Of a stretch of DNA of 64,000 nucleotides, positions 1 to 64,000 are shown piece by piece. Where the stretch lies: the NCBI GenBank assembly GCA_013375405.1, contig JABXJU010000001.1, positions 27,020-91,019 of the forward strand, given 5' to 3'. Source of the DNA: Candidatus Helarchaeota archaeon (GTDB lineage: Archaea > Asgardarchaeota > Lokiarchaeia > Helarchaeales > HEL-GB-A). How positions within the stretch are numbered: position 1 is the stretch's first letter; the number at the start of each line of letters is the position of its first letter. A model generated the notes under the pieces. It saw nothing but the letters and a program-made list of their open reading frames with translations. It made no database searches and was not told where the DNA came from. The translations under genes were made by a program, and so were the position numbers.

Positions 1-3000
1 ATATTAGGGGCTGATTATATCGATCGAACCTATCTAGAATACAGCCAAAACGCTAGTTTCGCTGAAAATGTCTTTTCCACTGTTTCTCAATATGGGTACG
101 TGCAGAATTTTGCCCAAACTGTCGCTTTATTTGTTAAAGGCACTTGGTACTTCAGAGTCGTTGCCTCCGTAAATGGAATAAAAGATGTCTATTATTCTAA
201 AGAGCCACCAAATATTACTCAGGTTGATCCTTTTTCCGAGATTAATCCTACATATCCTGCCAATGTAACTGCAACTGAGCCATTTAAATTAAATTGGTGG
301 GTGTTTGGCTATAATACATCCGTGGATAAGACTCAAATCTTTTATGATAACGACACTGATGTTCTTAACGCACCTTTAGGTTGGACTACGGTAAAATCGG
401 GTAATAATATTACTGATTTTTCAGACACATTTACCATTTCACAAGCCGGTACGTATTACTTTCAGGCGAATTTTTCGATAGACGGCGATCCGAAGAGTTG
501 GAATAGCTCCGTTATTAGTATTCTAGTTATGCCCGCCTTCAATGTTACTAATTATCCCCCTATAAACGCAACTGCATTCACCTATTTCGATGTCGAATAT
601 AATATCCTTGGCTTAGACACTAATTCTACCCTTGTCGATTTATGGTATGGGGTAACTAGCGATATTGGATCAATGACTCCATTAAACCAATCTCAGACTG
701 GGGGAAATATCTCAGGATTTATTGACATCACCGGACGTTACTATTTCAGGCTCAATTTAACCTTTGATGGAATTCAATATTGGTCAGAGGTTTTTACATT
801 CATGATCGTTCCTCATATTGAAGTCATGATTCCTTGGGATCAAATGTCTGACACGAATCTGGACTTAACTCCAGGGCAATTTGCAATCGCTGGGATTCCC
901 GTTACCATTGAGTGGATTGTGCGAAACACAACGGTTGTAAATCATACAGATATCCATTTTCGTGCAGATTCTCGGTTTGAGCCCGAATTAAGAGAAATTT
1001 TCTCGGATATTTATAAGTATGACTTCACCAAATATAAGATAGTGACCGGCCTGATTACACATGAACAAAATGACTCAGGTCCTCCTTTCCATCTGTTCAG
1101 ACAGAATGTAACCTTTTATGTTAATGAATTCACTTGGATCCCATTCCGAATTCATGCTAATTGTGATGGTAAACCTTATGATTACTACGCTAACGCTAGT
1201 GGTATTCCTGTCTATCCCGCTGCTGAAGCTCTAGAATACAATTATACCGTCGTCGTTGATAAGCAGGACATTACTTTAAATCCTAGAAATTTTACGGTCA
1301 CTTGGGGTTTGGGATATGAAGTCCATAATTGGACCGATACTGATTGGAACAACACGCCTAATGAACCAGGTATTGTTCCTAATAAGGTAATTGGAATAAA
1401 GCATGCTAATATTCATTATATGTTAAATTATGATCCTGCGGATCCTTCTGTTCTAAATAGAGGGCTAAATTCAACAAGCACTATCAATCGGTCAGGTCCC
1501 GCATATCCCGCAATTTTCACTGATAACATAACCATTTCGTCAGTTGGGACCTATTACTTCCGCATTCATGTCAAGTACAATTATTCCTCGACGAATGAGA
1601 ACTTTACCTACCCACAACACATCAATCGCTCCTATTGGTCCCCACTTTACAAAATTAATGTCATTTCCTATGGCAAGTACAATACGACTATCCAAGTACT
1701 CAAAAACCCACCACCCGTTTCATATGCTGATTATGATGGAGATGGGGATTTAGATATGCTGATTGGAAATAACACAGGCTCTTCAAGAAAAATTACCTTA
1801 TATTTTAATGATGGGACCGGAAATTATACTGCGTTACCCCCTCGAGAAATTATAAATTATACCCCCCCTGCCTTTGAAGAAATTGGGTCTATAACCGCTG
1901 GAAATTTTAATGATATTCCTGGCATTGATTTTATAATGACCAATGATAGTCTAATTGGCTCCACTGTGAAAGGATATATCTATTTAAATGATGGTCTAGG
2001 AAACTTCGTCCTCCGACGCTCCGCATTTGTACAAGATATTAACAATGAAACCTCTACTCATGCTACTTATGCAGTAGCTGATCTGGATCTGAATACAGTT
2101 GATGATATTGTTTATTATGGATTCAATGATCCAAAACTATATGTCGATTATGGGGAACTTGATGGTGGAAATCTAAGTGGTCCGGGATTTGATCAATCTA
2201 TACCAATCGAATCCTTAATATTAGATGATTTAGATGGGACTCCCATTTATGATTTAATAATTGGATATAGTGATAACAGCGTAGCAGTTGAACTGGACTT
2301 TCCCTTAATACCCGGTCCGACCCCTCTACAAAATATAACTGCGACCTTCAACCAAACTAATTATCCTCTCATTGGTGATTTCAATAACGATGGTTTTAAC
2401 GACACTATTATAGTTAATAATTCAGGTGAAGTAATTATCACACTGAATATTACCACTTTGGTACCAGTGCATAGGGTCATCGCTAAAGCTGCAGGGACTC
2501 CACAAGGCTTGACCATTGGCGATTTTGAAAATGATGGGGATCTGGACTTTGTTATCGGAATAGCTCCCGATCTATTCCAGTTCTTCTTCAGTAATTACAC
2601 GATTGATCCCTCGACTTGGCCTGGATTCTCAAATCAAATAGTTCCGAATGGTGGTGCTGTCCTTGCTACTGGTGATTTCAATAACGATAATTTCCTGGAT
2701 ATTTCAGCATACAGGGGTGATTTCCACATTCTTCATTTTCTATATGACTACGTTCCTCCCCCCACAATAACGAACATCGATGTGTCTTATAATTCGACGA
2801 GCCAAACAATAAACATCGAAAATATCGCTGTCTTTGGTGTTGAAAGTGAGCCAATAAATGATACAAATGCATATTTCTATTGGTATACAATACTGGATGG
2901 AACTTTTGCTGTCGTTAGCCCCCTTGCTAACTTAACTTGGAATGGCAATTCTTGGGAAGCGTTGAATGTCAATGTGTCTTATCTACCTGAAGGTAACTAT

Positions 3001-5139
3001 TATGTTAATGTTACCTTTGGAGATAAATTCACGTTCGGCAATAATAGTCATGCTTTAACATTAACAACGCAGTTCACCATCGACCACTACGATGAAATCC
3101 ACGGGGTTGGTGTTAGCTACATTGACAATACCCTTCAAAAATTGAATATCACTGTAGATATCGTAAATAGTTCATATACTGTATTAGGGAATATAACAGG
3201 TAGAGAAGCAGCAGTTCACTCTTATATAATTCGTAATGCTACAGGCCATAATGTATTAGTATATAATCAAACAGTTACGGGGATTCTATCTTATGGAAAT
3301 GTAACAGGAACTTATCGATGGGAAGCAGTGAATGTTTCTACTGCAAATCTACTCCCAGGGGATTATTTTATCACTCTCAATTTCACAGACTACTTGGGAT
3401 ATGATAGTGTCACTGCAAACTCTTCATTCTTCATCGTTCAACATGTACTATCGTCAAAAACGACCCCTAATGTTACTTATCAAGGAAATTTAACTCAAAT
3501 GATACAGATTCGTAACGTCAATATAGAGAGTTCTTATCATGTTATGAAAGTTCTTGGAAAGGGAAGGGCCCGCATTTATAATTATTCTATATTTAATAAT
3601 ATAACTCAAGCATTCACAGGACTTACGGGCGAAATGAGTTGGAATGGATTTAACTGGTACGCAGATGTTTCTGTTTCGCTACTTCCTGAAGGGAGCTACT
3701 ATATTAACGCGTTTTTCAAGGATAAATTTAATGCAACTATAACGACGGCGAATTCTAGTGCCTTTACTGTTAATCACACTATTGATTTATCCAGCCTAAA
3801 TGTTGAATATACCGGTTTTATGGTTCAGGAATTCAATATTTCAGTTACACCAGTGAGCTCTTATGACCCTCGAGGGATTTTGAACGGATCCGAGGCACTG
3901 AGCAAGACATTTAAAATTTATACATTTAATGGCTCCTCTCATGTGGTGACTGGAGACCTGGTTTGGACTGGGACTATATGGAATAAAATTGTAGATATCC
4001 ATTTATTATTAGAGAATGATTATATTGTTCAAGTTTCATTTGCAGATTTAGATGCCAACGTTACTCAAAATGCCTCAATTATCTCCGTATATCACTATAT
4101 TGAAATTTCAAAGCCTACATTTGAATACAACTTTTCTACTTCAGAATTGAATATCTCCAACTTTGTTGCGACTAGTTCATATCACGGAGTTATTAACGAT
4201 ACCAGTGTATTACCCACCATTAATTCGTATACCATCATCTCAAGCCAAATTCCCACCAATATTACTGGTTCTTTCACGTATAACGGTTCTCACTGGTTAA
4301 AAAGCAATATAAATGTCACTTCACTAATGTTCGGAAACTTAACCATCTATATTCAATTCGAGGTAAATGAATCGTATGGAATGGTCTCCTACAGCATTAA
4401 CTTTAACCAAGGAACAGGATTCATCTTACTCTCTGCTGGCAATATCGAAGTAAGAATCACTTTATCTAATCCACTCGAAACCTTAAGAGCTTTCTTAATT
4501 GTTGATGTTTTACCACCCAATAATGTTTCTCCCAATGAGGCAACAACGATAGGAGTTATTTACCGTGTTGAAGTTGATAAACCAGAGGTTCAATTTACCG
4601 CTACGATCTCTATCTCCTACTCTCAAGCCGAAGTCGATTCGAAAGGATTAGATGAAACTTTACTGTCAATATATACTTTTGAGAACGGTAAATGGGTTGA
4701 AATTAAGCCCGTCACGCGTGATCCTGTAAATAATATCATAATTGTAACCGTTAACCATCTCTCCTACTTCGTACTAATGGAAGGTACTGCAGAACCGGAG
4801 GGACCGAATCTCCTCTTAATTTTCTTACTAATAGGACTTGCTGCAACAGCTTCGGCCATTTCCGTAATCTTTGTCAATAAAAGGAGAAAAAGGAAAAAGC
4901 CCAAAGCCAAAATAGACCTTAAAATCAAAACCCCCTCTAAAACTAAACCAACTTCGGAAATTAAACCTTCATCCAAAGAGAAAATTTCTATAGAAAAACC
5001 TATCTCTAAACTTGAGAAACTAAAAGAACGTCTTAATGAGCTTGAAACCACTTTTAAGGAAGGTAAAATTTCCCAAAGTGCTTATGAAAGGCTTAAAAAA
5101 GACCTCGAGCATCGAATCCAACAAGAACAAAACAAATAG
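1..5139 (+). CDS. Giant membrane-anchored surface protein with FG-GAP-like and Ig-like repeats (5' end outside window)
   Basis: The frame is open from base 1, so the start lies upstream; 1712 residues are visible. The first ~570 residues are Asn/Tyr/Thr-rich beta-type sequence with dozens of N-x-S/T sequons, typical of glycosylated archaeal cell-surface proteins. Around 1720-2750 are FG-GAP/VCBS-like units with calcium-loop motifs (DYDGDGDLD, GDFNNDG, GDFENDGDLD). From about 2760 to 4400 follow five Ig-like repeats of roughly 110-120 residues, each opening with a V-x-Y-pattern strand and closing with an F-x-V/I-x-H/Y strand. A transmembrane helix (about 4810-4872) is followed by a K/R-rich stop-transfer and an 88-residue cytoplasmic tail ending in a SHOCT-like helix pair (GKISQSAYERLKKDLE). 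Known for such folds: adhesion or S-layer association. Exact role unknown. A T-poor end gives no clear terminator. Confidence 0.85.
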   Translation: MLGADYIDRTYLEYSQNASFAENVFSTVSQYGYVQNFAQTVALFVKGTWYFRVVASVNGIKDVYYSKEPPNITQVDPFSEINPTYPANVTATEPFKLNWWVFGYNTSVDKTQIFYDNDTDVLNAPLGWTTVKSGNNITDFSDTFTISQAGTYYFQANFSIDGDPKSWNSSVISILVMPAFNVTNYPPINATAFTYFDVEYNILGLDTNSTLVDLWYGVTSDIGSMTPLNQSQTGGNISGFIDITGRYYFRLNLTFDGIQYWSEVFTFMIVPHIEVMIPWDQMSDTNLDLTPGQFAIAGIPVTIEWIVRNTTVVNHTDIHFRADSRFEPELREIFSDIYKYDFTKYKIVTGLITHEQNDSGPPFHLFRQNVTFYVNEFTWIPFRIHANCDGKPYDYYANASGIPVYPAAEALEYNYTVVVDKQDITLNPRNFTVTWGLGYEVHNWTDTDWNNTPNEPGIVPNKVIGIKHANIHYMLNYDPADPSVLNRGLNSTSTINRSGPAYPAIFTDNITISSVGTYYFRIHVKYNYSSTNENFTYPQHINRSYWSPLYKINVISYGKYNTTIQVLKNPPPVSYADYDGDGDLDMLIGNNTGSSRKITLYFNDGTGNYTALPPREIINYTPPAFEEIGSITAGNFNDIPGIDFIMTNDSLIGSTVKGYIYLNDGLGNFVLRRSAFVQDINNETSTHATYAVADLDLNTVDDIVYYGFNDPKLYVDYGELDGGNLSGPGFDQSIPIESLILDDLDGTPIYDLIIGYSDNSVAVELDFPLIPGPTPLQNITATFNQTNYPLIGDFNNDGFNDTIIVNNSGEVIITLNITTLVPVHRVIAKAAGTPQGLTIGDFENDGDLDFVIGIAPDLFQFFFSNYTIDPSTWPGFSNQIVPNGGAVLATGDFNNDNFLDISAYRGDFHILHFLYDYVPPPTITNIDVSYNSTSQTINIENIAVFGVESEPINDTNAYFYWYTILDGTFAVVSPLANLTWNGNSWEALNVNVSYLPEGNYYVNVTFGDKFTFGNNSHALTLTTQFTIDHYDEIHGVGVSYIDNTLQKLNITVDIVNSSYTVLGNITGREAAVHSYIIRNATGHNVLVYNQTVTGILSYGNVTGTYRWEAVNVSTANLLPGDYFITLNFTDYLGYDSVTANSSFFIVQHVLSSKTTPNVTYQGNLTQMIQIRNVNIESSYHVMKVLGKGRARIYNYSIFNNITQAFTGLTGEMSWNGFNWYADVSVSLLPEGSYYINAFFKDKFNATITTANSSAFTVNHTIDLSSLNVEYTGFMVQEFNISVTPVSSYDPRGILNGSEALSKTFKIYTFNGSSHVVTGDLVWTGTIWNKIVDIHLLLENDYIVQVSFADLDANVTQNASIISVYHYIEISKPTFEYNFSTSELNISNFVATSSYHGVINDTSVLPTINSYTIISSQIPTNITGSFTYNGSHWLKSNINVTSLMFGNLTIYIQFEVNESYGMVSYSINFNQGTGFILLSAGNIEVRITLSNPLETLRAFLIVDVLPPNNVSPNEATTIGVIYRVEVDKPEVQFTATISISYSQAEVDSKGLDETLLSIYTFENGKWVEIKPVTRDPVNNIIIVTVNHLSYFVLMEGTAEPEGPNLLLIFLLIGLAATASAISVIFVNKRRKRKKPKAKIDLKIKTPSKTKPTSEIKPSSKEKISIEKPISKLEKLKERLNELETTFKEGKISQSAYERLKKDLEHRIQQEQNK

Positions 5140-5146
5140 CGAATCG

Positions 5147-5668
5147 TTATGCTATATTAAAATATAACGTTGGATCCCAGAAGAAAAATATATCAGCATA
5201 GAGATCAAATTGAATTCCAGCAAATCCGGCTTGAATTATAGTAACATCTAATAGCAAGGTTGCGTTATATTGATAGAGTCCCGGAAGATACTGGGTTTCA
5301 ATGTTCATTACGAATGTTTCATTAGTATCACTCATAGCTGGAAAATAGTATGTTTCATTCACATTCCCAATTAACTCCCCTGGTGGAAGGAAAGTATAGT
5401 TGGCGGAATCATAGATAATAATATCTGCATGAAACCATTCAGTATAGATATCATATAATCCCGGATTCCTAAATATAAACCAAAGAGTGATATTAACTTC
5501 ATCATCTATCGGACTTCCGACTGATCCGGCATGATCAACTGTCAAACCGTATTGACCAGAAAGAGAAATCGAAACCTGCACTAGACTAACAAGGACGCTT
5601 GCAATATAGCCTCCTAAAATCAAATAAATCAGAAGAATTCCAATTCTAATTCGCGAGGAAGTTTTCAA
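5147..5668 (-). CDS. Membrane-anchored extracellular protein, unknown function
   Basis: 173 residues. One N-terminal transmembrane helix (about residues 9-33, IGILLIYLILGGYIASVLVS) is followed by an exported beta-rich domain with several N-x-T/S sequons (NVT, NYT, NET, NAT). The start is TTG at 5668, chosen because a near-perfect Shine-Dalgarno (AAGGAGGTGAT) sits seven bases upstream. This start overlaps the stop of the preceding minus-strand membrane gene (TTGA), so the two are translationally coupled. The family is not recognised. It lies convergent to the giant surface protein, with only 7 bases between the two stops. Confidence 0.75.
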   Translation of the reverse strand: MKTSSRIRIGILLIYLILGGYIASVLVSLVQVSISLSGQYGLTVDHAGSVGSPIDDEVNITLWFIFRNPGLYDIYTEWFHADIIIYDSANYTFLPPGELIGNVNETYYFPAMSDTNETFVMNIETQYLPGLYQYNATLLLDVTIIQAGFAGIQFDLYADIFFFWDPTLYFNIA

Positions 5669-6072
5669 GTTGATATCACCTCCTTGAGGTCTGAATGGTT
5701 TATCTTAGAAGGAGATGTTATTTTTGCTTCCCGATATAATTGAATATAATACAATGAATTTAGAACAGATGCAATCAGCAACAAAATTGCTATCAATTGA
5801 ATATACAGGGTTAATTCAAATCCTAGTGCTTTAATAGAGTAAGTTCCAAAATTTGCGATAGAAAAAAATCCACCGAACAAATAGAAGAGATAGAGCCCTC
5901 GGTAAAGTGCAACTCCAATCCCAATCAAAGCATACCGAGGTGTATTCTTCTCGTATAAATTCCGAAGAAATGTTATAATTAAAGCGGTGCACCCAAAGGG
6001 GATTAGAAAATAAATGAAGGTCATTTCAAATGTGATGATCTGTAAAAGACTCAAAACTAAGATAGCAAGCAA
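5665..6072 (-). CDS. Polytopic membrane protein, unknown
   Basis: 135 residues with about four hydrophobic helices and a short hydrophilic C-terminus; no recognised family. Its stop overlaps the start of the 5147-5668 gene, so the pair is an operon. The TTG start at 6072 is doubtful: the same frame stays open upstream to 6153 and encodes a basic stretch (HSFRRAFRRALIP) that continues directly into the first helix, which would suit positive-inside topology. No ATG, GTG or TTG is visible in that extension, so either a rare start (ATA or ATT near 6140-6147, after a GAGG) is used or 6072 is right. The upstream stop of this frame is the TGA of the Fe-S gene at 6151. Confidence 0.65.
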   Translation of the reverse strand: MLAILVLSLLQIITFEMTFIYFLIPFGCTALIITFLRNLYEKNTPRYALIGIGVALYRGLYLFYLFGGFFSIANFGTYSIKALGFELTLYIQLIAILLLIASVLNSLYYIQLYREAKITSPSKINHSDLKEVIST

Positions 6073-6150
6073 GGGAATGCCAAGATAAAAAACAAGGGGA
6101 ATTAGCGCACGACGAAAGGCACGTCGAAACGAATGGCTAATCTTTATTCC

Positions 6151-7338
6151 TCACAATGATTTTAAAAGGAGTTCTGTGAGATCTAGGACATTATAAGAGC
6201 GACCTAGCGCATCGACAGCTTCTTTCAGATTTCGTTTGCAGAATGGACAGGTCGAAACGATTGTTTCTAACTTTTCTATGTCGTCAGCCTCTTTTATCCG
6301 TTCTTTACTTGTCCAGAGAGCAAAATCTGCAAATGCTTTCTTCACCCCTCCGCCAGCTCCGCAACACCATGCCTGTTTGCCATTCCGTTGAAATTCAATG
6401 AAATTAATTTCCGGAATCATGCCAATAACTCGTCTAGGATCTTTGCGTACAGCAGCATGGCGTGAAAGATGACATGGATCATGGTATGTGATTGTCACCT
6501 TTTGCGGTTTCAATTTGATTCCTTGATTTCTGAACTCTTTTTTAAAGAATTGAGATGAATGAACTACTTTGAAATCTAATTTTTCCTTCTGAAGCAGTTT
6601 CGGATAGTCGATGGTGAGTGTTTTATAACAACCTGCACAGCTGGTTATAACGGTTTTAGCCCCAGAATCCAGAATAGTTTTGTAATTGTGCTCGATTATT
6701 TCCATTGCATCCTTTCGCATTCCGCTACGAAGCATTGGCGACCCACAACACCATTCATCGACCCCAAGTATTGAAAACTTAACATTCAACTTATTTAAAA
6801 TATCAACCGTCGCCTGAGCGATCTCTTTCTCCCGGAACGAAGCAGTACACCCTGCAAAATATATTATCTCCTCCTGTTTTTCTGAAACTTTTCGTCCTTC
6901 AAGCCAATCAAACCGTTTTTCATTCGCTTCTTTATATGGATTATGATTTTTCAGCGTGTCCTTTTTAATCTCAAGATGTCCCGGCATGGGTCCAACACCC
7001 GAATCTACTAGCGCCGTCCGTAAGTCCTCAAAAGTTTCAACTTGATTTTGTACAGCTCCTAGTGCGGTATGATCCTTACATTGGACAAAGCACCCTCCAC
7101 ATACTTGACAAGCGTATACAATCTGAAGGAGGTCTTCGGCATTTGTTGGTACATCCCCTTCAATTAATCCACGAATGAGCTCTACTCGCCCAACAGCAAA
7201 ATAACTTTCAAAGCCATAATAACTCCCACTCGGGCAAATGGGAACCCAATCTTTCAATTCATGATAATTCGCAATAGAACATAACCGACAATGCGAACAA
7301 TAATACACAATTTTATCATACTTCTCTAAGATTTCCAT
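6151..7338 (-). CDS. Heterodisulfide reductase D / GlcF-like Fe-S oxidoreductase subunit
   Basis: 395 residues. Two N-terminal [4Fe-4S] motifs (C-S-H-C-R-L-C with a later CP, and C-Q-V-C-G-G-C-F-V-Q-C) precede two CCG domains whose signature stretches are WCCGSP and WCCGAGGG, with associated single cysteines (TSCAGCYKT, STCPFCK). This is the architecture of HdrD, GlcF and LldE-type subunits: the Fe-S clusters and the CCG cysteines carry electrons from a flavin partner to a quinone, ferredoxin or disulfide. The partner is the FAD protein at 7938-9386 on the same strand, so the likely activity is oxidation of a 2-hydroxyacid such as lactate or glycolate. No membrane segment is present, so it is cytoplasmic. 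The start ATG at 7338 fits the first cysteine motif at residues ~14-20. Confidence 0.85.
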   Translation of the reverse strand: MEILEKYDKIVYYCSHCRLCSIANYHELKDWVPICPSGSYYGFESYFAVGRVELIRGLIEGDVPTNAEDLLQIVYACQVCGGCFVQCKDHTALGAVQNQVETFEDLRTALVDSGVGPMPGHLEIKKDTLKNHNPYKEANEKRFDWLEGRKVSEKQEEIIYFAGCTASFREKEIAQATVDILNKLNVKFSILGVDEWCCGSPMLRSGMRKDAMEIIEHNYKTILDSGAKTVITSCAGCYKTLTIDYPKLLQKEKLDFKVVHSSQFFKKEFRNQGIKLKPQKVTITYHDPCHLSRHAAVRKDPRRVIGMIPEINFIEFQRNGKQAWCCGAGGGVKKAFADFALWTSKERIKEADDIEKLETIVSTCPFCKRNLKEAVDALGRSYNVLDLTELLLKSL

Positions 7339-7503
7339 CCAAACTCATCCTATGAATTTTTTTTCTAAACTTCTCATTACATTTGAAGTAATGTAATTGT
7401 AAACCTATACCTATATCCGCTTCAATTTTCCAAATAAAATTTTCCATGATTGGAATTCATTTTCAAAAAAGAAGAAAAAATAGAATAGGGCGTAATTAGT
7501 TTT

Positions 7504-7860
7504 TTATTCCTCTTCGGGTATTGGTTCCATTCCTAAAAAGTCACGAACTTGATTTCGTATATCCCGAATAATCTTTCCTAAATCGAAACCGCCGGATTCT
7601 TCGCCTTCTTCTCCTTCTTCACCTTTTCGTCCGAGAAGGGTATCCCACAGTTTTTTATGCCATCCCGCAATATCATCGAAAATATTTTGTAATCCACCTT
7701 TAGTTTCTTCGCCTTCCTCACCTTCAGCCTCTCTGCCCAAAACCTTATCCCATATTTTCTTGGTTTCCTCAACGACATTATCTACTGCGTCTCTTATGCC
7801 ATCGACGATGGATGCCAAAAAGTCCTTCTTTTCTTCGCCTTCTTCCATTCTATTCACCAT
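7504..7860 (-). CDS. Small acidic amphipathic-helix repeat protein
   Basis: 118 residues, no recognised family. It contains two copies of a K-K-[IL]-W-D-x-[VL]-L-G-R element followed by a Gly/Glu-rich linker (EGEEGEE), and a third, more distant helix near the C-terminus (IRNQVRDFLGMEP). The pattern suggests two or three short amphipathic helices joined by flexible acidic linkers, with no signal peptide. It lies between the FAD subunit and the Fe-S subunit on the same strand (77 bases after one, 165 before the other), so a scaffold or small partner of that enzyme is possible but is inference. ATG at 7860 has no clear Shine-Dalgarno; an internal ATG four codons later is an alternative. Confidence 0.65.
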   Translation of the reverse strand: MVNRMEEGEEKKDFLASIVDGIRDAVDNVVEETKKIWDKVLGREAEGEEGEETKGGLQNIFDDIAGWHKKLWDTLLGRKGEEGEEGEESGGFDLGKIIRDIRNQVRDFLGMEPIPEEE

Positions 7861-7937
7861 CTAATAACTTGTTAATTTTTCACTGTATAGTTATTTATAC
7901 TTAGAAAGAACTTGATAAAACTTATCCTTTCAACATT

Positions 7938-9386
7938 TTAAAGGAATTTACCGGGATTCATGATATCGTTGGGATCCAAGAGATTCTTTATTTTTCTGAG
8001 TAAATCACCAGTTTCGCCGGCTCTTTCTAGGGTAATGTCGAGTACAGTGGCATAAGGGCGGAACCAAGAATAGATATACCTTCGATCCAAAATGGTTTCA
8101 ATGCACTCCTTACTAAATGCTTTCAGGTTATCGATCACACCAGGTTCGGTTTGATCAACAAATAGTTCTCCTTCAGAATATGTCAGTTGACCTGACCAAT
8201 TATTCGGCCCTGATTTCGTAGGGGTTGAAACAAAAGAAACGATATCTCTCTCAAATCCATGTTTCTCCCCGATATCTTTGAACATCTCAAAAATTTCCGC
8301 TCCATTACTCATTGGATGAAAAAATGCTAAAGCAAAATAATACCCCATCTTCAACATTCCCGCTACGTTTCGTCCGCCTAGGAATTCCTCGGCATTAAAC
8401 ATGCCTGTGGAGAGAGCCCCATCCCTAAGATCTTGGTCTGGTGGGGCGCGCTTTACTAGTTTCTCTAATTTACCTAATTTAAGCTCTACATCCTCTTCCG
8501 TTCCTTCAAGTAAAAGTGCGAATGTACAAACAGGAAGGGCTGCCTTCGGGGTTTTTAATTTAATTTGTCTTCGGGAGAAACCTGCAATAACCGCGAGGGC
8601 AATCCAATCTATAAGCCATAACAATGAGGGTATTTCTAGTTTCATCATGTCAATCGCGTATTCGCTAGCTCTCTTCCAGTCATCGAATCCGAAACCAATA
8701 AGTTCTTGTCTCTCAGGTAGATCATAGAGTTTTACCGTCATTTCAGTGATAACTCCAAAGGCGCCTGGGACACCCATAAACAATCCAGTCAAATCAGGTC
8801 CGAAATAACGGCAATGAGGTCCGTAGGATGTAGAAATTGCAGAACTTCCAGTCCGGATCGTTTGACCAGTGGGTAGCTCTACTTCCATTGAAAGGACATG
8901 ATCAATTCCATCTTGTGGATTATGATGATAGACACCTCGCAACATGTAATTTGCAAACGCGCTACACGTAGCTGGTGCCCCAGGAACTGCGGGACGAACA
9001 CCTTTCTTCCTACAGGCTGCAACTAACTGTCCAAGACTTACCCCGGGCTCAATTGTAGCAGTCATCATATCCTGGTTAATTTCTTTGATCGTATTCATAC
9101 CTTTTAAGTCCAATAAAATGCTCCCAGGTCTTGTTGGAATACATAGCCCTCTAATATTGACACCCTGGCCCAAAGGAATAATAGGGACCTTGTTGTCATT
9201 CGCTACTTTCAAGATTTGTCTAATTTCTTCCTTATTCGTTACCCTCACAACGTAACCTGGTTGCTTGGGCTCATTGAACATGTAATTCTGATCTCTTGAA
9301 TAGGCTTGACGAATTGCTTCACTCATAGAAGCGTTCGAATCGCCAACAATTCCTTTTAAAGCTTTAATAATTACATCAGATGCCAT
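7938..9386 (-). CDS. FAD-binding oxidase / 2-hydroxyacid dehydrogenase subunit (GlcD family)
   Basis: 482 residues. The N-terminal PCMH-type FAD domain shows the family hallmarks: VPIIPLGQGVNIRG, a TIEPGVSLGQLV strand-loop, and GPDLTGLFMGVPGAFGVITEMTVKLYD. The C-terminal FAD-oxidase domain ends with the characteristic LLDPNDIMNPGKFL. GlcD-type enzymes oxidise lactate, glycolate or similar 2-hydroxyacids and pass electrons to a GlcF/HdrD-like partner, here the gene at 6151-7338. The start is ATG at 9386. First gene of a three-gene minus-strand set, in a promoter-sized gap from 9387 to 9507. The exact substrate cannot be told from sequence. Confidence 0.85.
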   Translation of the reverse strand: MASDVIIKALKGIVGDSNASMSEAIRQAYSRDQNYMFNEPKQPGYVVRVTNKEEIRQILKVANDNKVPIIPLGQGVNIRGLCIPTRPGSILLDLKGMNTIKEINQDMMTATIEPGVSLGQLVAACRKKGVRPAVPGAPATCSAFANYMLRGVYHHNPQDGIDHVLSMEVELPTGQTIRTGSSAISTSYGPHCRYFGPDLTGLFMGVPGAFGVITEMTVKLYDLPERQELIGFGFDDWKRASEYAIDMMKLEIPSLLWLIDWIALAVIAGFSRRQIKLKTPKAALPVCTFALLLEGTEEDVELKLGKLEKLVKRAPPDQDLRDGALSTGMFNAEEFLGGRNVAGMLKMGYYFALAFFHPMSNGAEIFEMFKDIGEKHGFERDIVSFVSTPTKSGPNNWSGQLTYSEGELFVDQTEPGVIDNLKAFSKECIETILDRRYIYSWFRPYATVLDITLERAGETGDLLRKIKNLLDPNDIMNPGKFL

Positions 9387-9507
9387 CTGAATCCCTTACC
9401 TATCATTAACATGTAATTAAATAACGTAACAATATTTCTCAACTGATAAATCTTTTCTTATAATAGATTTAATCCAAAGGAGATAAAATTAATTGCTAGC
9501 ATGAATT

Positions 9508-10659
9508 TTATAATTCAGAACCACAAAATTTACAAAAGAGTTCAGTGTTTCTATTCTCTAATCCGCAAAAAGGACAGTAAGCCATAGATGGCGCTCTTGG
9601 AATAGGTTGAGGAGGTGTTGTAGCTCTGTAAGCAATAGGTGGCGCTCTTGGGATAGGTTGAGGGGGTGGTGTAGCTCTCCATATAATTCTTTGTTGATCT
9701 ATAACAGGCTGTGTTTCTCTCCTTGATCTTGTATAACGCCGAGGCCTCTGGGTTCTCGGGATTTGTTGTTGCCGCCGATTCTTCTTATAAATTGCTATAG
9801 CGATGATATTTACCGCAATAACGATCAACATGACTAATATAACACGTCCGGCGCGAGAACGGGCCTGATCGAGATGAAGAATATAGTCACCAGAACCCCC
9901 CGAATGTACAACAACTAAAGCATAATATCCTGTATTAGGTACCTCATACCGTATGGTTTCGTCACTACCATAACCTGAATTGGTGCTGCTTCTATAATAC
10001 CCAGAATAACCGGTTGCCTGACCTAAATTTAAATAATAAAGGTAAAGATCATAATCTCCTGCAATTGGAACATCTAAAGTGAATTCGTATTTTTTTCCAG
10101 AAGTGAGATGTACTTCATAGATTTCAATACAATCAGAGCCGCTCAAATGATTTACATAAGAAGTCCCTATAGAAGAATATGAGGCAGTGGGTTCCCACTT
10201 AATATAGGCATTACCCGTTCCGGAAGACCTATAAACTTTTGGATAGTAATATGAGACGCCAGAAGATCGAACAACTACCCAATTAAGAAGCCCTGGGCCT
10301 CTGGTCGAAGAAGCTATAGAACCCGAATAACTACTACTTGTATAAAGATATAAATAGAATCTATTTGCCGAAGAAGTCGGCCGAACCCATACAACATGAT
10401 AATAATTACTATATGAACTACTAGTTCGATAATAATAGTTAGTATAAGATGATCCATAGTACTCATACATCGTATAATCGGCCGAGAGGATTTCTGGACT
10501 GCTTGGATTGCCTGAAGCGGTTGATTCGAAGGGTGTATCCGCCAGTAGGGAAACTAATCCGTTACTTTGCTGGTTTGAGGACCCAAACAGTGCCATTCCA
10601 ATAAATAATCCCAAAAAAACTCCAATTAAACACAGTTTAGAAAATTTATTGGATTCCAA
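9508..10659 (-). CDS. Membrane-anchored Ser/Tyr-rich extracellular protein with cytoplasmic zinc-ribbon tail
   Basis: 383 residues. N-terminal signal/anchor helix (residues ~8-27), then a long Ser/Tyr/Gly-rich region, then a beta-sandwich resembling the bacterial pre-peptidase C-terminal (PPC) domain (KYEFTLDVPIAGDYDLYLYY through GDYILHLD). A transmembrane helix (VILVMLIVIAVNIIAIAIY) follows at about residues 273-291, then an Arg/Pro-rich segment with two 17-residue repeats (RATPPPQPIPRAP type) and a C-terminal zinc ribbon (CPFCG...CKFCG). The start is TTG at 10659 with GGGAG just upstream. The split into an outer carbohydrate/adhesion-like part and an inner zinc ribbon suggests sensing or anchoring; function unknown. 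Confidence 0.75.
   Translation of the reverse strand: MESNKFSKLCLIGVFLGLFIGMALFGSSNQQSNGLVSLLADTPFESTASGNPSSPEILSADYTMYEYYGSSYTNYYYRTSSSYSNYYHVVWVRPTSSANRFYLYLYTSSSYSGSIASSTRGPGLLNWVVVRSSGVSYYYPKVYRSSGTGNAYIKWEPTASYSSIGTSYVNHLSGSDCIEIYEVHLTSGKKYEFTLDVPIAGDYDLYLYYLNLGQATGYSGYYRSSTNSGYGSDETIRYEVPNTGYYALVVVHSGGSGDYILHLDQARSRAGRVILVMLIVIAVNIIAIAIYKKNRRQQQIPRTQRPRRYTRSRRETQPVIDQQRIIWRATPPPQPIPRAPPIAYRATTPPQPIPRAPSMAYCPFCGLENRNTELFCKFCGSEL
9590..9677. repeat. 51-bp tandem repeat inside the zinc-ribbon-tailed protein gene
   Basis: Two near-identical 51-bp units begin at 9590 and 9641 (GGCGCTCTTGG.ATAGGTTGAG core) and encode the 17-residue Pro-rich repeat. The high identity at DNA level, including silent positions, suggests a recent duplication or slippage-prone minisatellite. 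Confidence 0.7.
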
Positions 10660-10818
10660 CGATCTCCCTACCTACTAACGCACTTAATTAATAATAGTAA
10701 ATACTAAAATAAATACGTTGTTAATTGGGAAGGTACTTGTTTTCGAAAGTTTCAGCAGGATAAAAATAAAAAATCACTTGTTGATCGTTATTACAAAATC
10801 TGTTAGGATGAAAGTCTT

Positions 10819-12009
10819 ATGGTAGATGCATTGAAAGGGTTGAAAATTATTGATTTGACGCTTCTATTCCCCGGGCCATTCGGAATGAAAGTTTTTGCAG
10901 ATTTCGGGGCTGAGGTAATTAAAATTGAGAACCGCGCAAACCCCGATGCGACCAGAGGTTTACCCCCCCTCGTGGGTACGTCTGGGCGGAGACGTCAGAG
11001 TTTCTTTTATCATACTCTTAATAGGAACAAAAAGAGTTTGACTTTAAATCTCAAAAAACAAGAAGCACTTGAAATTTTCTATAAACTTGCAAAAGAAGCC
11101 GATGTCATCGTTGAACAGTTCAGGCCGGGAGTAGTAAAAAAATTACGTGTCGATTATGAAACGATTAAGAAAATAAATCCCCGAATTATTTATTGCTCCA
11201 TTACTGGTTATGGACAGGATGGGCCTTATCGTGATTTCCCCGGCCATGATTTAAATTATACTGCTTACGCGGGGGTCGCTGGTCTTAATCAATCGCGTGA
11301 TGAGGAACCCATTTTGCCCGGCTTGCAAATTGCAGATATGGTGGGAGGTGGGCTGAATGCAGTTATTGGGATTTTACTTGCTTTATATGCACGACAGCAT
11401 ACAGGAAAGGGACAACATATCGATATCTCCATGATGGATGGGGTATTAGGTTTAAACCAAATGTTCTTAGCTCAATGGTTAGCTATGAGAGCGAAACCTA
11501 AATTAAAGGAACAGCCGCTGACAGGAGCCCTCCCGCAATATCAGATGATGAAATGTAAAGACGGGAAATATTTTAGTATTGGCGCACTGGAACCCAAATT
11601 CTATACCGCATTGTTGCGCCAAATCGGGCGGGAAGATCTCCTCAAAGGATCGTTTTCAAGAGCCCAAGTCTTTGAAGAATTGAACAAGACCTTCCTTACC
11701 AAGGATCGGGATACTTGGACCAAGGAAATTAACGATTGTGAATTTAATGATGCAAAAATGGTTGCACCCGTTTATGAAGTTGATGAAGTCGAGAATGATC
11801 CTCAAGTACAGGCTCGGAATTTAATTATCGATGTTGAAACACCTCATGGTACAATTAAACAAATCGGATTTCCTATTAAACTCTCTGAAACCCCCGCTAC
11901 ATTAAAATTCTGCGCGCCAACCGTAGGCCAACACAATGAAGAAATTCTTGGAACTCTTGGGTACTCACCTGAAGAAGTAAAAGCTTTAAGAAAAAAGAAG
12001 GTAATTTAA
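10819..12009 (+). CDS. Family III acyl-CoA transferase (CaiB/BaiF)
   Basis: 396 residues, the normal length of the family. Hallmarks: N-terminal LKIIDLTLLFPGPFGMKVFADFGAEVIKIE, the LNRNKKSLTLNLK motif, and the Q-I-A-D-M-V-G-G stretch whose Asp is expected to be the catalytic carboxylate that forms the acyl-CoA anhydride. C-terminal small-domain motifs (ETPHGTIKQIGFPIKLSETP, GQHNEEILGTLGYS) are intact. It moves CoA between carboxylic acids, for example oxalate, carnitine-like or aromatic acids. A second paralogue lies at 21477-22655. The substrate is not predictable. Single-gene unit, convergent with the following minus gene. Confidence 0.9.
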   Translation: MVDALKGLKIIDLTLLFPGPFGMKVFADFGAEVIKIENRANPDATRGLPPLVGTSGRRRQSFFYHTLNRNKKSLTLNLKKQEALEIFYKLAKEADVIVEQFRPGVVKKLRVDYETIKKINPRIIYCSITGYGQDGPYRDFPGHDLNYTAYAGVAGLNQSRDEEPILPGLQIADMVGGGLNAVIGILLALYARQHTGKGQHIDISMMDGVLGLNQMFLAQWLAMRAKPKLKEQPLTGALPQYQMMKCKDGKYFSIGALEPKFYTALLRQIGREDLLKGSFSRAQVFEELNKTFLTKDRDTWTKEINDCEFNDAKMVAPVYEVDEVENDPQVQARNLIIDVETPHGTIKQIGFPIKLSETPATLKFCAPTVGQHNEEILGTLGYSPEEVKALRKKKVI

Positions 12010-12019
12010 AATTCTTTTA

Positions 12020-12472
12020 TTAAAATCGATCTTCAGGTAGTACTAAATTCACGTCCTCAAATGCTTTCGGATCTTTGGTTAATTTCGTGAGAATTTCCGT
12101 TACTATCTCATTATTTTGGCTAACTTTAATAACGAAATCATCAGGTCGTAATCCTCGTACTTCAAAATTAAAGGCATCCGTGAGTGACAGGAGAACTCCC
12201 ATTTTTTCTTTCGTTTTTTTCAAGGTCAGTAAAATCAAGGCAGTTTTTGCACGTGGAATTGTTTCTTTATCACATTCTACTTTTTTGACATTTGGGAGTT
12301 TACTATAATGATCTTGTTTTTTGACAACCTTTGTAACATCTTGCAGGATATAGCGCTCGATGATAGGCGGCTTCATGATATCTTGCGTGTCCGTAAAAAT
12401 TAGAACAATATCATCCTCTTGCCCGGCCTTAATCCCTTCTAACGTTACCATCCATTTAGTCATGAGATTCAT
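12020..12472 (-). CDS. Hypothetical protein, 150 aa
   Basis: Soluble, charged, alpha/beta-type protein without cysteines clusters, signal peptide or membrane helix; I do not recognise a family. It has regular hydrophobic strands (DDIVLIFTDT, KTALILLTL, DDFVIKVSQ) and a Lys-rich middle. It is convergent with the CoA-transferase (10 bases between stops) and lies 42 bases downstream of the small membrane gene at 12514-12801, possibly in the same transcript. ATG at 12472 is followed by a second Met four codons later. Confidence 0.6.
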   Translation of the reverse strand: MNLMTKWMVTLEGIKAGQEDDIVLIFTDTQDIMKPPIIERYILQDVTKVVKKQDHYSKLPNVKKVECDKETIPRAKTALILLTLKKTKEKMGVLLSLTDAFNFEVRGLRPDDFVIKVSQNNEIVTEILTKLTKDPKAFEDVNLVLPEDRF

Positions 12473-12513
12473 CTCGAGATTTTTCTTTTTTAAATTTTAG
12501 CGATAATCCCTTA

Positions 12514-12801
12514 TTAAGTTTTTATGAAGTATAAATAACAAAACCACACCAGTTGAACTAAAAATACAATTGTTCCAATGAGTTTGAGACGATTTTCGTC
12601 TTGAACTGAGTCCGGAAGACGTTTCATTACTGAGATATCTTTGGTTTCAGCAAGTATATCATCTATAAAGAAAAACAATCCAAATCCCAAATAAATTCCA
12701 GCCCAAATAAAACTAGATTTCGAAAACAGAAATCCTGATTCAATGATCATCACAACCCCGAGCCATAAATGGTGTAACACGTATTTTTTCAGGAAGCTCA
12801 T
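12514..12801 (-). CDS. Small three-helix membrane protein
   Basis: 95 residues with three hydrophobic helices (about residues 12-28, 31-48 and 75-92) and a short polar loop (ETKDISVMKRLPDSVQDENR). The N-terminus carries an HHLWLG motif on the membrane border. No family is recognised. Followed on the same strand by the 12020-12472 gene. ATG start at 12801. Confidence 0.6.
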   Translation of the reverse strand: MSFLKKYVLHHLWLGVVMIIESGFLFSKSSFIWAGIYLGFGLFFFIDDILAETKDISVMKRLPDSVQDENRLKLIGTIVFLVQLVWFCYLYFIKT

Positions 12802-12968
12802 AGTATTCGTCTCATTCCTAAATTAGAAAGCTTTCTTATCTGTTATCGCTTTATTGATTTATTTTCTTCTTGAAGTTAAGAAAATTGCGCATAATTACCA
12901 TCACTCTTAAATAAGAGGGTAAATAATCTGAAATCAGAGAACAATTTGTTTTTCCAAACTCTCTTTAG

Positions 12969-13307
12969 GTGCATGATTTGGCGACAAATGATAAATCGAA
13001 GAAAGAGGGGAAAGTAACAGTTAATGTGCATTTTTTGGGTTTCTCTCAAGATAATGTCGGAGTCCGAGATATTACAATTAGCTTAGAAGGTCTAATTAAC
13101 TTAAAGGACTTATTAAAAGAGTTAGCAACAAAAATCGGCCCTAAATTCCACGAGAATGTCTTTGACCCACATTCAGGTAAACTAAGTGATAAAAATACTA
13201 TTATAATAAATGGGCGTCATTATTCTGCTCTTGATGGACTAGAAACTCCATTGAAAAGTGGAGATGAAATCTCCTTTTTTCCACCCTTGGGTGGTGGTTC
13301 ATTCTAA
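12969..13307 (+). CDS. MoaD/ThiS-family ubiquitin-like sulfur carrier with C-terminal extension
   Basis: 112 residues with a beta-grasp fold pattern ending in GDEISFFPPLGGGSF. The GDEI-x-FFPP-x-GG ending is diagnostic of MoaD, the sulfur donor in molybdopterin/tungstopterin synthesis, whose C-terminal Gly-Gly is adenylated and thiocarboxylated. Here two residues (Ser-Phe) follow the glycines, so the mature carboxyl terminus would need proteolytic exposure. GTG start at 12969, with 15 charged residues before the first strand. It sits 279 bases upstream of the aldehyde:ferredoxin oxidoreductase gene on the same strand, which agrees with a role in the tungsten cofactor of that enzyme. A ubiquitin-like modifier role is an alternative. 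Confidence 0.8.
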   Translation: MHDLATNDKSKKEGKVTVNVHFLGFSQDNVGVRDITISLEGLINLKDLLKELATKIGPKFHENVFDPHSGKLSDKNTIIINGRHYSALDGLETPLKSGDEISFFPPLGGGSF

Positions 13308-13406
13308 AATTTCATGTAATGGTTTCTCGTGGCATTTCATTTTTTGAATATTCGATGACAATATCCAATGTTTCAATTTGTAGTTTTAGCACTTTTTCAT
13401 TAATAA

Positions 13407-13419
13407 AAAAGTATAAATG
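13407..13419 (+). promoter_or_regulatory. Candidate TATA box for the AOR operon
   Basis: A-rich run followed by GTATAAATG, a good archaeal TATA element. Transcription would start near 13440, giving a leader of about 145 bases before the AOR ATG at 13587, long for an archaeon and containing the inverted repeat at 13534-13551. Confidence 0.45.
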
Positions 13420-13533
13420 AATATTCCCTTATTGTTTTTTAGAAATTTCCAGACAGTGAATACGACAAGCTTGAACGAGGAAGCTTGAATTTAGTTAAGA
13501 AAAATAATGCTGAATGAAAATAATTGTGAGAAA

Positions 13534-13551
13534 CCTTAAATTATGTTAAGG
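13534..13551 (+). promoter_or_regulatory. Perfect 6+6 inverted repeat in the AOR leader
   Basis: CCTTAA, six-base spacer, TTAAGG. It lies 35 bases before the AOR start and downstream of the candidate TATA box, so it may be an operator or a small RNA hairpin. Short repeats of this size can occur by chance in AT-rich DNA. Confidence 0.3.
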
Positions 13552-13586
13552 AAAAATTCGGAAAAAAAAAAATTGAGGTTAATTAT

Positions 13587-15434
13587 ATGAAAGGATATGC
13601 AGGAAAAGCAATTAGGGCGAACTTAACAACAGGAAAAATTAATTTTGATACTCTTACGGAAGAGTTTTGTGAGAAGTGGATTGGTGGTTACGGATTTGCT
13701 GCTAAAATTCTCTGGGATGAATTAAAAGCCGGTCTTGATCCCCTCAATCCTGATAATGTACTTATTTATGCTATGGGGCCAGTGCCCGGAACGATCCTCC
13801 CCACTAGTTCGAAGTATGGGGTCTTTGCGAAATCCCCCTTGACAGGGCTCTTCGGCATGGCAATTTCTTCGGGAAGCGTTGGGCAGCAATTGAAACGCGC
13901 TGGATACGATATGATTATTATCACGGGGCGCGCCGAGAAACCTGTCTACATGATGGTAGACGACAATGATGTAACACTCAAATCAGCGGAGCACCTTTGG
14001 GGCGAAAGAGATTGCTGGGAGACAGAAGATATTATTCGGGAAGAAATGAGTGATATGAAGATTGCTGTTGCTTCAATTGGACAGGCAGGCGAAAATCTTT
14101 CGAAAATTGCTTGCATTACTAATGATCGGAACCGTCAAGCGGGGCGAACTGGTATGGGAACTGTGATGGGATCTAAAAATTTGAAAGCCATCGCTATGAG
14201 GGGTTCTAAAGAGGTAGAAGTGGCACAGAAAGATGAGTTTATGCAAAAAGCTTTAAAATTAATTAAAATAGCGAATGGCCCTGCTACAAAAAAATACCGT
14301 GATTTGGGAACCCCTGCAAATGTAATGGTGTTCCAAAAACTCGGTATCTTACCCACCCGAAATTTCCAAGAGGGACGATTCGAAGCTGCCGAAATAGTGA
14401 GTGGGGAGACGATGAGGGATAAATGGGTAGCTAAAAAATCTGCTTGTTCATGTTGTCCCATTGGTTGTGACCATATTTGTACTGCTGTAGAAGGCCCATA
14501 CGCAGGAACCGTTTCCAGTGTTGATTTTGAATCAATCTTTGCACTCGGAACTTGCTGCGGACTCGACTATTTTCCGGCAATTATACGTGCTATTGAACTT
14601 TGCGACCGATACGGGATCGATACGATGTCTGGGGGCGTGACCATCTCCCACGCAATGGAATGTTTCGAAAAAGGGCTTATTACTACAGATGATACTGGTG
14701 GAATCGAATTGAAATTTGGTAATCATGAAGCGGAGATTCAATTCATTGAGGATATGACCTTTAGAAAAACCAAAGCGGGTGATATCTGGGCTGATGGAAG
14801 CAAAGCAGCTGCAGAGAAAATTGGGAAAGGCTCCGACCATTTTGCCATGCATAGTAAAGGACTCGAATTACCTGGCTATTTACTCCGAGGACTGAAAACT
14901 GCCGCAGTCGGTTTTGCCGTTTCTATCCGTGGTGGCTGTCATCTTCGTAATGGTGCTTATTCTCCAGACGTCAAAGGTAAATTCGATCGCCTTAAAGAAG
15001 AACCAGGTCGCGCTAAAGCTATAATCGGAACGGAAAATATCTATGGAATAATTGATTCGTTAATAATCTGTAAATTCACACGAGGCATCTATGAAAACGA
15101 TGATGAAATGGCCGAGGTCTATAATCTCATAACTGGTATTCCAATGGACGCCGCCAAATTGAAAGTAACTGGAGAACGCATCGTAAATCTATCCAAATGC
15201 TTTAATATTCGTGAAGGATGGAAAAAAGGTGATGATACACTTCCGCCTCGTTGCTTTAAAGATCCTGTTGAGACAGGTGATGTGAAAAACGTAGTTGTGG
15301 ATGAAAAGGGTTTCACCCAAATGGTGGAAGAATACTATGTTGACCGTGGCTGGACCAAAGAAGGGATTCCAACAGCGGCTAAATTGAAAAAACTTGGCCT
15401 TCAATTTGCAATAGAAGGTGTGGGGGCGAAATAA
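13587..15434 (+). CDS. aor: Tungsten-containing aldehyde:ferredoxin oxidoreductase
   Basis: 615 residues, full length for the AOR family. The N-terminal domain carries the tungstopterin-binding pattern (GYGFAAKILWDELKAGLDPL, GPVPGT, SGSVGQQLKRAGYD, GRTGMGTVMGSKNLKAIA). The [4Fe-4S] cysteines lie in SACSCCPIGCDHIC (residues ~288-301) with the later cysteine near CKFTRG. The DFESIFALGTCCGLDYFP and GLELPGYLLRGLKTAAVGFAVS stretches are typical. It oxidises aldehydes to carboxylic acids and reduces ferredoxin. The stop overlaps the next start (TAATG), so the polyferredoxin is its translationally coupled partner, and the MoaD-like gene is just upstream. The poly-A before the RBS-like GAGG at 13575 supports ATG 13587. 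Confidence 0.92.
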   Translation: MKGYAGKAIRANLTTGKINFDTLTEEFCEKWIGGYGFAAKILWDELKAGLDPLNPDNVLIYAMGPVPGTILPTSSKYGVFAKSPLTGLFGMAISSGSVGQQLKRAGYDMIIITGRAEKPVYMMVDDNDVTLKSAEHLWGERDCWETEDIIREEMSDMKIAVASIGQAGENLSKIACITNDRNRQAGRTGMGTVMGSKNLKAIAMRGSKEVEVAQKDEFMQKALKLIKIANGPATKKYRDLGTPANVMVFQKLGILPTRNFQEGRFEAAEIVSGETMRDKWVAKKSACSCCPIGCDHICTAVEGPYAGTVSSVDFESIFALGTCCGLDYFPAIIRAIELCDRYGIDTMSGGVTISHAMECFEKGLITTDDTGGIELKFGNHEAEIQFIEDMTFRKTKAGDIWADGSKAAAEKIGKGSDHFAMHSKGLELPGYLLRGLKTAAVGFAVSIRGGCHLRNGAYSPDVKGKFDRLKEEPGRAKAIIGTENIYGIIDSLIICKFTRGIYENDDEMAEVYNLITGIPMDAAKLKVTGERIVNLSKCFNIREGWKKGDDTLPPRCFKDPVETGDVKNVVVDEKGFTQMVEEYYVDRGWTKEGIPTAAKLKKLGLQFAIEGVGAK

Positions 15435-15922
15435 TGCAAAAAGTATTAGTTGTTGATCCGGAAAAATGCACTGGTTGTGAAGTCTGTGATTTTGTCTGCT
15501 CTATGGAAAAATATGGAACGTTTAATCCTCTTCATGCCCGAATTCGCACAATTCGGATTGAACCAGTTATCAACATGGCCATTGGCTGCCAATTCTGTTT
15601 AGAAGCACCATGTGTACATGCATGTCCCTATAAATCATTAGAGAAGAGTGAAGAAACGGGGATTATCAAGGTTGATGATGATAAATGCGTCGGCTGTGGC
15701 TTTTGCATACGCGCCTGCGACTTCGGCGCTATCTGCTTCAATCTTAAAACGGAGAAGGTCATTATCTGTGATCTCTGCCAAGATCGTGATAACGGACCTG
15801 CATGTGTTGAATATTGTCCCAAAGAATGCATTGAACACACAACGCTCGAGTCCTTTTCCCAACAAGTACGCAAAAAAGCTGTGAATAAATTACTTGAAAG
15901 TATTGCAAAACAGGCAAAATAA
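15434..15922 (+). CDS. Polyferredoxin subunit of the AOR (four [4Fe-4S] sites)
   Basis: 162 residues with sixteen clustered cysteines in the order CTGCEVCDFVC, CQFCLEAPCVHACP, CVGCGFCIRAC, CDLCQ...CVEYCPKEC. This is the DMSO-reductase-B/AOR-associated ferredoxin type, which relays electrons out of the AOR catalytic subunit. ATG overlaps the AOR stop by one base, so the two proteins are made together. Followed by a T-rich terminator-like stretch. Confidence 0.9.
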   Translation: MQKVLVVDPEKCTGCEVCDFVCSMEKYGTFNPLHARIRTIRIEPVINMAIGCQFCLEAPCVHACPYKSLEKSEETGIIKVDDDKCVGCGFCIRACDFGAICFNLKTEKVIICDLCQDRDNGPACVEYCPKECIEHTTLESFSQQVRKKAVNKLLESIAKQAK

Positions 15923-15936
15923 ATAAAAATTTCTCC

Positions 15937-15975
15937 TTTTTTATTCATTTTTTTTAATCTTCTTTTATTTCGTCT
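15937..15975 (+). terminator. T-rich terminator of the AOR operon
   Basis: Several T runs of 5-8 (CCTTTTTTATTCATTTTTTT and TTCTTTTATTTC) directly after the polyferredoxin stop, the usual form of an archaeal intrinsic terminator. Confidence 0.4.
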
Positions 15976-16138
15976 TATTGGCAGACGAAATTTTTAATTA
16001 TCATTCTTTCCGAGAATTGTGACAATACTTAAAAGGAATCATTTCCTAACTAGCAGAAATAGATCAGAAACCTTTAGATGTTTTCTTATTATATAATATT
16101 TTCTAAGTTGGAAGGTTTTATCAAAAGAAGGTTCAGGT

Positions 16139-17017
16139 TTGGAGCGAGAAAAATTGGATGATTCGGATCTTATAGCGAAGATCAAAAAGGATACCAAGAA
16201 TTTTAACAATATCCTTTGGGATATTCTTACTCCATTTGAACGAGGAAGGGTCCTCAAGCGAATTAAGAAACAAACGCCAGAAATTCAATATGAAACAAAT
16301 TCAGTGACCGACGTCAAGAAACTGGCCGAGAAAACACCTACAGAAACGGTTGCCCTAACTCCTGAAATAACTGATGATAAGTCAATAGAAGATGAAGTAC
16401 CCAAACCAAAAGATTTTGAAGGCGGAGAAGAAAAAAATAAATTTAATGTATGGGATTTAAAAACCAAGTACCGCGTAGCCTTTGCAGATATGATTGAACA
16501 GCGTACAACTATGATGAAGTTCCTTCTAGATAATTATGGCATAGAAACAGTAGAAAAATTCTTCCTATCCGATAATCCTGAATGGGCCGAGAAATTAAAG
16601 GTAGGGAAGATGAAAAAGATCTTCGCTAAGATGATCTCCAAGCTAGCCCCTTCTCTCCTGATGAGGCGTCTTACTGGTATAATCGTGTCTCAAGCTCAGT
16701 ACTTAGTTGGTATTGACTATATTACAGTCACTGAGTTGACCGATAATTGCGAAATACTCGAAATTTCGAATTGTCCGGTCCTTAAACAATTTAAAAAAAC
16801 CATTAAGGCATTAAAATTTAGTAATCTTGAGAGACGCTACGTTTGTTCTTTTGCCTGTGTTCCGGTTCTTGCTCAAATGTGTGCAGTGGGGAATTGTAAC
16901 CTCAAAGCTGATTACACTGATAAAGGCTGTTATTTGATAATAACCCTAAAACCTAAAGAATCTGCGGAATCAAAACAAAGTCAACCAACCACTCTGATTA
17001 AAAACGGCCCTTTATGA
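16139..17017 (+). CDS. Unknown protein with C-terminal Cys-motif domain shared with 50009-50524
   Basis: 292 residues. Residues ~1-110 are charged and probably disordered. The ~180-residue C-terminal domain aligns with the whole protein at 50009-50524: both have a KY[RK]V-type opening, a MKFL-x-DN-[YF]-G helix, a G-I-D-Y strand, and a C-terminal pattern of spaced cysteines (C-S-F-A-C-V-P then G-N-C and a closing D/E-K-G-C strand). The pattern resembles the L-2-amino-thiazoline-4-carboxylic acid hydrolase-like (ATC hydrolase) family, but that is tentative. No membrane segments. TTG start at 16139. The following 150 bases to the minus gene contain no gene. Confidence 0.6.
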   Translation: MEREKLDDSDLIAKIKKDTKNFNNILWDILTPFERGRVLKRIKKQTPEIQYETNSVTDVKKLAEKTPTETVALTPEITDDKSIEDEVPKPKDFEGGEEKNKFNVWDLKTKYRVAFADMIEQRTTMMKFLLDNYGIETVEKFFLSDNPEWAEKLKVGKMKKIFAKMISKLAPSLLMRRLTGIIVSQAQYLVGIDYITVTELTDNCEILEISNCPVLKQFKKTIKALKFSNLERRYVCSFACVPVLAQMCAVGNCNLKADYTDKGCYLIITLKPKESAESKQSQPTTLIKNGPL

Positions 17018-17165
17018 TAAATCATTTTTTAATCTTTTACCAATCCTGTTAATTTTTCATTTAGTTCCAATTAAAACAGATTATTTAATAAAGTTTCCCC
17101 CATACTCTCTATCACAATGAGATTTATATCGGTTTTGATTACTGCTCTTATCTTTTTAGCACTTA

Positions 17166-19169
17166 TCAAAGAAGATTTTTCTTTAAGGCATAAGCATAAG
17201 GGTTTTTTCGAGTAACTTTTATAATTTTTCTCAACGGTCTTTGTTTGAAATATTTCGAAATTTGATGCGATGTTAGTTCAATTCCCTCTTTATTTAATTT
17301 TGAACTTATTTCATTTGCGGTTAAACTCAATTTTGCCTCCGCAAGCTTCGCAATAATCAAAATCAGATTTTCTTCTGGGAAAATTTTATTATTTTCTAAT
17401 TCATTACGTACTCTTTCCAAATATTCCATCTGTTTTTTCCCAAACCGCCGGATTCGCCTAGTTTCTCGTTCTAAAGTCCTATCATCTAATTCTAAATCAC
17501 TAACAAATTTCCCTTGACAACGTCCACAAAACCACTGTGATACATCATCGGTCTTAAAGAAATCGCGAAGCGTATCAATATTCATCTCATGTCCATTTTC
17601 ACAGGTAACAGTTTTTATATCAAGGATTTTGCTAATATTGAAATCTTGACTCCGATGAATTGCTAAATTATATCTCCCTCCATAGCGATTAATAGTTAAG
17701 AATCCTTGGTCCATGAGATAAATCTCAAGATTTGGGCGGCCTTGCCGAATAAATAATTTATGGACGAGAAAATGATTTTGCAACGTGTAAATCATTTTTT
17801 TCACATCATCTGAACAATCGACGGGAAGGTTAAAAACACCAATATTTTCCTTAACAAACTTTGAGTCATTATCAAGAACAACCATCCGAGAAACAAGTTT
17901 TGGCCAAGCCTTATCATCCAAGGGAATTAATTTTTGAGAAATTCCAGTCGATAGAGTGCGAAGGTTTTGTTCATAAAATTTTGTAGAGTATTTTAAAAGA
18001 TCGCTTACAGTTATTCTCTGATTAATAGCCCATTTTTCTCCTGGGTCAGTCGCAAATTCAAGGATATACCCAATATTTCGTACAACGTTAAAAGTTATTA
18101 AGAAGAACGTTTGAAAAAACGTTTCCTTCTCCTCCTCATAATTGAAAAAATCCTCCAATTGAATATTTCGATTATATTTTTTATTATAATATTCGATTCG
18201 TTTTTCTAATATGGTCTTGAGAATCTGAGCCTCGCGATTTAAATAATGGTCGTACCTAATTGCCTCTTCTATATGATAACCCTTATCTAGAAATGCCTCA
18301 CCAACCCCGATTCGGCGTAGTTGAGAAGAATATATGAAATCCTCTGGATATGCTCCAATATTCACAAAAAAATTAAGATTTTCTTTAAAATATAAATTAA
18401 AAAAATCTCCGAGCACATACTTTTGCAAGATTTCTTGAACTTTTGATGTCAGCTTTTTATCTAATGGATAAATACCCGAAAATTCATCAAGAAATAGAAT
18501 AATAGCATCAAATTTTAACTCATTTAACAAATATTTAATGAGTTCGCAGATATAGATCATGTTTTTCTGTATTTCTTCTTCAATTAGTTCGGTGGAAAAT
18601 TTTTTAACATGAGCTTTGGCTTCTTCATTTATTTTAAAGAAGAATTTTTTCATCTTTTCTGCATCCATCTCTTCTAAAGATGGTTTATCGAATTTGAAAA
18701 TCTCAAAAAAGGTGCCTGTTTTGATTCCTATCTCTTTAATTACTTGATCTTTCTTTTTTTCCTTAAAAAAGCCGACTCGCGCCGATTCAAGTGCATTTAT
18801 CAATTTTTTTAAAAAGGCAAAGAAAAAAACGAAAATGGTACTTTCCATCTCCGCAAAAATTCTCCCCAAGCAAATTTGCTTTAGGTCGATATAAATTACA
18901 ATATTTTTTTTGTTTTTCTGCAACTCCGAAATCGCTTTTAAAAAATAAAATGTCTTCCCCGATCCTTTCACACCATAATAAATTTTATTTCGGAATTCCA
19001 TTATATCATTTAAAATAATATCGTTTCCATCTTGATCTTGGATGAGTGGAACATAGAAAGCATTCAATTTTTCCCATTTTGTTTTTTCAGAATAATACTC
19101 TTCGAAAAGTGCTGCTTTTAAATCCCCTTTCAATTCATCGATAATCTCGAAAGGATTATACAATTCCAT
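17166..19169 (-). CDS. P-loop ATPase with zinc finger and winged-helix C-terminus, unknown family
   Basis: 667 residues. Walker A is GVKGSGKT (residues 66-73) and a Walker B-like IILFLDEFSG lies at about 225-235, so this is an AAA/STAND-like NTPase. The middle part is Lys/Phe-rich helical sequence. Near residues 530-560 is a zinc-finger pattern (C-E-N-G-H, then W-F-C-G-R-C). The C-terminal ~80 residues look like a winged helix (LTANEISSKLNKEGIELTSHQISKYF). The order ATPase, Zn, wHTH suggests a nucleic-acid-linked ATPase, for example a DNA maintenance or defence protein; family not recognised. It starts 8 bases after the small membrane gene at 19178-19552 and its RBS (AGGATG) overlaps that stop. 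AT content is higher than in neighbours. Confidence 0.75.
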   Translation of the reverse strand: MELYNPFEIIDELKGDLKAALFEEYYSEKTKWEKLNAFYVPLIQDQDGNDIILNDIMEFRNKIYYGVKGSGKTFYFLKAISELQKNKKNIVIYIDLKQICLGRIFAEMESTIFVFFFAFLKKLINALESARVGFFKEKKKDQVIKEIGIKTGTFFEIFKFDKPSLEEMDAEKMKKFFFKINEEAKAHVKKFSTELIEEEIQKNMIYICELIKYLLNELKFDAIILFLDEFSGIYPLDKKLTSKVQEILQKYVLGDFFNLYFKENLNFFVNIGAYPEDFIYSSQLRRIGVGEAFLDKGYHIEEAIRYDHYLNREAQILKTILEKRIEYYNKKYNRNIQLEDFFNYEEEKETFFQTFFLITFNVVRNIGYILEFATDPGEKWAINQRITVSDLLKYSTKFYEQNLRTLSTGISQKLIPLDDKAWPKLVSRMVVLDNDSKFVKENIGVFNLPVDCSDDVKKMIYTLQNHFLVHKLFIRQGRPNLEIYLMDQGFLTINRYGGRYNLAIHRSQDFNISKILDIKTVTCENGHEMNIDTLRDFFKTDDVSQWFCGRCQGKFVSDLELDDRTLERETRRIRRFGKKQMEYLERVRNELENNKIFPEENLILIIAKLAEAKLSLTANEISSKLNKEGIELTSHQISKYFKQRPLRKIIKVTRKNPYAYALKKNLL

Positions 19170-19177
19170 TCTTCATC

Positions 19178-19552
19178 CTACCTAAATAATTCTGTTTTAA
19201 ACCATTGTATTTTATCTTTTAATTCATTTAATTCCCCAAAATATAATGTAGTGGAAAGTCGTGATAGTTCATCAATTAACTCTTTCATTTTTATTTTATT
19301 CTTTTGATTTAGAACTGAAAAAACACATTGATCTAACATGAGAAGGCTATTTTTATAAAGAATATCATCTTCCTTATTTCCAAATCTAGAGCGTAAGGTC
19401 TGTCTCATTGACTGGAGATAACTAGATAAAACTTCCCTAAACTTCTGATCATTACCTTTTTTTATCTCAAATATCATTATTATCAGAGACAGGATTCCTA
19501 TAGCTTCTATTGCTTGGAAAATAACGTTTAATAATTCTAAGGACATGGACAC
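19178..19552 (-). CDS. Small N-terminally anchored helical protein, partner of the P-loop ATPase
   Basis: 124 residues. One membrane helix (about residues 8-27) followed by a helical, charged cytoplasmic domain (about 95 residues) without recognised family. It is transcribed with the downstream ATPase, 8 bases apart, so the two probably form a membrane-tethered ATPase pair. ATG at 19552; the preceding 170 bases separate it from the divergent GTPase gene and should hold both promoters. Confidence 0.65.
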   Translation of the reverse strand: MSMSLELLNVIFQAIEAIGILSLIIMIFEIKKGNDQKFREVLSSYLQSMRQTLRSRFGNKEDDILYKNSLLMLDQCVFSVLNQKNKIKMKELIDELSRLSTTLYFGELNELKDKIQWFKTELFR

Positions 19553-19724
19553 TCACCACTCAATTATAATAAATATTTATACCCAATTAAAATTAACGAA
19601 TAAAGGAAACTGATAACAAAAAAGTGAAATTAATAAGCAATTTAAATTTTTGTACTGGTATAGTTCCCAATTAACGGGGTTCAATTTAAGTTCAAAAGAT
19701 TTCAACATTGATTGAGAGGCGCGA

Positions 19725-20654
19725 TTGAATATGAGCCACCAAATCCTAAAGGTTTTAATAGTGGGTTTAGATAATTCCGGGAAAACCTCAATAATTAACA
19801 CATTAGAACAAAAATTTGCGAGTTATCATGCCTTAAAACCGACCGTAAGTTTCAATGTTAGGGATGAGTTTACAATTTTAGGACTTCCAATAAAAGTTTG
19901 GGATCTAGGGGGGCAGAAACAGTACCGCGATGAATATCTCACCAAAAAAGGTTTCATTTTTGGAGAAACCAACCTCCTCTTCTTTGTGGTAGATGTCCAA
20001 GATCCAAAACGATATTCCGAAGCAGTTGATTACTTTGAAAAAGCTATCAATCTTTTAGTAAAGCTAGGTTTTTCCCCAATTGTTATAGTTTTATTTCATA
20101 AAGTAGATCCAGAGATTAAAGATTCGAAAAGAATCCTTAAAGTTCTTCCAATATTGAAAGATTATTTTGATCGTCTTCCTACTTCCTTAAAAATCGGATT
20201 TTTTGAAACGAGTATTTTCGATCGTGAAACTCTATCACGCGCTTTTATTGACGGAATTTTCAAAGCCATTCCAAAAACGGCTGTGATCCAAGAAGCATTG
20301 AATGATTTCATGAGAAATACGGATGCTGAGGCAGTAGTCCTTCTTGATGATAACGTGTTAATACTAGGTGAGGCGTATAAAGACGAGACATCTAGAACTC
20401 TTTGTCAAATTAGCGGTCCATTTCTATCAAATATGACCGAAAAGTTATTAAAATACAACCTGAGCGTACCTCAGGTATTGGAAGCTCAAATGGAAGATGG
20501 CTGGCTGTTTCAAAAACCCCTCCAAGTTGGAGACACTCGATTCTATATAGTTTTCTTTACAAAACAAAAATTTCTAGATAAGATTAATAAATATTTACCG
20601 AGATTGGCTGAAGACTTATCCAATTTAATTAAATATGTGGTATCGCCAGACTAA
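19725..20654 (+). CDS. Arf/Rag-like small GTPase fused to a roadblock-like domain
   Basis: 309 residues. GTPase motifs in order: G1 GLDNSGKTS (residues 14-22), G2 threonine in KPTVSFN, G3 WDLGGQKQYRD (the Arf-type WDxGGQ), a G4 FHKVDPE in place of NKxD, and a G5-like TSIFD. The WDLGGQ and the length match Arf and Rag families. The last ~115 residues (from AEAVVLLDDNVLILGEAY) have the alternating helix-strand pattern of a roadblock/longin-like domain, the arrangement found in eukaryotic Rag GTPases. It binds GTP in the cytoplasm and probably acts as a switch. TTG 19725 has GAGG five bases upstream; ATG 19731 is the alternative. Such GTPases are an Asgard hallmark. Confidence 0.85.
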   Translation: MNMSHQILKVLIVGLDNSGKTSIINTLEQKFASYHALKPTVSFNVRDEFTILGLPIKVWDLGGQKQYRDEYLTKKGFIFGETNLLFFVVDVQDPKRYSEAVDYFEKAINLLVKLGFSPIVIVLFHKVDPEIKDSKRILKVLPILKDYFDRLPTSLKIGFFETSIFDRETLSRAFIDGIFKAIPKTAVIQEALNDFMRNTDAEAVVLLDDNVLILGEAYKDETSRTLCQISGPFLSNMTEKLLKYNLSVPQVLEAQMEDGWLFQKPLQVGDTRFYIVFFTKQKFLDKINKYLPRLAEDLSNLIKYVVSPD

Positions 20655-20712
20655 CTTTTAATGGACAAATTTTTATGCATAATCACTATAATGTTTTCGG
20701 AGTTGAATTCGG

Positions 20713-21432
20713 ATGATTCCTTATTCGGGTATGACTAAAGTCGAAGATGGTTTACATAAATATGAATTACGACTTCTCACTTACAAATCGGAATTATTTT
20801 ATGATTTAAATAAATGTATTGGCTGTCTCTTTTGCATTCAGACTTGTCCGAAGGAAGCGATAACGCGGACCGTTGAGAAAGGAGTAGCCTATAATGTAGT
20901 TGATATGGAAAAATGTGCGATGTGCGGAATTTGTGATTATATCTGCCCCTCAGGCGCATTTCAGTTCTTCATCGAAGGGACTCGGAAAATATTATTAGTA
21001 GATAACAAATCCTTGCCAAAACTTGTTGTCACCGAAATAAGCGGAAAAAATCAACAATTAAGAAAATTTATTGAAGGCAGGCTCCAAATCGATATGACAC
21101 AATGGACTGCAGACTGCAAATCGTGTGCAGACGTCTGTCCCTCCGGATGTTTAACGATAAATGAAAAGAACCAACTTGAAGTTAATGAAGAGAAGTGTAT
21201 TTACTGCGGAAGTTGCGAAAGAGAATGTATGAACCTCGGAAAGGAAGGCTTAATTAAAGTCATTCGCAAACGCCTTTTATATGAGGGTAAAATTGATGAA
21301 TTCTCTACCCCTTGGAATGATATAGTGACAAAATTAATTTCTTTTGAAGTAATGGCTAAGGAATTAAAAGGTAAAGCGACTGAGGAGGCCGCTGAAAGAG
21401 TAAAAACTCAGCTTAAACATCTTTTAAAATAG
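20713..21432 (+). CDS. Polyferredoxin with four [4Fe-4S]-type motifs
   Basis: 239 residues with CIGCLFCIQTCP, CAMCGICDYICP, CKSCADVCPSG and CIYCGSCEREC, i.e. two normal ferredoxin pairs separated by ~70 residues. The third motif lacks one cysteine spacing of the standard pattern. C-terminal ~65 residues are helical and Lys-rich. It sits 44 bases before a CoA-transferase on the same strand, so the pair may serve one acyl-CoA related pathway; this is inference. ATG at 20713. Confidence 0.8.
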   Translation: MIPYSGMTKVEDGLHKYELRLLTYKSELFYDLNKCIGCLFCIQTCPKEAITRTVEKGVAYNVVDMEKCAMCGICDYICPSGAFQFFIEGTRKILLVDNKSLPKLVVTEISGKNQQLRKFIEGRLQIDMTQWTADCKSCADVCPSGCLTINEKNQLEVNEEKCIYCGSCERECMNLGKEGLIKVIRKRLLYEGKIDEFSTPWNDIVTKLISFEVMAKELKGKATEEAAERVKTQLKHLLK

Positions 21433-21476
21433 TTTCACATTTTAGTCGTATTATAATTTAGTTCTGAGTGATTTAA

Positions 21477-22655
21477 ATGCCAAGAACATTAGAAGGAGTG
21501 CGGATCTTAGATTTATCGCAATTTATCTCAGGCCCATGGGGAAGTAAATTCCTCGCCGATCAAGGGGCAGAAGTCATTAAGGTGGAACCCCCTGGTTTTG
21601 GTGAAGCAATGCGGATGTTCATATTTTTTGATAAACAGATAGCCCCGCTTTTTACCATTGTAAATCGGAATAAAAAATCAATAACCTTAAACCTAAGAAC
21701 GTCTGAAGGACAGGAAATATTAAAAGATCTGGTTAAGTCTGTTGACGTCCTATTAGAGAACTTCACACCGGGGATTATGGAAAAATGGGGTATAGGATAT
21801 AAAACCCTAAAGGAAATCAATCCCCGCCTTATTTATGCAGCTATTTCAGGCTTTGGACAGACAGGTTCTCTAAGAAATAGAACAGCTTTTGATATAATAG
21901 CGCAAGCGACCTCAGGAGTCATTAATGCGATGCAATTGGATGGGCCCCCTGGAATTCCACTTGCCGACTATTCCGCAGGACATTTGATTGCATTAGGCAT
22001 TGTTGAAGCGCTTTATTGGCGCGAAAAGTCAGGTAAAGGACAACTTATTGATTTGTCTATGCAAGATATGATGTATGCTGTGAATATTAGAGCTCAGGCA
22101 CGTGAATTCATTGATAAGGCCAAAGAACGAGAATTAATGGCATCAAGATGGCTTCCCACTTATAACCAGTACCCAACTAAAGATGGGTTCCGCGTCGCGA
22201 TTGTAAGTATTACTGAAAAGCAATTTAAAAGATTAATGAATATTATTGGCCGTCCTGAGTTGACGCGAGATCGCCGACTAAAAAATCCAGTGAAAAGAAT
22301 TGACAATATTGAGTTCTTAGATGAAGTGATGGAAACATGGACAAAAACAAAGACCCGCGAGCAAATTATTCAATTATTAGAAGAAAATCGGATTCCTTGT
22401 GGTCCTGTATTAACAATTGAAGAAGTTCATGACCTTCCACAGCTGGAATCTCGCGGAATGTACATCCGAAATTTTAAATTCGAAGGCGTCGAGAAAGCTA
22501 CGATTCCTGGGCCGGTTCTCAAATTCTCAGAAACCCCTGGAACTATTGAAACCAAAGGACCTGATTTAGGGCAACATAACAAAGAAATTTATGAAGATTT
22601 ACTTGGTATATCTTCTGAAAAACTCGAAGAATTAAAGAAAAAAGGAATTATTTAA
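21477..22655 (+). CDS. Family III acyl-CoA transferase (CaiB/BaiF), second paralogue
   Basis: 392 residues with the same family hallmarks as 10819-12009: VRILDLSQFISGPWGSKFLAD, FTIVNRNKKSITLNL, the L-A-D-Y-S-A-G stretch with the catalytic Asp, and a closing VLKFSETPGTIETKGPDLGQHN. The two copies are clearly diverged, so they probably act on different acids. ATG at 21477, 19 bases before the MFS transporter, which suggests that the transporter brings in or exports the acid. Confidence 0.88.
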   Translation: MPRTLEGVRILDLSQFISGPWGSKFLADQGAEVIKVEPPGFGEAMRMFIFFDKQIAPLFTIVNRNKKSITLNLRTSEGQEILKDLVKSVDVLLENFTPGIMEKWGIGYKTLKEINPRLIYAAISGFGQTGSLRNRTAFDIIAQATSGVINAMQLDGPPGIPLADYSAGHLIALGIVEALYWREKSGKGQLIDLSMQDMMYAVNIRAQAREFIDKAKERELMASRWLPTYNQYPTKDGFRVAIVSITEKQFKRLMNIIGRPELTRDRRLKNPVKRIDNIEFLDEVMETWTKTKTREQIIQLLEENRIPCGPVLTIEEVHDLPQLESRGMYIRNFKFEGVEKATIPGPVLKFSETPGTIETKGPDLGQHNKEIYEDLLGISSEKLEELKKKGII

Positions 22656-22674
22656 AATGAAATAAAGTGAAAAA

Positions 22675-23931
22675 ATGAAAAAAGAGCATTCCTTTAATGT
22701 CATAATTTTATTAGTTTTTTTCTCATCAGCCCTAATCGGTACCTTATTGCCCATGGCACAAGATTTAGCGACTAATCCACTAATACAAGTAACTCAAGCC
22801 CAAGTAGAACTCATTTCGTCCCTCTTCTTAATTGTTGGTGCTTGTTGCTCACTAATTTGGGCGATTTTAGCTACTAGATTTTCCCGCAAAAAATTATTAT
22901 TATTTGCAACCTTAGAATGGTCAATTTGCGCTTCGTTAACAGGTTTAGCAACAGACTTTCTCTCTCTACTTGCCTTTCAACTTCTCACTGCAATCGGGTT
23001 TGGTGCAGTTATCCCTATAACATTCTCTCTAATTGTTGATTTAAAGAAATCTGAAGAAAGGGGCTTTGCTTTTGGTTGGAAAGAAACCAATTATGTTCTA
23101 GGTATTGGATTTGCTCAAATTCTTTCTGGATTTTTAATCGAACATTATCCATGGTATGTCCCCTTCATCGTGATTTCAATAGGCGGCTTCGTTTGTACAT
23201 TTTTATTATTCTCGATGACACCACCTGAAAGGGGCGAAATGGATAATATAAATGATAGCTCCGATATAAGCGCCACTTGGATAAGGAGAGAAGATTTTAA
23301 GGAATTAGCTAAAAATAAATCTAATATCTTAATATTACTTTTTAATTTTGCGTTATTTATTGGGCTTGGTGCAATTTCTATCAATTTGTCACTAATGTTA
23401 AGCAATCCTTCCGATCATGGTTTTCCTATTGAAACTGCAACCATTTTTCTTGTAATTATATACATCGGCCAAATACCCAGTGGAGCACTTCTTGGAAAAT
23501 TTAGTGATAAAAAATATAAAAACAATGTAAATGGCCGAATTAAAGTTGTTATAATGTGTCTTATGCTTGGGGCTACGCTCTATATTATTGGATTTTCAAT
23601 GGCTTTTACTTTTACAGCACCACAAGGTATTATTGCATTATTTCTTCTTATTACATCAGTAGGTGCCTTCTTTTTTGGTGGTATTGATCCACTCCTTCAA
23701 GCAACTTTAGGTGAAATCAATACTCCCCAAACTCGATCGACAATTTATTCACTTAACTACTTAACTTATAGCTTTGGTAGAAGCATAAGCCTTTTAATTC
23801 TGACGGGCTTCCTCCTAAATTTTGGCTTTTTTAGAGTTGGATTTATTATCTTATCGATTATTTGCTTATGCTGCATATTGTTTTTAATTCCTTTATTGAA
23901 AACCTTACATGAGGAATCTCCAAAAAATTAA
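22675..23931 (+). CDS. MFS transporter, 12 predicted membrane helices
   Basis: 418 residues with about twelve hydrophobic helices and a hydrophilic loop at the middle (MTPPERGEMDNINDSSD). The A-loop motif between helices 2 and 3 is weak (ATRFSRKKLLLF instead of GxLaDrxGrkxxL) and the second half has GKFSDKKYKNNVNGR. Substrate not predictable. Same strand and 19 bases after the CoA-transferase, thus probably transporting a carboxylic acid, but this is inference. ATG at 22675. Confidence 0.82.
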   Translation: MKKEHSFNVIILLVFFSSALIGTLLPMAQDLATNPLIQVTQAQVELISSLFLIVGACCSLIWAILATRFSRKKLLLFATLEWSICASLTGLATDFLSLLAFQLLTAIGFGAVIPITFSLIVDLKKSEERGFAFGWKETNYVLGIGFAQILSGFLIEHYPWYVPFIVISIGGFVCTFLLFSMTPPERGEMDNINDSSDISATWIRREDFKELAKNKSNILILLFNFALFIGLGAISINLSLMLSNPSDHGFPIETATIFLVIIYIGQIPSGALLGKFSDKKYKNNVNGRIKVVIMCLMLGATLYIIGFSMAFTFTAPQGIIALFLLITSVGAFFFGGIDPLLQATLGEINTPQTRSTIYSLNYLTYSFGRSISLLILTGFLLNFGFFRVGFIILSIICLCCILFLIPLLKTLHEESPKN

Positions 23932-24041
23932 TTTTTGACTATATAGGAGAAAAACAAAATGAAATTGCAAGGGAAATAATAAAATAAATGAACAAGACTT
24001 GAGATATCTGAATAAAAACTCAAAGAATTTGGGAATGGACT

Positions 24042-24743
24042 ATGAAGATAAGAGAAGATCGTTGTGTAGGATGTGGGCAATGTGTCACTGTATGTCCTGT
24101 CCAAGCAATTAGTATAGTTGATGAAAAAGCTGTCATAAACATAGATCTTTGTGTTGAATGCTCCACGTGCCAGAGATCTGCGGATTGTCCAGTCAACGCA
24201 ATTAAGTTTAAGCGCTTAAAATGGCCACGATTAGTCCGAAACCCCTTTAGTGATGTAATTGCCACTCACAAATTGACAGGGATTCCTGGGCGGGGCACAG
24301 AAGAAATGAAGATCAATGACATTACCAATCGATTCGGCTCGAATGAAATTGGCATCTCGATTGAAGTTGGGCGCCCCGGAGTAGGGACCCGATTGGAAAA
24401 TGTCGAATTATTCACAATTAAATTGTCAAAAATTGGCGTGGATTATGAACCGAACAGTCCAGTTAGCGCCCTTTTCGTTGATAATCAAGGCCACATTAAG
24501 GAGGAAATAAAGGACGAGAGGGTTCTTTCTGCCATAATAGAGTTCAAAGTGCCAACAGAGAAGGCACCTTTCGTTTTACAAGTGATTAAAGAAGTGGAAA
24601 AGAAAATCGACACGGTTTTCTCTGTTGGGATTGTATCACGCGTGATGGAGGATGGGACAATTCCTGCAATGGACTTGTTAACTCAGAACGGATTCTCAGT
24701 AAGACCCAATGCAAAAGTAAATCTGGGCTTAGGGCGGAGGTGA
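24042..24743 (+). CDS. Ferredoxin domain fused to an unrecognised alpha/beta domain
   Basis: 233 residues. N-terminal 2[4Fe-4S]-like domain (CVGCGQCVTVCPVQAI and CVECSTCQRSADCPVNAI) of about 60 residues; the rest is an unfamiliar domain with GIPGRGTEEMKINDIT and GRPGVGTRLENVE motifs and about six strands. The Fe-S part suggests a redox step, the rest possibly cofactor binding. It is followed 7 bases later by a TTG-started cysteine-motif partner, so they form a two-gene unit. ATG at 24042, preceded by AT-rich sequence. The start is supported by the first cysteine motif at residue ~7. Confidence 0.75.
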   Translation: MKIREDRCVGCGQCVTVCPVQAISIVDEKAVINIDLCVECSTCQRSADCPVNAIKFKRLKWPRLVRNPFSDVIATHKLTGIPGRGTEEMKINDITNRFGSNEIGISIEVGRPGVGTRLENVELFTIKLSKIGVDYEPNSPVSALFVDNQGHIKEEIKDERVLSAIIEFKVPTEKAPFVLQVIKEVEKKIDTVFSVGIVSRVMEDGTIPAMDLLTQNGFSVRPNAKVNLGLGRR

Positions 24744-24750
24744 GAAGCGT

Positions 24751-25347
24751 TTGACCCATTCTTTGCATCGAAAAGGAAAGGAAGACGATTTAAAGTCCGA
24801 TTACGTGATTCTAGCTATGCGGGCAGCTGGGATTCATGATAAAACTCCCGAAGTAAAACAAATAGCGAGGCAAAAACTACTACGAATTGGAGAAATAATG
24901 GACCAGCATGAGCCTACAAATATTATGATGGACCGCCTCCGACGATTTTCTCCTGCTATTACAGCCTCCTTTGATAACATTAAATCCGTGAAACAAATTT
25001 TACAGGTCCTTAAACAAGAAGATTTGGGCATCTCTATCGTGGTAAGCGGTTTAATTTCTGAAATTCAAAAAGTAGTTAAAGATGTGGGTCTTCAAATGCA
25101 TACCGTTCATCTCTCCTTGGGGGTTTTTGGAAAAAAAGAGCTGCTACCGTCTGAGGAAATTCTGGAACTCACCACTATGTGCGGACACCATTGTGTCTCC
25201 TCTCAATCAGTCACTCACTATGTGGAGCAGATCAAAAAGAATAAAATCAGTCTTGACGCCGCTGCACAAGAGCTAGCAAAACCCTGTGTCTGTGGTATCG
25301 TAAATCCTACGAGAGTTCATCGAATTCTTAACGAATTACTTACATGA
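24751..25347 (+). CDS. Cys-motif partner of the ferredoxin fusion, unknown family
   Basis: 198 residues, TTG start with GGAGGTGAG just upstream (overlapping the previous stop). Helical N-terminal half (ARQKLLRIGEIMDQ) and a C-terminal half with MCGHHCVS and CVCG motifs near residues 144-149 and 185-188. Together they may bind a metal or an Fe-S cluster. I do not recognise a family. It follows the ferredoxin fusion 24042-24743, so the pair probably works as one enzyme or maturation factor. Confidence 0.7.
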   Translation: MTHSLHRKGKEDDLKSDYVILAMRAAGIHDKTPEVKQIARQKLLRIGEIMDQHEPTNIMMDRLRRFSPAITASFDNIKSVKQILQVLKQEDLGISIVVSGLISEIQKVVKDVGLQMHTVHLSLGVFGKKELLPSEEILELTTMCGHHCVSSQSVTHYVEQIKKNKISLDAAAQELAKPCVCGIVNPTRVHRILNELLT

Positions 25348-25406
25348 ATGCCCTCCAAAAGACTTATAGTCCTAATTAATCTCTGTAAAAATAAGAGGTT
25401 TTTATA

Positions 25407-25658
25407 TTGAAAATAAAAGGGCTCGTAATAATAAATCCAAAAAATAGGAAAAAAGCAGAATATAAAGGGGAGTTAGATGATATGGGTATGAACTTAACAA
25501 TTCCCCAAGATATATTAAATGAATTAGGCTTAAAATCCCGCGATTCTGTGATGATTGAATTTAAGGGAAGAAGAGTATCGACTAATATTGGCCGAGATGG
25601 ATTTGTCGGACTTACTCGACCTGAAATAAATAAATTAGGATATTTAGAGGGTAAATAA
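25407..25658 (+). CDS. Small SpoVT/AbrB-like DNA-binding protein
   Basis: 83 residues. The central part NLTIPQDILNELGLKSRDSVMIEFKGR has the swapped-hairpin AbrB pattern (L-x-IP-x-x-[IL]-x-x-x-L-x-L-x-x-x-D-x-V). It may be a transcription factor or the antitoxin type, but no toxin gene is seen beside it. TTG start at 25407; no clear alternative. 50 bases to the convergent gene. Confidence 0.55.
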   Translation: MKIKGLVIINPKNRKKAEYKGELDDMGMNLTIPQDILNELGLKSRDSVMIEFKGRRVSTNIGRDGFVGLTRPEINKLGYLEGK

Positions 25659-25704
25659 ACTTATTATTCCGGTTTAAAAAGTTAGTGCGATTCAGAATTT
25701 ATTC

Positions 25705-26388
25705 CTATTTACTTTTATCTTTTTTCTGCTTTGCCTTCCAACGTTTTAATGCGCGCTTTTCAAGCAATTCTGAATAGAGGGGCCATTTATCAGGACTACC
25801 TGGTTGTTTTCTTGTTATTTGAAACTTACATGTTTTAGATCCGGCGGGTATAGTGCTTAAGAATTCAATATTGAAACCGACCGATGGATGTAGCTCTCGC
25901 ACCCGATCTAATATCCCCTGAACTAAATAGCGTTGAATTCTGCAATCGAACGCCTTGTACACATCTTCGAGCGGACACCATAAAATATCAAATTCGCATT
26001 TATCATCATCAATGATATGGGGATCCTCAACAGATGTCCAACTGACGGTATTAATTTTTGTTGCAATGAAACTAACTAACTCAATATCGGGAATATCAGG
26101 AGGAACCTCAATTCCAACAAACATTTCATCTGCCATATCCCGTCCGATTTTTATCAAAGCCTCATTACAAACCTTCTGCCCTTCTGGTCCAAAATTTTCT
26201 TCTACATCCTCCAACATTTGAAGTACTGCCTTTGCCATAAAAATACTAAACTGAAAGAACGTCGCTGGATCAAAATCTGGGCGGGTGAGAACCTCTTTCC
26301 TAAAACGATCTGTTGCCTCTTTGTAAGGTTCTTTGAATTTATCTTTTATTTTTTTCCAGTTTTCCTCCTTACGATCTGCATTTTTCAT
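25705..26388 (-). CDS. ATC hydrolase-like protein (L-2-amino-thiazoline-4-carboxylate hydrolase family, tentative)
   Basis: 227 residues. Contains a helical N-terminal half and a C-terminal domain with the spaced cysteines CEFDILWCPLED, FDCRIQ and KTCKFQI, and a glycine-rich turn, resembling the ATC hydrolase-like family of soluble cysteine-containing proteins. The C-terminal ~25 residues are Lys/Arg-rich. The biological substrate in archaea is not known. Single gene on the minus strand; ATG at 26388. Confidence 0.5.
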   Translation of the reverse strand: MKNADRKEENWKKIKDKFKEPYKEATDRFRKEVLTRPDFDPATFFQFSIFMAKAVLQMLEDVEENFGPEGQKVCNEALIKIGRDMADEMFVGIEVPPDIPDIELVSFIATKINTVSWTSVEDPHIIDDDKCEFDILWCPLEDVYKAFDCRIQRYLVQGILDRVRELHPSVGFNIEFLSTIPAGSKTCKFQITRKQPGSPDKWPLYSELLEKRALKRWKAKQKKDKSK

Positions 26389-26838
26389 TATTCCTCGAAT
26401 AATAACACCACCATGTCCTTAAACTAAATAATAAACTAGCAAGAATTTAACTCATAAATTACTTTCCTCTAAATAAAATGAAATTTTTTTGATTGTTTTA
26501 TATTTATTTTGGTCGTCATAAAGTCCTCTTAAAAAATAAAATGAGATACATACGAATCCAGTAATTAGAGCGGCCTTGTGAAAATAAACTTAGATTCATT
26601 TAATTTCCAAATTAATTTCTGGATTATTTTACAAGTAAATTGAGAGATTGACGATTATCACAATCCAAGATTATTTGTCGGAAGAGGTTAGAAAACAAAA
26701 CTTTTTTAAATATGATTTTATAAGGAACTTTTAGATAATCATCTATTTCACCGCAATGCGCAGATGAAGCGATATGAATCCAACCGTAATTAAATCTAAA
26801 ATAAAAGAAATAACAAAATCTTGAAGGAATAGGTAGAG
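26389..26838. other. 450-bp intergenic region without a gene
   Basis: Very AT-rich (mostly A/T runs), between two divergent genes. It holds their promoters: TATA-like runs are seen at 26702-26713 and upstream of 26400. I see no hairpin, RNA gene, or conserved frame; the minus-strand frame at 26624-26881 overlaps the glutaminase start and is not credible. Confidence 0.4.
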
Positions 26839-27516
26839 TTGTGCGGAATTGCAGGTATAATATCAAAGTCAGATTCTTCAAATATAATTCCTAATTTATT
26901 ATCAATACTATCAAATCTCATCGCTCGAGGAAAGGATGGAACGGGGATAGGATACTTTAATCGCAATGGGCGGATCGTGATTCATAAAAAGGAAATATCC
27001 GCACCTTATTTTTCTGAAAATTTTAAAGGAGAAATTGTTGATTGTAATATAGCAATCGGGCATGTCCGCCTACCGACCATAGGAGCCATTTCAGAATTTA
27101 ATAGCCACCCTATAATGGATAGTTATGGAAATATTGCGGTAGTTCATAATGGGACTATTAGAAATTCACATTATTTAAAGAAAGAATTGAGAGAAGATGG
27201 GCATTTCTTCAAAGGGACTGTTGATTCTGAAGTTATCCCTCATCTAATAGAAAAATACTACTATAAATTTAATGATCTTGAAAAATCCATCCAAAAAACA
27301 ATAGAATGTCTAGAGGGTTATTACACCTTTTCTGTCATTTCAAATTTTGAGCCAGATAAGGTATATCTCTATCGACATCATTTTCCATTAGTATTAGTGA
27401 AAGATGAAGGGAAAACTTATTTTAGTTCAGAAAGAAAACCGCTCTCACAATTTCTGAAAAAACGTTTCAGGGCAAGGCATCTAAAAAAGGATGAATTGGT
27501 TATTCTTGAACGATGA
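26839..27516 (+). CDS. Stand-alone class II glutamine amidotransferase (glutaminase) domain
   Basis: 225 residues, consisting only of the N-terminal nucleophile hydrolase domain. Start TTG at 26839 is followed directly by Cys2 (M-C-G-I-A-G-I-I), the catalytic nucleophile of this family, which confirms the start. Further motifs: ARGKDGTGIGYFN, GHVRLPTIGA, AVVHNGTIRN, DSEVIPHL, G-Y-Y-T-F. In PurF and GlmS the domain releases ammonia for a second domain, absent here, so it needs a partner or is a free glutaminase. Convergent with the GCS2 ligase 27530-28786, only 13 bases between stops. Confidence 0.85.
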   Translation: MCGIAGIISKSDSSNIIPNLLSILSNLIARGKDGTGIGYFNRNGRIVIHKKEISAPYFSENFKGEIVDCNIAIGHVRLPTIGAISEFNSHPIMDSYGNIAVVHNGTIRNSHYLKKELREDGHFFKGTVDSEVIPHLIEKYYYKFNDLEKSIQKTIECLEGYYTFSVISNFEPDKVYLYRHHFPLVLVKDEGKTYFSSERKPLSQFLKKRFRARHLKKDELVILER

Positions 27517-27529
27517 GCGGGAAATTTTT

Positions 27530-28786
27530 CTAAAAGGGATGTTTTTCCCCAATTTTTACTTCTTTTATATCAGGTAAATCAACATACATCATCCGTGCGT
27601 AGTCTATCAAATTGTTTCCATCAAGTAAAGTGGATACTGCATCATTATAACAGGATATAAATTGTTTTACCCAATTATATTTTTTTGGAGAATATATGGA
27701 TTTAATGTGTTCAATACTCGTTTTTACAATCACCGCATTATTCCAGTGTAACTTTGCCCATCGAAAAACATCCAATATATCAGTTGTCAAATCTTCCTTC
27801 TCTAGCTCCTCATGGAAAGCATCAAAGAATTTATCAATGAATTCACTTGCATCGATTTTTTTATTATTCCAATAAAGGCTTCCTTTAATCCCATCTTTTG
27901 CCGCGTTTTGTTTAGATTTCTCGTAATTCTCGAATGAAAGTACATTCGGTGAAGGCTTTGCCTTTAAGAAAGCAATTGTCAATACTCTTATTATTACGAC
28001 CGCAGCAATTATATATTCTGGAATATTGGTATCCGCTACCCTAATCTCAACTGTGGGCGGTTTATCCTTACGATGATCATTATAATTAATTTCTACCCAG
28101 TGATCACTTTTCATACGCTTGATTTCTTCTTTACTTATCGATTTACAATGCTCTTTTCCATACTGAAGAACTCTATTTGATGCATTAGTAGTAAGTTTTC
28201 CTAGATAAACAGGACTATTAGCACATAATGCAATGATAAAAGGCAGATAATCGTGAATATAAACCATTAACAGTCGAGCGTCTTCTTTTCCAATCCCCTC
28301 TTCTCCCAGCCCGATATGAATATGCATACCTGCTGGGTCCTTTAACCAAGAACCGAAAAGGCCAATTTGGTATTCCACTCTTTGGTGGGTAAAGGTGCGA
28401 TATTTTCGCAATCCGTTTTTTAGAAGGAACAATCCCTCATTTAAATCATCAAAAACGGGCGAAATATATTCATTTCCAATTGTTATATCATCAGTAAAAG
28501 CCTCGCCCGGCTCAACCACATCTTTAACAGGCTGAATAGAACTTCTCTCGAGAATTTCATCCCCCTTAATCAGATATGACTCAATTTCAATACCATTCGT
28601 TATTAATGGTTCCACCTTGATTTCCTCATCAAAGTCCTCCTCACATTCTTCAGGAATGCAAATATTTGTTATTTTAATTCTCAGCTTGCAGTCTATACAC
28701 TGAATTAAATCCCCAACCTTAATTTTTGTTGGGTGGAAATCCATTTCATAACTGCATCGTGGACAAATTACAAAAAATCGAGTCAT
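27530..28786 (-). CDS. GCS2-type carboxylate-amine ligase with N-terminal LysW-like zinc ribbon
   Basis: 418 residues. Residues ~8-33 form a zinc ribbon (CPRC, 18-residue spacer, CIDC) followed by an acidic stretch ending PEECEEDFDEE. This resembles LysW, the amino-group carrier whose C-terminal Glu is conjugated to substrates in lysine/arginine synthesis. From GIEIESYL (residue ~67) a GCS2/YbdK-like catalytic domain follows, with DPAGMHIHIGLG and the TNASNRVLQYG motif. GCS2 enzymes form gamma-glutamyl or similar amide bonds with ATP. A LysW-like domain on a GCS2 ligase suggests a built-in carrier or zinc ribbon. ATG at 28786. The substrate is not known. Confidence 0.75.
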   Translation of the reverse strand: MTRFFVICPRCSYEMDFHPTKIKVGDLIQCIDCKLRIKITNICIPEECEEDFDEEIKVEPLITNGIEIESYLIKGDEILERSSIQPVKDVVEPGEAFTDDITIGNEYISPVFDDLNEGLFLLKNGLRKYRTFTHQRVEYQIGLFGSWLKDPAGMHIHIGLGEEGIGKEDARLLMVYIHDYLPFIIALCANSPVYLGKLTTNASNRVLQYGKEHCKSISKEEIKRMKSDHWVEINYNDHRKDKPPTVEIRVADTNIPEYIIAAVVIIRVLTIAFLKAKPSPNVLSFENYEKSKQNAAKDGIKGSLYWNNKKIDASEFIDKFFDAFHEELEKEDLTTDILDVFRWAKLHWNNAVIVKTSIEHIKSIYSPKKYNWVKQFISCYNDAVSTLLDGNNLIDYARMMYVDLPDIKEVKIGEKHPF

Positions 28787-28860
28787 AATCCTTCAAATTT
28801 AAAAACGTTTAACGATTTTTAAAATTTTGGACATAAAATAAGATATAGATCTCCCTTTCT

Positions 28861-29337
28861 TTATGATTCTTTTTCATTTGATGGTTGATCAAATCCTCTT
28901 CCTTTGTGAATGGTTTCAAAACTGCGTTTATACTTTTCGAAATCCTCATGTAATTCTTTCAATTGTTCATTTTCTAGCATTCTTTTAAAGAAACTTGATA
29001 TTGAATTAAATAATTCGGGAATAAATGTATCAATTTGAGAAAATTCTTTAGCCATATCTGATAGAGCCCCTAAAGTCAGATTTATATTAATTTCACTTTC
29101 TCGGAATTCCTTGCTTATTAGTTTCCTAAGTCTCTTTTCATCATAATGACTCCATACAGATTCAAAAGAGAAATAATAAAAAAATTGCACCACCTCTGAA
29201 ATCCATCCAACAAAAAACGCAGTAGTAATATCTCCAGTAACTAAATAAGTTACTAAAAATCCCACAAAAACTGATATTATTCTATAAATGATACTTTTGG
29301 CTAAATTTCTTCTCAAATCCATGCTGAAAACACCCAT
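28861..29337 (-). CDS. DUF2061 membrane protein with coiled-coil tail
   Basis: 158 residues. The N-terminal ~60 residues match the DUF2061 type (SIIYRIISVFVGFLVTYLVTG then two more helical turns with a conserved W-x-S-H region), small two-helix membrane proteins of unknown role. The remaining ~90 residues are soluble and helical with a predicted amphipathic tail (QLKELHEDFEKYKRS). ATG at 29337 or the ATG at residue 5. 74 bases downstream of the GCS2 gene on the same strand. Confidence 0.65.
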   Translation of the reverse strand: MGVFSMDLRRNLAKSIIYRIISVFVGFLVTYLVTGDITTAFFVGWISEVVQFFYYFSFESVWSHYDEKRLRKLISKEFRESEININLTLGALSDMAKEFSQIDTFIPELFNSISSFFKRMLENEQLKELHEDFEKYKRSFETIHKGRGFDQPSNEKES

Positions 29338-29462
29338 TTGCAGCTCTTTATGCTGACATTTAATATATTTTTCCTATCTTGAATTATATTGATAGCGAAA
29401 ATTAATATAATTCATATTTATTATAAATAGTCACCTTCAAGAAACGAATAAATGGTTTGATC

Positions 29463-29552
29463 ATGCCCAAAAAAAAGGCGAAGAAACAGGTAATACCCCA
29501 AAAAAAGGCAAATAAACAGGTAATGCCCGAAGAAGAGGCGAATAAACAATTA
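29463..29552 (+). repeat. Three 30-bp tandem units at the start of the coiled-coil gene
   Basis: Three near-identical 30-bp units encode the K/Q-rich decapeptides (A-A-A-[AG]-GGC core, ACAGGTA end). Length variation by slippage would keep the frame. Confidence 0.6.
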
Positions 29553-30488
29553 GATGATGAATTAGAAGAAAACCAATTCAAACTTGATTCTATTATAAGA
29601 AAATTATCTGATAAGGATGAAGAATTAAAAAAGATCAAGCAAAATATTAATGACTTGACTGTAGAACAAAATGAACTTATAAAAAAGAACGAAGCATTAA
29701 ACCAAGAATATGGAAATAGACAAGGCGATTTAACTGTTCTTAATGAGAAAGTAAAAGAAAAAACTCATCAACTAGATGAATTACGCTCAAATGTTACAAA
29801 ATTGAAAAAAGAAATTGAAGAGCGAAAGTCCTCATTAACCCAAGAAATTGATGATGCTGAAGTAGTAAAGAAAAAAATTGGAAGTTTACATGCAGAAAAT
29901 GAAGCAATTAAATTATCAATTGAAAAACACAAAGCTGAATTAGAACGTGCAAATATCTTGATTGAAGCAAAGGAAGATGAAACAAAACTCCTAAACGAAC
30001 AACTTGAAAGAAAGGAATTAAGAAAAAAAGAGGTAGAACAACAAATTCTACAATGTCACGACGAGCTGCATGACCTGGAAAAACAAAAAGAAAAGTATGA
30101 AGATCTTTTTGACTCGTATAAAGTTCGATTAACAGAGAAACAAGAATTAATGATTAGTATCGAATCTATGTTACAAGACTTAAAAGACCTCTTGGAACCT
30201 CTAATCGCCCAAAAGATTTTGAAAGAAAATTTCGTTGCTATCAGTGAAAATGCAATGAAAAATCTTAAGAACTTCATTGAATCCTTCAATGCTGCCTATA
30301 AAAAACGAGAGGACCAGATAAATGAAGTCTATGAAGAATTTGAAAAAGTAGAGAGTGAATATGATAAAATTAACACGATAAAAGAAGAAATTGAAAAACT
30401 CATAAATATCTCTCAAAAATTATCTCAGAAATTAAAAGACGCTGTGGAAAACCAAGGGAAGGAAAGCATTAATAAAGAAAGCGAATAA
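29463..30488 (+). CDS. Coiled-coil protein with K/A/Q-rich N-terminal repeats
   Basis: About 341 residues from ATG 29463 (TTG 29457 is also in frame). N-terminus is a tandem of three ten-residue units (PKKKAKKQV / PQKKANKQV / PEEEANKQL). Residues ~45-320 are continuous heptad coiled coil, E/K-rich, with no globular domain, P-loop or membrane helix, like SMC/ESCRT-type scaffolds but without their heads. Asgard genomes contain many such coiled-coil proteins; function unknown. A T-poor but short spacer follows before PGK. Confidence 0.7.
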   Translation: MPKKKAKKQVIPQKKANKQVMPEEEANKQLDDELEENQFKLDSIIRKLSDKDEELKKIKQNINDLTVEQNELIKKNEALNQEYGNRQGDLTVLNEKVKEKTHQLDELRSNVTKLKKEIEERKSSLTQEIDDAEVVKKKIGSLHAENEAIKLSIEKHKAELERANILIEAKEDETKLLNEQLERKELRKKEVEQQILQCHDELHDLEKQKEKYEDLFDSYKVRLTEKQELMISIESMLQDLKDLLEPLIAQKILKENFVAISENAMKNLKNFIESFNAAYKKREDQINEVYEEFEKVESEYDKINTIKEEIEKLINISQKLSQKLKDAVENQGKESINKESE

Positions 30489-30580
30489 TCCTTTTTAAAA
30501 TGAGTTTTCATTCTTACCTTTCTTAAAATCAAAGAATCACGAAATTTATTTCTAAGAAATCTTCTTCTAGCTTCTAAATA

Positions 30581-30595
30581 CCTTTAAATAAATAA
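30581..30595 (+). promoter_or_regulatory. TATA box of pgk
   Basis: CCTTTAAATAAATAA, an archaeal BRE/TATA-like element, about 50-60 bases before the PGK start, consistent with a ~30-base leader carrying the Shine-Dalgarno AGGTGA at 30633-30638. Confidence 0.5.
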
Positions 30596-30643
30596 TCCAA
30601 AATATGTAATCTTTAGAAAACAATCTGAATTTAGGTGAAATTT

Positions 30644-31855
30644 ATGAAACATGGGTTAATGACGCTTGACGATGTGGATGTAAAAGGGAAAAAGGTCCTG
30701 ATACGGTTTGATCTTAATAGTACAGTTACTATAGAGGATCCTGTAATTAAGGATACGTTACGATTGGATCAAATAAAACCAACTTTGGAAGACTTGAAAG
30801 AAGCTGCTGTTATCATTTTAGCACATCAAGGTCGAAAAGGGAAAAAGGATTTCACTTCTTTGCAACCTCATGCTAATGTCTTAAAAGAGAGGTATGGGGA
30901 TCGCTTGAAATTCGTGGATGATACGGTTGGCGAGAAAGCTGTCAATGCTATAAAGGCACTGAAGCCCGGTGAGATTCTACTGTTGGAGAATGTCCGCTTT
31001 CTTGAAGATGAAATGCAGAAAGGAACGCCCGAAGAATTATCCAAAACGAAATTTGTGCAGACTTTGGCTCCCTTAGTTGATCTTTATGTAAATGATGCTT
31101 ACGGCGCAGCCCATAGAGGTCAAACATCTTTGGTAGGATTCACGCCAGCTTTACCGTCATGTGCTGGGCGTATTTTAGAACGTGAAATAGACGTTATGGA
31201 GAATATTTTGACCAATCCTGATAAACCGATGATTTATGTCATCGGAGGGGCAAAAGTAGAAACTAAATTTAAAGTTCTGAAAAATCTACTCGAAAATAAA
31301 AAAGCGGATAAAATTTTAGTATGTGGGTTACTGCAGAATATCATGTTAGCGGGAGCTGGTGTAGATATTAAGGAAGTTAATAAAAAGCCAATAAAAGGAT
31401 TTGACGATTATGTCGGTACCGCTAAAGAAATCTATAAAAAATATAAAGATCAACTCGTATTACCAATTGATCTAGCCCTTAATAAGAACAATGAGCGTAT
31501 TGAAGTCGGTATCGATGCATTATCTAAAGATTATTCCTCTAATGACATCGGACATAAAACCACAGAAAAATTTGTTGAGATTATCAAAGAAGCCGGGACT
31601 ATTGTAGCCAATGGGCCTGCGGGCGTATTCGAAAATGAACCTTTTGCCTATGGGTCCAAGGAAATTCTCCACGCGATGGCTGACTCAAAAGCATATTCTA
31701 TCGTTGGTGGGGGCGAAATGGGTGGCTACGCTAACACACTCAAACTCGACATGAATTTCATTAGCACCGGTGGTGGCGCGATGCTTGCATACCTCACTGG
31801 AAAGAAATTGCCTGTTATCGCTGCCCTTGAAAAAGCAGCACAGCGGATGAAATAA
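30644..31855 (+). CDS. pgk: Phosphoglycerate kinase
   Basis: About 403 residues from ATG 30644 (GTG 30635 would add three). It converts 1,3-bisphosphoglycerate and ADP to 3-phosphoglycerate and ATP, or the reverse. Motifs: VLIRFDLNS (substrate loop), LAHQGRKG, LLENVRF, LYVNDAYGAAHR, PDKPMIYVIGGAKVETK, NGPAGVFEN, and the adenine/Gly-rich GGGEMGGYA and STGGGAML. Length and motifs are normal. A single gene with its own TATA box and Shine-Dalgarno. GAPDH, the preceding enzyme of the pathway, lies 13 kb away at 44265. Confidence 0.95.
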   Translation: MKHGLMTLDDVDVKGKKVLIRFDLNSTVTIEDPVIKDTLRLDQIKPTLEDLKEAAVIILAHQGRKGKKDFTSLQPHANVLKERYGDRLKFVDDTVGEKAVNAIKALKPGEILLLENVRFLEDEMQKGTPEELSKTKFVQTLAPLVDLYVNDAYGAAHRGQTSLVGFTPALPSCAGRILEREIDVMENILTNPDKPMIYVIGGAKVETKFKVLKNLLENKKADKILVCGLLQNIMLAGAGVDIKEVNKKPIKGFDDYVGTAKEIYKKYKDQLVLPIDLALNKNNERIEVGIDALSKDYSSNDIGHKTTEKFVEIIKEAGTIVANGPAGVFENEPFAYGSKEILHAMADSKAYSIVGGGEMGGYANTLKLDMNFISTGGGAMLAYLTGKKLPVIAALEKAAQRMK

Positions 31856-31860
31856 TAATC

Positions 31861-31912
31861 CTCCTTTTTATTTTTTCATATATTGATTCATGTTTTAAGT
31901 TATTTTTTTGAT
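31861..31912 (+). terminator. T-rich terminator after pgk
   Basis: CCTTTTTATTTTTTC and later TTATTTTTTTGATTTT runs immediately after the stop. Also serves the convergent ABC-2 operon from the opposite side (AT-rich). Confidence 0.35.
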
Positions 31913-31913
31913 T

Positions 31914-32681
31914 TTAAGCTATTTTCGTATACCGATTGTAAAAATATAATCCAAAATAGACCATCAAACATGAAAAAATCAGTAGCCCCACAATATCCAA
32001 TACGCGAATAGGACCTACAAAATTAGGATCCAGTAAAGCACGTAAAATATTTGCCCCGTAGCTGAGAGGATTTGCATCTGCAATCACTCCCATACCTGGA
32101 ATATTCACCATAACATTACGGGGGTAAAATACTGTCGATCCAAACATGAGCCACATACTCACAAAACCGCGAACTAATTGATAGCGTCTTGTATTTTGAA
32201 TAGCGGTGGCAAGAATAATGCTTAACGAAGTTAGCCCCATTGCGAGTACAAATAACGCTCCAAGAACTAAAATTAAATTGAGGAATGAGGGGATTCCAAT
32301 CAATACAATGGCGATAATGAGGAGTGGAACTGAAAAAATCATGGATCGAATTGCTCCTGCGAATGCACGCGCTACAATAAATTGAAACCGATCAATTGGA
32401 AGAGATAATAAGTAATGAATGCGCTGACTATGGCGCTCTTGACTAACTTCAATTCCCATTATGAATGAAGCACCAAAAAGTGAGAGGACCGTAATCCCAG
32501 GCGCAAAAAATAGAAAATAATTAAATTCTACTCCTGCGATCCATTCTACAGTCACTAGTTGGGAAAAACTTGCAGCCATAATTAGTAAATCTGCTAAATT
32601 TGTGACCAATAAGACAATAATCCAGTATTTATATTTGAAAAAATTGCGTAAATCTCGTTCTATTATCGCGATCATGCTCAA
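31914..32681 (-). CDS. ABC-2 type permease subunit 2
   Basis: 255 residues with about six membrane helices and the ABC-2 layout (short N-terminal cytoplasmic IERDLRNFFKYKYW, EVSQERHSQRIHYLLSLPIDR coupling loop). It exports a hydrophobic or polysaccharide-like substrate or a drug together with 32678-33433 and the ATPase 33450-34394. ATG overlaps the previous stop (ATGA), so the three genes are one operon. Confidence 0.85.
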   Translation of the reverse strand: MSMIAIIERDLRNFFKYKYWIIVLLVTNLADLLIMAASFSQLVTVEWIAGVEFNYFLFFAPGITVLSLFGASFIMGIEVSQERHSQRIHYLLSLPIDRFQFIVARAFAGAIRSMIFSVPLLIIAIVLIGIPSFLNLILVLGALFVLAMGLTSLSIILATAIQNTRRYQLVRGFVSMWLMFGSTVFYPRNVMVNIPGMGVIADANPLSYGANILRALLDPNFVGPIRVLDIVGLLIFSCLMVYFGLYFYNRYTKIA

Positions 32682-33433
32682 GTTGCGAGTCCCCCCTCTA
32701 ATCGCCTACTGTAAATTCGAATAGCTACCCCAACTAAAATTAGTGAGAAAAGCACCAAAAATAATATTGTATAAAGTGTAAATGAACCAGCTGGAAGATT
32801 TAATCCCCATCGTAGCGCATCTCCCGCATGAGTAAGGGGATTTATGCGACTAACAAATTGCATCCAGTATGCCATGGCCCTTTCTGGATAATATATAGTA
32901 CTTAACCTGATGAGAAACGCATCCATCAACCCTAGAATAAAACTTAGTTTGGTATGCTCCTTCGTAAAACTCCCAATTATCACACCTAATCCAGTTACAC
33001 CAAATGAGAAAAGGAACAGAAGTCCAAAAACACTTAGTAGATTTAAAATCGATTCGAATCCTGTAACAAATAAGAAGATAATCAAGAGTGGAGTGGAATA
33101 TACAATTGTACGAAGCGTTCCTCCCACCATGCGGCCCAACACATATTCAGTTCTGGAGAAGGGGAGCGTTAAATGATAATCAATCACGCCCTCACTTCGT
33201 TCATCAGCTATTTCCCAAGCTGCCCACATACCGAAGGACCACAGTGTTAATACTGCCACTCCTGCTGCATAAAATTGTGTATAATCTAGGTTTGGATCTG
33301 CAACTAAGAAATTCAAAATAAATGCGTAAATGAATATTTGGACCAAAAATGTAAGAGCATTGGTGAATATAAAGATTTTATAGTTCCATAACCGCCTTAA
33401 ATCGCGTTCAATAATGTTAAAAAAGTTTCGCAT
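32678..33433 (-). CDS. ABC-2 type permease subunit 1
   Basis: 251 residues, about six helices, with the same opening as its partner (NIIERDLRRLWNYKIFIF) and a coupling-loop EIADERSEGVIDYHLTLPFSRTEYVLGR. The two permeases are homologous, so the transporter has a heterodimeric membrane part. 16 bases after the ATPase gene. Confidence 0.85.
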   Translation of the reverse strand: MRNFFNIIERDLRRLWNYKIFIFTNALTFLVQIFIYAFILNFLVADPNLDYTQFYAAGVAVLTLWSFGMWAAWEIADERSEGVIDYHLTLPFSRTEYVLGRMVGGTLRTIVYSTPLLIIFLFVTGFESILNLLSVFGLLFLFSFGVTGLGVIIGSFTKEHTKLSFILGLMDAFLIRLSTIYYPERAMAYWMQFVSRINPLTHAGDALRWGLNLPAGSFTLYTILFLVLFSLILVGVAIRIYSRRLEGGLAT

Positions 33434-33449
33434 AAAATCCCGTGAATTT

Positions 33450-34394
33450 TCATTTTAAAGATTTCTGGGTATATCTGAAAAATACATCATCTAATGTAGG
33501 TTCACTCATTTGAAATTTATCGACGGAAATTCCATTTTGGAGAAAAATTTGAAGAATTTCTGAAGCGACATCTTCTGCTTTATTCAGATATATTAGAACT
33601 TTATTCTCATCAAATTTAATGTCTATAATATTAGGAATTTCTTTTAATTGTTCCTCAATCTTTGGATTTAAATTCATAGTTTGAACTTGGATGATGTCTC
33701 CACCTGGAATTGCATCTTTCAATTCAGGTGGTGATCCGATTTTGATAATCTTACCTTGATTCATAATGGCAATTCGATCGTTTTTGCAGAGGACTTCAGC
33801 CTCTCGCATTAAATTAGTGGCAAGGACTATCGTGCTCCCTTCCTCTCGAAGTTCTGATATATAATCCCAAATCCTTTTTTTAATATGGGGATCTAAGAAT
33901 GCGGTAGGTTCATCGATAAAACCTATTTTAGGGCGTTGAAGAAGGATTTTTGCGATCTCAATCTTCTTTTTTTGGCCTCCACTCAATTTGTACGCAGGTT
34001 TACCTTTTGCATCCTCCATTTGCAATTCTTCAATTAGGTTGTTTAGTCTTACCTGCCTCTCATTTTTTGATAATCCACAAACTTTTCCATGCCAGTTGAG
34101 AATTTCTTTATAATTCAGTGACCAATCCAGTTTGGCTTCTTGGAAAGAAACTCCAATTACTTCTCGCACTTTACTTGGTTGCTCAATGATATCATAGGTG
34201 GCAATACGTGCGGTTCCGGAACTTGGTCGATAAATAGTAGCGAGCATATAAATTAAGGTCGTCTTTCCTGCACCATTTGGACCTAATAAGCCAAAAATCT
34301 CATTTTCATAAATGTCAAGACTGAGATCATCCACTGCCACTAGATCTTTGAATCGTCTAGTCAAGTTTTCGATTTCTATAATTTTTTTCTTCAT
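33450..34394 (-). CDS. ABC-2 transporter ATPase
   Basis: 314 residues. Walker A GPNGAGKTT, Q-loop, signature YKLSGGQKKKIEIA, Walker B KIGFIDEPTAFLD, H-loop replaced by LATNLMREAEVL (Asn in place of the usual His). C-terminal ~90 residues form a beta-alpha domain typical of drug- or NodI-like exporters. Start ATG 34394. First gene of the operon. Confidence 0.88.
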   Translation of the reverse strand: MKKKIIEIENLTRRFKDLVAVDDLSLDIYENEIFGLLGPNGAGKTTLIYMLATIYRPSSGTARIATYDIIEQPSKVREVIGVSFQEAKLDWSLNYKEILNWHGKVCGLSKNERQVRLNNLIEELQMEDAKGKPAYKLSGGQKKKIEIAKILLQRPKIGFIDEPTAFLDPHIKKRIWDYISELREEGSTIVLATNLMREAEVLCKNDRIAIMNQGKIIKIGSPPELKDAIPGGDIIQVQTMNLNPKIEEQLKEIPNIIDIKFDENKVLIYLNKAEDVASEILQIFLQNGISVDKFQMSEPTLDDVFFRYTQKSLK

Positions 34395-34475
34395 CTAAAA
34401 TTCTCTCTACTACGAAATTTCAACAAGTATAGTGTGAAACCAATTATTAAAAACTAATTCAATCAAGTAATAATT

Positions 34476-35237
34476 ATGTTGTCAAAAAAGGTACTTCTCT
34501 TAACTGCAGCGAGCGGTGGAATAGGTAATACCCTTATGGAATATTTTGTGGATAAAGTTCAATATATGATAACCTCCAACAGAAAGAAATTAACGGAATT
34601 CCTGACATTGAAGCCCATTCCTCCTAATATAGAACACGTTCCTAGAGATTTAACCATCGAGGATAATGTCCGAAGCCTATTTCAACATATTACAGATAAT
34701 TACGGAAAATTGGATATCCTAATTAATTGCGTTGGAGCAAGTCTATTTTCTCATCCAATTGAGGATTTTCCAGTTAATGAATTTGAAAAGATAATTGCAT
34801 TGAATCTTAAATCGGCATTTCTACTAACTAAACACGCTATTAAAGCAATGAAAACACACGGTGGAAATATCGTACATTATGTATCAAGCTCTGCAAAGAA
34901 CATCTCTCCTAATAAAGCTCCTTATGGCAGCGCGAAAGCCGGGTTAGCTCATTTTATCCATTATGCAGCTTATGAGACTGCAAATTATAATATCAAAGTC
35001 AATGGAATATCCCCTACTTATGTATTTACACCACGCCATGAAAAGGAAATCCAAACAAAAATAGTAAAAACGGGAAAAAAGAGAGAAGAAATAGTCAATA
35101 AAATATTGTCTCACCAACTATTACAAAAACCAATGTATTCAAAAGATTTAATAGAAGTTACCGAGTTATTAGCCACCACCGAATCTATCACAGGCCAAAT
35201 TTATAATTGTTCCATGGGTGAAATATTATCTTATTAA
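34476..35237 (+). CDS. Short-chain dehydrogenase/reductase (SDR)
   Basis: 253 residues. Variant NAD(P)-binding TAASGGIGNT at residues ~9-18, LINCVGAS in place of NNAG, catalytic S-x12-Y-x3-K as VSSSAKNISPNKAPYGSAKAG, and a PG-like turn GISPTYVFTPR. Classical SDR length and fold, but the last segment is Lys-rich and the substrate is unknown. Single gene, divergent from the ABC operon and convergent with the P-type ATPase 13 bases away. Confidence 0.85.
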   Translation: MLSKKVLLLTAASGGIGNTLMEYFVDKVQYMITSNRKKLTEFLTLKPIPPNIEHVPRDLTIEDNVRSLFQHITDNYGKLDILINCVGASLFSHPIEDFPVNEFEKIIALNLKSAFLLTKHAIKAMKTHGGNIVHYVSSSAKNISPNKAPYGSAKAGLAHFIHYAAYETANYNIKVNGISPTYVFTPRHEKEIQTKIVKTGKKREEIVNKILSHQLLQKPMYSKDLIEVTELLATTESITGQIYNCSMGEILSY

Positions 35238-35249
35238 AGAACTCTTTTT

Positions 35250-38081
35250 TTATTTGATTCTTCTCTTTAAATATTTGTACAACTCCCCAAACCATAAAAC
35301 GCATGAAGATACTGCTATAGCTAATAACCATTCAGCCCAACCCAACGGCACAAACGAAAAGATCGAAGCGGTGACGGGTATATAAAGAACCAATACAACA
35401 AATCCTATGGAAATAATGAAATCTAAATTAACAAATTTGTTAGTAAATACTCCTAATTTAAAAATGGATTTTTTAGTAGATCTCATATTCCATAAATTAA
35501 ATAATTGAGAAAACATCATAGATAAAAATGCTACTGTTCTCGCTAGGCCAATAGTTGCGTCGTGGTTTAAGGGATCATAATAGAGGGAAAATAAAAAAAT
35601 ATCCCCTATGGACATGATAATTACAAACATTATTATTAAAATATACATATCTTTTGATAGAATATTCTCCTTTCCTTTTCTTGGAGGCTCTTCTAGCACA
35701 TCTCCATGTCCAGGTTCTGTTGCTAATGCAATATCTCCAGTTCCATCCGTAACAAGATTAAGCCAGAGGATATGAATGGGTAACAACGGCAATGGAAGCC
35801 CCATGAGGAGTGAAGTTATTACTGTGACATCTTCGGAGATACTAGTCGTGATGAGGTGCGTTGTGGTTCGCCTTATATTTGTGAAAATAATTCTACCTTC
35901 AATTACGGCATCCACAATAGTTGCAAAATTATCGTCAGCGAGTACCACTTCACTAGCTTCCCGTGCCACTTCTGTTCCGATTATTCCCATTGAAATTCCG
36001 ATATCAGCTTGCTTCAATGCTGGGGCATCGTTCACTCCGTCCCCCGTCATAGCCACGATATGTCCCAGTTTCTGGAGTTTTTTAACAGTTCTCAATTTCA
36101 TCTCGGGCGACATGCGCGCAAACACGGAAACGTGTTGAAGGGCATCTTCAAATACCTCTTCTGGCATTTGGACCAATTCACTTTCAGTTAAAGCCGATGG
36201 ATGTTTACTACTTTTTTCAATTTCATCAATGAGGCCTATCTTTTTTGCTATCGCTATTGCAGTATTCCTGTGATCACCTGTTTGCATAATAACTCTAATT
36301 CCTGCCTTCTTCGTTCTAGCAATTGCTTCCCCCACCCCAATCCGGAGTGGGTCCATTAACCCAACAATGCCCACAAAAACAAGATCGGTGATTAATCCTT
36401 CTGAAAGCGTATTGACCTCCTCTGAAACTTTTCTATACGCAAGTCCTAGGACTCGCATTGCCTCTTCTGCTAGGTGTTCCACTTGAACTGTAACGCCTTG
36501 ACGGTCTTGGTGAGTTAATTTTCTTGTTTCTCCATTTTGGTTAGTGAATTTCGAGTGATTGATGACTACTTCGGGGGCACCTACCACATAAATTTCGTGC
36601 TCCTGATTTTCATCCCTTATCAGTGACGCACGATATTTCACAGCTGGATTAAAAGGCATACTATCAAGAAGTTTAATCCGTTCCAATAAATCATCTTTAT
36701 AAAAACCTGCCTTCTCTCCAACGACAACAAGAGAAGCTTCGGTTGGGTCACCAATTACCCGATAAGCTTCTTCATGTTCTAAATCTTGCGCACTCATACA
36801 AGCACACACTTCAGTAAAACATGGATTACTTTCATCATCTTCGTCGGCCTTTAAAAGGCGGGCGTTATTACAAATTGCTGCTATATGTAGAAGTTTGGCT
36901 AGCCGTGGATTCTCAAGTGGCCTTATTATCTTCTCTTTTTGAAGGAATTCTCCGAAGGGCTCCCATCCCTGCCCTGTAACTGTGATTTCATCTTCATTTG
37001 ATAAGAGGATTTTTTGTATATTCATAGTGTTTTGGGTGAGCGTCCCGGTCTTATCTGTAGCTATCAAGGTGGTGGCGTCAAGTGTTTCTACTGCTGGCAA
37101 CCGTCGAACAATGGCACATTTTCGGGCCATTCTACTTGCCCCGATCGATAGTACGATGACAAGGACGATTGGCAATCCCTCTGGAATTGCTGATACGAGC
37201 GATGCAAGTGTAAATGAAAAAGTTTCAATAAAAGCAATCCCCCGAATGTAAAAAGCAACTAGAAATGTCACTAAGGCGCCTCCAATTGCAATAATCCCTA
37301 CTTGTTTAACTAGCTTTGAAACTTTTTGTTCTAAATGTCCCTTCCCCCGCTTTATTTTTTCGATGGCTTCAGCGATCTTACTAATCGAGGTATCTATCCC
37401 TGTACCAGAAATGATGGCTTTTGCCTGTCCGCTTGCGACAAACGTTCCCATCCATACCATGTTTTTCCGGTCCGCCAGAAGGGTATTTGCAGGTAAAATT
37501 TCAGTATCTTTATCTACGGGGAACGATTCACCGGTCTGTGACGCTTCTATTGTACGAAAATTCTTCACTTCTATGAGCCTGGCATCTGCAGGAATTCTGT
37601 CACCGTCCTCTAATAAAATAATATCTCCTGGTACCAAATTCCTTGATTGAGCCCGCTTTAATTCCCCATCTCGAAATACCTTCGCATACGGGACGATAAG
37701 TTTCTTTAAAGCTTGAATTGCGCGTTCCGCCTTATTCTCCTGTATGAACCCCATTATTCCATTAATCACAATTACCCCAACGATAATATAAACATCAACC
37801 AGATGATCGGAAAATAAGGAAATGAGCGCCGCCACTAAAAGAACATAAGTTAATACATTATGGAATTGCCTTAAAAAGATAAATATTGGATGTTTTCGTT
37901 TTTTCTCTGGCAATTCATTTGGGCCATAAATTTGGAATCTTTGCTCAGCAGCTACTTCTGAAAGGCCATTCAAATTTGAATCGAGGTCCTCAATTACTCT
38001 TTCTACAGTCCGAGAATGATATGGTATCTCGTACTTAAGCGTCTCTGCCTGTTGAGCACTAGATGTGGTGCTACTCATCAT
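35250..38081 (-). CDS. P2-type cation-transporting ATPase with Cys insertion
   Basis: 943 residues. Motifs: N-terminal cation ATPase domain, TGES, M4 PEGLP (Ca/Na/K-type), phosphorylation site DKTGTLT, TGDGVNDAPAL, M6 NLVTDGTGDIALA. Ten helices. It pumps a monovalent or divalent cation, most like the Ca2+ or Na+ group. The nucleotide-binding domain carries an unusual Cys-rich insertion (PCFTEVCACM, around residues 430-440). Start ATG 38081, close to no RBS, so the message may be leaderless. First of the two ATPases in an arsenic resistance region. Confidence 0.9.
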   Translation of the reverse strand: MMSSTTSSAQQAETLKYEIPYHSRTVERVIEDLDSNLNGLSEVAAEQRFQIYGPNELPEKKRKHPIFIFLRQFHNVLTYVLLVAALISLFSDHLVDVYIIVGVIVINGIMGFIQENKAERAIQALKKLIVPYAKVFRDGELKRAQSRNLVPGDIILLEDGDRIPADARLIEVKNFRTIEASQTGESFPVDKDTEILPANTLLADRKNMVWMGTFVASGQAKAIISGTGIDTSISKIAEAIEKIKRGKGHLEQKVSKLVKQVGIIAIGGALVTFLVAFYIRGIAFIETFSFTLASLVSAIPEGLPIVLVIVLSIGASRMARKCAIVRRLPAVETLDATTLIATDKTGTLTQNTMNIQKILLSNEDEITVTGQGWEPFGEFLQKEKIIRPLENPRLAKLLHIAAICNNARLLKADEDDESNPCFTEVCACMSAQDLEHEEAYRVIGDPTEASLVVVGEKAGFYKDDLLERIKLLDSMPFNPAVKYRASLIRDENQEHEIYVVGAPEVVINHSKFTNQNGETRKLTHQDRQGVTVQVEHLAEEAMRVLGLAYRKVSEEVNTLSEGLITDLVFVGIVGLMDPLRIGVGEAIARTKKAGIRVIMQTGDHRNTAIAIAKKIGLIDEIEKSSKHPSALTESELVQMPEEVFEDALQHVSVFARMSPEMKLRTVKKLQKLGHIVAMTGDGVNDAPALKQADIGISMGIIGTEVAREASEVVLADDNFATIVDAVIEGRIIFTNIRRTTTHLITTSISEDVTVITSLLMGLPLPLLPIHILWLNLVTDGTGDIALATEPGHGDVLEEPPRKGKENILSKDMYILIIMFVIIMSIGDIFLFSLYYDPLNHDATIGLARTVAFLSMMFSQLFNLWNMRSTKKSIFKLGVFTNKFVNLDFIISIGFVVLVLYIPVTASIFSFVPLGWAEWLLAIAVSSCVLWFGELYKYLKRRIK

Positions 38082-38208
38082 TTTAACATCTAATCAAAGC
38101 AATATAAAAAAGAATCCACATTTATTTCCCCCTTTTTACCCTTCACGAGGTGTAAATGGAATTTGAAAAAGAGGTTTGAGAAAAAAATTCAAATGATCTA
38201 AACCATTC

Positions 38209-38640
38209 TCAGATTATATTCTTGTAATCCTTCAAAAATTCCCGTATTTTCTGATAAACCAAGTCTCTTGTTTTCCGAAACACGACAAGGCGTTCCTCTT
38301 TCGTACCTTTGGCTTCCGCAGGATCCTTTAAATCCCAATGGATATTCGTTGTCTCTCCCGGAAAAATTGGACATGCTTTTTTTGCATCCTCACAAGTGGT
38401 AATCACAAAATCGAATTCTTGATTCAAAAATTTTTTAACATGCTTAGGAAACTGCTGAGAAATATCTAGTCCAATTTCTTTCATTATTTCAACTGCTAAT
38501 GGATTCACCTTAGATGTTGGCTCTGTTCCTGCACTAAATACTTCAAACCGATCGCCTGCAAAGTATCGTAATAATCCTTCCGCAATTTGACTCCGACATG
38601 AATTTCCTGTACACAAAACTAAGACTTTTTGTTTTCTCAT
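38209..38640 (-). CDS. arsC: Arsenate reductase, thioredoxin-coupled type
   Basis: 143 residues, low-molecular-weight phosphatase fold. P-loop CTGNSCRS with nucleophilic Cys10; relay cysteines at 83 and 90 (ITTCEDAKKACP) match the triple-cysteine mechanism of Staphylococcus-type ArsC. HWDLKDPAEAKGT is the conserved Asp-Pro loop. It reduces arsenate to arsenite, which Acr3 (42368-43450) exports. Start ATG 38640; it lies between the two P-type ATPases. Confidence 0.92.
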   Translation of the reverse strand: MRKQKVLVLCTGNSCRSQIAEGLLRYFAGDRFEVFSAGTEPTSKVNPLAVEIMKEIGLDISQQFPKHVKKFLNQEFDFVITTCEDAKKACPIFPGETTNIHWDLKDPAEAKGTKEERLVVFRKTRDLVYQKIREFLKDYKNII

Positions 38641-38718
38641 CTAAATTATCCAACTTAATCAGAGTTATGAAAGTAGCTAACTAAAAAATAATGCCACTAT
38701 ATCGCCAAAATAAATAAC

Positions 38719-41607
38719 TCACTTGAACGAAGAGCCGAGTAGCGGTTTAAATGCTTCTATCCATAATGCTGACGATAATCCAACCACGATCGCGATAATT
38801 GTAACCTCAAAGCTCAAAGATGTGAATAAAAATAGATCCCGCAACACTGGAATAGTGAAGATTAATGAGCTCAAAAAAATTACAAAAATAATTAATATCC
38901 AAAACATACGGTTTTTTATAAAGAGCAAACGAACGAAATTTTGCTTCATGGATCTACTCGTGAGAATAAGTGTTAAATTAGCAACAATTAAAGCAAGTAT
39001 AGTAGCGGTTCGAATCTCAACAATTGAGCAACCGGGGAATCGTATCGTTAAATAAAAGATAATCCCTAATAATCCTACCCCTATTACTACACCTTGCAAT
39101 AATGATAACCCGAATCCGACTTTAGAAATAATGGGTGTATCAATTTTTCGTGGTGGTCTGCTCATCACATCTGCATCTGCAGGTTCGTTTTCAAATACTA
39201 ATGTACATGCAGGGTCAATGATCAACTCCAAAAGGACGATATGGATAGGTGCAAGAAGTCCAGGGAATCCAAGAAATAGTGGCACAATACTGAGAATTAC
39301 AATTGGTACATGAACTATAATAATAAACATCATTGCTTTACGTATATTATCGAATATTCTGCGTCCCTGTTCAATTGATGCAGTTAATGAAGCAAAATCA
39401 TCTTGTACAAGAACTAAATCAGCAGCTTCTCGTGCAACATCCGTTCCCCTTGCACCCATCGCCACACCGACATCCGCCGCTTTAAGCGCGGCTGCATCAT
39501 TAACACCGTCGCCAGTCATTGCTACAAATTCTCCTGTTTCCTTTAGATCTTTTACGATATCCAATTTCTGATCTGGCGAAACTCTACTAATTATATTAAT
39601 AGCAGAATCACGTAAGATTTCTTTATCTTGATTTAAGGTTTTAAGTTGGGCTAATTCCTTACCCGTAATAACTCCCGAAATTTCATGATTTCCAACACCA
39701 AAAGATAGGCCAATTGCTTTCCCAATGGCTGCGGCGGTTTCTGGATGATCACCAGTAACCATCATAACTCGAATTCCTGCGTTATAACATTGAGCAATAG
39801 CAGGTGTGGATTCTGCCCTTGGAGGATCATGCAAACCAAGTAGCCCTAAAAATCTAAATTTAAAATCATGCTGCTTTTCTGGGAGTTCACTATAATGACT
39901 ATGCTCGATTTCTTTACCTGCTACACCAAGGATACGCAGCCCTTCACTTGCCATAAATTTTAGGGTTCTTTCAACAATTTTTGCTTCATCCTCCAGCATA
40001 TGACACAGATCAAGAACTGATTCTGGCGCACCTTTCATAGATACAATGCAAGGTTGTTCAGCATCGCTATCTTTATGTGTCCATATGTGGGTCGTCGCAG
40101 GTAATTCTGATGACAATTCATAATGTTTTAGAATTTTCCAATTTCTAGGGATAGCAAGTTCTTCATGGCGCCATACATATCTATTAGCTAATTCATAAAA
40201 AGCTAATTCCATAGGATCGAATGGATTCGGTTCACTTGCCAAAACTGCATAACGTGCCAATATATCAAGTTGATACGGAAGATCCATTTCGGCTTTTTGG
40301 TCATCTTCTCCGTATATTTTTTTATATTTTTCTTCAATTTTTGCCAGATTAAAAATCGCTGCACCCTTTATTGCACACTCTTCAGGACATATAGCACATT
40401 CTTCTTGCGAGACTTCTTTTACATAACGGATTTTCTCTTCCAAATCTGCATTCTTTAAATCTTTAACACACTGATCTCCTTCCTCGGTTATTGGTTCGAT
40501 AGAGATTATATCCTCAGTAAATTCACTTTCTATGCTTGAAATAGTTTTTACCATCGGAAACACTGCAAGGGCAACTACCTTCATTTTATTTTCAGTCAAA
40601 GTCCCTGTTTTATCCGTACATAACACTGTGACTGCTCCTAGAGCTTCAATGGCTGGAACTCGCCTAGTTAAGACATTTTTTGAAGCAATTCTATAAGCAC
40701 CCAACGCAAGAAAAATAGTTAGGACAATAGGAAATTCTTCCGGTATTAAGGCAAGAGCTAAAGAAATACCCGCAAGAATACCCGGAACGATTTCAGCCAG
40801 CCAAAAATAATAATAAAAGATAACCACTAGACAACTAATAAGAGCAACAAGCCCAACCCGCCTGACTACTACTTTTGTTTGTTTCTGTAATGGCGTGTCT
40901 TCTTGCTTAATTTCACGCAAACTTTGGCTAATACGCCCCATCTCAGTATTTTTCCCGATAGTTAATACACGTGCAATAGCTCTTCCCGCGACAACCCGTG
41001 TACCTGCATAAATATGAATAAATTTGATTTTTTCCTCCGCTGGGATTGATCCATCTAATTTATCAATGGAAGAAGCAGGGATCTTTTCGATAGGGAGTGA
41101 TTCACCTGTTAAAAGGCTCTCATCTATTTTAAGGTTGTTGGCACTTAATAAAAGCGCATCTGCAGGTATGATATCGCCCGCAGCTACGAATAAAATATCG
41201 TCTACAACAACCTTACAGCCAGTAATACGTTTACCAATCCCGCTACGTAGAACATTAGCGCGTGGCGATGACATGGCTCGAAGGGCTTCTACAGCCCGAG
41301 AACTACGAGCCTCTTGATAAATATCAATAATAACAATAACACAAATAAAACTGAGTAAAACCAAACCTTCAATTAAATCACCGATGATGATATATAGAAG
41401 TGCTCCAGTTAAGAGTAAAATAAAAACTGGCTCGCTTAATGTGCCTCGAAGCACACTCCAAATTGACCCAACACGCTCACGAAGAATTTCATTAGGGCCA
41501 TCTCGCTGAAACCGTTTCGCTGCTTCCTCATCGGTTAGCCCAACGATATCTCCAAATTCAATCGAGGTGAAAATGGCTTCTTCAGAGGTAATCTTTTTTT
41601 CTGTCAT
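38719..41607 (-). CDS. P-type ATPase with Cys-rich insertion in the nucleotide-binding domain
   Basis: 962 residues. Motifs: TGES, M4 PEEFP, DKTGTLT, TGDGVNDAAAL, M6 LLELIIDPACTLVFENEPAD, the set of the bacterial P2B-like Ca/Mn-type group. An insertion before KGAAIFNLAK contains C-x28-ish-C-x2-C-x3-C (QECAICPEECA region at about residues 408-420), not part of normal family members I know. It may sense or bind soft metal ions. Start ATG 41607. Lies in the same minus-strand direction as arsC and arsR. Confidence 0.88.
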   Translation of the reverse strand: MTEKKITSEEAIFTSIEFGDIVGLTDEEAAKRFQRDGPNEILRERVGSIWSVLRGTLSEPVFILLLTGALLYIIIGDLIEGLVLLSFICVIVIIDIYQEARSSRAVEALRAMSSPRANVLRSGIGKRITGCKVVVDDILFVAAGDIIPADALLLSANNLKIDESLLTGESLPIEKIPASSIDKLDGSIPAEEKIKFIHIYAGTRVVAGRAIARVLTIGKNTEMGRISQSLREIKQEDTPLQKQTKVVVRRVGLVALISCLVVIFYYYFWLAEIVPGILAGISLALALIPEEFPIVLTIFLALGAYRIASKNVLTRRVPAIEALGAVTVLCTDKTGTLTENKMKVVALAVFPMVKTISSIESEFTEDIISIEPITEEGDQCVKDLKNADLEEKIRYVKEVSQEECAICPEECAIKGAAIFNLAKIEEKYKKIYGEDDQKAEMDLPYQLDILARYAVLASEPNPFDPMELAFYELANRYVWRHEELAIPRNWKILKHYELSSELPATTHIWTHKDSDAEQPCIVSMKGAPESVLDLCHMLEDEAKIVERTLKFMASEGLRILGVAGKEIEHSHYSELPEKQHDFKFRFLGLLGLHDPPRAESTPAIAQCYNAGIRVMMVTGDHPETAAAIGKAIGLSFGVGNHEISGVITGKELAQLKTLNQDKEILRDSAINIISRVSPDQKLDIVKDLKETGEFVAMTGDGVNDAAALKAADVGVAMGARGTDVAREAADLVLVQDDFASLTASIEQGRRIFDNIRKAMMFIIIVHVPIVILSIVPLFLGFPGLLAPIHIVLLELIIDPACTLVFENEPADADVMSRPPRKIDTPIISKVGFGLSLLQGVVIGVGLLGIIFYLTIRFPGCSIVEIRTATILALIVANLTLILTSRSMKQNFVRLLFIKNRMFWILIIFVIFLSSLIFTIPVLRDLFLFTSLSFEVTIIAIVVGLSSALWIEAFKPLLGSSFK

Positions 41608-41799
41608 AATTCGAATATTTTCATATTACGATATAGCTCAAAAACCTTTCGCTTTAAGTAAAAATTTACAATCTTACTCCATTTTTTCTCCAAAAATTTC
41701 TTTTCCTCAAATTTTACCTAAATAAACTAACGAAAGCATGATTGGCACTTCTCAAAAGAGTCCCATTGGATAAGAAAAACTGAAATTATAGTTTTAAAA

Positions 41800-42234
41800 T
41801 TAGAGTTCATAAATAGTAGGAAATTCACCAAACCAATTAGTTATTTTTTCAGTCCATTTATTTAATAAATGTAAAACTTTTTCAAACACAGGTCTAATAA
41901 GGGAATAATGGGTGAATTTGCCTTGTTTCCATCCTTTAATCAATTTAGAGTCTTCAAGAATTTTAAGTTGACGAGAAACTGCTCCTTGAGATTTATCTAA
42001 CAAGACCTCAAGCTCGCATACACAGCGATCTTTCTGTCTTAACATATCAATAATTAAAAGCCTATCTCTGCTACTCAGCGCTTTCAAAATCTCAGATAGA
42101 AATTCATATTCTTTATTATCTTCTGTTTCTTCTCTAATTTGAACTAAGTTATTATAATATTCCCTTGGATCGCCAAAACTGACACAATGAGAAAGTGTTT
42201 CGATTATTTTTCCTTCTTTATCTTTTTTTGACAT
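41800..42234 (-). CDS. arsR: ArsR/SmtB-family metalloregulator
   Basis: 144 residues from ATG 42234, which has GGAGA six bases upstream (ATG 42255 would add seven). Winged-helix pattern LSSRDRLLIIDMLRQ-KDRCVCELEVLLDKSQGAVSRQLKILEDSKLIKGWKQGKFTHYSL. The CxC in RCVCEL at the recognition-helix start is the typical As(III)/Sb(III) sensing site, so it is a derepression switch for the region. Divergent from acr3; the 112-base gap holds the shared promoter. Repeats TAGTTTGAA (42281) and TAATTTGAA (42321), 40 bp apart, may be operator parts. Confidence 0.9.
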   Translation of the reverse strand: MSKKDKEGKIIETLSHCVSFGDPREYYNNLVQIREETEDNKEYEFLSEILKALSSRDRLLIIDMLRQKDRCVCELEVLLDKSQGAVSRQLKILEDSKLIKGWKQGKFTHYSLIRPVFEKVLHLLNKWTEKITNWFGEFPTIYEL

Positions 42235-42332
42235 TATAAATCTCCATATTAACATTATTAAATACGAATTTAAAAAATTTTAGTTTGAATCGAAAAAGTT
42301 TAATATAAATTTAGAAAGTGTAATTTGAAAAA

Positions 42333-42343
42333 ATTATAAATAG
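42333..42343 (+). promoter_or_regulatory. TATA box of acr3
   Basis: ATTATAAATAG, ending 25 bases before the acr3 start; predicted TSS almost at the start codon or just before it, with GAAGGA upstream as a weak Shine-Dalgarno. Confidence 0.4.
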
Positions 42344-42367
42344 AATTTTTAATGAAGGACGATCATC

Positions 42368-43450
42368 ATGGAAACCGAAATAAAAGTTGCTGAACACGAA
42401 ATCGAGGAAGAAGGGAAAGGGTTAGGAACCTTTGAGAAATTTCTATTCGTGTGGGTTGCAATTTGCATTGGGATTGGCATTCTCCTCTCGCAAACCGTTC
42501 CAGGAATTGGCGAAGCAATTGATTCGTTAAGTATAGGGCAGATCTCAATTCCGATTGGTATCTGCTTATTCCTGATGATGTACCCCGCTATGTTAAACTT
42601 GCAGACCTCGGAACTGAAGAAATTAGGTAAGGATCCTAAACCTGTCATTCTTACACTAATATCGAATTGGGGTGTGGCGCCATTCGTAGGAGCGGGATTA
42701 GCTGCAGTGTTTTTGCAAGGCAATGAACAACTCATCGTGGCGGTGATACTCCTTGCGGCTTCGCCCTGCACGGCCATGGTTCTTATTTGGGGTTACTTAG
42801 CAGAGGGGAACCAAGAACAGAATTTTATTACTACCTCTATCAATACAATTACGATTATCTTCGGTTATGTAGGATTAGTCGGACTCTTAATCGGATTAGT
42901 CGGTCTTATAACAGGTACCCCCATCACTATCGATTGGATTTATTTATTAATTTCTGCAGGGATTTTCATTGGGCTTCCTCTAGTCATGGGAATTATTAGC
43001 AAAAAAGTAATTGTACAAAGGAAAGGTGAAGATTGGTTTGAGAAAGTATATCGGCCCTTTGTGGGAAAAGTTGCAATTGTTGCCTTATTAACAACCTTAA
43101 TCGTACTCTTTTCATTAAATGGGAAAGTATTAATTGAACGGCCCGATTTGTTACTCTTAGTCTCAATACCGTTATTATTAGGATTTGTCATCGTTGTAAG
43201 CTATAACCTCTTTACTACTAAATTGCTCAAATTAAAATATAAAGAAGCCATTATCACTGTAATTATTGGCTCCTCCAGCCATTTTGAAATTGCTATCGCT
43301 ACTGCGACCGTTTTATATGGAGTGGGATCCATTGGTGCCTTGGGAACGACAATGGGGTTATTTTGGGAAGTTCCTATCATGCTTGGGTTAGTCTATCTTG
43401 GGAAATATTTGCGGAGAAAGAACTTCTGGAAAACCAATAATTCCCCCTAA
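42368..43450 (+). CDS. acr3: Acr3 arsenite efflux permease
   Basis: 360 residues, ten predicted helices. Signature PCTAMVLIWGYLAEGNQEQNF with the essential Cys of Acr3, and MMYPAMLNLQTSELKKLGKDPKPV. Exports arsenite through the membrane using the ion gradient, in a pathway with ArsC and controlled by ArsR across the divergent promoter. The last 4 bases overlap the convergent gene. ATG at 42368. Confidence 0.93.
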   Translation: METEIKVAEHEIEEEGKGLGTFEKFLFVWVAICIGIGILLSQTVPGIGEAIDSLSIGQISIPIGICLFLMMYPAMLNLQTSELKKLGKDPKPVILTLISNWGVAPFVGAGLAAVFLQGNEQLIVAVILLAASPCTAMVLIWGYLAEGNQEQNFITTSINTITIIFGYVGLVGLLIGLVGLITGTPITIDWIYLLISAGIFIGLPLVMGIISKKVIVQRKGEDWFEKVYRPFVGKVAIVALLTTLIVLFSLNGKVLIERPDLLLLVSIPLLLGFVIVVSYNLFTTKLLKLKYKEAIITVIIGSSSHFEIAIATATVLYGVGSIGALGTTMGLFWEVPIMLGLVYLGKYLRRKNFWKTNNSP

Positions 43451-44043
43451 TTGTTCTCTTCTTTTCTTTCAAATTTCTCTTCATTAATTTTTAAAACAAT
43501 AGAACCAAGGATTATGCCAATAACAGATGAGATATTGACCAGAAGATACAATGGGAGATTAAATATATCGCGCGGAACAAAGAAGGAAAATCCATATTCA
43601 ACATACATAATTAATGGAATAAGATACAAGACCAATGTATGCCAATTTTTCACAAAAAACAAGGTAAGACTAAAAGTAAAGTAAAGAAAAGCAATAAAAG
43701 AATAGGTATATGCTTGAATAGGAAAAACAAGTATCCAACTGGTTATTTCGTGCAAGTTTCCATTCAGAATTGCAACGGCAGTGTCTGAAAATAGAGGAAT
43801 TGAATAAGCCATGAAAATTAAAAATTTAATTTTTTCAAATAATTCAACCCGAAATAGAAAAGTTATAGTGATAGTGAAGATAACAAATATCAATCCACTA
43901 AACACATCAGCAGGAAAAAACCCCCATAGGTAATAACTCTCATAATTCAAGAATTCTATAATGCAAAAATAAATAAAACCAAATAATAGTTCAACGCTCA
44001 ATATTAGAATTATGAAAACTAAAAAAAGATTCTCTCTTTTCAT
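43447..44043 (-). CDS. Polytopic membrane protein, unknown
   Basis: 198 residues with about six hydrophobic helices and a charged C-terminus (KINEEKFERKEENN). No family recognised. Stop region overlaps acr3 by four bases in convergent orientation. ATG at 44043. Confidence 0.6.
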   Translation of the reverse strand: MKRENLFLVFIILILSVELLFGFIYFCIIEFLNYESYYLWGFFPADVFSGLIFVIFTITITFLFRVELFEKIKFLIFMAYSIPLFSDTAVAILNGNLHEITSWILVFPIQAYTYSFIAFLYFTFSLTLFFVKNWHTLVLYLIPLIMYVEYGFSFFVPRDIFNLPLYLLVNISSVIGIILGSIVLKINEEKFERKEENN

Positions 44044-44264
44044 AATATCATCCCCGAAAAATCATACATAAGAACTTTCTCATTTAATTGTAAATGATAG
44101 CATATTCTTATTTAAAAACCCTGTAATGATAACTCTTAAAATTATTTGTCTTAATTCGTAAAAAACATCAATTTCGCTCTAAATACTCTAATTTCCCTTC
44201 AAGAAAAATTTATTAAACCCATCATAAGATCGTAAAATCAACTCAATTAAAAAGAGGGTTTTTC

Positions 44265-45254
44265 ATGACAAATATAGCAGTAAACGGTTTTGGACGAATA
44301 GGACGAAATTTTACGAAAGCGTTGATAGATAAGAAAAGCAGCTTGAATCTTGTAGCGATTAACGACTTGTTTTCACCAAAACAGCTCGCCCATTTGCTCA
44401 AATACGATTCAGTCTTCGGTGTTTTGGACGCTGATGTATCCGCAACTGATGATGCCATAATTCTCAATGGAAAAACAATCAAGGTTTCTGCGATTAGAAA
44501 TCCAGCTGAACTTCCGTGGAGTAAATTAAATGTTGATTTTGCGTTGGAATCTACTGGTCTCTTTAGAGCGAGAGAGAAGGCAAAGTTGCATCTTGATGCA
44601 GGTGCGAAAAAAGTGGTCATATCAGCACCAGCTGGCGACGCGGATGTTACACTTGTTTTAGGTGTGAACGATGCTGCGCTTAAACCCGATATGAAAATTA
44701 TTTCCAATGCCTCATGTACAACCAATTGTCTAGCACCAGTGGCAAAAGTTCTGAACGATTCTTTTGGCATTGAAAATGGCTTGATGACAACAATTCATGC
44801 ATATACAGGAGATCAGCGGTTAGTTGATACCCCCCATAAAGATATGCGCCGAGCACGTCATGCTGCTCTAAATATGATACCCACAACGACCGGTGCTGCA
44901 AAAGCAGTTGGGCTTGTCTTACCTGATTTGGCAGGGAAATTGAACGGGATCGCCGTACGAGTTCCTACTCCTAATGGAAGTCTTGTTGATCTCGTCGTTA
45001 ATCTGAAGAAAGGTACGAACGTTGATGAAATTAATGGTGCAATGAAAAGCGCAGCTAATGGTCCATTAAAAGGTATTCTACAATATAACGAATTGCCACT
45101 GGTCTCCACAGATATTATCGGGAATCCCTATTCTTCGATCTTCGATTCGGGAATGACGCAAATGATCAGTGACACTTGTGCAAAAGTTCTGTCCTGGTAT
45201 GACAACGAATTCGGCTACAGCAATCGGCTCGTTGATTTAATGGAACGCTTGTAA
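44265..45254 (+). CDS. gap: Type I (bacterial/eukaryal) phosphorylating GAPDH
   Basis: 329 residues. N-terminal VNGFGRIGRNF NAD site, catalytic Cys151 in SNASCTTNCLAP, HAYTGDQRLVDTPHKDMRRAR, TGAAKAVGLVLP, RVPTPNGSLVDL and SWYDNEFGYSNRLVDL at the end. It interconverts glyceraldehyde 3-phosphate and 1,3-bisphosphoglycerate with NAD(P). Most archaea have a type II enzyme of different sequence, so this is either an Asgard trait or gene transfer. Start ATG 44265, TATA-like A/T run upstream and GAGGG as RBS. T-rich terminator follows. Confidence 0.95.
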   Translation: MTNIAVNGFGRIGRNFTKALIDKKSSLNLVAINDLFSPKQLAHLLKYDSVFGVLDADVSATDDAIILNGKTIKVSAIRNPAELPWSKLNVDFALESTGLFRAREKAKLHLDAGAKKVVISAPAGDADVTLVLGVNDAALKPDMKIISNASCTTNCLAPVAKVLNDSFGIENGLMTTIHAYTGDQRLVDTPHKDMRRARHAALNMIPTTTGAAKAVGLVLPDLAGKLNGIAVRVPTPNGSLVDLVVNLKKGTNVDEINGAMKSAANGPLKGILQYNELPLVSTDIIGNPYSSIFDSGMTQMISDTCAKVLSWYDNEFGYSNRLVDLMERL

Positions 45255-45256
45255 AT

Positions 45257-45290
45257 TTTTTTCTCTTCTTTTTCCTTTTTCCCTCAATTT
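45257..45290 (+). terminator. T-rich terminator after gap
   Basis: TTTTTTTCTCTTCTTTTTCCTTTTTCCC between GAPDH stop and the next gene, a typical archaeal T-run. Confidence 0.4.
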
Positions 45291-45314
45291 CTCTTAGTTA
45301 GAGGGTTTTGAAAA

Positions 45315-46145
45315 ATGGACGTGATGATCTCTAACGATCAACTCAAAACCGACAAGTATCCTCCATGGTTGTATTTTTTCCCCTTCTATGTAATGCTTTT
45401 TTCCTATGCCCTCCTGGGTAGAACTGGTTTTATCATCGTTGCAGATGTATTTGAACCCCCACTCCCTTCTAGCGAATTCGTTTTATATTACATTTTAACA
45501 TATTGCGTTTTTTTTCCCATTATATTCATAAGTCAATGGGTATACTATCGCACTTTAAGTAAGCGTTATGGCGTGTTTTGGCAGGAATTTTCCCCTATAG
45601 ACAAAAGCCTTATTTTAACTTATGCTATTTTAGGAATTCTTTTTTATCTTTGGGTGGAATGGATTTTTGGCGTTAATGCGCCATATGATTCCACATGGGA
45701 CTTTTCCATTGGTTGGATGCACGTATATTGGGGCGATTTCGTCGGTTTTTTTATAGCGATCCCACTCCTCATGATCGGATTTCATGGTATCAATTACGCA
45801 ATTTGCCACCGAAAAGGTGACCGGCGCCGACATCAATTTTTTTTAGTAGTAGTTGGTACTTCTGTTATCGGCACGATTACTCAAGACTGGTTCTGGTGGA
45901 TCTCTGCCCCTTCTAATCCATGGGGACCTGGTACAACAATATATTTCTATTTTACTGGTTGGATCCACATTCCATTCACACCAATTTACATACCTGTCAT
46001 TTATTTAATTGTGGCAATTATTTCGCTCGCTATTTTATATTTAGCCACAATAAGAGTTTATTCCTTCAAACAATATCTCTTCTGGTGTGTAAGTCCCTAT
46101 CTGTTGTTAGTTTTCGTGGGAAACATTCTTTCTTTTATATTTTAA
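45315..46145 (+). CDS. Polytopic membrane protein, unknown
   Basis: 276 residues with seven to eight predicted helices, many Trp/Tyr at the membrane surface (WIFGVNAPYDSTWDFSIGWMHVYWGDF). No family recognised. 60 bases after GAPDH on the same strand, with an own GAGGG RBS. ATG at 45315. Confidence 0.65.
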   Translation: MDVMISNDQLKTDKYPPWLYFFPFYVMLFSYALLGRTGFIIVADVFEPPLPSSEFVLYYILTYCVFFPIIFISQWVYYRTLSKRYGVFWQEFSPIDKSLILTYAILGILFYLWVEWIFGVNAPYDSTWDFSIGWMHVYWGDFVGFFIAIPLLMIGFHGINYAICHRKGDRRRHQFFLVVVGTSVIGTITQDWFWWISAPSNPWGPGTTIYFYFTGWIHIPFTPIYIPVIYLIVAIISLAILYLATIRVYSFKQYLFWCVSPYLLLVFVGNILSFIF

Positions 46146-46214
46146 AAAGAACATATTTTATGGAATTGTTTTAACGACAGCACATCCTTATTTGTTTTAA
46201 GAGTCGCCACAAAT

Positions 46215-46226
46215 CTTTTATAAATA
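46215..46226 (+). promoter_or_regulatory. TATA box of the hdrA operon
   Basis: CTTTTATAAATA, strong archaeal TATA element. Transcription start expected near 46243-46250, leaving a ~90-base structured leader before the ATG at 46338. Confidence 0.5.
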
Positions 46227-46233
46227 CTGTTTT

Positions 46234-46299
46234 ATCGTTAATTGGATTTTCAAATTAAAGAAAATCGGAATTACATAACAGATAATTTAGGATAACGAT
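46234..46299 (+). other. Nested hairpins in the hdrA leader (SECIS-like candidate)
   Basis: Outer stem ATCGTTA (46234-46240) pairs with TAACGAT (46293-46299). Inside, GATTTTC (46245-46251), eight-base A-rich loop, GAAAATC (46260-46266) is a perfect 7-bp hairpin. The structure starts around or just before the expected TSS. Archaeal SECIS elements can sit in 5' leaders, so this is a candidate for hdrA, but the region is AT-rich and the consensus GAA/A bulge is not clear. Confidence 0.3.
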
Positions 46300-46337
46300 T
46301 AATAAATTAAGGAGTGATGCTAAAAAGGGTGAAAAAA

Positions 46338-48281
46338 ATGGAAGAACCCCGCATAGGAATTTTTGTTTGCCGCTGAGGTATCAATATTGCTGGGATAATT
46401 GATGTTCCGAAGTTAGTTGATTACGCAAAGAAGTTAGAGAATGTTGCTGTGGCTGAAGAATATTTATCGATGTGCACTGAACCTGGCGCTGCATTTATTA
46501 TGGAAAAAATCGAAGAAAACAATCTCAACCGTGTAATTGTCGCCGCTTGCTCACCCAAAACGCATGAACCTGTCTTTCATGCTGTTTTAAAAGATGCTGG
46601 GCTACCTCCACGAATGTTAGAATTTGTCAATATCCGGGAGCACTGTTCCTTTGTTCATATGAATGAACCGGAGGCTGCACTTTACCAGGCGAAAAGTTTG
46701 ATTCGTGCTGCGGTGCAACGTGCTTTACACTTAGAAGCTGTTCCCACCAAAACAGTTGATGTAAATCCAGAAGCTTTGGTGGTTGGCGGAGGTATTGCGG
46801 GATTATCCGCTGCCTTAGATTTAGCAAATCAAGGGTTTAAAGTGTACTTGGTAGAAAAAGAACTTACAATCGGTGGACGAATGTCTCAAATGGATCGCAC
46901 TTTTCCTACGGATGACTGTGCTATCTGAATCTTGGGACCTAAAATGCTTGAAGCCGGACGGCATCCGAATATTCAAATTATGAGCTACTGTGAAGTTACA
47001 GAGGTAACAGGATATATAGGAAATTTTAATGTAAAAATCAAACAACACCCACGATATGTAGATGTAAATGTGTGTACAAATTGTGGAATTTGCCGCGAAG
47101 AATGCCCTGTTGTATTACCGAATACCTTTGATATGGGATTTTCTCCTCGAAAAGCGATCGATCTTCCTTTCCCGCAGGCAGTTCCCACCATTTATGCCAT
47201 TGATATGGATACATGCGTGAAATGCTACTATTGTGTTGCTGTCTGTCCTGTTTATTGCATCGATTTTAGTGAAGAACCTACAGAATACAACGTTAACGTG
47301 GGAACAATCATCATTGCAACCGGCTGGGATATTAATGAACCAAAACTGTTGGGTTATGGTGAATATGAAAATGTTATCAATCAACTTCAATTGGAACGGA
47401 TTTTGGCTCCAAATGGCCCGACTCTTGGGCATTTAGTTCGTCCTTCGGATGGAAAACGGCCGAAAAGTGTATTGATGATAAATTGTGCAGGTAGTCGCGA
47501 TATTCATTATCGCGAAAATTGTCCAGGTGTCTGCTGCTTAGTATCCATTAAAAATGCCAAGCTGATCATTTCTGAATATCCAGATGCCGAAGTAATAATC
47601 AGTGCAATAGATATCAGAGCACCAGGAAAAGATTATGAGGAATATTATCGCCGTTCACGTGAGTTCGGAATTAATTACATCAAAGGAATGGTAGGGTCGG
47701 TGGAAGAAGATCCGATAACGAAGAATCTTATATGTACAGTGGAGAATATGCTGTCTGGAGAAGTTAAAGAGATCGAAGTTGAGATGGTCGTGCTATCAAC
47801 AGCACCAATTCCATCTAAAGGCACCGATGAAATCGCTGAAATCATGAGGCTGGAAAAGAGTACGGATGGTTTTCTAAAGGAATATCATGCACGGTTGAAT
47901 CCAATAGATACGAAGACCTTTGGGGTCTATTTAGCTGGGATGTGTCAGGGACCTAAACCCATTGATTATTCAGTAACTCAAGGAAGAGGAGCTGCATCGA
48001 GTGCTTCCATTCCGTTACACGATGGAAAATTTGAGATTGAGTTGATTCGGGCAGTAGCAGATAATGAACGATGTTCTCGTTGTGGTGAGTGTGTTCAAGC
48101 GTGTCCATTTACCGCATTACGCATCGATGAGAACAATATGTTGATTGTCGATGAAATTGCATGTCGTGGCTGTGGTGTTTGTGCAGCCACGTGTAAATCA
48201 AAATCAATTACACTTCGGTATTTCCGTGATATAGCATTTGAGTCTTACATCGATGCCCTCTTAGCACCGATAGAGGATTAA
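46338..48281 (+). CDS. hdrA: HdrA, FAD/Fe-S electron-bifurcating subunit with two selenocysteine codons
   Basis: 647 residues if two in-frame TGA codons (46374-46376, residue 13; 46926-46928, residue 197) are read as selenocysteine. Both replace cysteines conserved in HdrA: C-R-U-G-I-N-I-A-G for the CxCG start and DCAI-U-ILGPKM for DCAxCILxPKM. The whole chain aligns in length and order: N-terminal domain, FAD motif VVGGGIAGLSAA (residues ~149-160), ferredoxin pair CTNCGICREECP and CVKCYYCVAVCP, then the C-terminal pair CSRCGECVQACP and CRGCGVCAATC. ATG 46338 has GGGTGA five bases before it; ATG 46317 (GGAG two bases upstream) is in frame but too close. HdrA splits or joins electrons between a low-potential ferredoxin and higher-potential acceptors. 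MvhD and FrhB/FdhB genes follow. Confidence 0.92.
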
Positions 48282-48298
48282 ACCTAGGATGTAGTAAT

Positions 48299-48736
48299 AT
48301 GGCGTTTTTACCAAAAATTGCAGCCTTTTTATGTTGGAAATGAGGGTATGGTGCCGCGGATATGGCTGGTACTATTAGGTCTCAATATCCTGCAAGCTTT
48401 CGCACAATCCGAGTACCTTGCACGGGGCGAGTAAGCACTGATTTGATATTACGAGCTTTGCGAAAAGGTGCAGATGCTGTAGTAATTGTCGGTTGATATG
48501 AAGGTGAATGCGAATACGAAACTGGAAATCTCTTAGCTATAACTAATGTCAAGTACTTGAAACAAATGCTTGACCTGATCGGAATTGGAGCTGACCGGGT
48601 ACAAATGCATTTCTGTTCTTCAGCCGAAGGAGCAAAATTCTCAGAGCTAGTCAAAGAAGTGACGGATCAAATCAGCAAATTGGGACCCAATCCCTTGAAA
48701 TTAAAAGCTCCTGCCGAAGAAGAAGGATCTTCATAG
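48299..48736 (+). CDS. mvhD: MvhD-like electron-transfer subunit with two selenocysteine codons
   Basis: 145 residues if the TGA codons at 48341-48343 (residue 15) and 48494-48496 (residue 66) are read as Sec. The first, FLCWK-U-GYGAAD, lies where MvhD has FxCNWCSYAGAD; the second, VVG-U-YEGECEY, lies where MvhD has GCHPGDCHY. MvhD's [2Fe-2S]-binding site lies in these two motifs plus RVPCTGRV, so Sec replaces two cluster ligands. MvhD bridges HdrA and a hydrogenase or F420/formate partner. AGGA nine bases before ATG 48299. It starts 17 bases after hdrA and precedes a FrhB/FdhB-like gene by 76 bases. Confidence 0.92.
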
Positions 48737-48812
48737 AAAATCTGAGCTATGAAAGGACTGCCCTCCGCAAAGGGTTTCGGCAGTAAATTAAACTTTATAG
48801 GAAGGAAACATA
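48737..48812 (+). other. Intergenic hairpin after mvhD, candidate shared SECIS
   Basis: Perfect 6-bp stem ACTGCC (48757-48762) / GGCAGT (48779-48784) with a 16-base loop containing CCGCAAAGGG; an outer stem CTAT, AAAG (48747-48755) pairs with CTTTATAG (48793-48800) with one bulged G. Located in the 3' UTR of a double-Sec gene, where Lokiarchaeota SECIS elements are known. A strict GAA/A or kink-turn core is not clear, so the assignment is tentative. The stretch also contains the AGGAAGG RBS of the next gene. Confidence 0.45.
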
Positions 48813-49934
48813 TTGAGTGAGAGTTACAAGTTCGACTCAGGAGATATAATCCGAGATCTCTTCAAATGGATGTTAAAAGAAAAGATTGTAGATGCTGTAA
48901 TTGGATTTGAAACTAAAAAAACTCGTTATCAATTAGCACCTGTGGCAATCGAAGACCCAGCGAAAATGACAGACGTTCCCTTAAGCACATACATGGTGTA
49001 CAATTTTGCTCGGATGAATTCCGCTGCAAAATTTTTGCATAAGAAAATGAATGGTGCGAAGGATAAGAGTGTTGCATTAATCGCCAGACCTTGTGATATT
49101 CGGGGTTTGGAGGAAATCTCTAAACGATGGCAAGTTGATCTTGATAATCTCTTTATTATTGGGACCGAATGTTACGGTACATTACCTTTTCAAGACTCTC
49201 CGAAAACATACACTGCACAAGAAATAGATCCAGCGAAAGTTGTGAAGGAAGCAATTTCAGAAGATTCAGTAACTCTATGGTTGGACGGCGGAAAAACCAA
49301 AACTCTTAAATTTGATAAGAAATTCGACCGGTGGGAAAGTTGTAATCGGTGTCCAGATAAAATACCTAAAACTGCTGACTTAACGCTGGCAAATCTTGAA
49401 GGAACATTTATAATAACTACTCAAAGTGAAAGGGGCAAAGACGTATTGAAGAAGGCCCTCGCCGCCAAGGCTATATCACTTCAAAAAGTGGACGATGCTA
49501 CTATTAAAAAGAAGGATACACTCATGCAAAAACTCACTGAAAAGGCCACAGCTCTACGGGAAGCGATTATTTCAGGATTTATGAAGTTATCCCCTGAGGA
49601 CCGATATAAAACAGTCATCGAGAGCTATGAAACGTGTAGACGTTGTGGAGTTTGCACACGCTCCTGTATTGTTTGTTTCTGCAAGGATTGTATCGTTGTT
49701 CAAAAGAAAAAGGAAATTGATCCAGTGCTCTATTGCCTCACTCGGCTAGGCCACATGGGCGACTCATGTGTTCAATGCGGTAAATGTGGCCAAAATTGTC
49801 CCGCGAAGATTCCACTACCTTTTATTCACTTAGTATTCCTACAAGAAATCAAGGACGTCTTTGGATTTGTCCCTGGTAAAAAGGAAGAGGTCCCCCCTCG
49901 ATCCGGCGAAAGCATCAAACAAATCGTCCATTAA
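48813..49934 (+). CDS. FrhB/FdhB-like F420-reducing or formate dehydrogenase beta subunit
   Basis: 373 residues. N- and C-terminal FrhB/FdhB domains with ALIARPCDIRGLEEISKRW and CNRCPDKIPKTADLT, then two [4Fe-4S] motif groups CRRCGVCTRSCIVCFCKDC and CVQCGKCGQNCPAKI. FrhB/FdhB proteins carry FAD and pass electrons between F420 or formate dehydrogenase and Fe-S partners. Directly behind hdrA-mvhD, it should be their third electron-transfer module. TTG start at 48813 with AGGAAGG seven bases upstream. No catalytic hydrogenase or formate dehydrogenase subunit is nearby, so F420H2 or an outside partner is possible. Confidence 0.87.
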   Translation: MSESYKFDSGDIIRDLFKWMLKEKIVDAVIGFETKKTRYQLAPVAIEDPAKMTDVPLSTYMVYNFARMNSAAKFLHKKMNGAKDKSVALIARPCDIRGLEEISKRWQVDLDNLFIIGTECYGTLPFQDSPKTYTAQEIDPAKVVKEAISEDSVTLWLDGGKTKTLKFDKKFDRWESCNRCPDKIPKTADLTLANLEGTFIITTQSERGKDVLKKALAAKAISLQKVDDATIKKKDTLMQKLTEKATALREAIISGFMKLSPEDRYKTVIESYETCRRCGVCTRSCIVCFCKDCIVVQKKKEIDPVLYCLTRLGHMGDSCVQCGKCGQNCPAKIPLPFIHLVFLQEIKDVFGFVPGKKEEVPPRSGESIKQIVH

Positions 49935-49936
49935 TC

Positions 49937-49985
49937 CTTATCACTCAATCATTTTATCCTTATTTCCTTTTTAAATTTTATATAA
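49937..49985 (+). terminator. T-rich terminator of the hdrA operon
   Basis: TTTTATCCTTATTTCCTTTTTAAATTTT after the FrhB/FdhB stop; a possible archaeal terminator, close to the next gene's start. Confidence 0.3.
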
Positions 49986-50008
49986 TTGATGTAAAACGGG
50001 GCCTCAAT

Positions 50009-50524
50009 ATGGAGAAAGATGAATGGGAAGACAAGCATAAATACAAAGTAACTTTGGAAAATCTTGTTGAAAATCATGTCATTCTCATGAAATTCCTTGA
50101 AGATAACTTTGGAAATGACGCCATTGTCAAATATTATGCAACGAAAAATGAAATGAATTACGAGAATAAAATCGGACGAGGTATAAAACTTGGAGCGAAG
50201 GTAATTAAAACATTGAGCTCCAAGAAATTTTTTAGCATCTTCATTGATCAATTAATAAAAAATGCTCAATATATGATTCCAGTAAAATGTATAATTGGAA
50301 TAGATTATGGAGAGAAAACAGCTACGATCCATATTGATAAATGTCCGAGTAAGCGTATTTTTCGCCGAGGTGTTAAGAAGTTTAAAGTACAAGATCAGAT
50401 TCCCATTACCGCTTTTTGCGAATTAAATTGTATTCCGACATTTCAAACCTATGGGCGAATAGGAAATATTAAAGTTTCTGCGAATTTCACAGAGAAAGGG
50501 TGTGATATTTTCGCAGAAATTTGA
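50009..50524 (+). CDS. Cys-motif domain protein, paralogue of the 16139-17017 C-terminus
   Basis: 171 residues, entirely made of the domain described for 16139-17017: KYKVTLENLVE opening, LMKFLEDNFGNDAI helix, IGIDYGEK strand, cysteines CPSKR, FCELNCIPTF and KGCDIF. The cysteine spacing suggests metal or substrate binding as in ATC hydrolase-like proteins; function unknown. It follows the FrhB/FdhB-like gene by 74 bases, may be cotranscribed. ATG at 50009. Confidence 0.6.
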   Translation: MEKDEWEDKHKYKVTLENLVENHVILMKFLEDNFGNDAIVKYYATKNEMNYENKIGRGIKLGAKVIKTLSSKKFFSIFIDQLIKNAQYMIPVKCIIGIDYGEKTATIHIDKCPSKRIFRRGVKKFKVQDQIPITAFCELNCIPTFQTYGRIGNIKVSANFTEKGCDIFAEI

Positions 50525-50568
50525 AGGGAATAATCTAGATCTTAAGCCTCTGATTGACCAAAAACTTA

Positions 50569-51687
50569 TTATTCTAGAATTTTTTTCAACGATTCGCCTG
50601 GATGGGCGAAGACTAAGGTATTTTCAGGAAGAAAAGAAACCCAAACTGTCTCATTTTCATTTAATAGATTTTCTGGATCGTAAGGTTGAATAACAACCAT
50701 CAATTTCCCTTCAGTAATTTCAACTTCATATCGTATAAATCCATGGATAAATTGTTGTCGAATGATCTTTGCCTTAAAGTTATTACCCTCGGGCTTTTCC
50801 TGCTTTTGAATAGTTATGTCGTTTGCTCGAATTGCGACAACCACTCGCGTCCCTTTGGAATATGAAAGATCACTCACATATATCGAGCCATCTTGTAACT
50901 CAATGAGAGTATGAGTATCATCCAACTCGACTATTTTGCCTTCTAAGAAGTTCGATTTTGAGAGAAAATTACACACTTCAATGGAATTTGGATTATTATA
51001 TAACTCTTCGGGGGTTCCCATCTGAATAATATCTCCAAAGAATAACACCGCAATATAATCAGAAACCATCAAAGCTTCTTCAACATCTTGGGTTACATGA
51101 ATAACAGTCAAATCACCGATAGATTTAACCATATGCACAAGCTCTTTACGAAGATTAAGACGAATTTTTGCATCTAATGCTCCAAGGGGTTCATCCAATA
51201 ATATTAATTTCGATCCTGTCATTAATGCACGGGCAAGTGCTACGCGTTGTTTCATTCCACCACTCATAACGCCAGGCAAATCATCCGCCCGGTTTGATAG
51301 TAGAATTAGCTGAAGCATTTCCTGTGCCGTCTTTTTAGTAAAATCTGATGGTTGGCCTCGTACCCTCGGGCCATAAATTATATTTTCGTAAACTGAAAGG
51401 TGTGGGAAAAGTGCATATGTCATATGCTCAAATAACATCCCAATTCCGCGGTCCTCAGGTAATACGTCATTCATCAGTTTATTTTCAATATAAATTTCAC
51501 CATTATCTGGCTTTTCAAGCCCTGCTAAAAGTTCCAGGAGAGTACTTTTTCCGGAACCTGTCGGCCCACAAATACAAAAATATGAATTATGCGGTATTTT
51601 TAGAGAAATATTCTTTAATACTAACTTGCCTTCATAACTCTTTTCGATATTTCTTAATTCAATATAGGATTTTTCCTTTTCAACCAT
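50569..51687 (-). CDS. ABC importer ATPase B (His-to-Gln switch)
   Basis: 372 residues. Walker A GPTGSGKST, signature VMSGGMKQRVALARAL, Walker B LILLDEPLGALD, but the switch histidine is Gln (HVTQDVEEAL in place of HVTHDxxEA). Canonical Walker motifs and Glu after Walker B are intact. C-terminal TOBE-like regulatory domain from ELQDGSIYVSDLS. Last gene of the operon, 6 bases after ATPase A. With A it forms a heterodimer (see findings). Substrate likely an oxyanion, by permease type. Confidence 0.9.
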   Translation of the reverse strand: MVEKEKSYIELRNIEKSYEGKLVLKNISLKIPHNSYFCICGPTGSGKSTLLELLAGLEKPDNGEIYIENKLMNDVLPEDRGIGMLFEHMTYALFPHLSVYENIIYGPRVRGQPSDFTKKTAQEMLQLILLSNRADDLPGVMSGGMKQRVALARALMTGSKLILLDEPLGALDAKIRLNLRKELVHMVKSIGDLTVIHVTQDVEEALMVSDYIAVLFFGDIIQMGTPEELYNNPNSIEVCNFLSKSNFLEGKIVELDDTHTLIELQDGSIYVSDLSYSKGTRVVVAIRANDITIQKQEKPEGNNFKAKIIRQQFIHGFIRYEVEITEGKLMVVIQPYDPENLLNENETVWVSFLPENTLVFAHPGESLKKILE

Positions 51688-51693
51688 TATGTA

Positions 51694-52803
51694 TTACTCC
51701 AAAGCTAATTCATAATCTAAATCTTTAGGATATTCAAAGCACATAGCATCGCTCTCGTCAAACGAGATGATAATTTGCTCATTAAGGCCTTTTATGTCCT
51801 TGGTAATTTCTCTTGTTAAAACTTCAGCCTCAATTCTATCATTATTTTCCAATCTTAATTGAAATATTGTTTTAGAACCAAGAAAATGTCTTTTAATAAT
51901 TGTAGCATTTAATGTATTTATATCTGGTGATAGTTCACTGGCAATAGAAATCTCGTTTTTGCGAATAGCTAGAACTAAGCGTCTCATTCTATCCCATTTA
52001 TCTATAAGTACTTTAACTTTAGGACCAAAACCTCGCAACCGTAATGTTGAGCTCCCTGTTTCCCGATGATCAACAAAGCATTCAAGGAAATTCGAATTGG
52101 ACAGAAAATTACAAACGAAAATCGAATTAGGTTTATAATAGAGATTCATAGGAGTATCCACTTGATGAATATGTCCTTTTCGCATTATTGCAATTCGATC
52201 TGAGATATTCATTGCTTCAATCTGATCATGTGTCACATGAATTGCTGTTAGCCCTAATTTTTTAACTAATTTCCGCAGTTCATGTTGAAATTCCATCCGA
52301 ATTTTTAAATCCAGGGCACCAAGCGGTTCGTCTAAAAGAAGCAATTTGGACTCAGTAGCGATTGCACGTGCTATTCCTATCTTCTGGAGTTCAGGTGCAC
52401 TTAAATCCTCAGGAAAATTATTTGCCCGAGGCAACATTCCGATAAGTTTAAGTGCGTTTACGCCAAGTTCTTCCAATTGGCTCTCAGGCTTTCCTTTTAC
52501 ACGTGGAGCATATGTCACATTATCCCAAATATCCATAAAAGGAAAAATCTCAAAGTGTTGGAAGACCATTCCAATATCACGTTCATCTGGAGGTAAATCT
52601 ATTATGTTTTTACCATCAAATAGAATTTCCCCTTCATCTGGCTGGATTAATCCCGCGATAGCTCGCAATGTCGTAGTTTTACCACAACCCGAAGGGCCTA
52701 GCATAGTAAGATATTCTCCATCAGCGATTTCAAGGTTTACTCTATCAATCGCTTGAACTCTTCCATACGCTTTTGAGACATTCTTCAATTCAATATGAGG
52801 CAT
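51694..52803 (-). CDS. ABC importer ATPase A (degenerate signature)
   Basis: 369 residues. Walker A GPSGCGKTT, Q-loop, Walker B LLLLDEPLGALD, H-loop HVTHDQIEAM normal, but the LSGGQ signature reads LSAPE (EDLSAPELQKIGIARAI). C-terminal TOBE-like region (STLRLRGFGPKVKVLID). The defect in the signature and the H-loop change in ATPase B would together leave one normal and one degenerate ATP site. ATG at 52803, 3 bases after the permease stop. Confidence 0.9.
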   Translation of the reverse strand: MPHIELKNVSKAYGRVQAIDRVNLEIADGEYLTMLGPSGCGKTTTLRAIAGLIQPDEGEILFDGKNIIDLPPDERDIGMVFQHFEIFPFMDIWDNVTYAPRVKGKPESQLEELGVNALKLIGMLPRANNFPEDLSAPELQKIGIARAIATESKLLLLDEPLGALDLKIRMEFQHELRKLVKKLGLTAIHVTHDQIEAMNISDRIAIMRKGHIHQVDTPMNLYYKPNSIFVCNFLSNSNFLECFVDHRETGSSTLRLRGFGPKVKVLIDKWDRMRRLVLAIRKNEISIASELSPDINTLNATIIKRHFLGSKTIFQLRLENNDRIEAEVLTREITKDIKGLNEQIIISFDESDAMCFEYPKDLDYELALE

Positions 52804-52806
52804 CTC

Positions 52807-54483
52807 TTATTTAACGACCTCCTTTTCTAGCGTGATTTTTCGCAAGATGAATATTAACATGAAGGAGAAAATAATAATAATGATACTAGCGAAGGATGCA
52901 GCAGCTAATGATTGAGCTTCTACCCAATCTACTATCAATACGGGCACTGTTCGAGCTAATCCCATCACCACTAAAGTCGCTCCAGTTTCTCCTAAACTTC
53001 GTGTAAAAGTTATAATACTCCCTGCTAAAACTCCACGTTTAAGGAGCGGCCAAGTACAGGTACGAAAAACGGTGAAAGAAGGTGCCCCTAAAGTTCTCGC
53101 CGCCTCCTCATATCCAGGATCTAAGCTACTAATAATTGGAATTAAGACCCGCACCATGTAAGGATAACAAAATACAACATGAACTAATACAATCAACCAA
53201 TAACCGGGAGAAAATAAACCATCTGGTCCAAATGGCCCTAATGTCCCCCAAAAGACAAAAACACTAAATCCAAGGGCAGCAGACGGAACAACTAGGGGAA
53301 TATCTATTAGGGTATCAAGTAGTGATTTTATCTTACCCCACTTTCGCCTGACCATGATCAACGCCATAGGAATTCCTAACACAATACAAATCAAAGTCAC
53401 CATTCCAGCAATGGATAGAGAGGACATTAGACTTAGCCAAAAAGCAGCTAATTTATTATCACTCGATAAAAACATCTGGGAATATGCAGCTTCTCCATTA
53501 AATCCAATGAAAACAAAAGTCCATAAGGATGGTAAAATCACGACAATGAGGAAAAAAAGGGCAATTATAGCATTTCGAGATTTTCGAACTATGGGATGGG
53601 ATAGTTTTCGTTCAGCTCGCACAAAAACACGATGTATAGGCAATCCAACTCTCCTCGTTATCAATTTTAATAGAATGAGAAATCCTAACGCTACAAGTAC
53701 TAGTATCATTGTTAAAAAAGCTGCAGGTCCAAATAATCCTAAACTTCGCCATGCGACTATCTGGATCGGCGATGTTTCAGTAACCCCAAAGACGATCATC
53801 GTGGCTCCTGTTTCTCCTAAACTTCGAGTAAAAGCCAATATTGCACCGGCAACTAATCCCTCCTTCATTAAGGGACCTGTTATCGTGCGAAAAACGGTAA
53901 ATTTAGAGGCCCCTAAGCTCTGGGCTGCATGTTCATAAGTACGATCAACTCGCATAATCACTTCTTTTAAATTTCGGACAATATAGGGATATGTAAAGAC
54001 AATATGGACAAGAATAATCATAAGAGGCCCTTCAGAGAAAAGTCCTGCTTCCAATCCAAAAAGACCACCAATACCATATTGAGTCCCCCAGAATAAGTAA
54101 ATTGAAAAGCCTAATGCAGCAGTTGGGACAGCTAGTGGAAGATCAATTAATGTGTCAATATATTTTTTTCCCCTAAAATTATATCTGGCTAAAATTAACG
54201 CCATAGGTAGTCCAATAATTACATCAATAAGTGTTACAATTGCTGCAATTTGAAAAGATCGAAGTAATGCGGCTGTTAAATCAAACCACTGCCCATCGCC
54301 AGTAATAGGATGGTTAAATAGATTGGTAAAAACGCTATTCCATTCAGTTCCAACAAAAGTAAAAATATAGAGAATTGGGACAATAATTATCAAAATAAAG
54401 AAAACTAATGTGAAAGTGTCCCCAAAAATTCTTGCAAATCGAGTGGAGAGTCCTTTCTCAATTTTTCTAATTAATTGCCCCAT
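52807..54483 (-). CDS. Fused double permease of an ABC importer
   Basis: 558 residues, twelve helices in two homologous halves, each with the inner-membrane-component EAA-like loop: AAQSLGASKFTVFRTITGP and AARTLGAPSFTVFRTCTWP, each followed by FTRSLGETGAT. Such two-in-one permeases occur in iron, thiamine and sulfate/molybdate-like importers; GETGA resembles the sulfate/tungstate/molybdate type. 14 bases after the binding-protein gene. The fusion replaces a homodimeric or heterodimeric permease. Confidence 0.9.
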   Translation of the reverse strand: MGQLIRKIEKGLSTRFARIFGDTFTLVFFILIIIVPILYIFTFVGTEWNSVFTNLFNHPITGDGQWFDLTAALLRSFQIAAIVTLIDVIIGLPMALILARYNFRGKKYIDTLIDLPLAVPTAALGFSIYLFWGTQYGIGGLFGLEAGLFSEGPLMIILVHIVFTYPYIVRNLKEVIMRVDRTYEHAAQSLGASKFTVFRTITGPLMKEGLVAGAILAFTRSLGETGATMIVFGVTETSPIQIVAWRSLGLFGPAAFLTMILVLVALGFLILLKLITRRVGLPIHRVFVRAERKLSHPIVRKSRNAIIALFFLIVVILPSLWTFVFIGFNGEAAYSQMFLSSDNKLAAFWLSLMSSLSIAGMVTLICIVLGIPMALIMVRRKWGKIKSLLDTLIDIPLVVPSAALGFSVFVFWGTLGPFGPDGLFSPGYWLIVLVHVVFCYPYMVRVLIPIISSLDPGYEEAARTLGAPSFTVFRTCTWPLLKRGVLAGSIITFTRSLGETGATLVVMGLARTVPVLIVDWVEAQSLAAASFASIIIIIFSFMLIFILRKITLEKEVVK

Positions 54484-54497
54484 ATTTTGTTCAAACC

Positions 54498-55634
54498 TTA
54501 ATCAGCTCTAACGACTAACCACACATCAGGTACATAATCTAAAACCAAGGCATCCTCAGGAACTCCATGTACCATTGTTGGAGGATCATAGGTAACTCCA
54601 TATTGTTGATTGAAATAGTTATTAAAGGTTGCATTATAGGTAGGATTACTTAAAATGGTGGAATTAATTGGGCGAAAACCCCGTGTAAAAGCTTGATTGA
54701 TAGAAGAATTTTCTCCCAAAAATTCCAAAAATCTCTTTGCAACCTGCTTATCGTCTGGAGTAACCCAATCCGCATCTAAAACACAAAATGGGTGACTATT
54801 TAAAAAAAGCCCTTCTTCAGGATAAATTGCAACAGCCTTTTTCTGTAAATTCGGATCTGCGTTTAATTCAATTATAATATTTTCATATACATAAAAAATA
54901 TCATAATCCGTTTTTGCTTTTTCAGCCAAATAACCTGTAGATTTTCCATAATAATCTGCTTCTTTTTCAATTCCCTCCAACCAATCCGCTAGGCCATCAT
55001 CAACATATGATTCATCCGTTAAATTTGCTACCGTAATCTGACTCGCATTATAGAAATCATTTATTGTAGAATTGAAATAGGCGGCTATTTGCATGAGCAT
55101 ACTTGTATATCCGGAATTTGAAAGCCGCGGGTCCGTATGGGCAAATCGAAGGTCACCAGGTAAGATAGTAAAGTTCCGAAGGTCTGAAAATCCTTCTATA
55201 CCAGTATAAGGCGTGTCATTCCAAACTCCAATGACTGTGGGTGAGTAAATAAAAGAATATATATCAGAAGCGTTCATTATACCAGGAATTGATTCATTAG
55301 CAAGAGAAACTTGTAATTGAGAGGCAGGACTCCAGAGGATAGGTTTAATCTCACCGGTTTGCAGGGCTATTACCATTTCGCGGGATCCCATGGATCGAAA
55401 ATTTACCGAAATCGTCCGGTTATATTTTTGGAAATACCATTCCTTAAAAGGAACAACAAGATCTTCGATCCACCCTTTTTTTTCAGAGCTGTAGACCATC
55501 GTGAGGTAATCATCGGTCGGTTTATCGGACCCTATGAGGAATCCAAGAGGAAATCCAACTGAAGCTCCAATAATTAAAAATAGAAGTAATAATCCGCGCC
55601 CTTTCCGTCGTTTATACTCAAAACCGACTTCCAT
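54498..55634 (-). CDS. Solute-binding protein of the ABC importer
   Basis: 378 residues. N-terminal membrane anchor (residues ~14-34, LLLLFLIIGASVGFPLGFLIG) with no lipobox cysteine, then a periplasmic-binding-like domain (VYSSEKKGWIEDLVVPFKEWY, N-glycosylation sequons). It catches the substrate outside and hands it to the permease. The ligand is not clear; the type resembles iron/tungstate/sulfate binders. First protein gene of the operon apart from the small peptide at 55659-55766. Confidence 0.85.
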   Translation of the reverse strand: MEVGFEYKRRKGRGLLLLFLIIGASVGFPLGFLIGSDKPTDDYLTMVYSSEKKGWIEDLVVPFKEWYFQKYNRTISVNFRSMGSREMVIALQTGEIKPILWSPASQLQVSLANESIPGIMNASDIYSFIYSPTVIGVWNDTPYTGIEGFSDLRNFTILPGDLRFAHTDPRLSNSGYTSMLMQIAAYFNSTINDFYNASQITVANLTDESYVDDGLADWLEGIEKEADYYGKSTGYLAEKAKTDYDIFYVYENIIIELNADPNLQKKAVAIYPEEGLFLNSHPFCVLDADWVTPDDKQVAKRFLEFLGENSSINQAFTRGFRPINSTILSNPTYNATFNNYFNQQYGVTYDPPTMVHGVPEDALVLDYVPDVWLVVRAD

Positions 55635-55658
55635 TTTTTCATCTTCACATGTAATTGT

Positions 55659-55766
55659 TTATCCAACGATAGACGAGGCAGCGCCTGTTAAATAACCAAT
55701 CAAAAATCCCACCCCAATTCCCAGTAAAATAAATAATGTATAAATAATTACCTGAGCTCTCTCCAT
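55659..55766 (-). CDS. Small single-helix membrane peptide (35 aa)
   Basis: ATG at 55766 preceded by GAAGGA. Sequence is MERAQ then a single hydrophobic helix with Gly-rich GIGVGFLIGYLTG, similar in pattern to the anchor of the binding protein (GASVGFPLGFLIG). Ends 24 bases before the binding-protein start, so it would be a leader peptide or small transporter subunit. No homologue known to me; short enough that chance is possible. Confidence 0.4.
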   Translation of the reverse strand: MERAQVIIYTLFILLGIGVGFLIGYLTGAASSIVG

Positions 55767-56057
55767 TTTCCTTCAATCCGCATATTTTCAATTCTAATAA
55801 TTTCGTCATATGAAAAACAATAAGAAATTTACTCAATCATTACATATTCTTATTCGATATTCCTTGAAAGTCATCATCTAATTCAAATTCCCATTAATAA
55901 TTATAATATATGTACGTTTTCCTTTTTTCTCAGTTATGTTTTTAAGAAATAATTTGGGGATAGAATAAAACATACCAACCTTTTATTAAAAATGAATTAT
56001 TTTAATAACATGAACTTTCGAGTATTATATTTCATATATTTCATATGAGGGTCTCTT

Positions 56058-56735
56058 ATGGGTACATTATTAGAATGGTTCCGAACTCGACGTGAAGTAA
56101 AGATAATCAGGCGAATAAAAGAAGATGGGAAAAAGGTTTACAATTGCGTTGTTCAATTCAAAGATGCTCTGTCGCTTTTTTTGAAAAAAGATATGAAAGG
56201 GGCTAAAAATGCCATTCAAAAAGTCAGTAACATTGAAAATGAATGTGATGATCTCAAAAGAGAGTTACTGACCGAACTAACAAAAGGGGAATTATCTCCG
56301 CAGGTTAGAAATGATTTAGCTCACCTTATCAGTCATTTGGATCAAGTCGCGAACTCCGCGAATGCTGGAGCAAGACGCCTAGGCGTATTAAAACCTGAAC
56401 ATATCGAGCCTATCGCAGATATGCTCCTAGAAATGGTTGATAAGAGTATTGAAGGAGCGGAAGTTTTAAGAGATACTATTGAGATCGAAATCGAAGGGAA
56501 AACTGAGGATGTTGACGCTAGCATTACAAGAATTAATTATTTGGAACATGAAGTCGATCAAATTCATTATAGAATTCTTCAAAAGTTAAATCAACTTGAT
56601 TATAAGGAGTTTTCACCTTTCGTTGCTTTGACAATGTATCAATTAATTGGGGCCATCGAACAAATTTCAGATGCCTGCGAAGCTACTGCTGATTTTGTAA
56701 AAATTATCAATCTTCAGGCAGCTAGGCAAAAATAG
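56058..56735 (+). CDS. DUF47 / PhoU-like phosphate-related regulator
   Basis: 225 residues, all helical, with the DUF47 pattern (GAKNAIQKVSNIENECDDLKREL, HLDQVANSANAGARRLG, YQLIGAIEQISDACEATADFV). DUF47 proteins usually sit next to a Pit-type phosphate transporter; none is in the next genes. ATG at 56058 with GAGGGT upstream. Followed by a His-rich small protein. Confidence 0.85.
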   Translation: MGTLLEWFRTRREVKIIRRIKEDGKKVYNCVVQFKDALSLFLKKDMKGAKNAIQKVSNIENECDDLKRELLTELTKGELSPQVRNDLAHLISHLDQVANSANAGARRLGVLKPEHIEPIADMLLEMVDKSIEGAEVLRDTIEIEIEGKTEDVDASITRINYLEHEVDQIHYRILQKLNQLDYKEFSPFVALTMYQLIGAIEQISDACEATADFVKIINLQAARQK

Positions 56736-56795
56736 ACAAAATCCCTCTTTTACTCAAATGTTATTTTAACTTAATTTGAAAGAAGCTGATAAGCT

Positions 56796-57032
56796 ATGTC
56801 AAATAATCATAAACATCCTCCTGATCATTCACATCCACATACAAGTATAGAATCCACGGAATTGAAGGAGTATATTGAGCATAATATAAGACATCTAAAA
56901 GATCATATCAACTCTTTCAATAAATTACAAGCTAAAATCGTAGATAAACACGCAGTAAAATCTTTGAAGAATGCAATCAATCATTTAGAAAAAGGGGCGG
57001 AGGAATTAAAACATTTATTACAGCATATATAG
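56796..57032 (+). CDS. Small His-rich helical protein
   Basis: 78 residues. N-terminus NNHKHPPDHSHPHT is His-rich and could bind Zn, Ni or Cu; the rest is one amphipathic helix-turn-helix (HNIRHLKDHINSFNKLQ and AVKSLKNAINHLEKGAEELKHLL). No family recognised. 60 bases after the DUF47 gene, same strand. ATG at 56796. Confidence 0.6.
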   Translation: MSNNHKHPPDHSHPHTSIESTELKEYIEHNIRHLKDHINSFNKLQAKIVDKHAVKSLKNAINHLEKGAEELKHLLQHI

Positions 57033-57106
57033 GAAAAAATCTAATTTACCCGGAAACTTGCTAGATTCAGCCTTGGGCAATCATACTTCTTTTAAATGAA
57101 CTACGC

Positions 57107-57174
57107 ATCACACCCTATATTAAACTAATAGTTTAAATTTCTTATATGTTTACACACTAAGCATCATGTGTGAT
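57107..57174 (+). promoter_or_regulatory. 17-bp perfect palindrome nested in a wider inverted repeat, operator candidate
   Basis: TTAAACTA-A-TAGTTTAA (57120-57136) is a perfect 8+1+8 palindrome overlapping the TATA-like TTTAAATTT; it is flanked by ATCACAC (57107-57113) and GTGTGAT (57168-57174), also an inverted pair. Position, just upstream of an HTH gene at 57194, fits self-repression by that protein. Confidence 0.5.
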
Positions 57175-57193
57175 AGATCAAACAAGAAAATAG

Positions 57194-57565
57194 ATGACAA
57201 TTATGGCTGATCTAGATTCTCGGGAAATCTATCAGTTACTGTTAGCTATTTCCTCCTATACGGAATTAAAACGAAAAATCCTCATGTGTCTTGCACATGT
57301 TTATCCCCAGGCAGTCAGTGGAGTTCAATTATCGAAGATGATTGGATATTCTGGACAGGCCCGAACATTATATCGAGGTGTATTGGATCGATTAAAGGCA
57401 GATAAGGTGATCCTATTGGATAAATTAACTCCTAAATTATATTCTATCCGAATAAACCACAATCATCATTTGATGAATATGCTCGTAGAGCTGGCTCAAA
57501 AATGGGGGAATAGTTTGAAAGAAAAGTATGATGTAATCTTACAGAAGGATGAGCAGAATGAATGA
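57194..57565 (+). CDS. Winged-helix transcription regulator
   Basis: 123 residues. HTH core with VSGVQLSKMIGYSGQARTLYRGVLDRLKADKVILLDKLTPKLYSI, a MarR-like or Lrp-like winged-helix shape. It probably regulates its own promoter (palindrome at 57120). Its stop overlaps the next start by some bases (ATGAATGA), so the membrane protein is co-translated. ATG at 57194 or 57203. Confidence 0.7.
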   Translation: MTIMADLDSREIYQLLLAISSYTELKRKILMCLAHVYPQAVSGVQLSKMIGYSGQARTLYRGVLDRLKADKVILLDKLTPKLYSIRINHNHHLMNMLVELAQKWGNSLKEKYDVILQKDEQNE

Positions 57566-58142
57566 ATTAAAAGAGTCTGCTAAATCAGAATATTATTTAA
57601 TTAAAGGCTTAGAAGTTACCGTTTTGACACTTTCTATTGTCCTTTTGATTTTCTTAATTACCAACATCCTAGGGGTTGAATCATATATTAAAATAACTCT
57701 TATCGAAGGTTATTTCCATATTTATGGGATATTTTTTGCAATGATTGGCATTATTGGCGGGACTATCTTCTGGCGTTGGTATAGAATTCCTCCTCATCTT
57801 CATACAGCTCTCCTCTCTCATTATAATGCATTTGGATACTCGACGAAAAAGACCTTATTTCATACGTTGAAAGTAGAAAAATCATCGGATTTATTTTTTA
57901 AAGTTAAAATTCATTTGTATAAACGTGCTTCAGATGAAAGTTGCCTATTTTATTTAGAGTCAATGCACCTTCCCGCTGCAGTACAAAATATCGACAGATT
58001 TAAAAAAATAGGCGATCGGTTTTTCTTAAAGTCAGATACAAGTCGGCAAAAATATTCCACCTCATGTGAATTAGATGAGGTACATTTACGAAGTCTTCTT
58101 ATGACTCAGGCAATGGAGGACTTTCTTCTAGCAAAAAATTAA
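57549..58142 (+). CDS. Two-helix membrane protein, regulator partner
   Basis: 197 residues with two helices (about 25-45 and 57-78), then a soluble domain of ~110 residues (SHYNAFGYSTKKTLFHTLKVEKSSD onwards) without recognised family. ATG 57549 or 57558 (ATGAATGA overlap with the previous stop). A regulator-plus-membrane-protein pair suggests a signalling unit; inference only. Confidence 0.6.
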   Translation: MSRMNELKESAKSEYYLIKGLEVTVLTLSIVLLIFLITNILGVESYIKITLIEGYFHIYGIFFAMIGIIGGTIFWRWYRIPPHLHTALLSHYNAFGYSTKKTLFHTLKVEKSSDLFFKVKIHLYKRASDESCLFYLESMHLPAAVQNIDRFKKIGDRFFLKSDTSRQKYSTSCELDEVHLRSLLMTQAMEDFLLAKN

Positions 58143-58146
58143 ATTA

Positions 58147-58857
58147 TTATTTATCATAACGGTTTAAAATATCTTGAAGTACCCCCTCATCTAAATCAGC
58201 AATCTTATACTTAAGTATCATCCCATTCTGTATTAGTCGAACAATATGTGCATGAGTAAGTTGTGTTAATTTTCGTAGAATGAGAACCTCTTGTTTTTCC
58301 AAGACCTGAGACATTTTTGAAACCGTGATTCCAGCTTTCCTCTCAGATAAATATCTTAAAATTTGCCGTATTGTTATATTCCGCGTAAGACAATAGATTA
58401 AATCCTGTTCCTCAGGCATAAAAGAGGGAAAATATAAGAAATATTGCGAATATTTATGTGCTCGAATGAAGCCAAACTTGAAAAGGGTTTCTAAATTTTT
58501 TAGAGCATACCGAAATGAAATTCCTACTCCGTTCATAACATCCAATGTATCGCAACCCGGATGCTCTAATATGAACGTGTAAATGCGTCGATGGTCTAAT
58601 ATATCGAAAACAAGATTTTTTGTCATGGGTTCACCAGGTACAATCCATTTTTCCTGGTACAATTCTGTAATATTTTGAAATAGCACATTTTCTGGATACT
58701 TTGCACTTTCTTTCGCTATCTCTAATAGATCTAGGGGATATAAATTAAATTTTTTTTCCTCTACCACTACTCTTTCCGCTAGGTCAAGTAAGAATTGTTG
58801 TATTTCCCTTAAATCTTCCTTCGATTGCAAATATTTTTCTTTATCCGAGTTGTTCAC
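58147..58857 (-). CDS. Double winged-helix transcription factor
   Basis: About 236 residues. Two winged-helix modules: one around residues 100-155 (LEHPGCDTLDVMNGVGISFRYALKNLE) and one near the C-terminus (ERKAGITVSKMSQVLEKQEVLILRKLTQL). GTG 58857 is preferred: the frame continues to TTG 58956, but a TATA-like TTATAAATATAC sits inside that extension (58925-58938) and an AAGGGA precedes the GTG. Convergent with the 57549-58142 membrane gene. Target unknown. Confidence 0.65.
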   Translation of the reverse strand: MNNSDKEKYLQSKEDLREIQQFLLDLAERVVVEEKKFNLYPLDLLEIAKESAKYPENVLFQNITELYQEKWIVPGEPMTKNLVFDILDHRRIYTFILEHPGCDTLDVMNGVGISFRYALKNLETLFKFGFIRAHKYSQYFLYFPSFMPEEQDLIYCLTRNITIRQILRYLSERKAGITVSKMSQVLEKQEVLILRKLTQLTHAHIVRLIQNGMILKYKIADLDEGVLQDILNRYDK

Positions 58858-59080
58858 GTGAAATCCCTTTTCAGCAGGATTTTGAAGGTTATTACCCCTT
58901 GCCACAGAAAAAGTTATTTGTATATTTATAATTAACGGTGTTTGATAGAGGGGCAAGCAGAATTAAGTAGTTATTCGTCATTTAAATAGTCTTTGAATTT
59001 CAAGCGACGAAATTAAAAAGTTTAAGATATTTTTGAGAAATTTTCGGAAGTTAAAATAGGTGGGAGGGATCATCAATTCC

Positions 59081-59926
59081 TCATTCATCGGAGGCGTGTT
59101 TAGTTAGAGGTTCATTCATAGACCCACTACGATAACCCTGTAGATCAAGCGTTATATACACAAAACCCAACTTTTTTAATGCAGCCCCAATTTGATCTAA
59201 TACCTTTACATCGAAAAACTTAGCGCGTTCATTCGGATGTACCTCAATCCTTGCAATACCCCGATGATAACGAACTCGGACGACCGTAATTTGAGCCAAC
59301 TCTTTAGTTATTGTTTCAGCTTCTGCAATCATTTTCAATTTCTTGTCAGTAATTTCTTCACCATATGGGATACGAGAAGCTAAACAGGCCATTGAAGGCT
59401 TATCATGGACGCTTAAGTTGAATTGTTTTGCAATAAATCGAATTTCGTTTTTTGTAATACCTGCTTCTGCAAGAGGTGATTTAATATTTAACTCCTTTAA
59501 GGCTAACGATCCTGGGCGAAAATCTCTCAGATCATCCGCATTTGTTCCATCTACGATTAAATCCAACCCTTCATTTGTTGCTAATTCAGTGAGTTCAGTC
59601 ATCAATCCTTTTTTGCAAAAATAGCAGCGATTGGGTGGATTGGCTCGAAAATTCGAATCTTTTAGTTCATCAAGTTCGATACTCTTCCATTCCACTCCTA
59701 GTTCTTGAGCTATACACTCCGCTTCTTCAACTTCTCCGGATGGGTTAGTTTTAGATCTGACAGTTACCGCAAGAACTTTGGAGCAATATTCCTTTGCAAT
59801 GCGTGTCATAACACTGCTATCCACTCCCCCTGAAAATGCAACCAAGACCTTTTTATTTCCTAAGATATTTTCGACTTTTTTTAGTTTTTCTTTTATTAGT
59901 TTATCCAAATGAAACCACATATCCAA
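59081..59926 (-). CDS. larE: LarE-family sulfur transferase
   Basis: 281 residues, PP-loop ATP pyrophosphatase fold: VAFSGGVDSSVM near residue 26, NPPNRCYFCKKG, PSMACLASRIPYG, and VRVRYHRGIARIEVHPNER. LarE donates its cysteine sulfur to the nickel-pincer cofactor of lactate racemase. LarA, LarB and LarC are not in the window, so this may serve another nickel-pincer enzyme. Start TTG 59926 or ATG 59920; promoter in the 347-bp gap upstream. Confidence 0.88.
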   Translation of the reverse strand: MDMWFHLDKLIKEKLKKVENILGNKKVLVAFSGGVDSSVMTRIAKEYCSKVLAVTVRSKTNPSGEVEEAECIAQELGVEWKSIELDELKDSNFRANPPNRCYFCKKGLMTELTELATNEGLDLIVDGTNADDLRDFRPGSLALKELNIKSPLAEAGITKNEIRFIAKQFNLSVHDKPSMACLASRIPYGEEITDKKLKMIAEAETITKELAQITVVRVRYHRGIARIEVHPNERAKFFDVKVLDQIGAALKKLGFVYITLDLQGYRSGSMNEPLTKHASDE

Positions 59927-60273
59927 ATTTTTAAAGGGAATAGGAAAAATTTGAGATATCTTTCAATGAGCACTTAGAAAAACACTTCAAATCCAATGTA
60001 ATCAGTGATTACTAATTACCTTCAATTGAAAAATATATTCTCACTTTCTTCTTAAGAAAATTCAATGGATATTTGATAATAAAAAGCCCTATTATACCTA
60101 ATTAATGATGTCTACAATAAATCATAAAGAATTCTGCGTGTTGTTGAATTTCACACAACAAATAATTTATAAGTAATTTTTTAATTGGAGATAATACTCA
60201 AAAATCACAAAATTTACTATTACAATCCGAATTGAAATAAGATTTATAATTATTTGGTATAGAAGGTATCTCT
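59927..60273. other. 347-bp divergent intergenic region
   Basis: Very AT-rich, shared promoter space for larE (minus) and the nucleotidyltransferase (plus). A TATA-like GATTTATAATTAT lies at 60241-60253 with GAAGGT before the start. A short TTGTTG...CAACAA pair (60141-60161) is present but weak. No gene, RNA or mobile element seen. Confidence 0.4.
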
Positions 60274-61038
60274 ATGAAAGCAATTATACTAGCAGCGGGT
60301 CCAAGTTCAAGATTGCTTCCAATAACTGAAAACACGCCTAAAACTTTGTTAGAAATTGAAGGTAAAACAATACTTGAGCGGACTTTAGAGACTCTACATA
60401 GCTGTGGTATCGACGAGATTGTTATCGTTCGAGGCTACCAAAAGGAGAAAATCAACCTCCCAAACATTGCATACTATCATAATCCTGAATATTTAGAGAA
60501 TAATATTCTTGCATCGCTCTTTTATGCTGAAGAATCCATGAAAGGAGGTTTTATTTTCAGTTATTCGGATATTCTCTATGGGAAAGAGATTGTTCAAAAA
60601 CTCCTAGACTCACCCTACGATATCAGTCTTGTTATTGATACTGCTTGGGCTAAGCGATATGAGGGTCGCACCAAGCATCCAACGGATGAAGCCGAATTAG
60701 CTTGCGTAACTAATGGGAATGTAACTTGCCTTTCTAAGTTTTACAACCCCGAAGCTGCGTACGGGGAATTTATTGGACTTGCTAAATTTTCTGAGAAAGG
60801 TGCAGAAATTCTCCGCCGTAATTACCATCGGGCAAAAGAAAACAATTGGTGCAAGTATGAGACACGATTCCATGATGCAATTTCAATAGAAAAAGCCTAT
60901 TTAACCGATATGATTGCAGAACTCATCTTAAGGGGTTATGCTGTACATGCAGTCGATATTCAACAAGGTTGGGTAGAAATAGATACAGATGAAGATTTAG
61001 AGTACGCAAGCCAGTTGATAAAACAAGGAATTTTATGA
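60274..61038 (+). CDS. Nucleotidyltransferase, NTP_transferase / LicC-like
   Basis: 254 residues. N-terminal LAAGPSSRLLPITENTPKTLLEI (variant of the AAGxGxRLxPxTxxxPK nucleotide motif, here PSS), FSYSDILYG and EIDTDEDLEYA. Matches sugar- or choline/phosphonate-phosphate cytidylyl- or nucleotidyl-transferases. It would make an activated NDP-product from a phosphorylated small molecule. ATG at 60274, 32 bases before a phosphate-compound transporter, so the two may process an imported phosphorylated compound. Confidence 0.82.
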   Translation: MKAIILAAGPSSRLLPITENTPKTLLEIEGKTILERTLETLHSCGIDEIVIVRGYQKEKINLPNIAYYHNPEYLENNILASLFYAEESMKGGFIFSYSDILYGKEIVQKLLDSPYDISLVIDTAWAKRYEGRTKHPTDEAELACVTNGNVTCLSKFYNPEAAYGEFIGLAKFSEKGAEILRRNYHRAKENNWCKYETRFHDAISIEKAYLTDMIAELILRGYAVHAVDIQQGWVEIDTDEDLEYASQLIKQGIL

Positions 61039-61070
61039 AAAATTGATTAAGAAGAGAGCTGAAAAGAATT

Positions 61071-62369
61071 ATGGATGAACAAGCAAATGAAACTCAAATA
61101 AAATGGAAAGCTTGGCGAACCCGAGTTTTCTTTTCAGTTTGGATCACATATATGATCTACTATTTGGGCCGGGTAAATATTGGGATTGCTAAACCCTTCA
61201 TTATTACCGAATTTGGTATTAATGAGGGAGTTTTTGGTGCTATTGGGATGACTTTCTTCATTTTGTACGCCTTTGGGCAATTTTTCAATGGTCAAATGGG
61301 TGATAAATTTGGTGCGAGGCGGATAGTTGCCCTAGGATTGATTGTTTCATCGATTATTAATATGATTATTTGGAATTTCTTTGGAATCATTTGGGTAATT
61401 TTCATATTCTGGGGTTTGAATGGATTTTTCCAATCAATGGGTTGGGGGCCTTCCGTAAAAACTGTTGCTAATTGGACTCCACCCAAAGATAGAGGGAAAA
61501 AATCTGGCATATTAGGCATGTCTTATTTGGTTGGAGGTGCTTTATCTTGGATTCTCGCAACATTTCTCATTGTTACATTGGGTTTGGATTGGAGATATTC
61601 TTTTGGTGTTGCTGGAATAATTATGTTTATTATGGCCATTCATTGGTATTTACGTGGTAGAGGGTCGCCTGAAGAAGTTGGTTTACCTACTATAGAAGAG
61701 GAAGGAGCGGGTAAAACAGAAATGGGCGAATGTCGTGATGATGTACACCTTGGCTTCAAATATACCCTTAGAACGTGTTTTTTAAATAGAACCATTTTAT
61801 TTGCTTCTTTTGGATTGTTTTGTTTGAATATCGTCAGATACGGGATAACAGAATGGCTACCATATATTATGGCATCAGAAGTTATCACAAGCGACTTTTT
61901 CCCCCTGTGGAAAACTATCGCCTTTCCGATTGGAGGAATAATTGGCGCCTTTTTCTGTATATGGTTTTCTGACCGATTTCTTGGGCGTAAGAGAATACCA
62001 ATCATAAGTACTTTTTTTATAGCTCTCGCAGCGTCCATGTATCTTTATACTCTAATTCCCCCACTTGATTGGGTCATAGGAGCTCCCCTACTTGTTCTTA
62101 TAGGCTTTCTAACTTTCGGACCTCATGTTCTTTTAGTATCTACAATTCCTATGGAATTTGGAACTAGAAAAGCTGCGGCCTCTGCATCCGGTTTCATTGA
62201 TGGATGGGGATATATCGGCTCCTCCATTACGACAGTTCTCTCCGGCATTCTTATTGGGGCAAGTGGTCCTGAATCTACCTTTTTATTCTGGATAATTGCA
62301 TCGTTAGCCGGCGGTATCGTTCTTGCCTTTAATTGGAGAAGTCTTCCAGAGAAAAAAGAGTTCCATTAG
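61071..62369 (+). CDS. MFS transporter of the OPA family (organophosphate:phosphate antiporter-like)
   Basis: 432 residues, twelve helices. Family features: MIYYLGRVNIGIAKPFI, GQFFNGQMGDKFGARRIVALGL, WGLNGFFQSMGWGPSVKTVANWTP. OPA members import glycerol-3-phosphate, hexose-phosphates or phosphoglycerate. It follows the nucleotidyltransferase by 32 bases. ATG at 61071. Confidence 0.85.
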   Translation: MDEQANETQIKWKAWRTRVFFSVWITYMIYYLGRVNIGIAKPFIITEFGINEGVFGAIGMTFFILYAFGQFFNGQMGDKFGARRIVALGLIVSSIINMIIWNFFGIIWVIFIFWGLNGFFQSMGWGPSVKTVANWTPPKDRGKKSGILGMSYLVGGALSWILATFLIVTLGLDWRYSFGVAGIIMFIMAIHWYLRGRGSPEEVGLPTIEEEGAGKTEMGECRDDVHLGFKYTLRTCFLNRTILFASFGLFCLNIVRYGITEWLPYIMASEVITSDFFPLWKTIAFPIGGIIGAFFCIWFSDRFLGRKRIPIISTFFIALAASMYLYTLIPPLDWVIGAPLLVLIGFLTFGPHVLLVSTIPMEFGTRKAAASASGFIDGWGYIGSSITTVLSGILIGASGPESTFLFWIIASLAGGIVLAFNWRSLPEKKEFH

Positions 62370-62413
62370 ATTTAATCATAATTTCGAGCCTTTAATATGT
62401 TACATTTTCCTAA

Positions 62414-62920
62414 TTATAAGACAATTTTATAGATGTAAACATCGCGATCTGCCGTTAATGTCTGCAGAGTCAAGCCTGTCAATCCCTCAATTAATCCTCG
62501 TATAAATTCTGACGATGAAATTGGCGGATTGAAATATAGAATTCGTTCTGTGTCCGCTTGAAATTCAAAGATACCCCACCCATAAATTGAAAAAATAGCG
62601 AGGGTATCCTCAACGGAAAGTTCCCCGAGCATTGGTGCCCAATCTAGTCCTAACCGCCGCCCTTCCCGATATGTGGCATTTGCCCCATACATCTGATCAT
62701 ACTGGACCGCAGGGATCATCAACAACCGTCGCTTTGTCTGCCGGGTTATAATCTGCCCTGAATTACGATGCAATTCAAGAAAAAGTACTAACCCTAAATA
62801 TTTCTCACAAAATCGCGTTAATAATAACCCTTCAGCTCTCGCTCGCTCCTTCAGGAACTTCACTAATTCCTCTGGCAAACGTAATAACACTTGTCTCCGT
62901 TTCTTTCCTTCGGATACCAT
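62414..62920 (-). CDS. Ribbon-helix-helix regulator with V4R-like C-terminal domain
   Basis: 168 residues. N-terminal RHH (KRRQVLLRLPEELVKFLKERARAEG) binds DNA as a dimer; the C-terminal ~100 residues (YGANATYREGRRLGLDWAPML, FIRGLIEGLTG) resemble V4R/4-vinyl-reductase-like ligand-sensing domains. ATG 62920 has GGTGAGG just before it. The four 10-bp direct repeats at 62930-62969 overlap its promoter, so autoregulation is likely. Divergent from the 63020 and 63190 genes. Confidence 0.72.
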   Translation of the reverse strand: MVSEGKKRRQVLLRLPEELVKFLKERARAEGLLLTRFCEKYLGLVLFLELHRNSGQIITRQTKRRLLMIPAVQYDQMYGANATYREGRRLGLDWAPMLGELSVEDTLAIFSIYGWGIFEFQADTERILYFNPPISSSEFIRGLIEGLTGLTLQTLTADRDVYIYKIVL

Positions 62921-62929
62921 AACCTCACC

Positions 62930-62969
62930 TTGCTATCACAATCTATCACTTGCTATCATTACCTATAAC
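62930..62969 (-). promoter_or_regulatory. Four tandem 10-bp operator repeats
   Basis: Units TTGCTATCAC, AATCTATCAC, TTGCTATCAT and TACCTATAAC, exactly 10 bp each (consensus NNNCTATCAC), immediately upstream of the RHH gene. A 10-bp period puts each unit on the same helix face, the classic RHH multimer operator. May control both divergent transcripts. Confidence 0.65.
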
Positions 62970-63019
62970 TAATTTCCATTACGTTTAAATATTACTTCCT
63001 ATTCATTATTGTTTAAAGA

Positions 63020-63190
63020 ATGGAATGGATTCAAAGGGAAATCCTCAAATTCGATTTAAATCGGGAAGTTAGGTTTAAACATCCTTCAGATCATTCTCAT
63101 ACTTATGAATTGATGTTCAACTTCTGCTGGCCTTTATTATTCATTCCAAAAGTTGAAAAAGAAAGGAATAACTCTTTCAAACTTAATTGA
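63020..63190 (+). CDS. Small protein, 56 aa, unknown
   Basis: ATG 63020 to TGA 63188-63190; 56 codons, charged and aromatic (WIQREILKFDLNREVRFK), with no family. Its stop overlaps the next gene's ATG (TGATG at 63188), so they would be translationally coupled. Transcribed away from the RHH gene, next to the tandem operator. TATA-like TTTAAATATTAC lies upstream (62985). Confidence 0.45.
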   Translation: MEWIQREILKFDLNREVRFKHPSDHSHTYELMFNFCWPLLFIPKVEKERNNSFKLN

Positions 63191-63852
63191 TGAATGCGAG
63201 GCGTATCTCAATCCCTCTGAAATCACTTGACCAATTCAAATTATTCCAGGAACGGTTAAATAAATACCGATCGAAAAAACATACCACTAACCAAGCAATC
63301 GCCCAAACTGTTTCGAAAAATGAAGCCCTTCGGCTCTTAACTGAAGTTTTTCAGTCACAAGATACTAATCCTATAAAAGTGCGAGAACTTTACGCACGCA
63401 TTCTTGCCCTTAGAAAACGCCGGATTCCCACGATGAGCCCTTTTAATCCACCGACTGGATTTTATATCTGGTCTGTCGTCGATCATGGCGCCTTGCACCT
63501 CCAACTTCTTGGGCGTAATGTGAAAGAAACCGTGTTAAACCTTGTCCACTTCGTGCTCCAGAATGCCTATAACGTTGAGCGTAAACAACATAAATATCTC
63601 TATACCTTAATTAAAAAGAAAATGCCTGTGGGCAAACTCTATTTCACCAAAGGCGGCGCACGTCGCCGAGAATGCCTTATCGCCAAGATAGGAAAAGAAA
63701 AAATTCTTTTTCATTTTGAGCATAAAGGTCTCTTCATTCACATCACCATTCACTGTCCGAGCTCAATTAAATTCTTTCTTTTTCCTTATCTCCAACAGTT
63801 TGAGCGGGAGTTTGCAGCCTTATGTTGTCCCTCTCTCCCCCCATCCCATTAA
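63190..63852 (+). CDS. Hypothetical protein, about 220 aa
   Basis: Basic, soluble protein without membrane helix. N-terminal helical part (SLDQFKLFQERLNKYRSKKH), middle part (YARILALRKRRIPTM) and a C-terminal part rich in beta-strands (KLYFTKGGARRRECLIAKIG, LFIHITIHCPSS). No recognised family. GTGTG-like alternatives: TTG 63187 is three bases upstream of ATG 63190. Follows the 56-aa gene with coupled translation. GC slightly higher than neighbours. Confidence 0.55.
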   Translation: MNARRISIPLKSLDQFKLFQERLNKYRSKKHTTNQAIAQTVSKNEALRLLTEVFQSQDTNPIKVRELYARILALRKRRIPTMSPFNPPTGFYIWSVVDHGALHLQLLGRNVKETVLNLVHFVLQNAYNVERKQHKYLYTLIKKKMPVGKLYFTKGGARRRECLIAKIGKEKILFHFEHKGLFIHITIHCPSSIKFFLFPYLQQFEREFAALCCPSLPPSH

Positions 63853-63860
63853 ATTTTTTG

Positions 63861-63895
63861 CGAACCCATCCACGGGTTCGTGCACCTTCGGGTGC
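63861..63895 (+). other. Two adjacent GC-rich hairpins after the 63190-63852 gene
   Basis: Hairpin 1: CGAACCC (63861-63867) / GGGTTCG (63874-63880), loop of six. Hairpin 2: GCACC (63882-63886) TTCG GGTGC (63891-63895), a cUUCGg tetraloop, very stable. Could be a terminator, an mRNA-end protector, or a small RNA; no gene of RNA type matched. Confidence 0.4.
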
Positions 63896-63979
63896 TCATG
63901 GAGTAGATTCTCCATTTGCTCGAATCATTCCTAAGCTTTCTGAATTATCAAATATATCATTATTTGAAAGGGGGATTTT

Positions 63980-64000
63980 ATGGTCGTAGAGAAGATCCAA
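63980..64000 (+). CDS. Start of a gene running off the right edge
   Basis: ATG 63980 preceded by the strong Shine-Dalgarno-like AAAGGGGGAT; codons MVVEKIQ continue to the window end. No function visible. Confidence 0.5.

Follow-up and report, generated by a model that had tools for sequence, protein, structure and literature searches.

The hdrA gene described here lies at positions 46338–48281 on the forward strand of the window, by which we mean the whole 64-kb stretch of DNA that was analysed. Read through two in-frame UGA codons, it encodes a protein of 647 amino acids and ends with TAA at 48279–48281; a start at 46314 or 46317 is possible as well. The UGA codons occupy residue 13 (46374–46376, in the context C-R-U-G-I-N) and residue 197 (46926–46928, DCAI-U-ILGPKM), and both are predicted to specify selenocysteine (Sec). 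The initial annotation of this DNA had reported TGA at these two residues, had proposed that reading through both gives a single complete HdrA, and had stated that ordinary HdrA carries cysteine at either position. All three statements are borne out: the two codons share one frame that is otherwise open, the product can be aligned over its full length with HdrA chains of solved structure and retains every cluster cysteine, and the HdrA of PDB entry 5odc has Cys in both columns, the alignment with it being free of gaps up to residue 197, so that the numbering of 13 and 197 is identical.

The best family match of the protein is HdrA2 (NF040770; 766 bits, E 3.2e-230, residues 5–642), although the score falls short of the 1100 set as curated cut-off; this model has 777 positions, and its end (648–774) matches the separate VhuD protein. 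A domain test recovered the N-terminal domain, the FAD domain and two ferredoxin domains, and when the predicted HdrA model was submitted to Foldseek, ranks 1–11 were taken by the A chains of Hdr complexes, with TM scores of 0.55–0.68 on the query. In its domains, its cluster cysteines and its numbering at 13 and 197 the protein thus resembles the HdrA of the HdrABC-MvhAGD complex (5odc, from Methanothermococcus), from which it differs in that 5odc has Cys at 13, 46, 71 and 197 alike. Four further cysteine codons of the window bear on what follows: Cys11 (46368–46370), Cys46 (TGC, 46473–46475), Cys71 (TGC, 46548–46550) and Cys194 (46917–46919). The nearest relative is Candidatus Helarchaeota Hel_GB_A, with 88% identity in HdrA, and the window is on this ground probably Helarchaeal. 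A filter for read-through frames (at least 120 codons, at most three TGAs and little overlap with another ORF, which leaves vhuD outside) listed 21 in the window; 19 of these have TGAs only at or outside ORF ends, and the remaining two are hdrA itself and an antisense frame opposite vhuD.

Beginning 17 nt 3′ of hdrA on the same strand is vhuD/mvhD (FlpD), at 48299–48736, which encodes 145 amino acids read through two UGA codons (PF02662, E 1.9e-44; 176 bits against NF045873, where the cut-off of 215 is not reached). Codon 15, in a CxxU motif (48341–48343), is TGA in 113 of 114 relatives, and codon 66 (48494–48496) is TGA in 110 of 114 and Cys in the other four; Cys12, Cys41 and Cys71 are invariant wherever the relatives cover them. 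VhuD is itself, by its sequence, a predicted double-Sec protein; the initial annotation of hdrA mentions neither these two UGA codons nor the three or four that occur in HdrA of some relatives. Next on the forward strand stands a gene for an FrhB/FdhB-like flavoprotein with ferredoxin-type cysteines (48813–49934; PF04432, E 1.2e-20). A relative of it occurs downstream of hdrA in all six loci tested, and it is likely to be the third member of the operon. A test of ten ORFs from the 42.3–55.6 kb part of the window found neither HdrB nor HdrC. An ABC transporter set adjoins the operon on the reverse strand (50569–55634), comprising an extracellular solute-binding protein and a pair of ATPases that have TOBE domains; the ORF between them, at 52807–54483, looks permease-like by eye.

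A candidate SECIS element was located on the forward strand at 48711–48783, with a GA..GA core. Its lower stem pairs 48711–48718 with 48776–48783, its upper stem pairs 48730–48736 with 48747–48753 and is followed by AAAA at the start of the loop, and an accessory hairpin (48760–48775) sits on the 3′ side between the core and the lower stem. The 5′ half overlaps the 3′ end of vhuD, whose stop codon falls within the upper stem; a placement wholly 3′ of the vhuD stop was accordingly rejected. Two related loci (L001 and L054) are arranged as in the window, with the 5′ half of the element inside the end of the vhuD coding sequence and its stop codon, and in all three the core reads AGGA..GGA, not AUGA..GA. 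The element of Hel_GB_A has the same form, and a C-A mismatch of the window becomes a C-G pair there. Neither Rfam, at gathering thresholds, nor ARAGORN returned anything from the window (no match and no tRNA, respectively), and hence the element had to be found by comparison. The folding energy of the window copy is non-significant when taken alone (z −1.56; 18 of 200 shuffles were as good). Across relatives, the hairpin was matched in 89 of 114 vhuD ends, leaving 25 without a match, against 18 of 342 dinucleotide shuffles, and the lower stem with the accessory hairpin reached a score of at least 11 in 78 of 87 cases against 5 of 261 with shuffled flanks, both descriptors having been composed after the sequences had been viewed. 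The loop of the accessory hairpin often ends in GCA or CAA (as in the vhuD ends of L054, L055, L065 and L067). A SECIS common to hdrA and frhD is already known (PMC11227280, sections 13 and 14), and section 14 of that article makes no mention of an accessory hairpin.

The machinery for Sec insertion was sought in relatives of the window. Hel_GB_A carries tRNA-Sec (67.7 bits), SecS and SelB within 4 kb of one contig, a SelD that itself has one in-frame TGA (Sec-SelD), and a PSTK-like match covering positions 1–244 of 249 but below the curated cut-off. Among ten relatives and 14 control genomes, SecS exceeded its cut-off in 10 and 1 respectively, SelB in 8 and 2, and SelD in 9 and 2. PSTK was matched in all ten relatives, none over the cut-off, and one of the 14 controls exceeded it; for tRNA-Sec, 6 of the 15 genomes searched, including a bacterial one, scored above the cut-off, against 5 of 14 controls. 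The initial annotation had called HdrA a double selenoprotein and had held that a genome lacking tRNA-Sec or SelB would speak against this; both are present in Hel_GB_A. Together with the conservation of the UGA codons, the cysteines of solved homologues and the SECIS common with vhuD, these findings support the prediction that HdrA contains Sec at residues 13 and 197.

To what extent the two codons are conserved was assessed on three sets of loci. Among 45 GTDB loci, some of them from one and the same genome, both codons are TGA in 37, and two have TGT at 13 with TGA at 197; one further locus spans only 197 (TGA), two span neither site, and three Desulfobacterota loci were matched piecewise. 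Codon 46 is TGA in six of the 45. A survey of the phylum found an HdrA match in 219 of 227 genomes, and the 150 matches listed, out of a larger number, contain between zero and four TGAs each (none in two of them) and not one TAA or TAG. Retaining tblastn hits that span at least 400 residues and dropping duplicates reduced 183 loci, among them some tRNA loci, to 135 distinct HdrAs; the final 20 listed matches contributed 18 new sequences, for a total of 153 distinct Asgard HdrAs, a non-random sample that consists of the best matches to a Sec-HdrA and is mostly metagenome-assembled.

In-frame TGAs fall on very few columns. The first 135 HdrAs contain 319, of which 134 lie at 197, 117 at 13, 38 at 71 and 26 at 46, the others being at 296 (three) and 589 (one), both cysteine columns, and no TAA or TAG occurs in their 85,981 aligned codons. 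The 18 added sequences contain 33 TGAs: 17 at 197, 15 at 13 and one at 71. Among the matches listed, then, 348 of the 352 TGAs in 153 HdrAs are at 13, 46, 71 or 197: site 197 is TGA in 151 of 153, site 13 in 132 of the 150 that cover it (Cys in the other 18), site 71 in 39 of 151 and site 46 in 26 of 151. In the same matches Cys11 (150 of 150) and Cys194 (153 of 153) are never replaced by Sec. The positions of TGA in hdrA are not due to chance, and the HdrA of the window belongs to a group that is widespread among Asgards. The exceptional codons belong to L177, L179 and L183, a close group with TGA at 296, and to L147, with TGA at 589; both columns are ferredoxin-domain cysteines, assigned by motif, and Sec may also enter standard ferredoxin-type ligands.

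Cysteine and Sec exchange repeatedly at 13, 46 and 71. Written in the order 13/46/71/197, the patterns in the 153 sequences are UCCU (79), UCUU (31), UUCU (19), CCCU (9), UUUU (3), CCUU (3), CUCU (2), CUUU (2) and CCCC (2), with three incomplete. On a FastTree phylogeny of 133 sequences, which includes the window and excludes the 18 later additions and in which 36 of 130 inner branches are unresolved, the minimum number of Cys/Sec changes is 10 at site 13, 9 at site 46, 14 at site 71 and 1 at site 197. The UUUU pattern appears in two places on the tree, in L120 and in L176 with L182. The all-Cys HdrAs of the 153 are L175 and L245 only, and no vhuD was detected for L175 within 3.6 kb of sequence from its locus.

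Part of this arrangement has precedents. A 2026 review lists HdrA in its table with a CxxU motif and one Sec, and the sections of it considered here describe Sec-HdrAs of Methanococcales, Methanopyrus and some Desulfobacterota in which Sec is at 197 and the protein adjoins, or is fused with, VhuD (PMC13188914). The window shares with these the Sec at 197 and the neighbouring vhuD, and differs from the one-Sec HdrA of that review by the additional Sec at 13, to which Asgard relatives add 46 and 71. For the chain of PDB entry 9sfi, the printed alignment shows X at residue 197 and nowhere else. We also examined 48 Desulfobacterota loci (30 loci plus 18 further listed matches with stops, from a survey with a match in 94 of 118 genomes): 26 have TGA at 197, one of which (L246) has TGA at 13 as well, and none has it at 46 or 71. 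The pair 13 and 197 is therefore not confined to Asgards, and within the loci examined Sec codons at 46 and 71 are seen only in Asgards; L246 is possibly an independent gain in bacteria. Another Desulfobacterota locus, L259, which lacks the N-terminal sites, has TGAs at columns 124 and 137, neither of which is a cysteine column, and we take these as alignment running beyond the start of the gene.

Another close precedent is the Asgard HdrA-FrhD pair of Huang et al. 2024 (PMC11227280), two adjacent genes with one common eSECIS-like element, of which the window is a member; in the main-text sections of that article covered here, nothing is said of HdrAs with more than one Sec, of cluster ligands or of the accessory hairpin. 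Several Sec in FrhD/VhuD are mentioned in the review (PMC13188914), and the consulted portions of PMC11227280, PMC9723677, PMC11291895 and PMC13188914 contain no description of several Sec in one HdrA. Among the matches listed in the literature, judged by titles and abstract openings, none concerns multi-Sec HdrA or Sec as a [4Fe-4S] ligand; the article of Mariotti et al. 2016 on Lokiarchaeota selenoproteins may mention them. Sec at 197 alone is thus known, and what appears to be new is the coincidence of two to four predicted Sec with a single cluster.

The explanation that best accounts for the locus, and one we hold to be probable, is that Sec is inserted at 13 and 197, that one SECIS serves four UGAs, and that U13, the U197 of the partner subunit, Cys46 and Cys71 ligate one [4Fe-4S] cluster. 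A single eSECIS-like element 3′ of vhuD would drive all four UGAs of hdrA and vhuD, for which the case is strong, and in the dimer of HdrA each N-terminal [4Fe-4S] cluster would be ligated by U13 from one subunit and by U197 from its partner. The structural precedent is explicit about site 197: in the part of PMC9012536 considered here, the N-terminal cluster is bound by cysteines of the N-terminal domain and by Cys197 of the other HdrA, and electrons on their way to ferredoxin cross it. That article names the source M. wolfeii, as against M. thermolithotrophicus in the PDB title of 5odc, and the two presumably refer to the same structure. Cys or Sec occupies 26 HdrA columns in at least 90% of the 135 Asgard sequences, and by our own motif assignment 20 of these would belong to five clusters, those of the two ferredoxin domains and that formed by 383/395/399/400; columns 11, 13, 46, 71, 194 and 197 therefore remain for the N-terminal cluster. 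Sec codons occur in four of these six, at 13, 46, 71 and 197. In an AlphaFold model of moderate quality (mean pLDDT 74, below 50 for residues 177–198, which include U197), the first three strands of the N-terminal domain each end ahead of one of these cysteines: C13, C46 and C71. From the alignment and the model together we infer that the three ligands beside 197 are residues 13, 46 and 71, and Cys11, as conserved as column 13, could serve in place of 13, 46 or 71. The initial annotation had placed the effect of double Sec at or near 'the bifurcating flavin or a cluster'; our results suggest that both sites belong to a single one, the N-terminal [4Fe-4S] cluster, to which the other HdrA of the dimer would contribute U197.

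With U13, U197, Cys46 and Cys71 as ligands, the cluster of the window would have two selenolates and two thiolates, and those of its relatives from zero to four selenolates. We lean slightly towards the more general statement that the four ligands of this Asgard cluster can each be Cys or Sec, up to the all-Sec set (U13, U46, U71 and U197′) in two places on the tree, a pattern that is represented by three metagenome-assembled sequences. The Sec sites of VhuD may likewise be cluster ligands. Judging from gene order and the known complex, electrons would pass from the FrhB-like protein to Sec-VhuD and thence to the ferredoxin domains and FAD of HdrA, and, following the literature, one branch would leave the bifurcating FAD through the N-terminal cluster towards ferredoxin. 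Selenolates would be expected to alter the potential of the cluster, its lability or stability, and its resistance to damage or its repair, and we make no claim as to the direction of any shift. Since the cluster lies on the low-potential exit to ferredoxin, selenium there would tune its potential, its stability or its repair, together with the joint at which the two halves meet.

Selenolate on metal has a counterpart in [NiFeSe] hydrogenase and formate dehydrogenase, and some other selenoproteins have been predicted to bind metals and Fe-S clusters through Sec (the relevant sections of PMC13188914). In the hydrogenase and the dehydrogenase a single Sec binds Ni, Mo or W of the active site; in HdrA, by contrast, two to four are proposed on one [4Fe-4S] cluster of electron transfer. 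If the proposal is true, this is an unusual natural iron-sulfur cluster held by selenium, tuned residue by residue and all-Sec in some relatives. The presence of Sec is usually explained by catalysis; in HdrA it seems to pick out the residues that ligate a single cluster of electron transfer. A single family ranging from zero to four Sec offers a testable series in which the number of selenolates could be related to potential, stability and electron bifurcation. Asgard archaea are the nearest prokaryotic kin of eukaryotes, and the site would lie on the low-potential, ferredoxin-reducing branch that is central to their energy conservation.

The chief alternative accepts that Sec is inserted but makes U13 and U197 redox-active, forming selenenylsulfide pairs with Cys11 (CxU) and Cys194 (CxxU), so that they are not ligands or not only ligands. 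Those two cysteines are indeed never replaced by Sec, and they lie two residues from 13 and three from 197, respectively; the CxxU entry in the review points the same way, and CXXU and UXXC are called redox-active motifs in the portion of PMC11291895 considered here. We nevertheless regard it as improbable, for Sec occurs at 46 and 71 in 26 and 39 of 151 sequences without any such partner, the cysteine equivalent to U197 is described as a cluster ligand to the partner subunit (PMC9012536, as above), and Sec codons also appear at 296 and 589, which are ferredoxin-type ligands by motif. Pairing of this kind does not account for 46 and 71. Less probable still is that Sec insertion is inefficient by design, with selenium setting the ratio of full-length HdrA to products ending at 13 or 197, the arrangement being mainly a sensing switch. 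Several UGAs far 5′ of one SECIS, the first about 2.3 kb upstream of it, would suit such a device, and Methanococcus maripaludis is known to switch its HdrA between a Sec and a Cys isoform in dependence on selenium (PMC11097638), but a switch alone leaves the movement of Sec among four cysteines unexplained.

Two readings that dispense with Sec altogether can be given practically no credence. That UGA is a true stop and hdrA broken or misassembled finds some colour in the protein collections, where, as the initial annotation had foreseen for naive gene calling, the protein of the window is filed as a fragment of 445 residues (P0001) and several close relatives as fragments of 444–445; it is rejected on two counts: 37 of the 45 GTDB loci carry TGA at 13 as well as at 197, and of the 352 in-frame stops in 153 Asgard HdrAs none is TAA or TAG and none lies off a cysteine column. 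Reassignment of UGA to Trp (code 4) is rejected as well, for ten ORFs of the window end in TGA, wherever the four columns are not TGA in the 135 sequences they have TGC or TGT and never Trp, and a SECIS and Sec machinery are found in relatives. Sequencing error as the source of the hdrA TGAs was rejected along with these two.

What speaks for code 4 is again a feature of the protein collections. Ten of 120 listed proteins were hand-picked for examination, and, one fused HdrA with Cys being omitted from the count, Trp stands at the Sec sites in nine of nine single-HdrA proteins; these entries probably arose when genes for Sec proteins were called under code 4. All nine (P0008, P0011, P0014, P0015, P0018, P0026, P0029, P0052 and P0058) are full-length with Trp at 13 and 197, and some have it at 46 or 71 too. 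Disruption of HdrA gene calls by 'selenocysteine residues' has been noted in Methanocaldococcus (PMC12054007, in the part considered). Because protein collections cut or mistranslate the enzyme in these ways, surveys of Asgard energy metabolism can miss HdrA.
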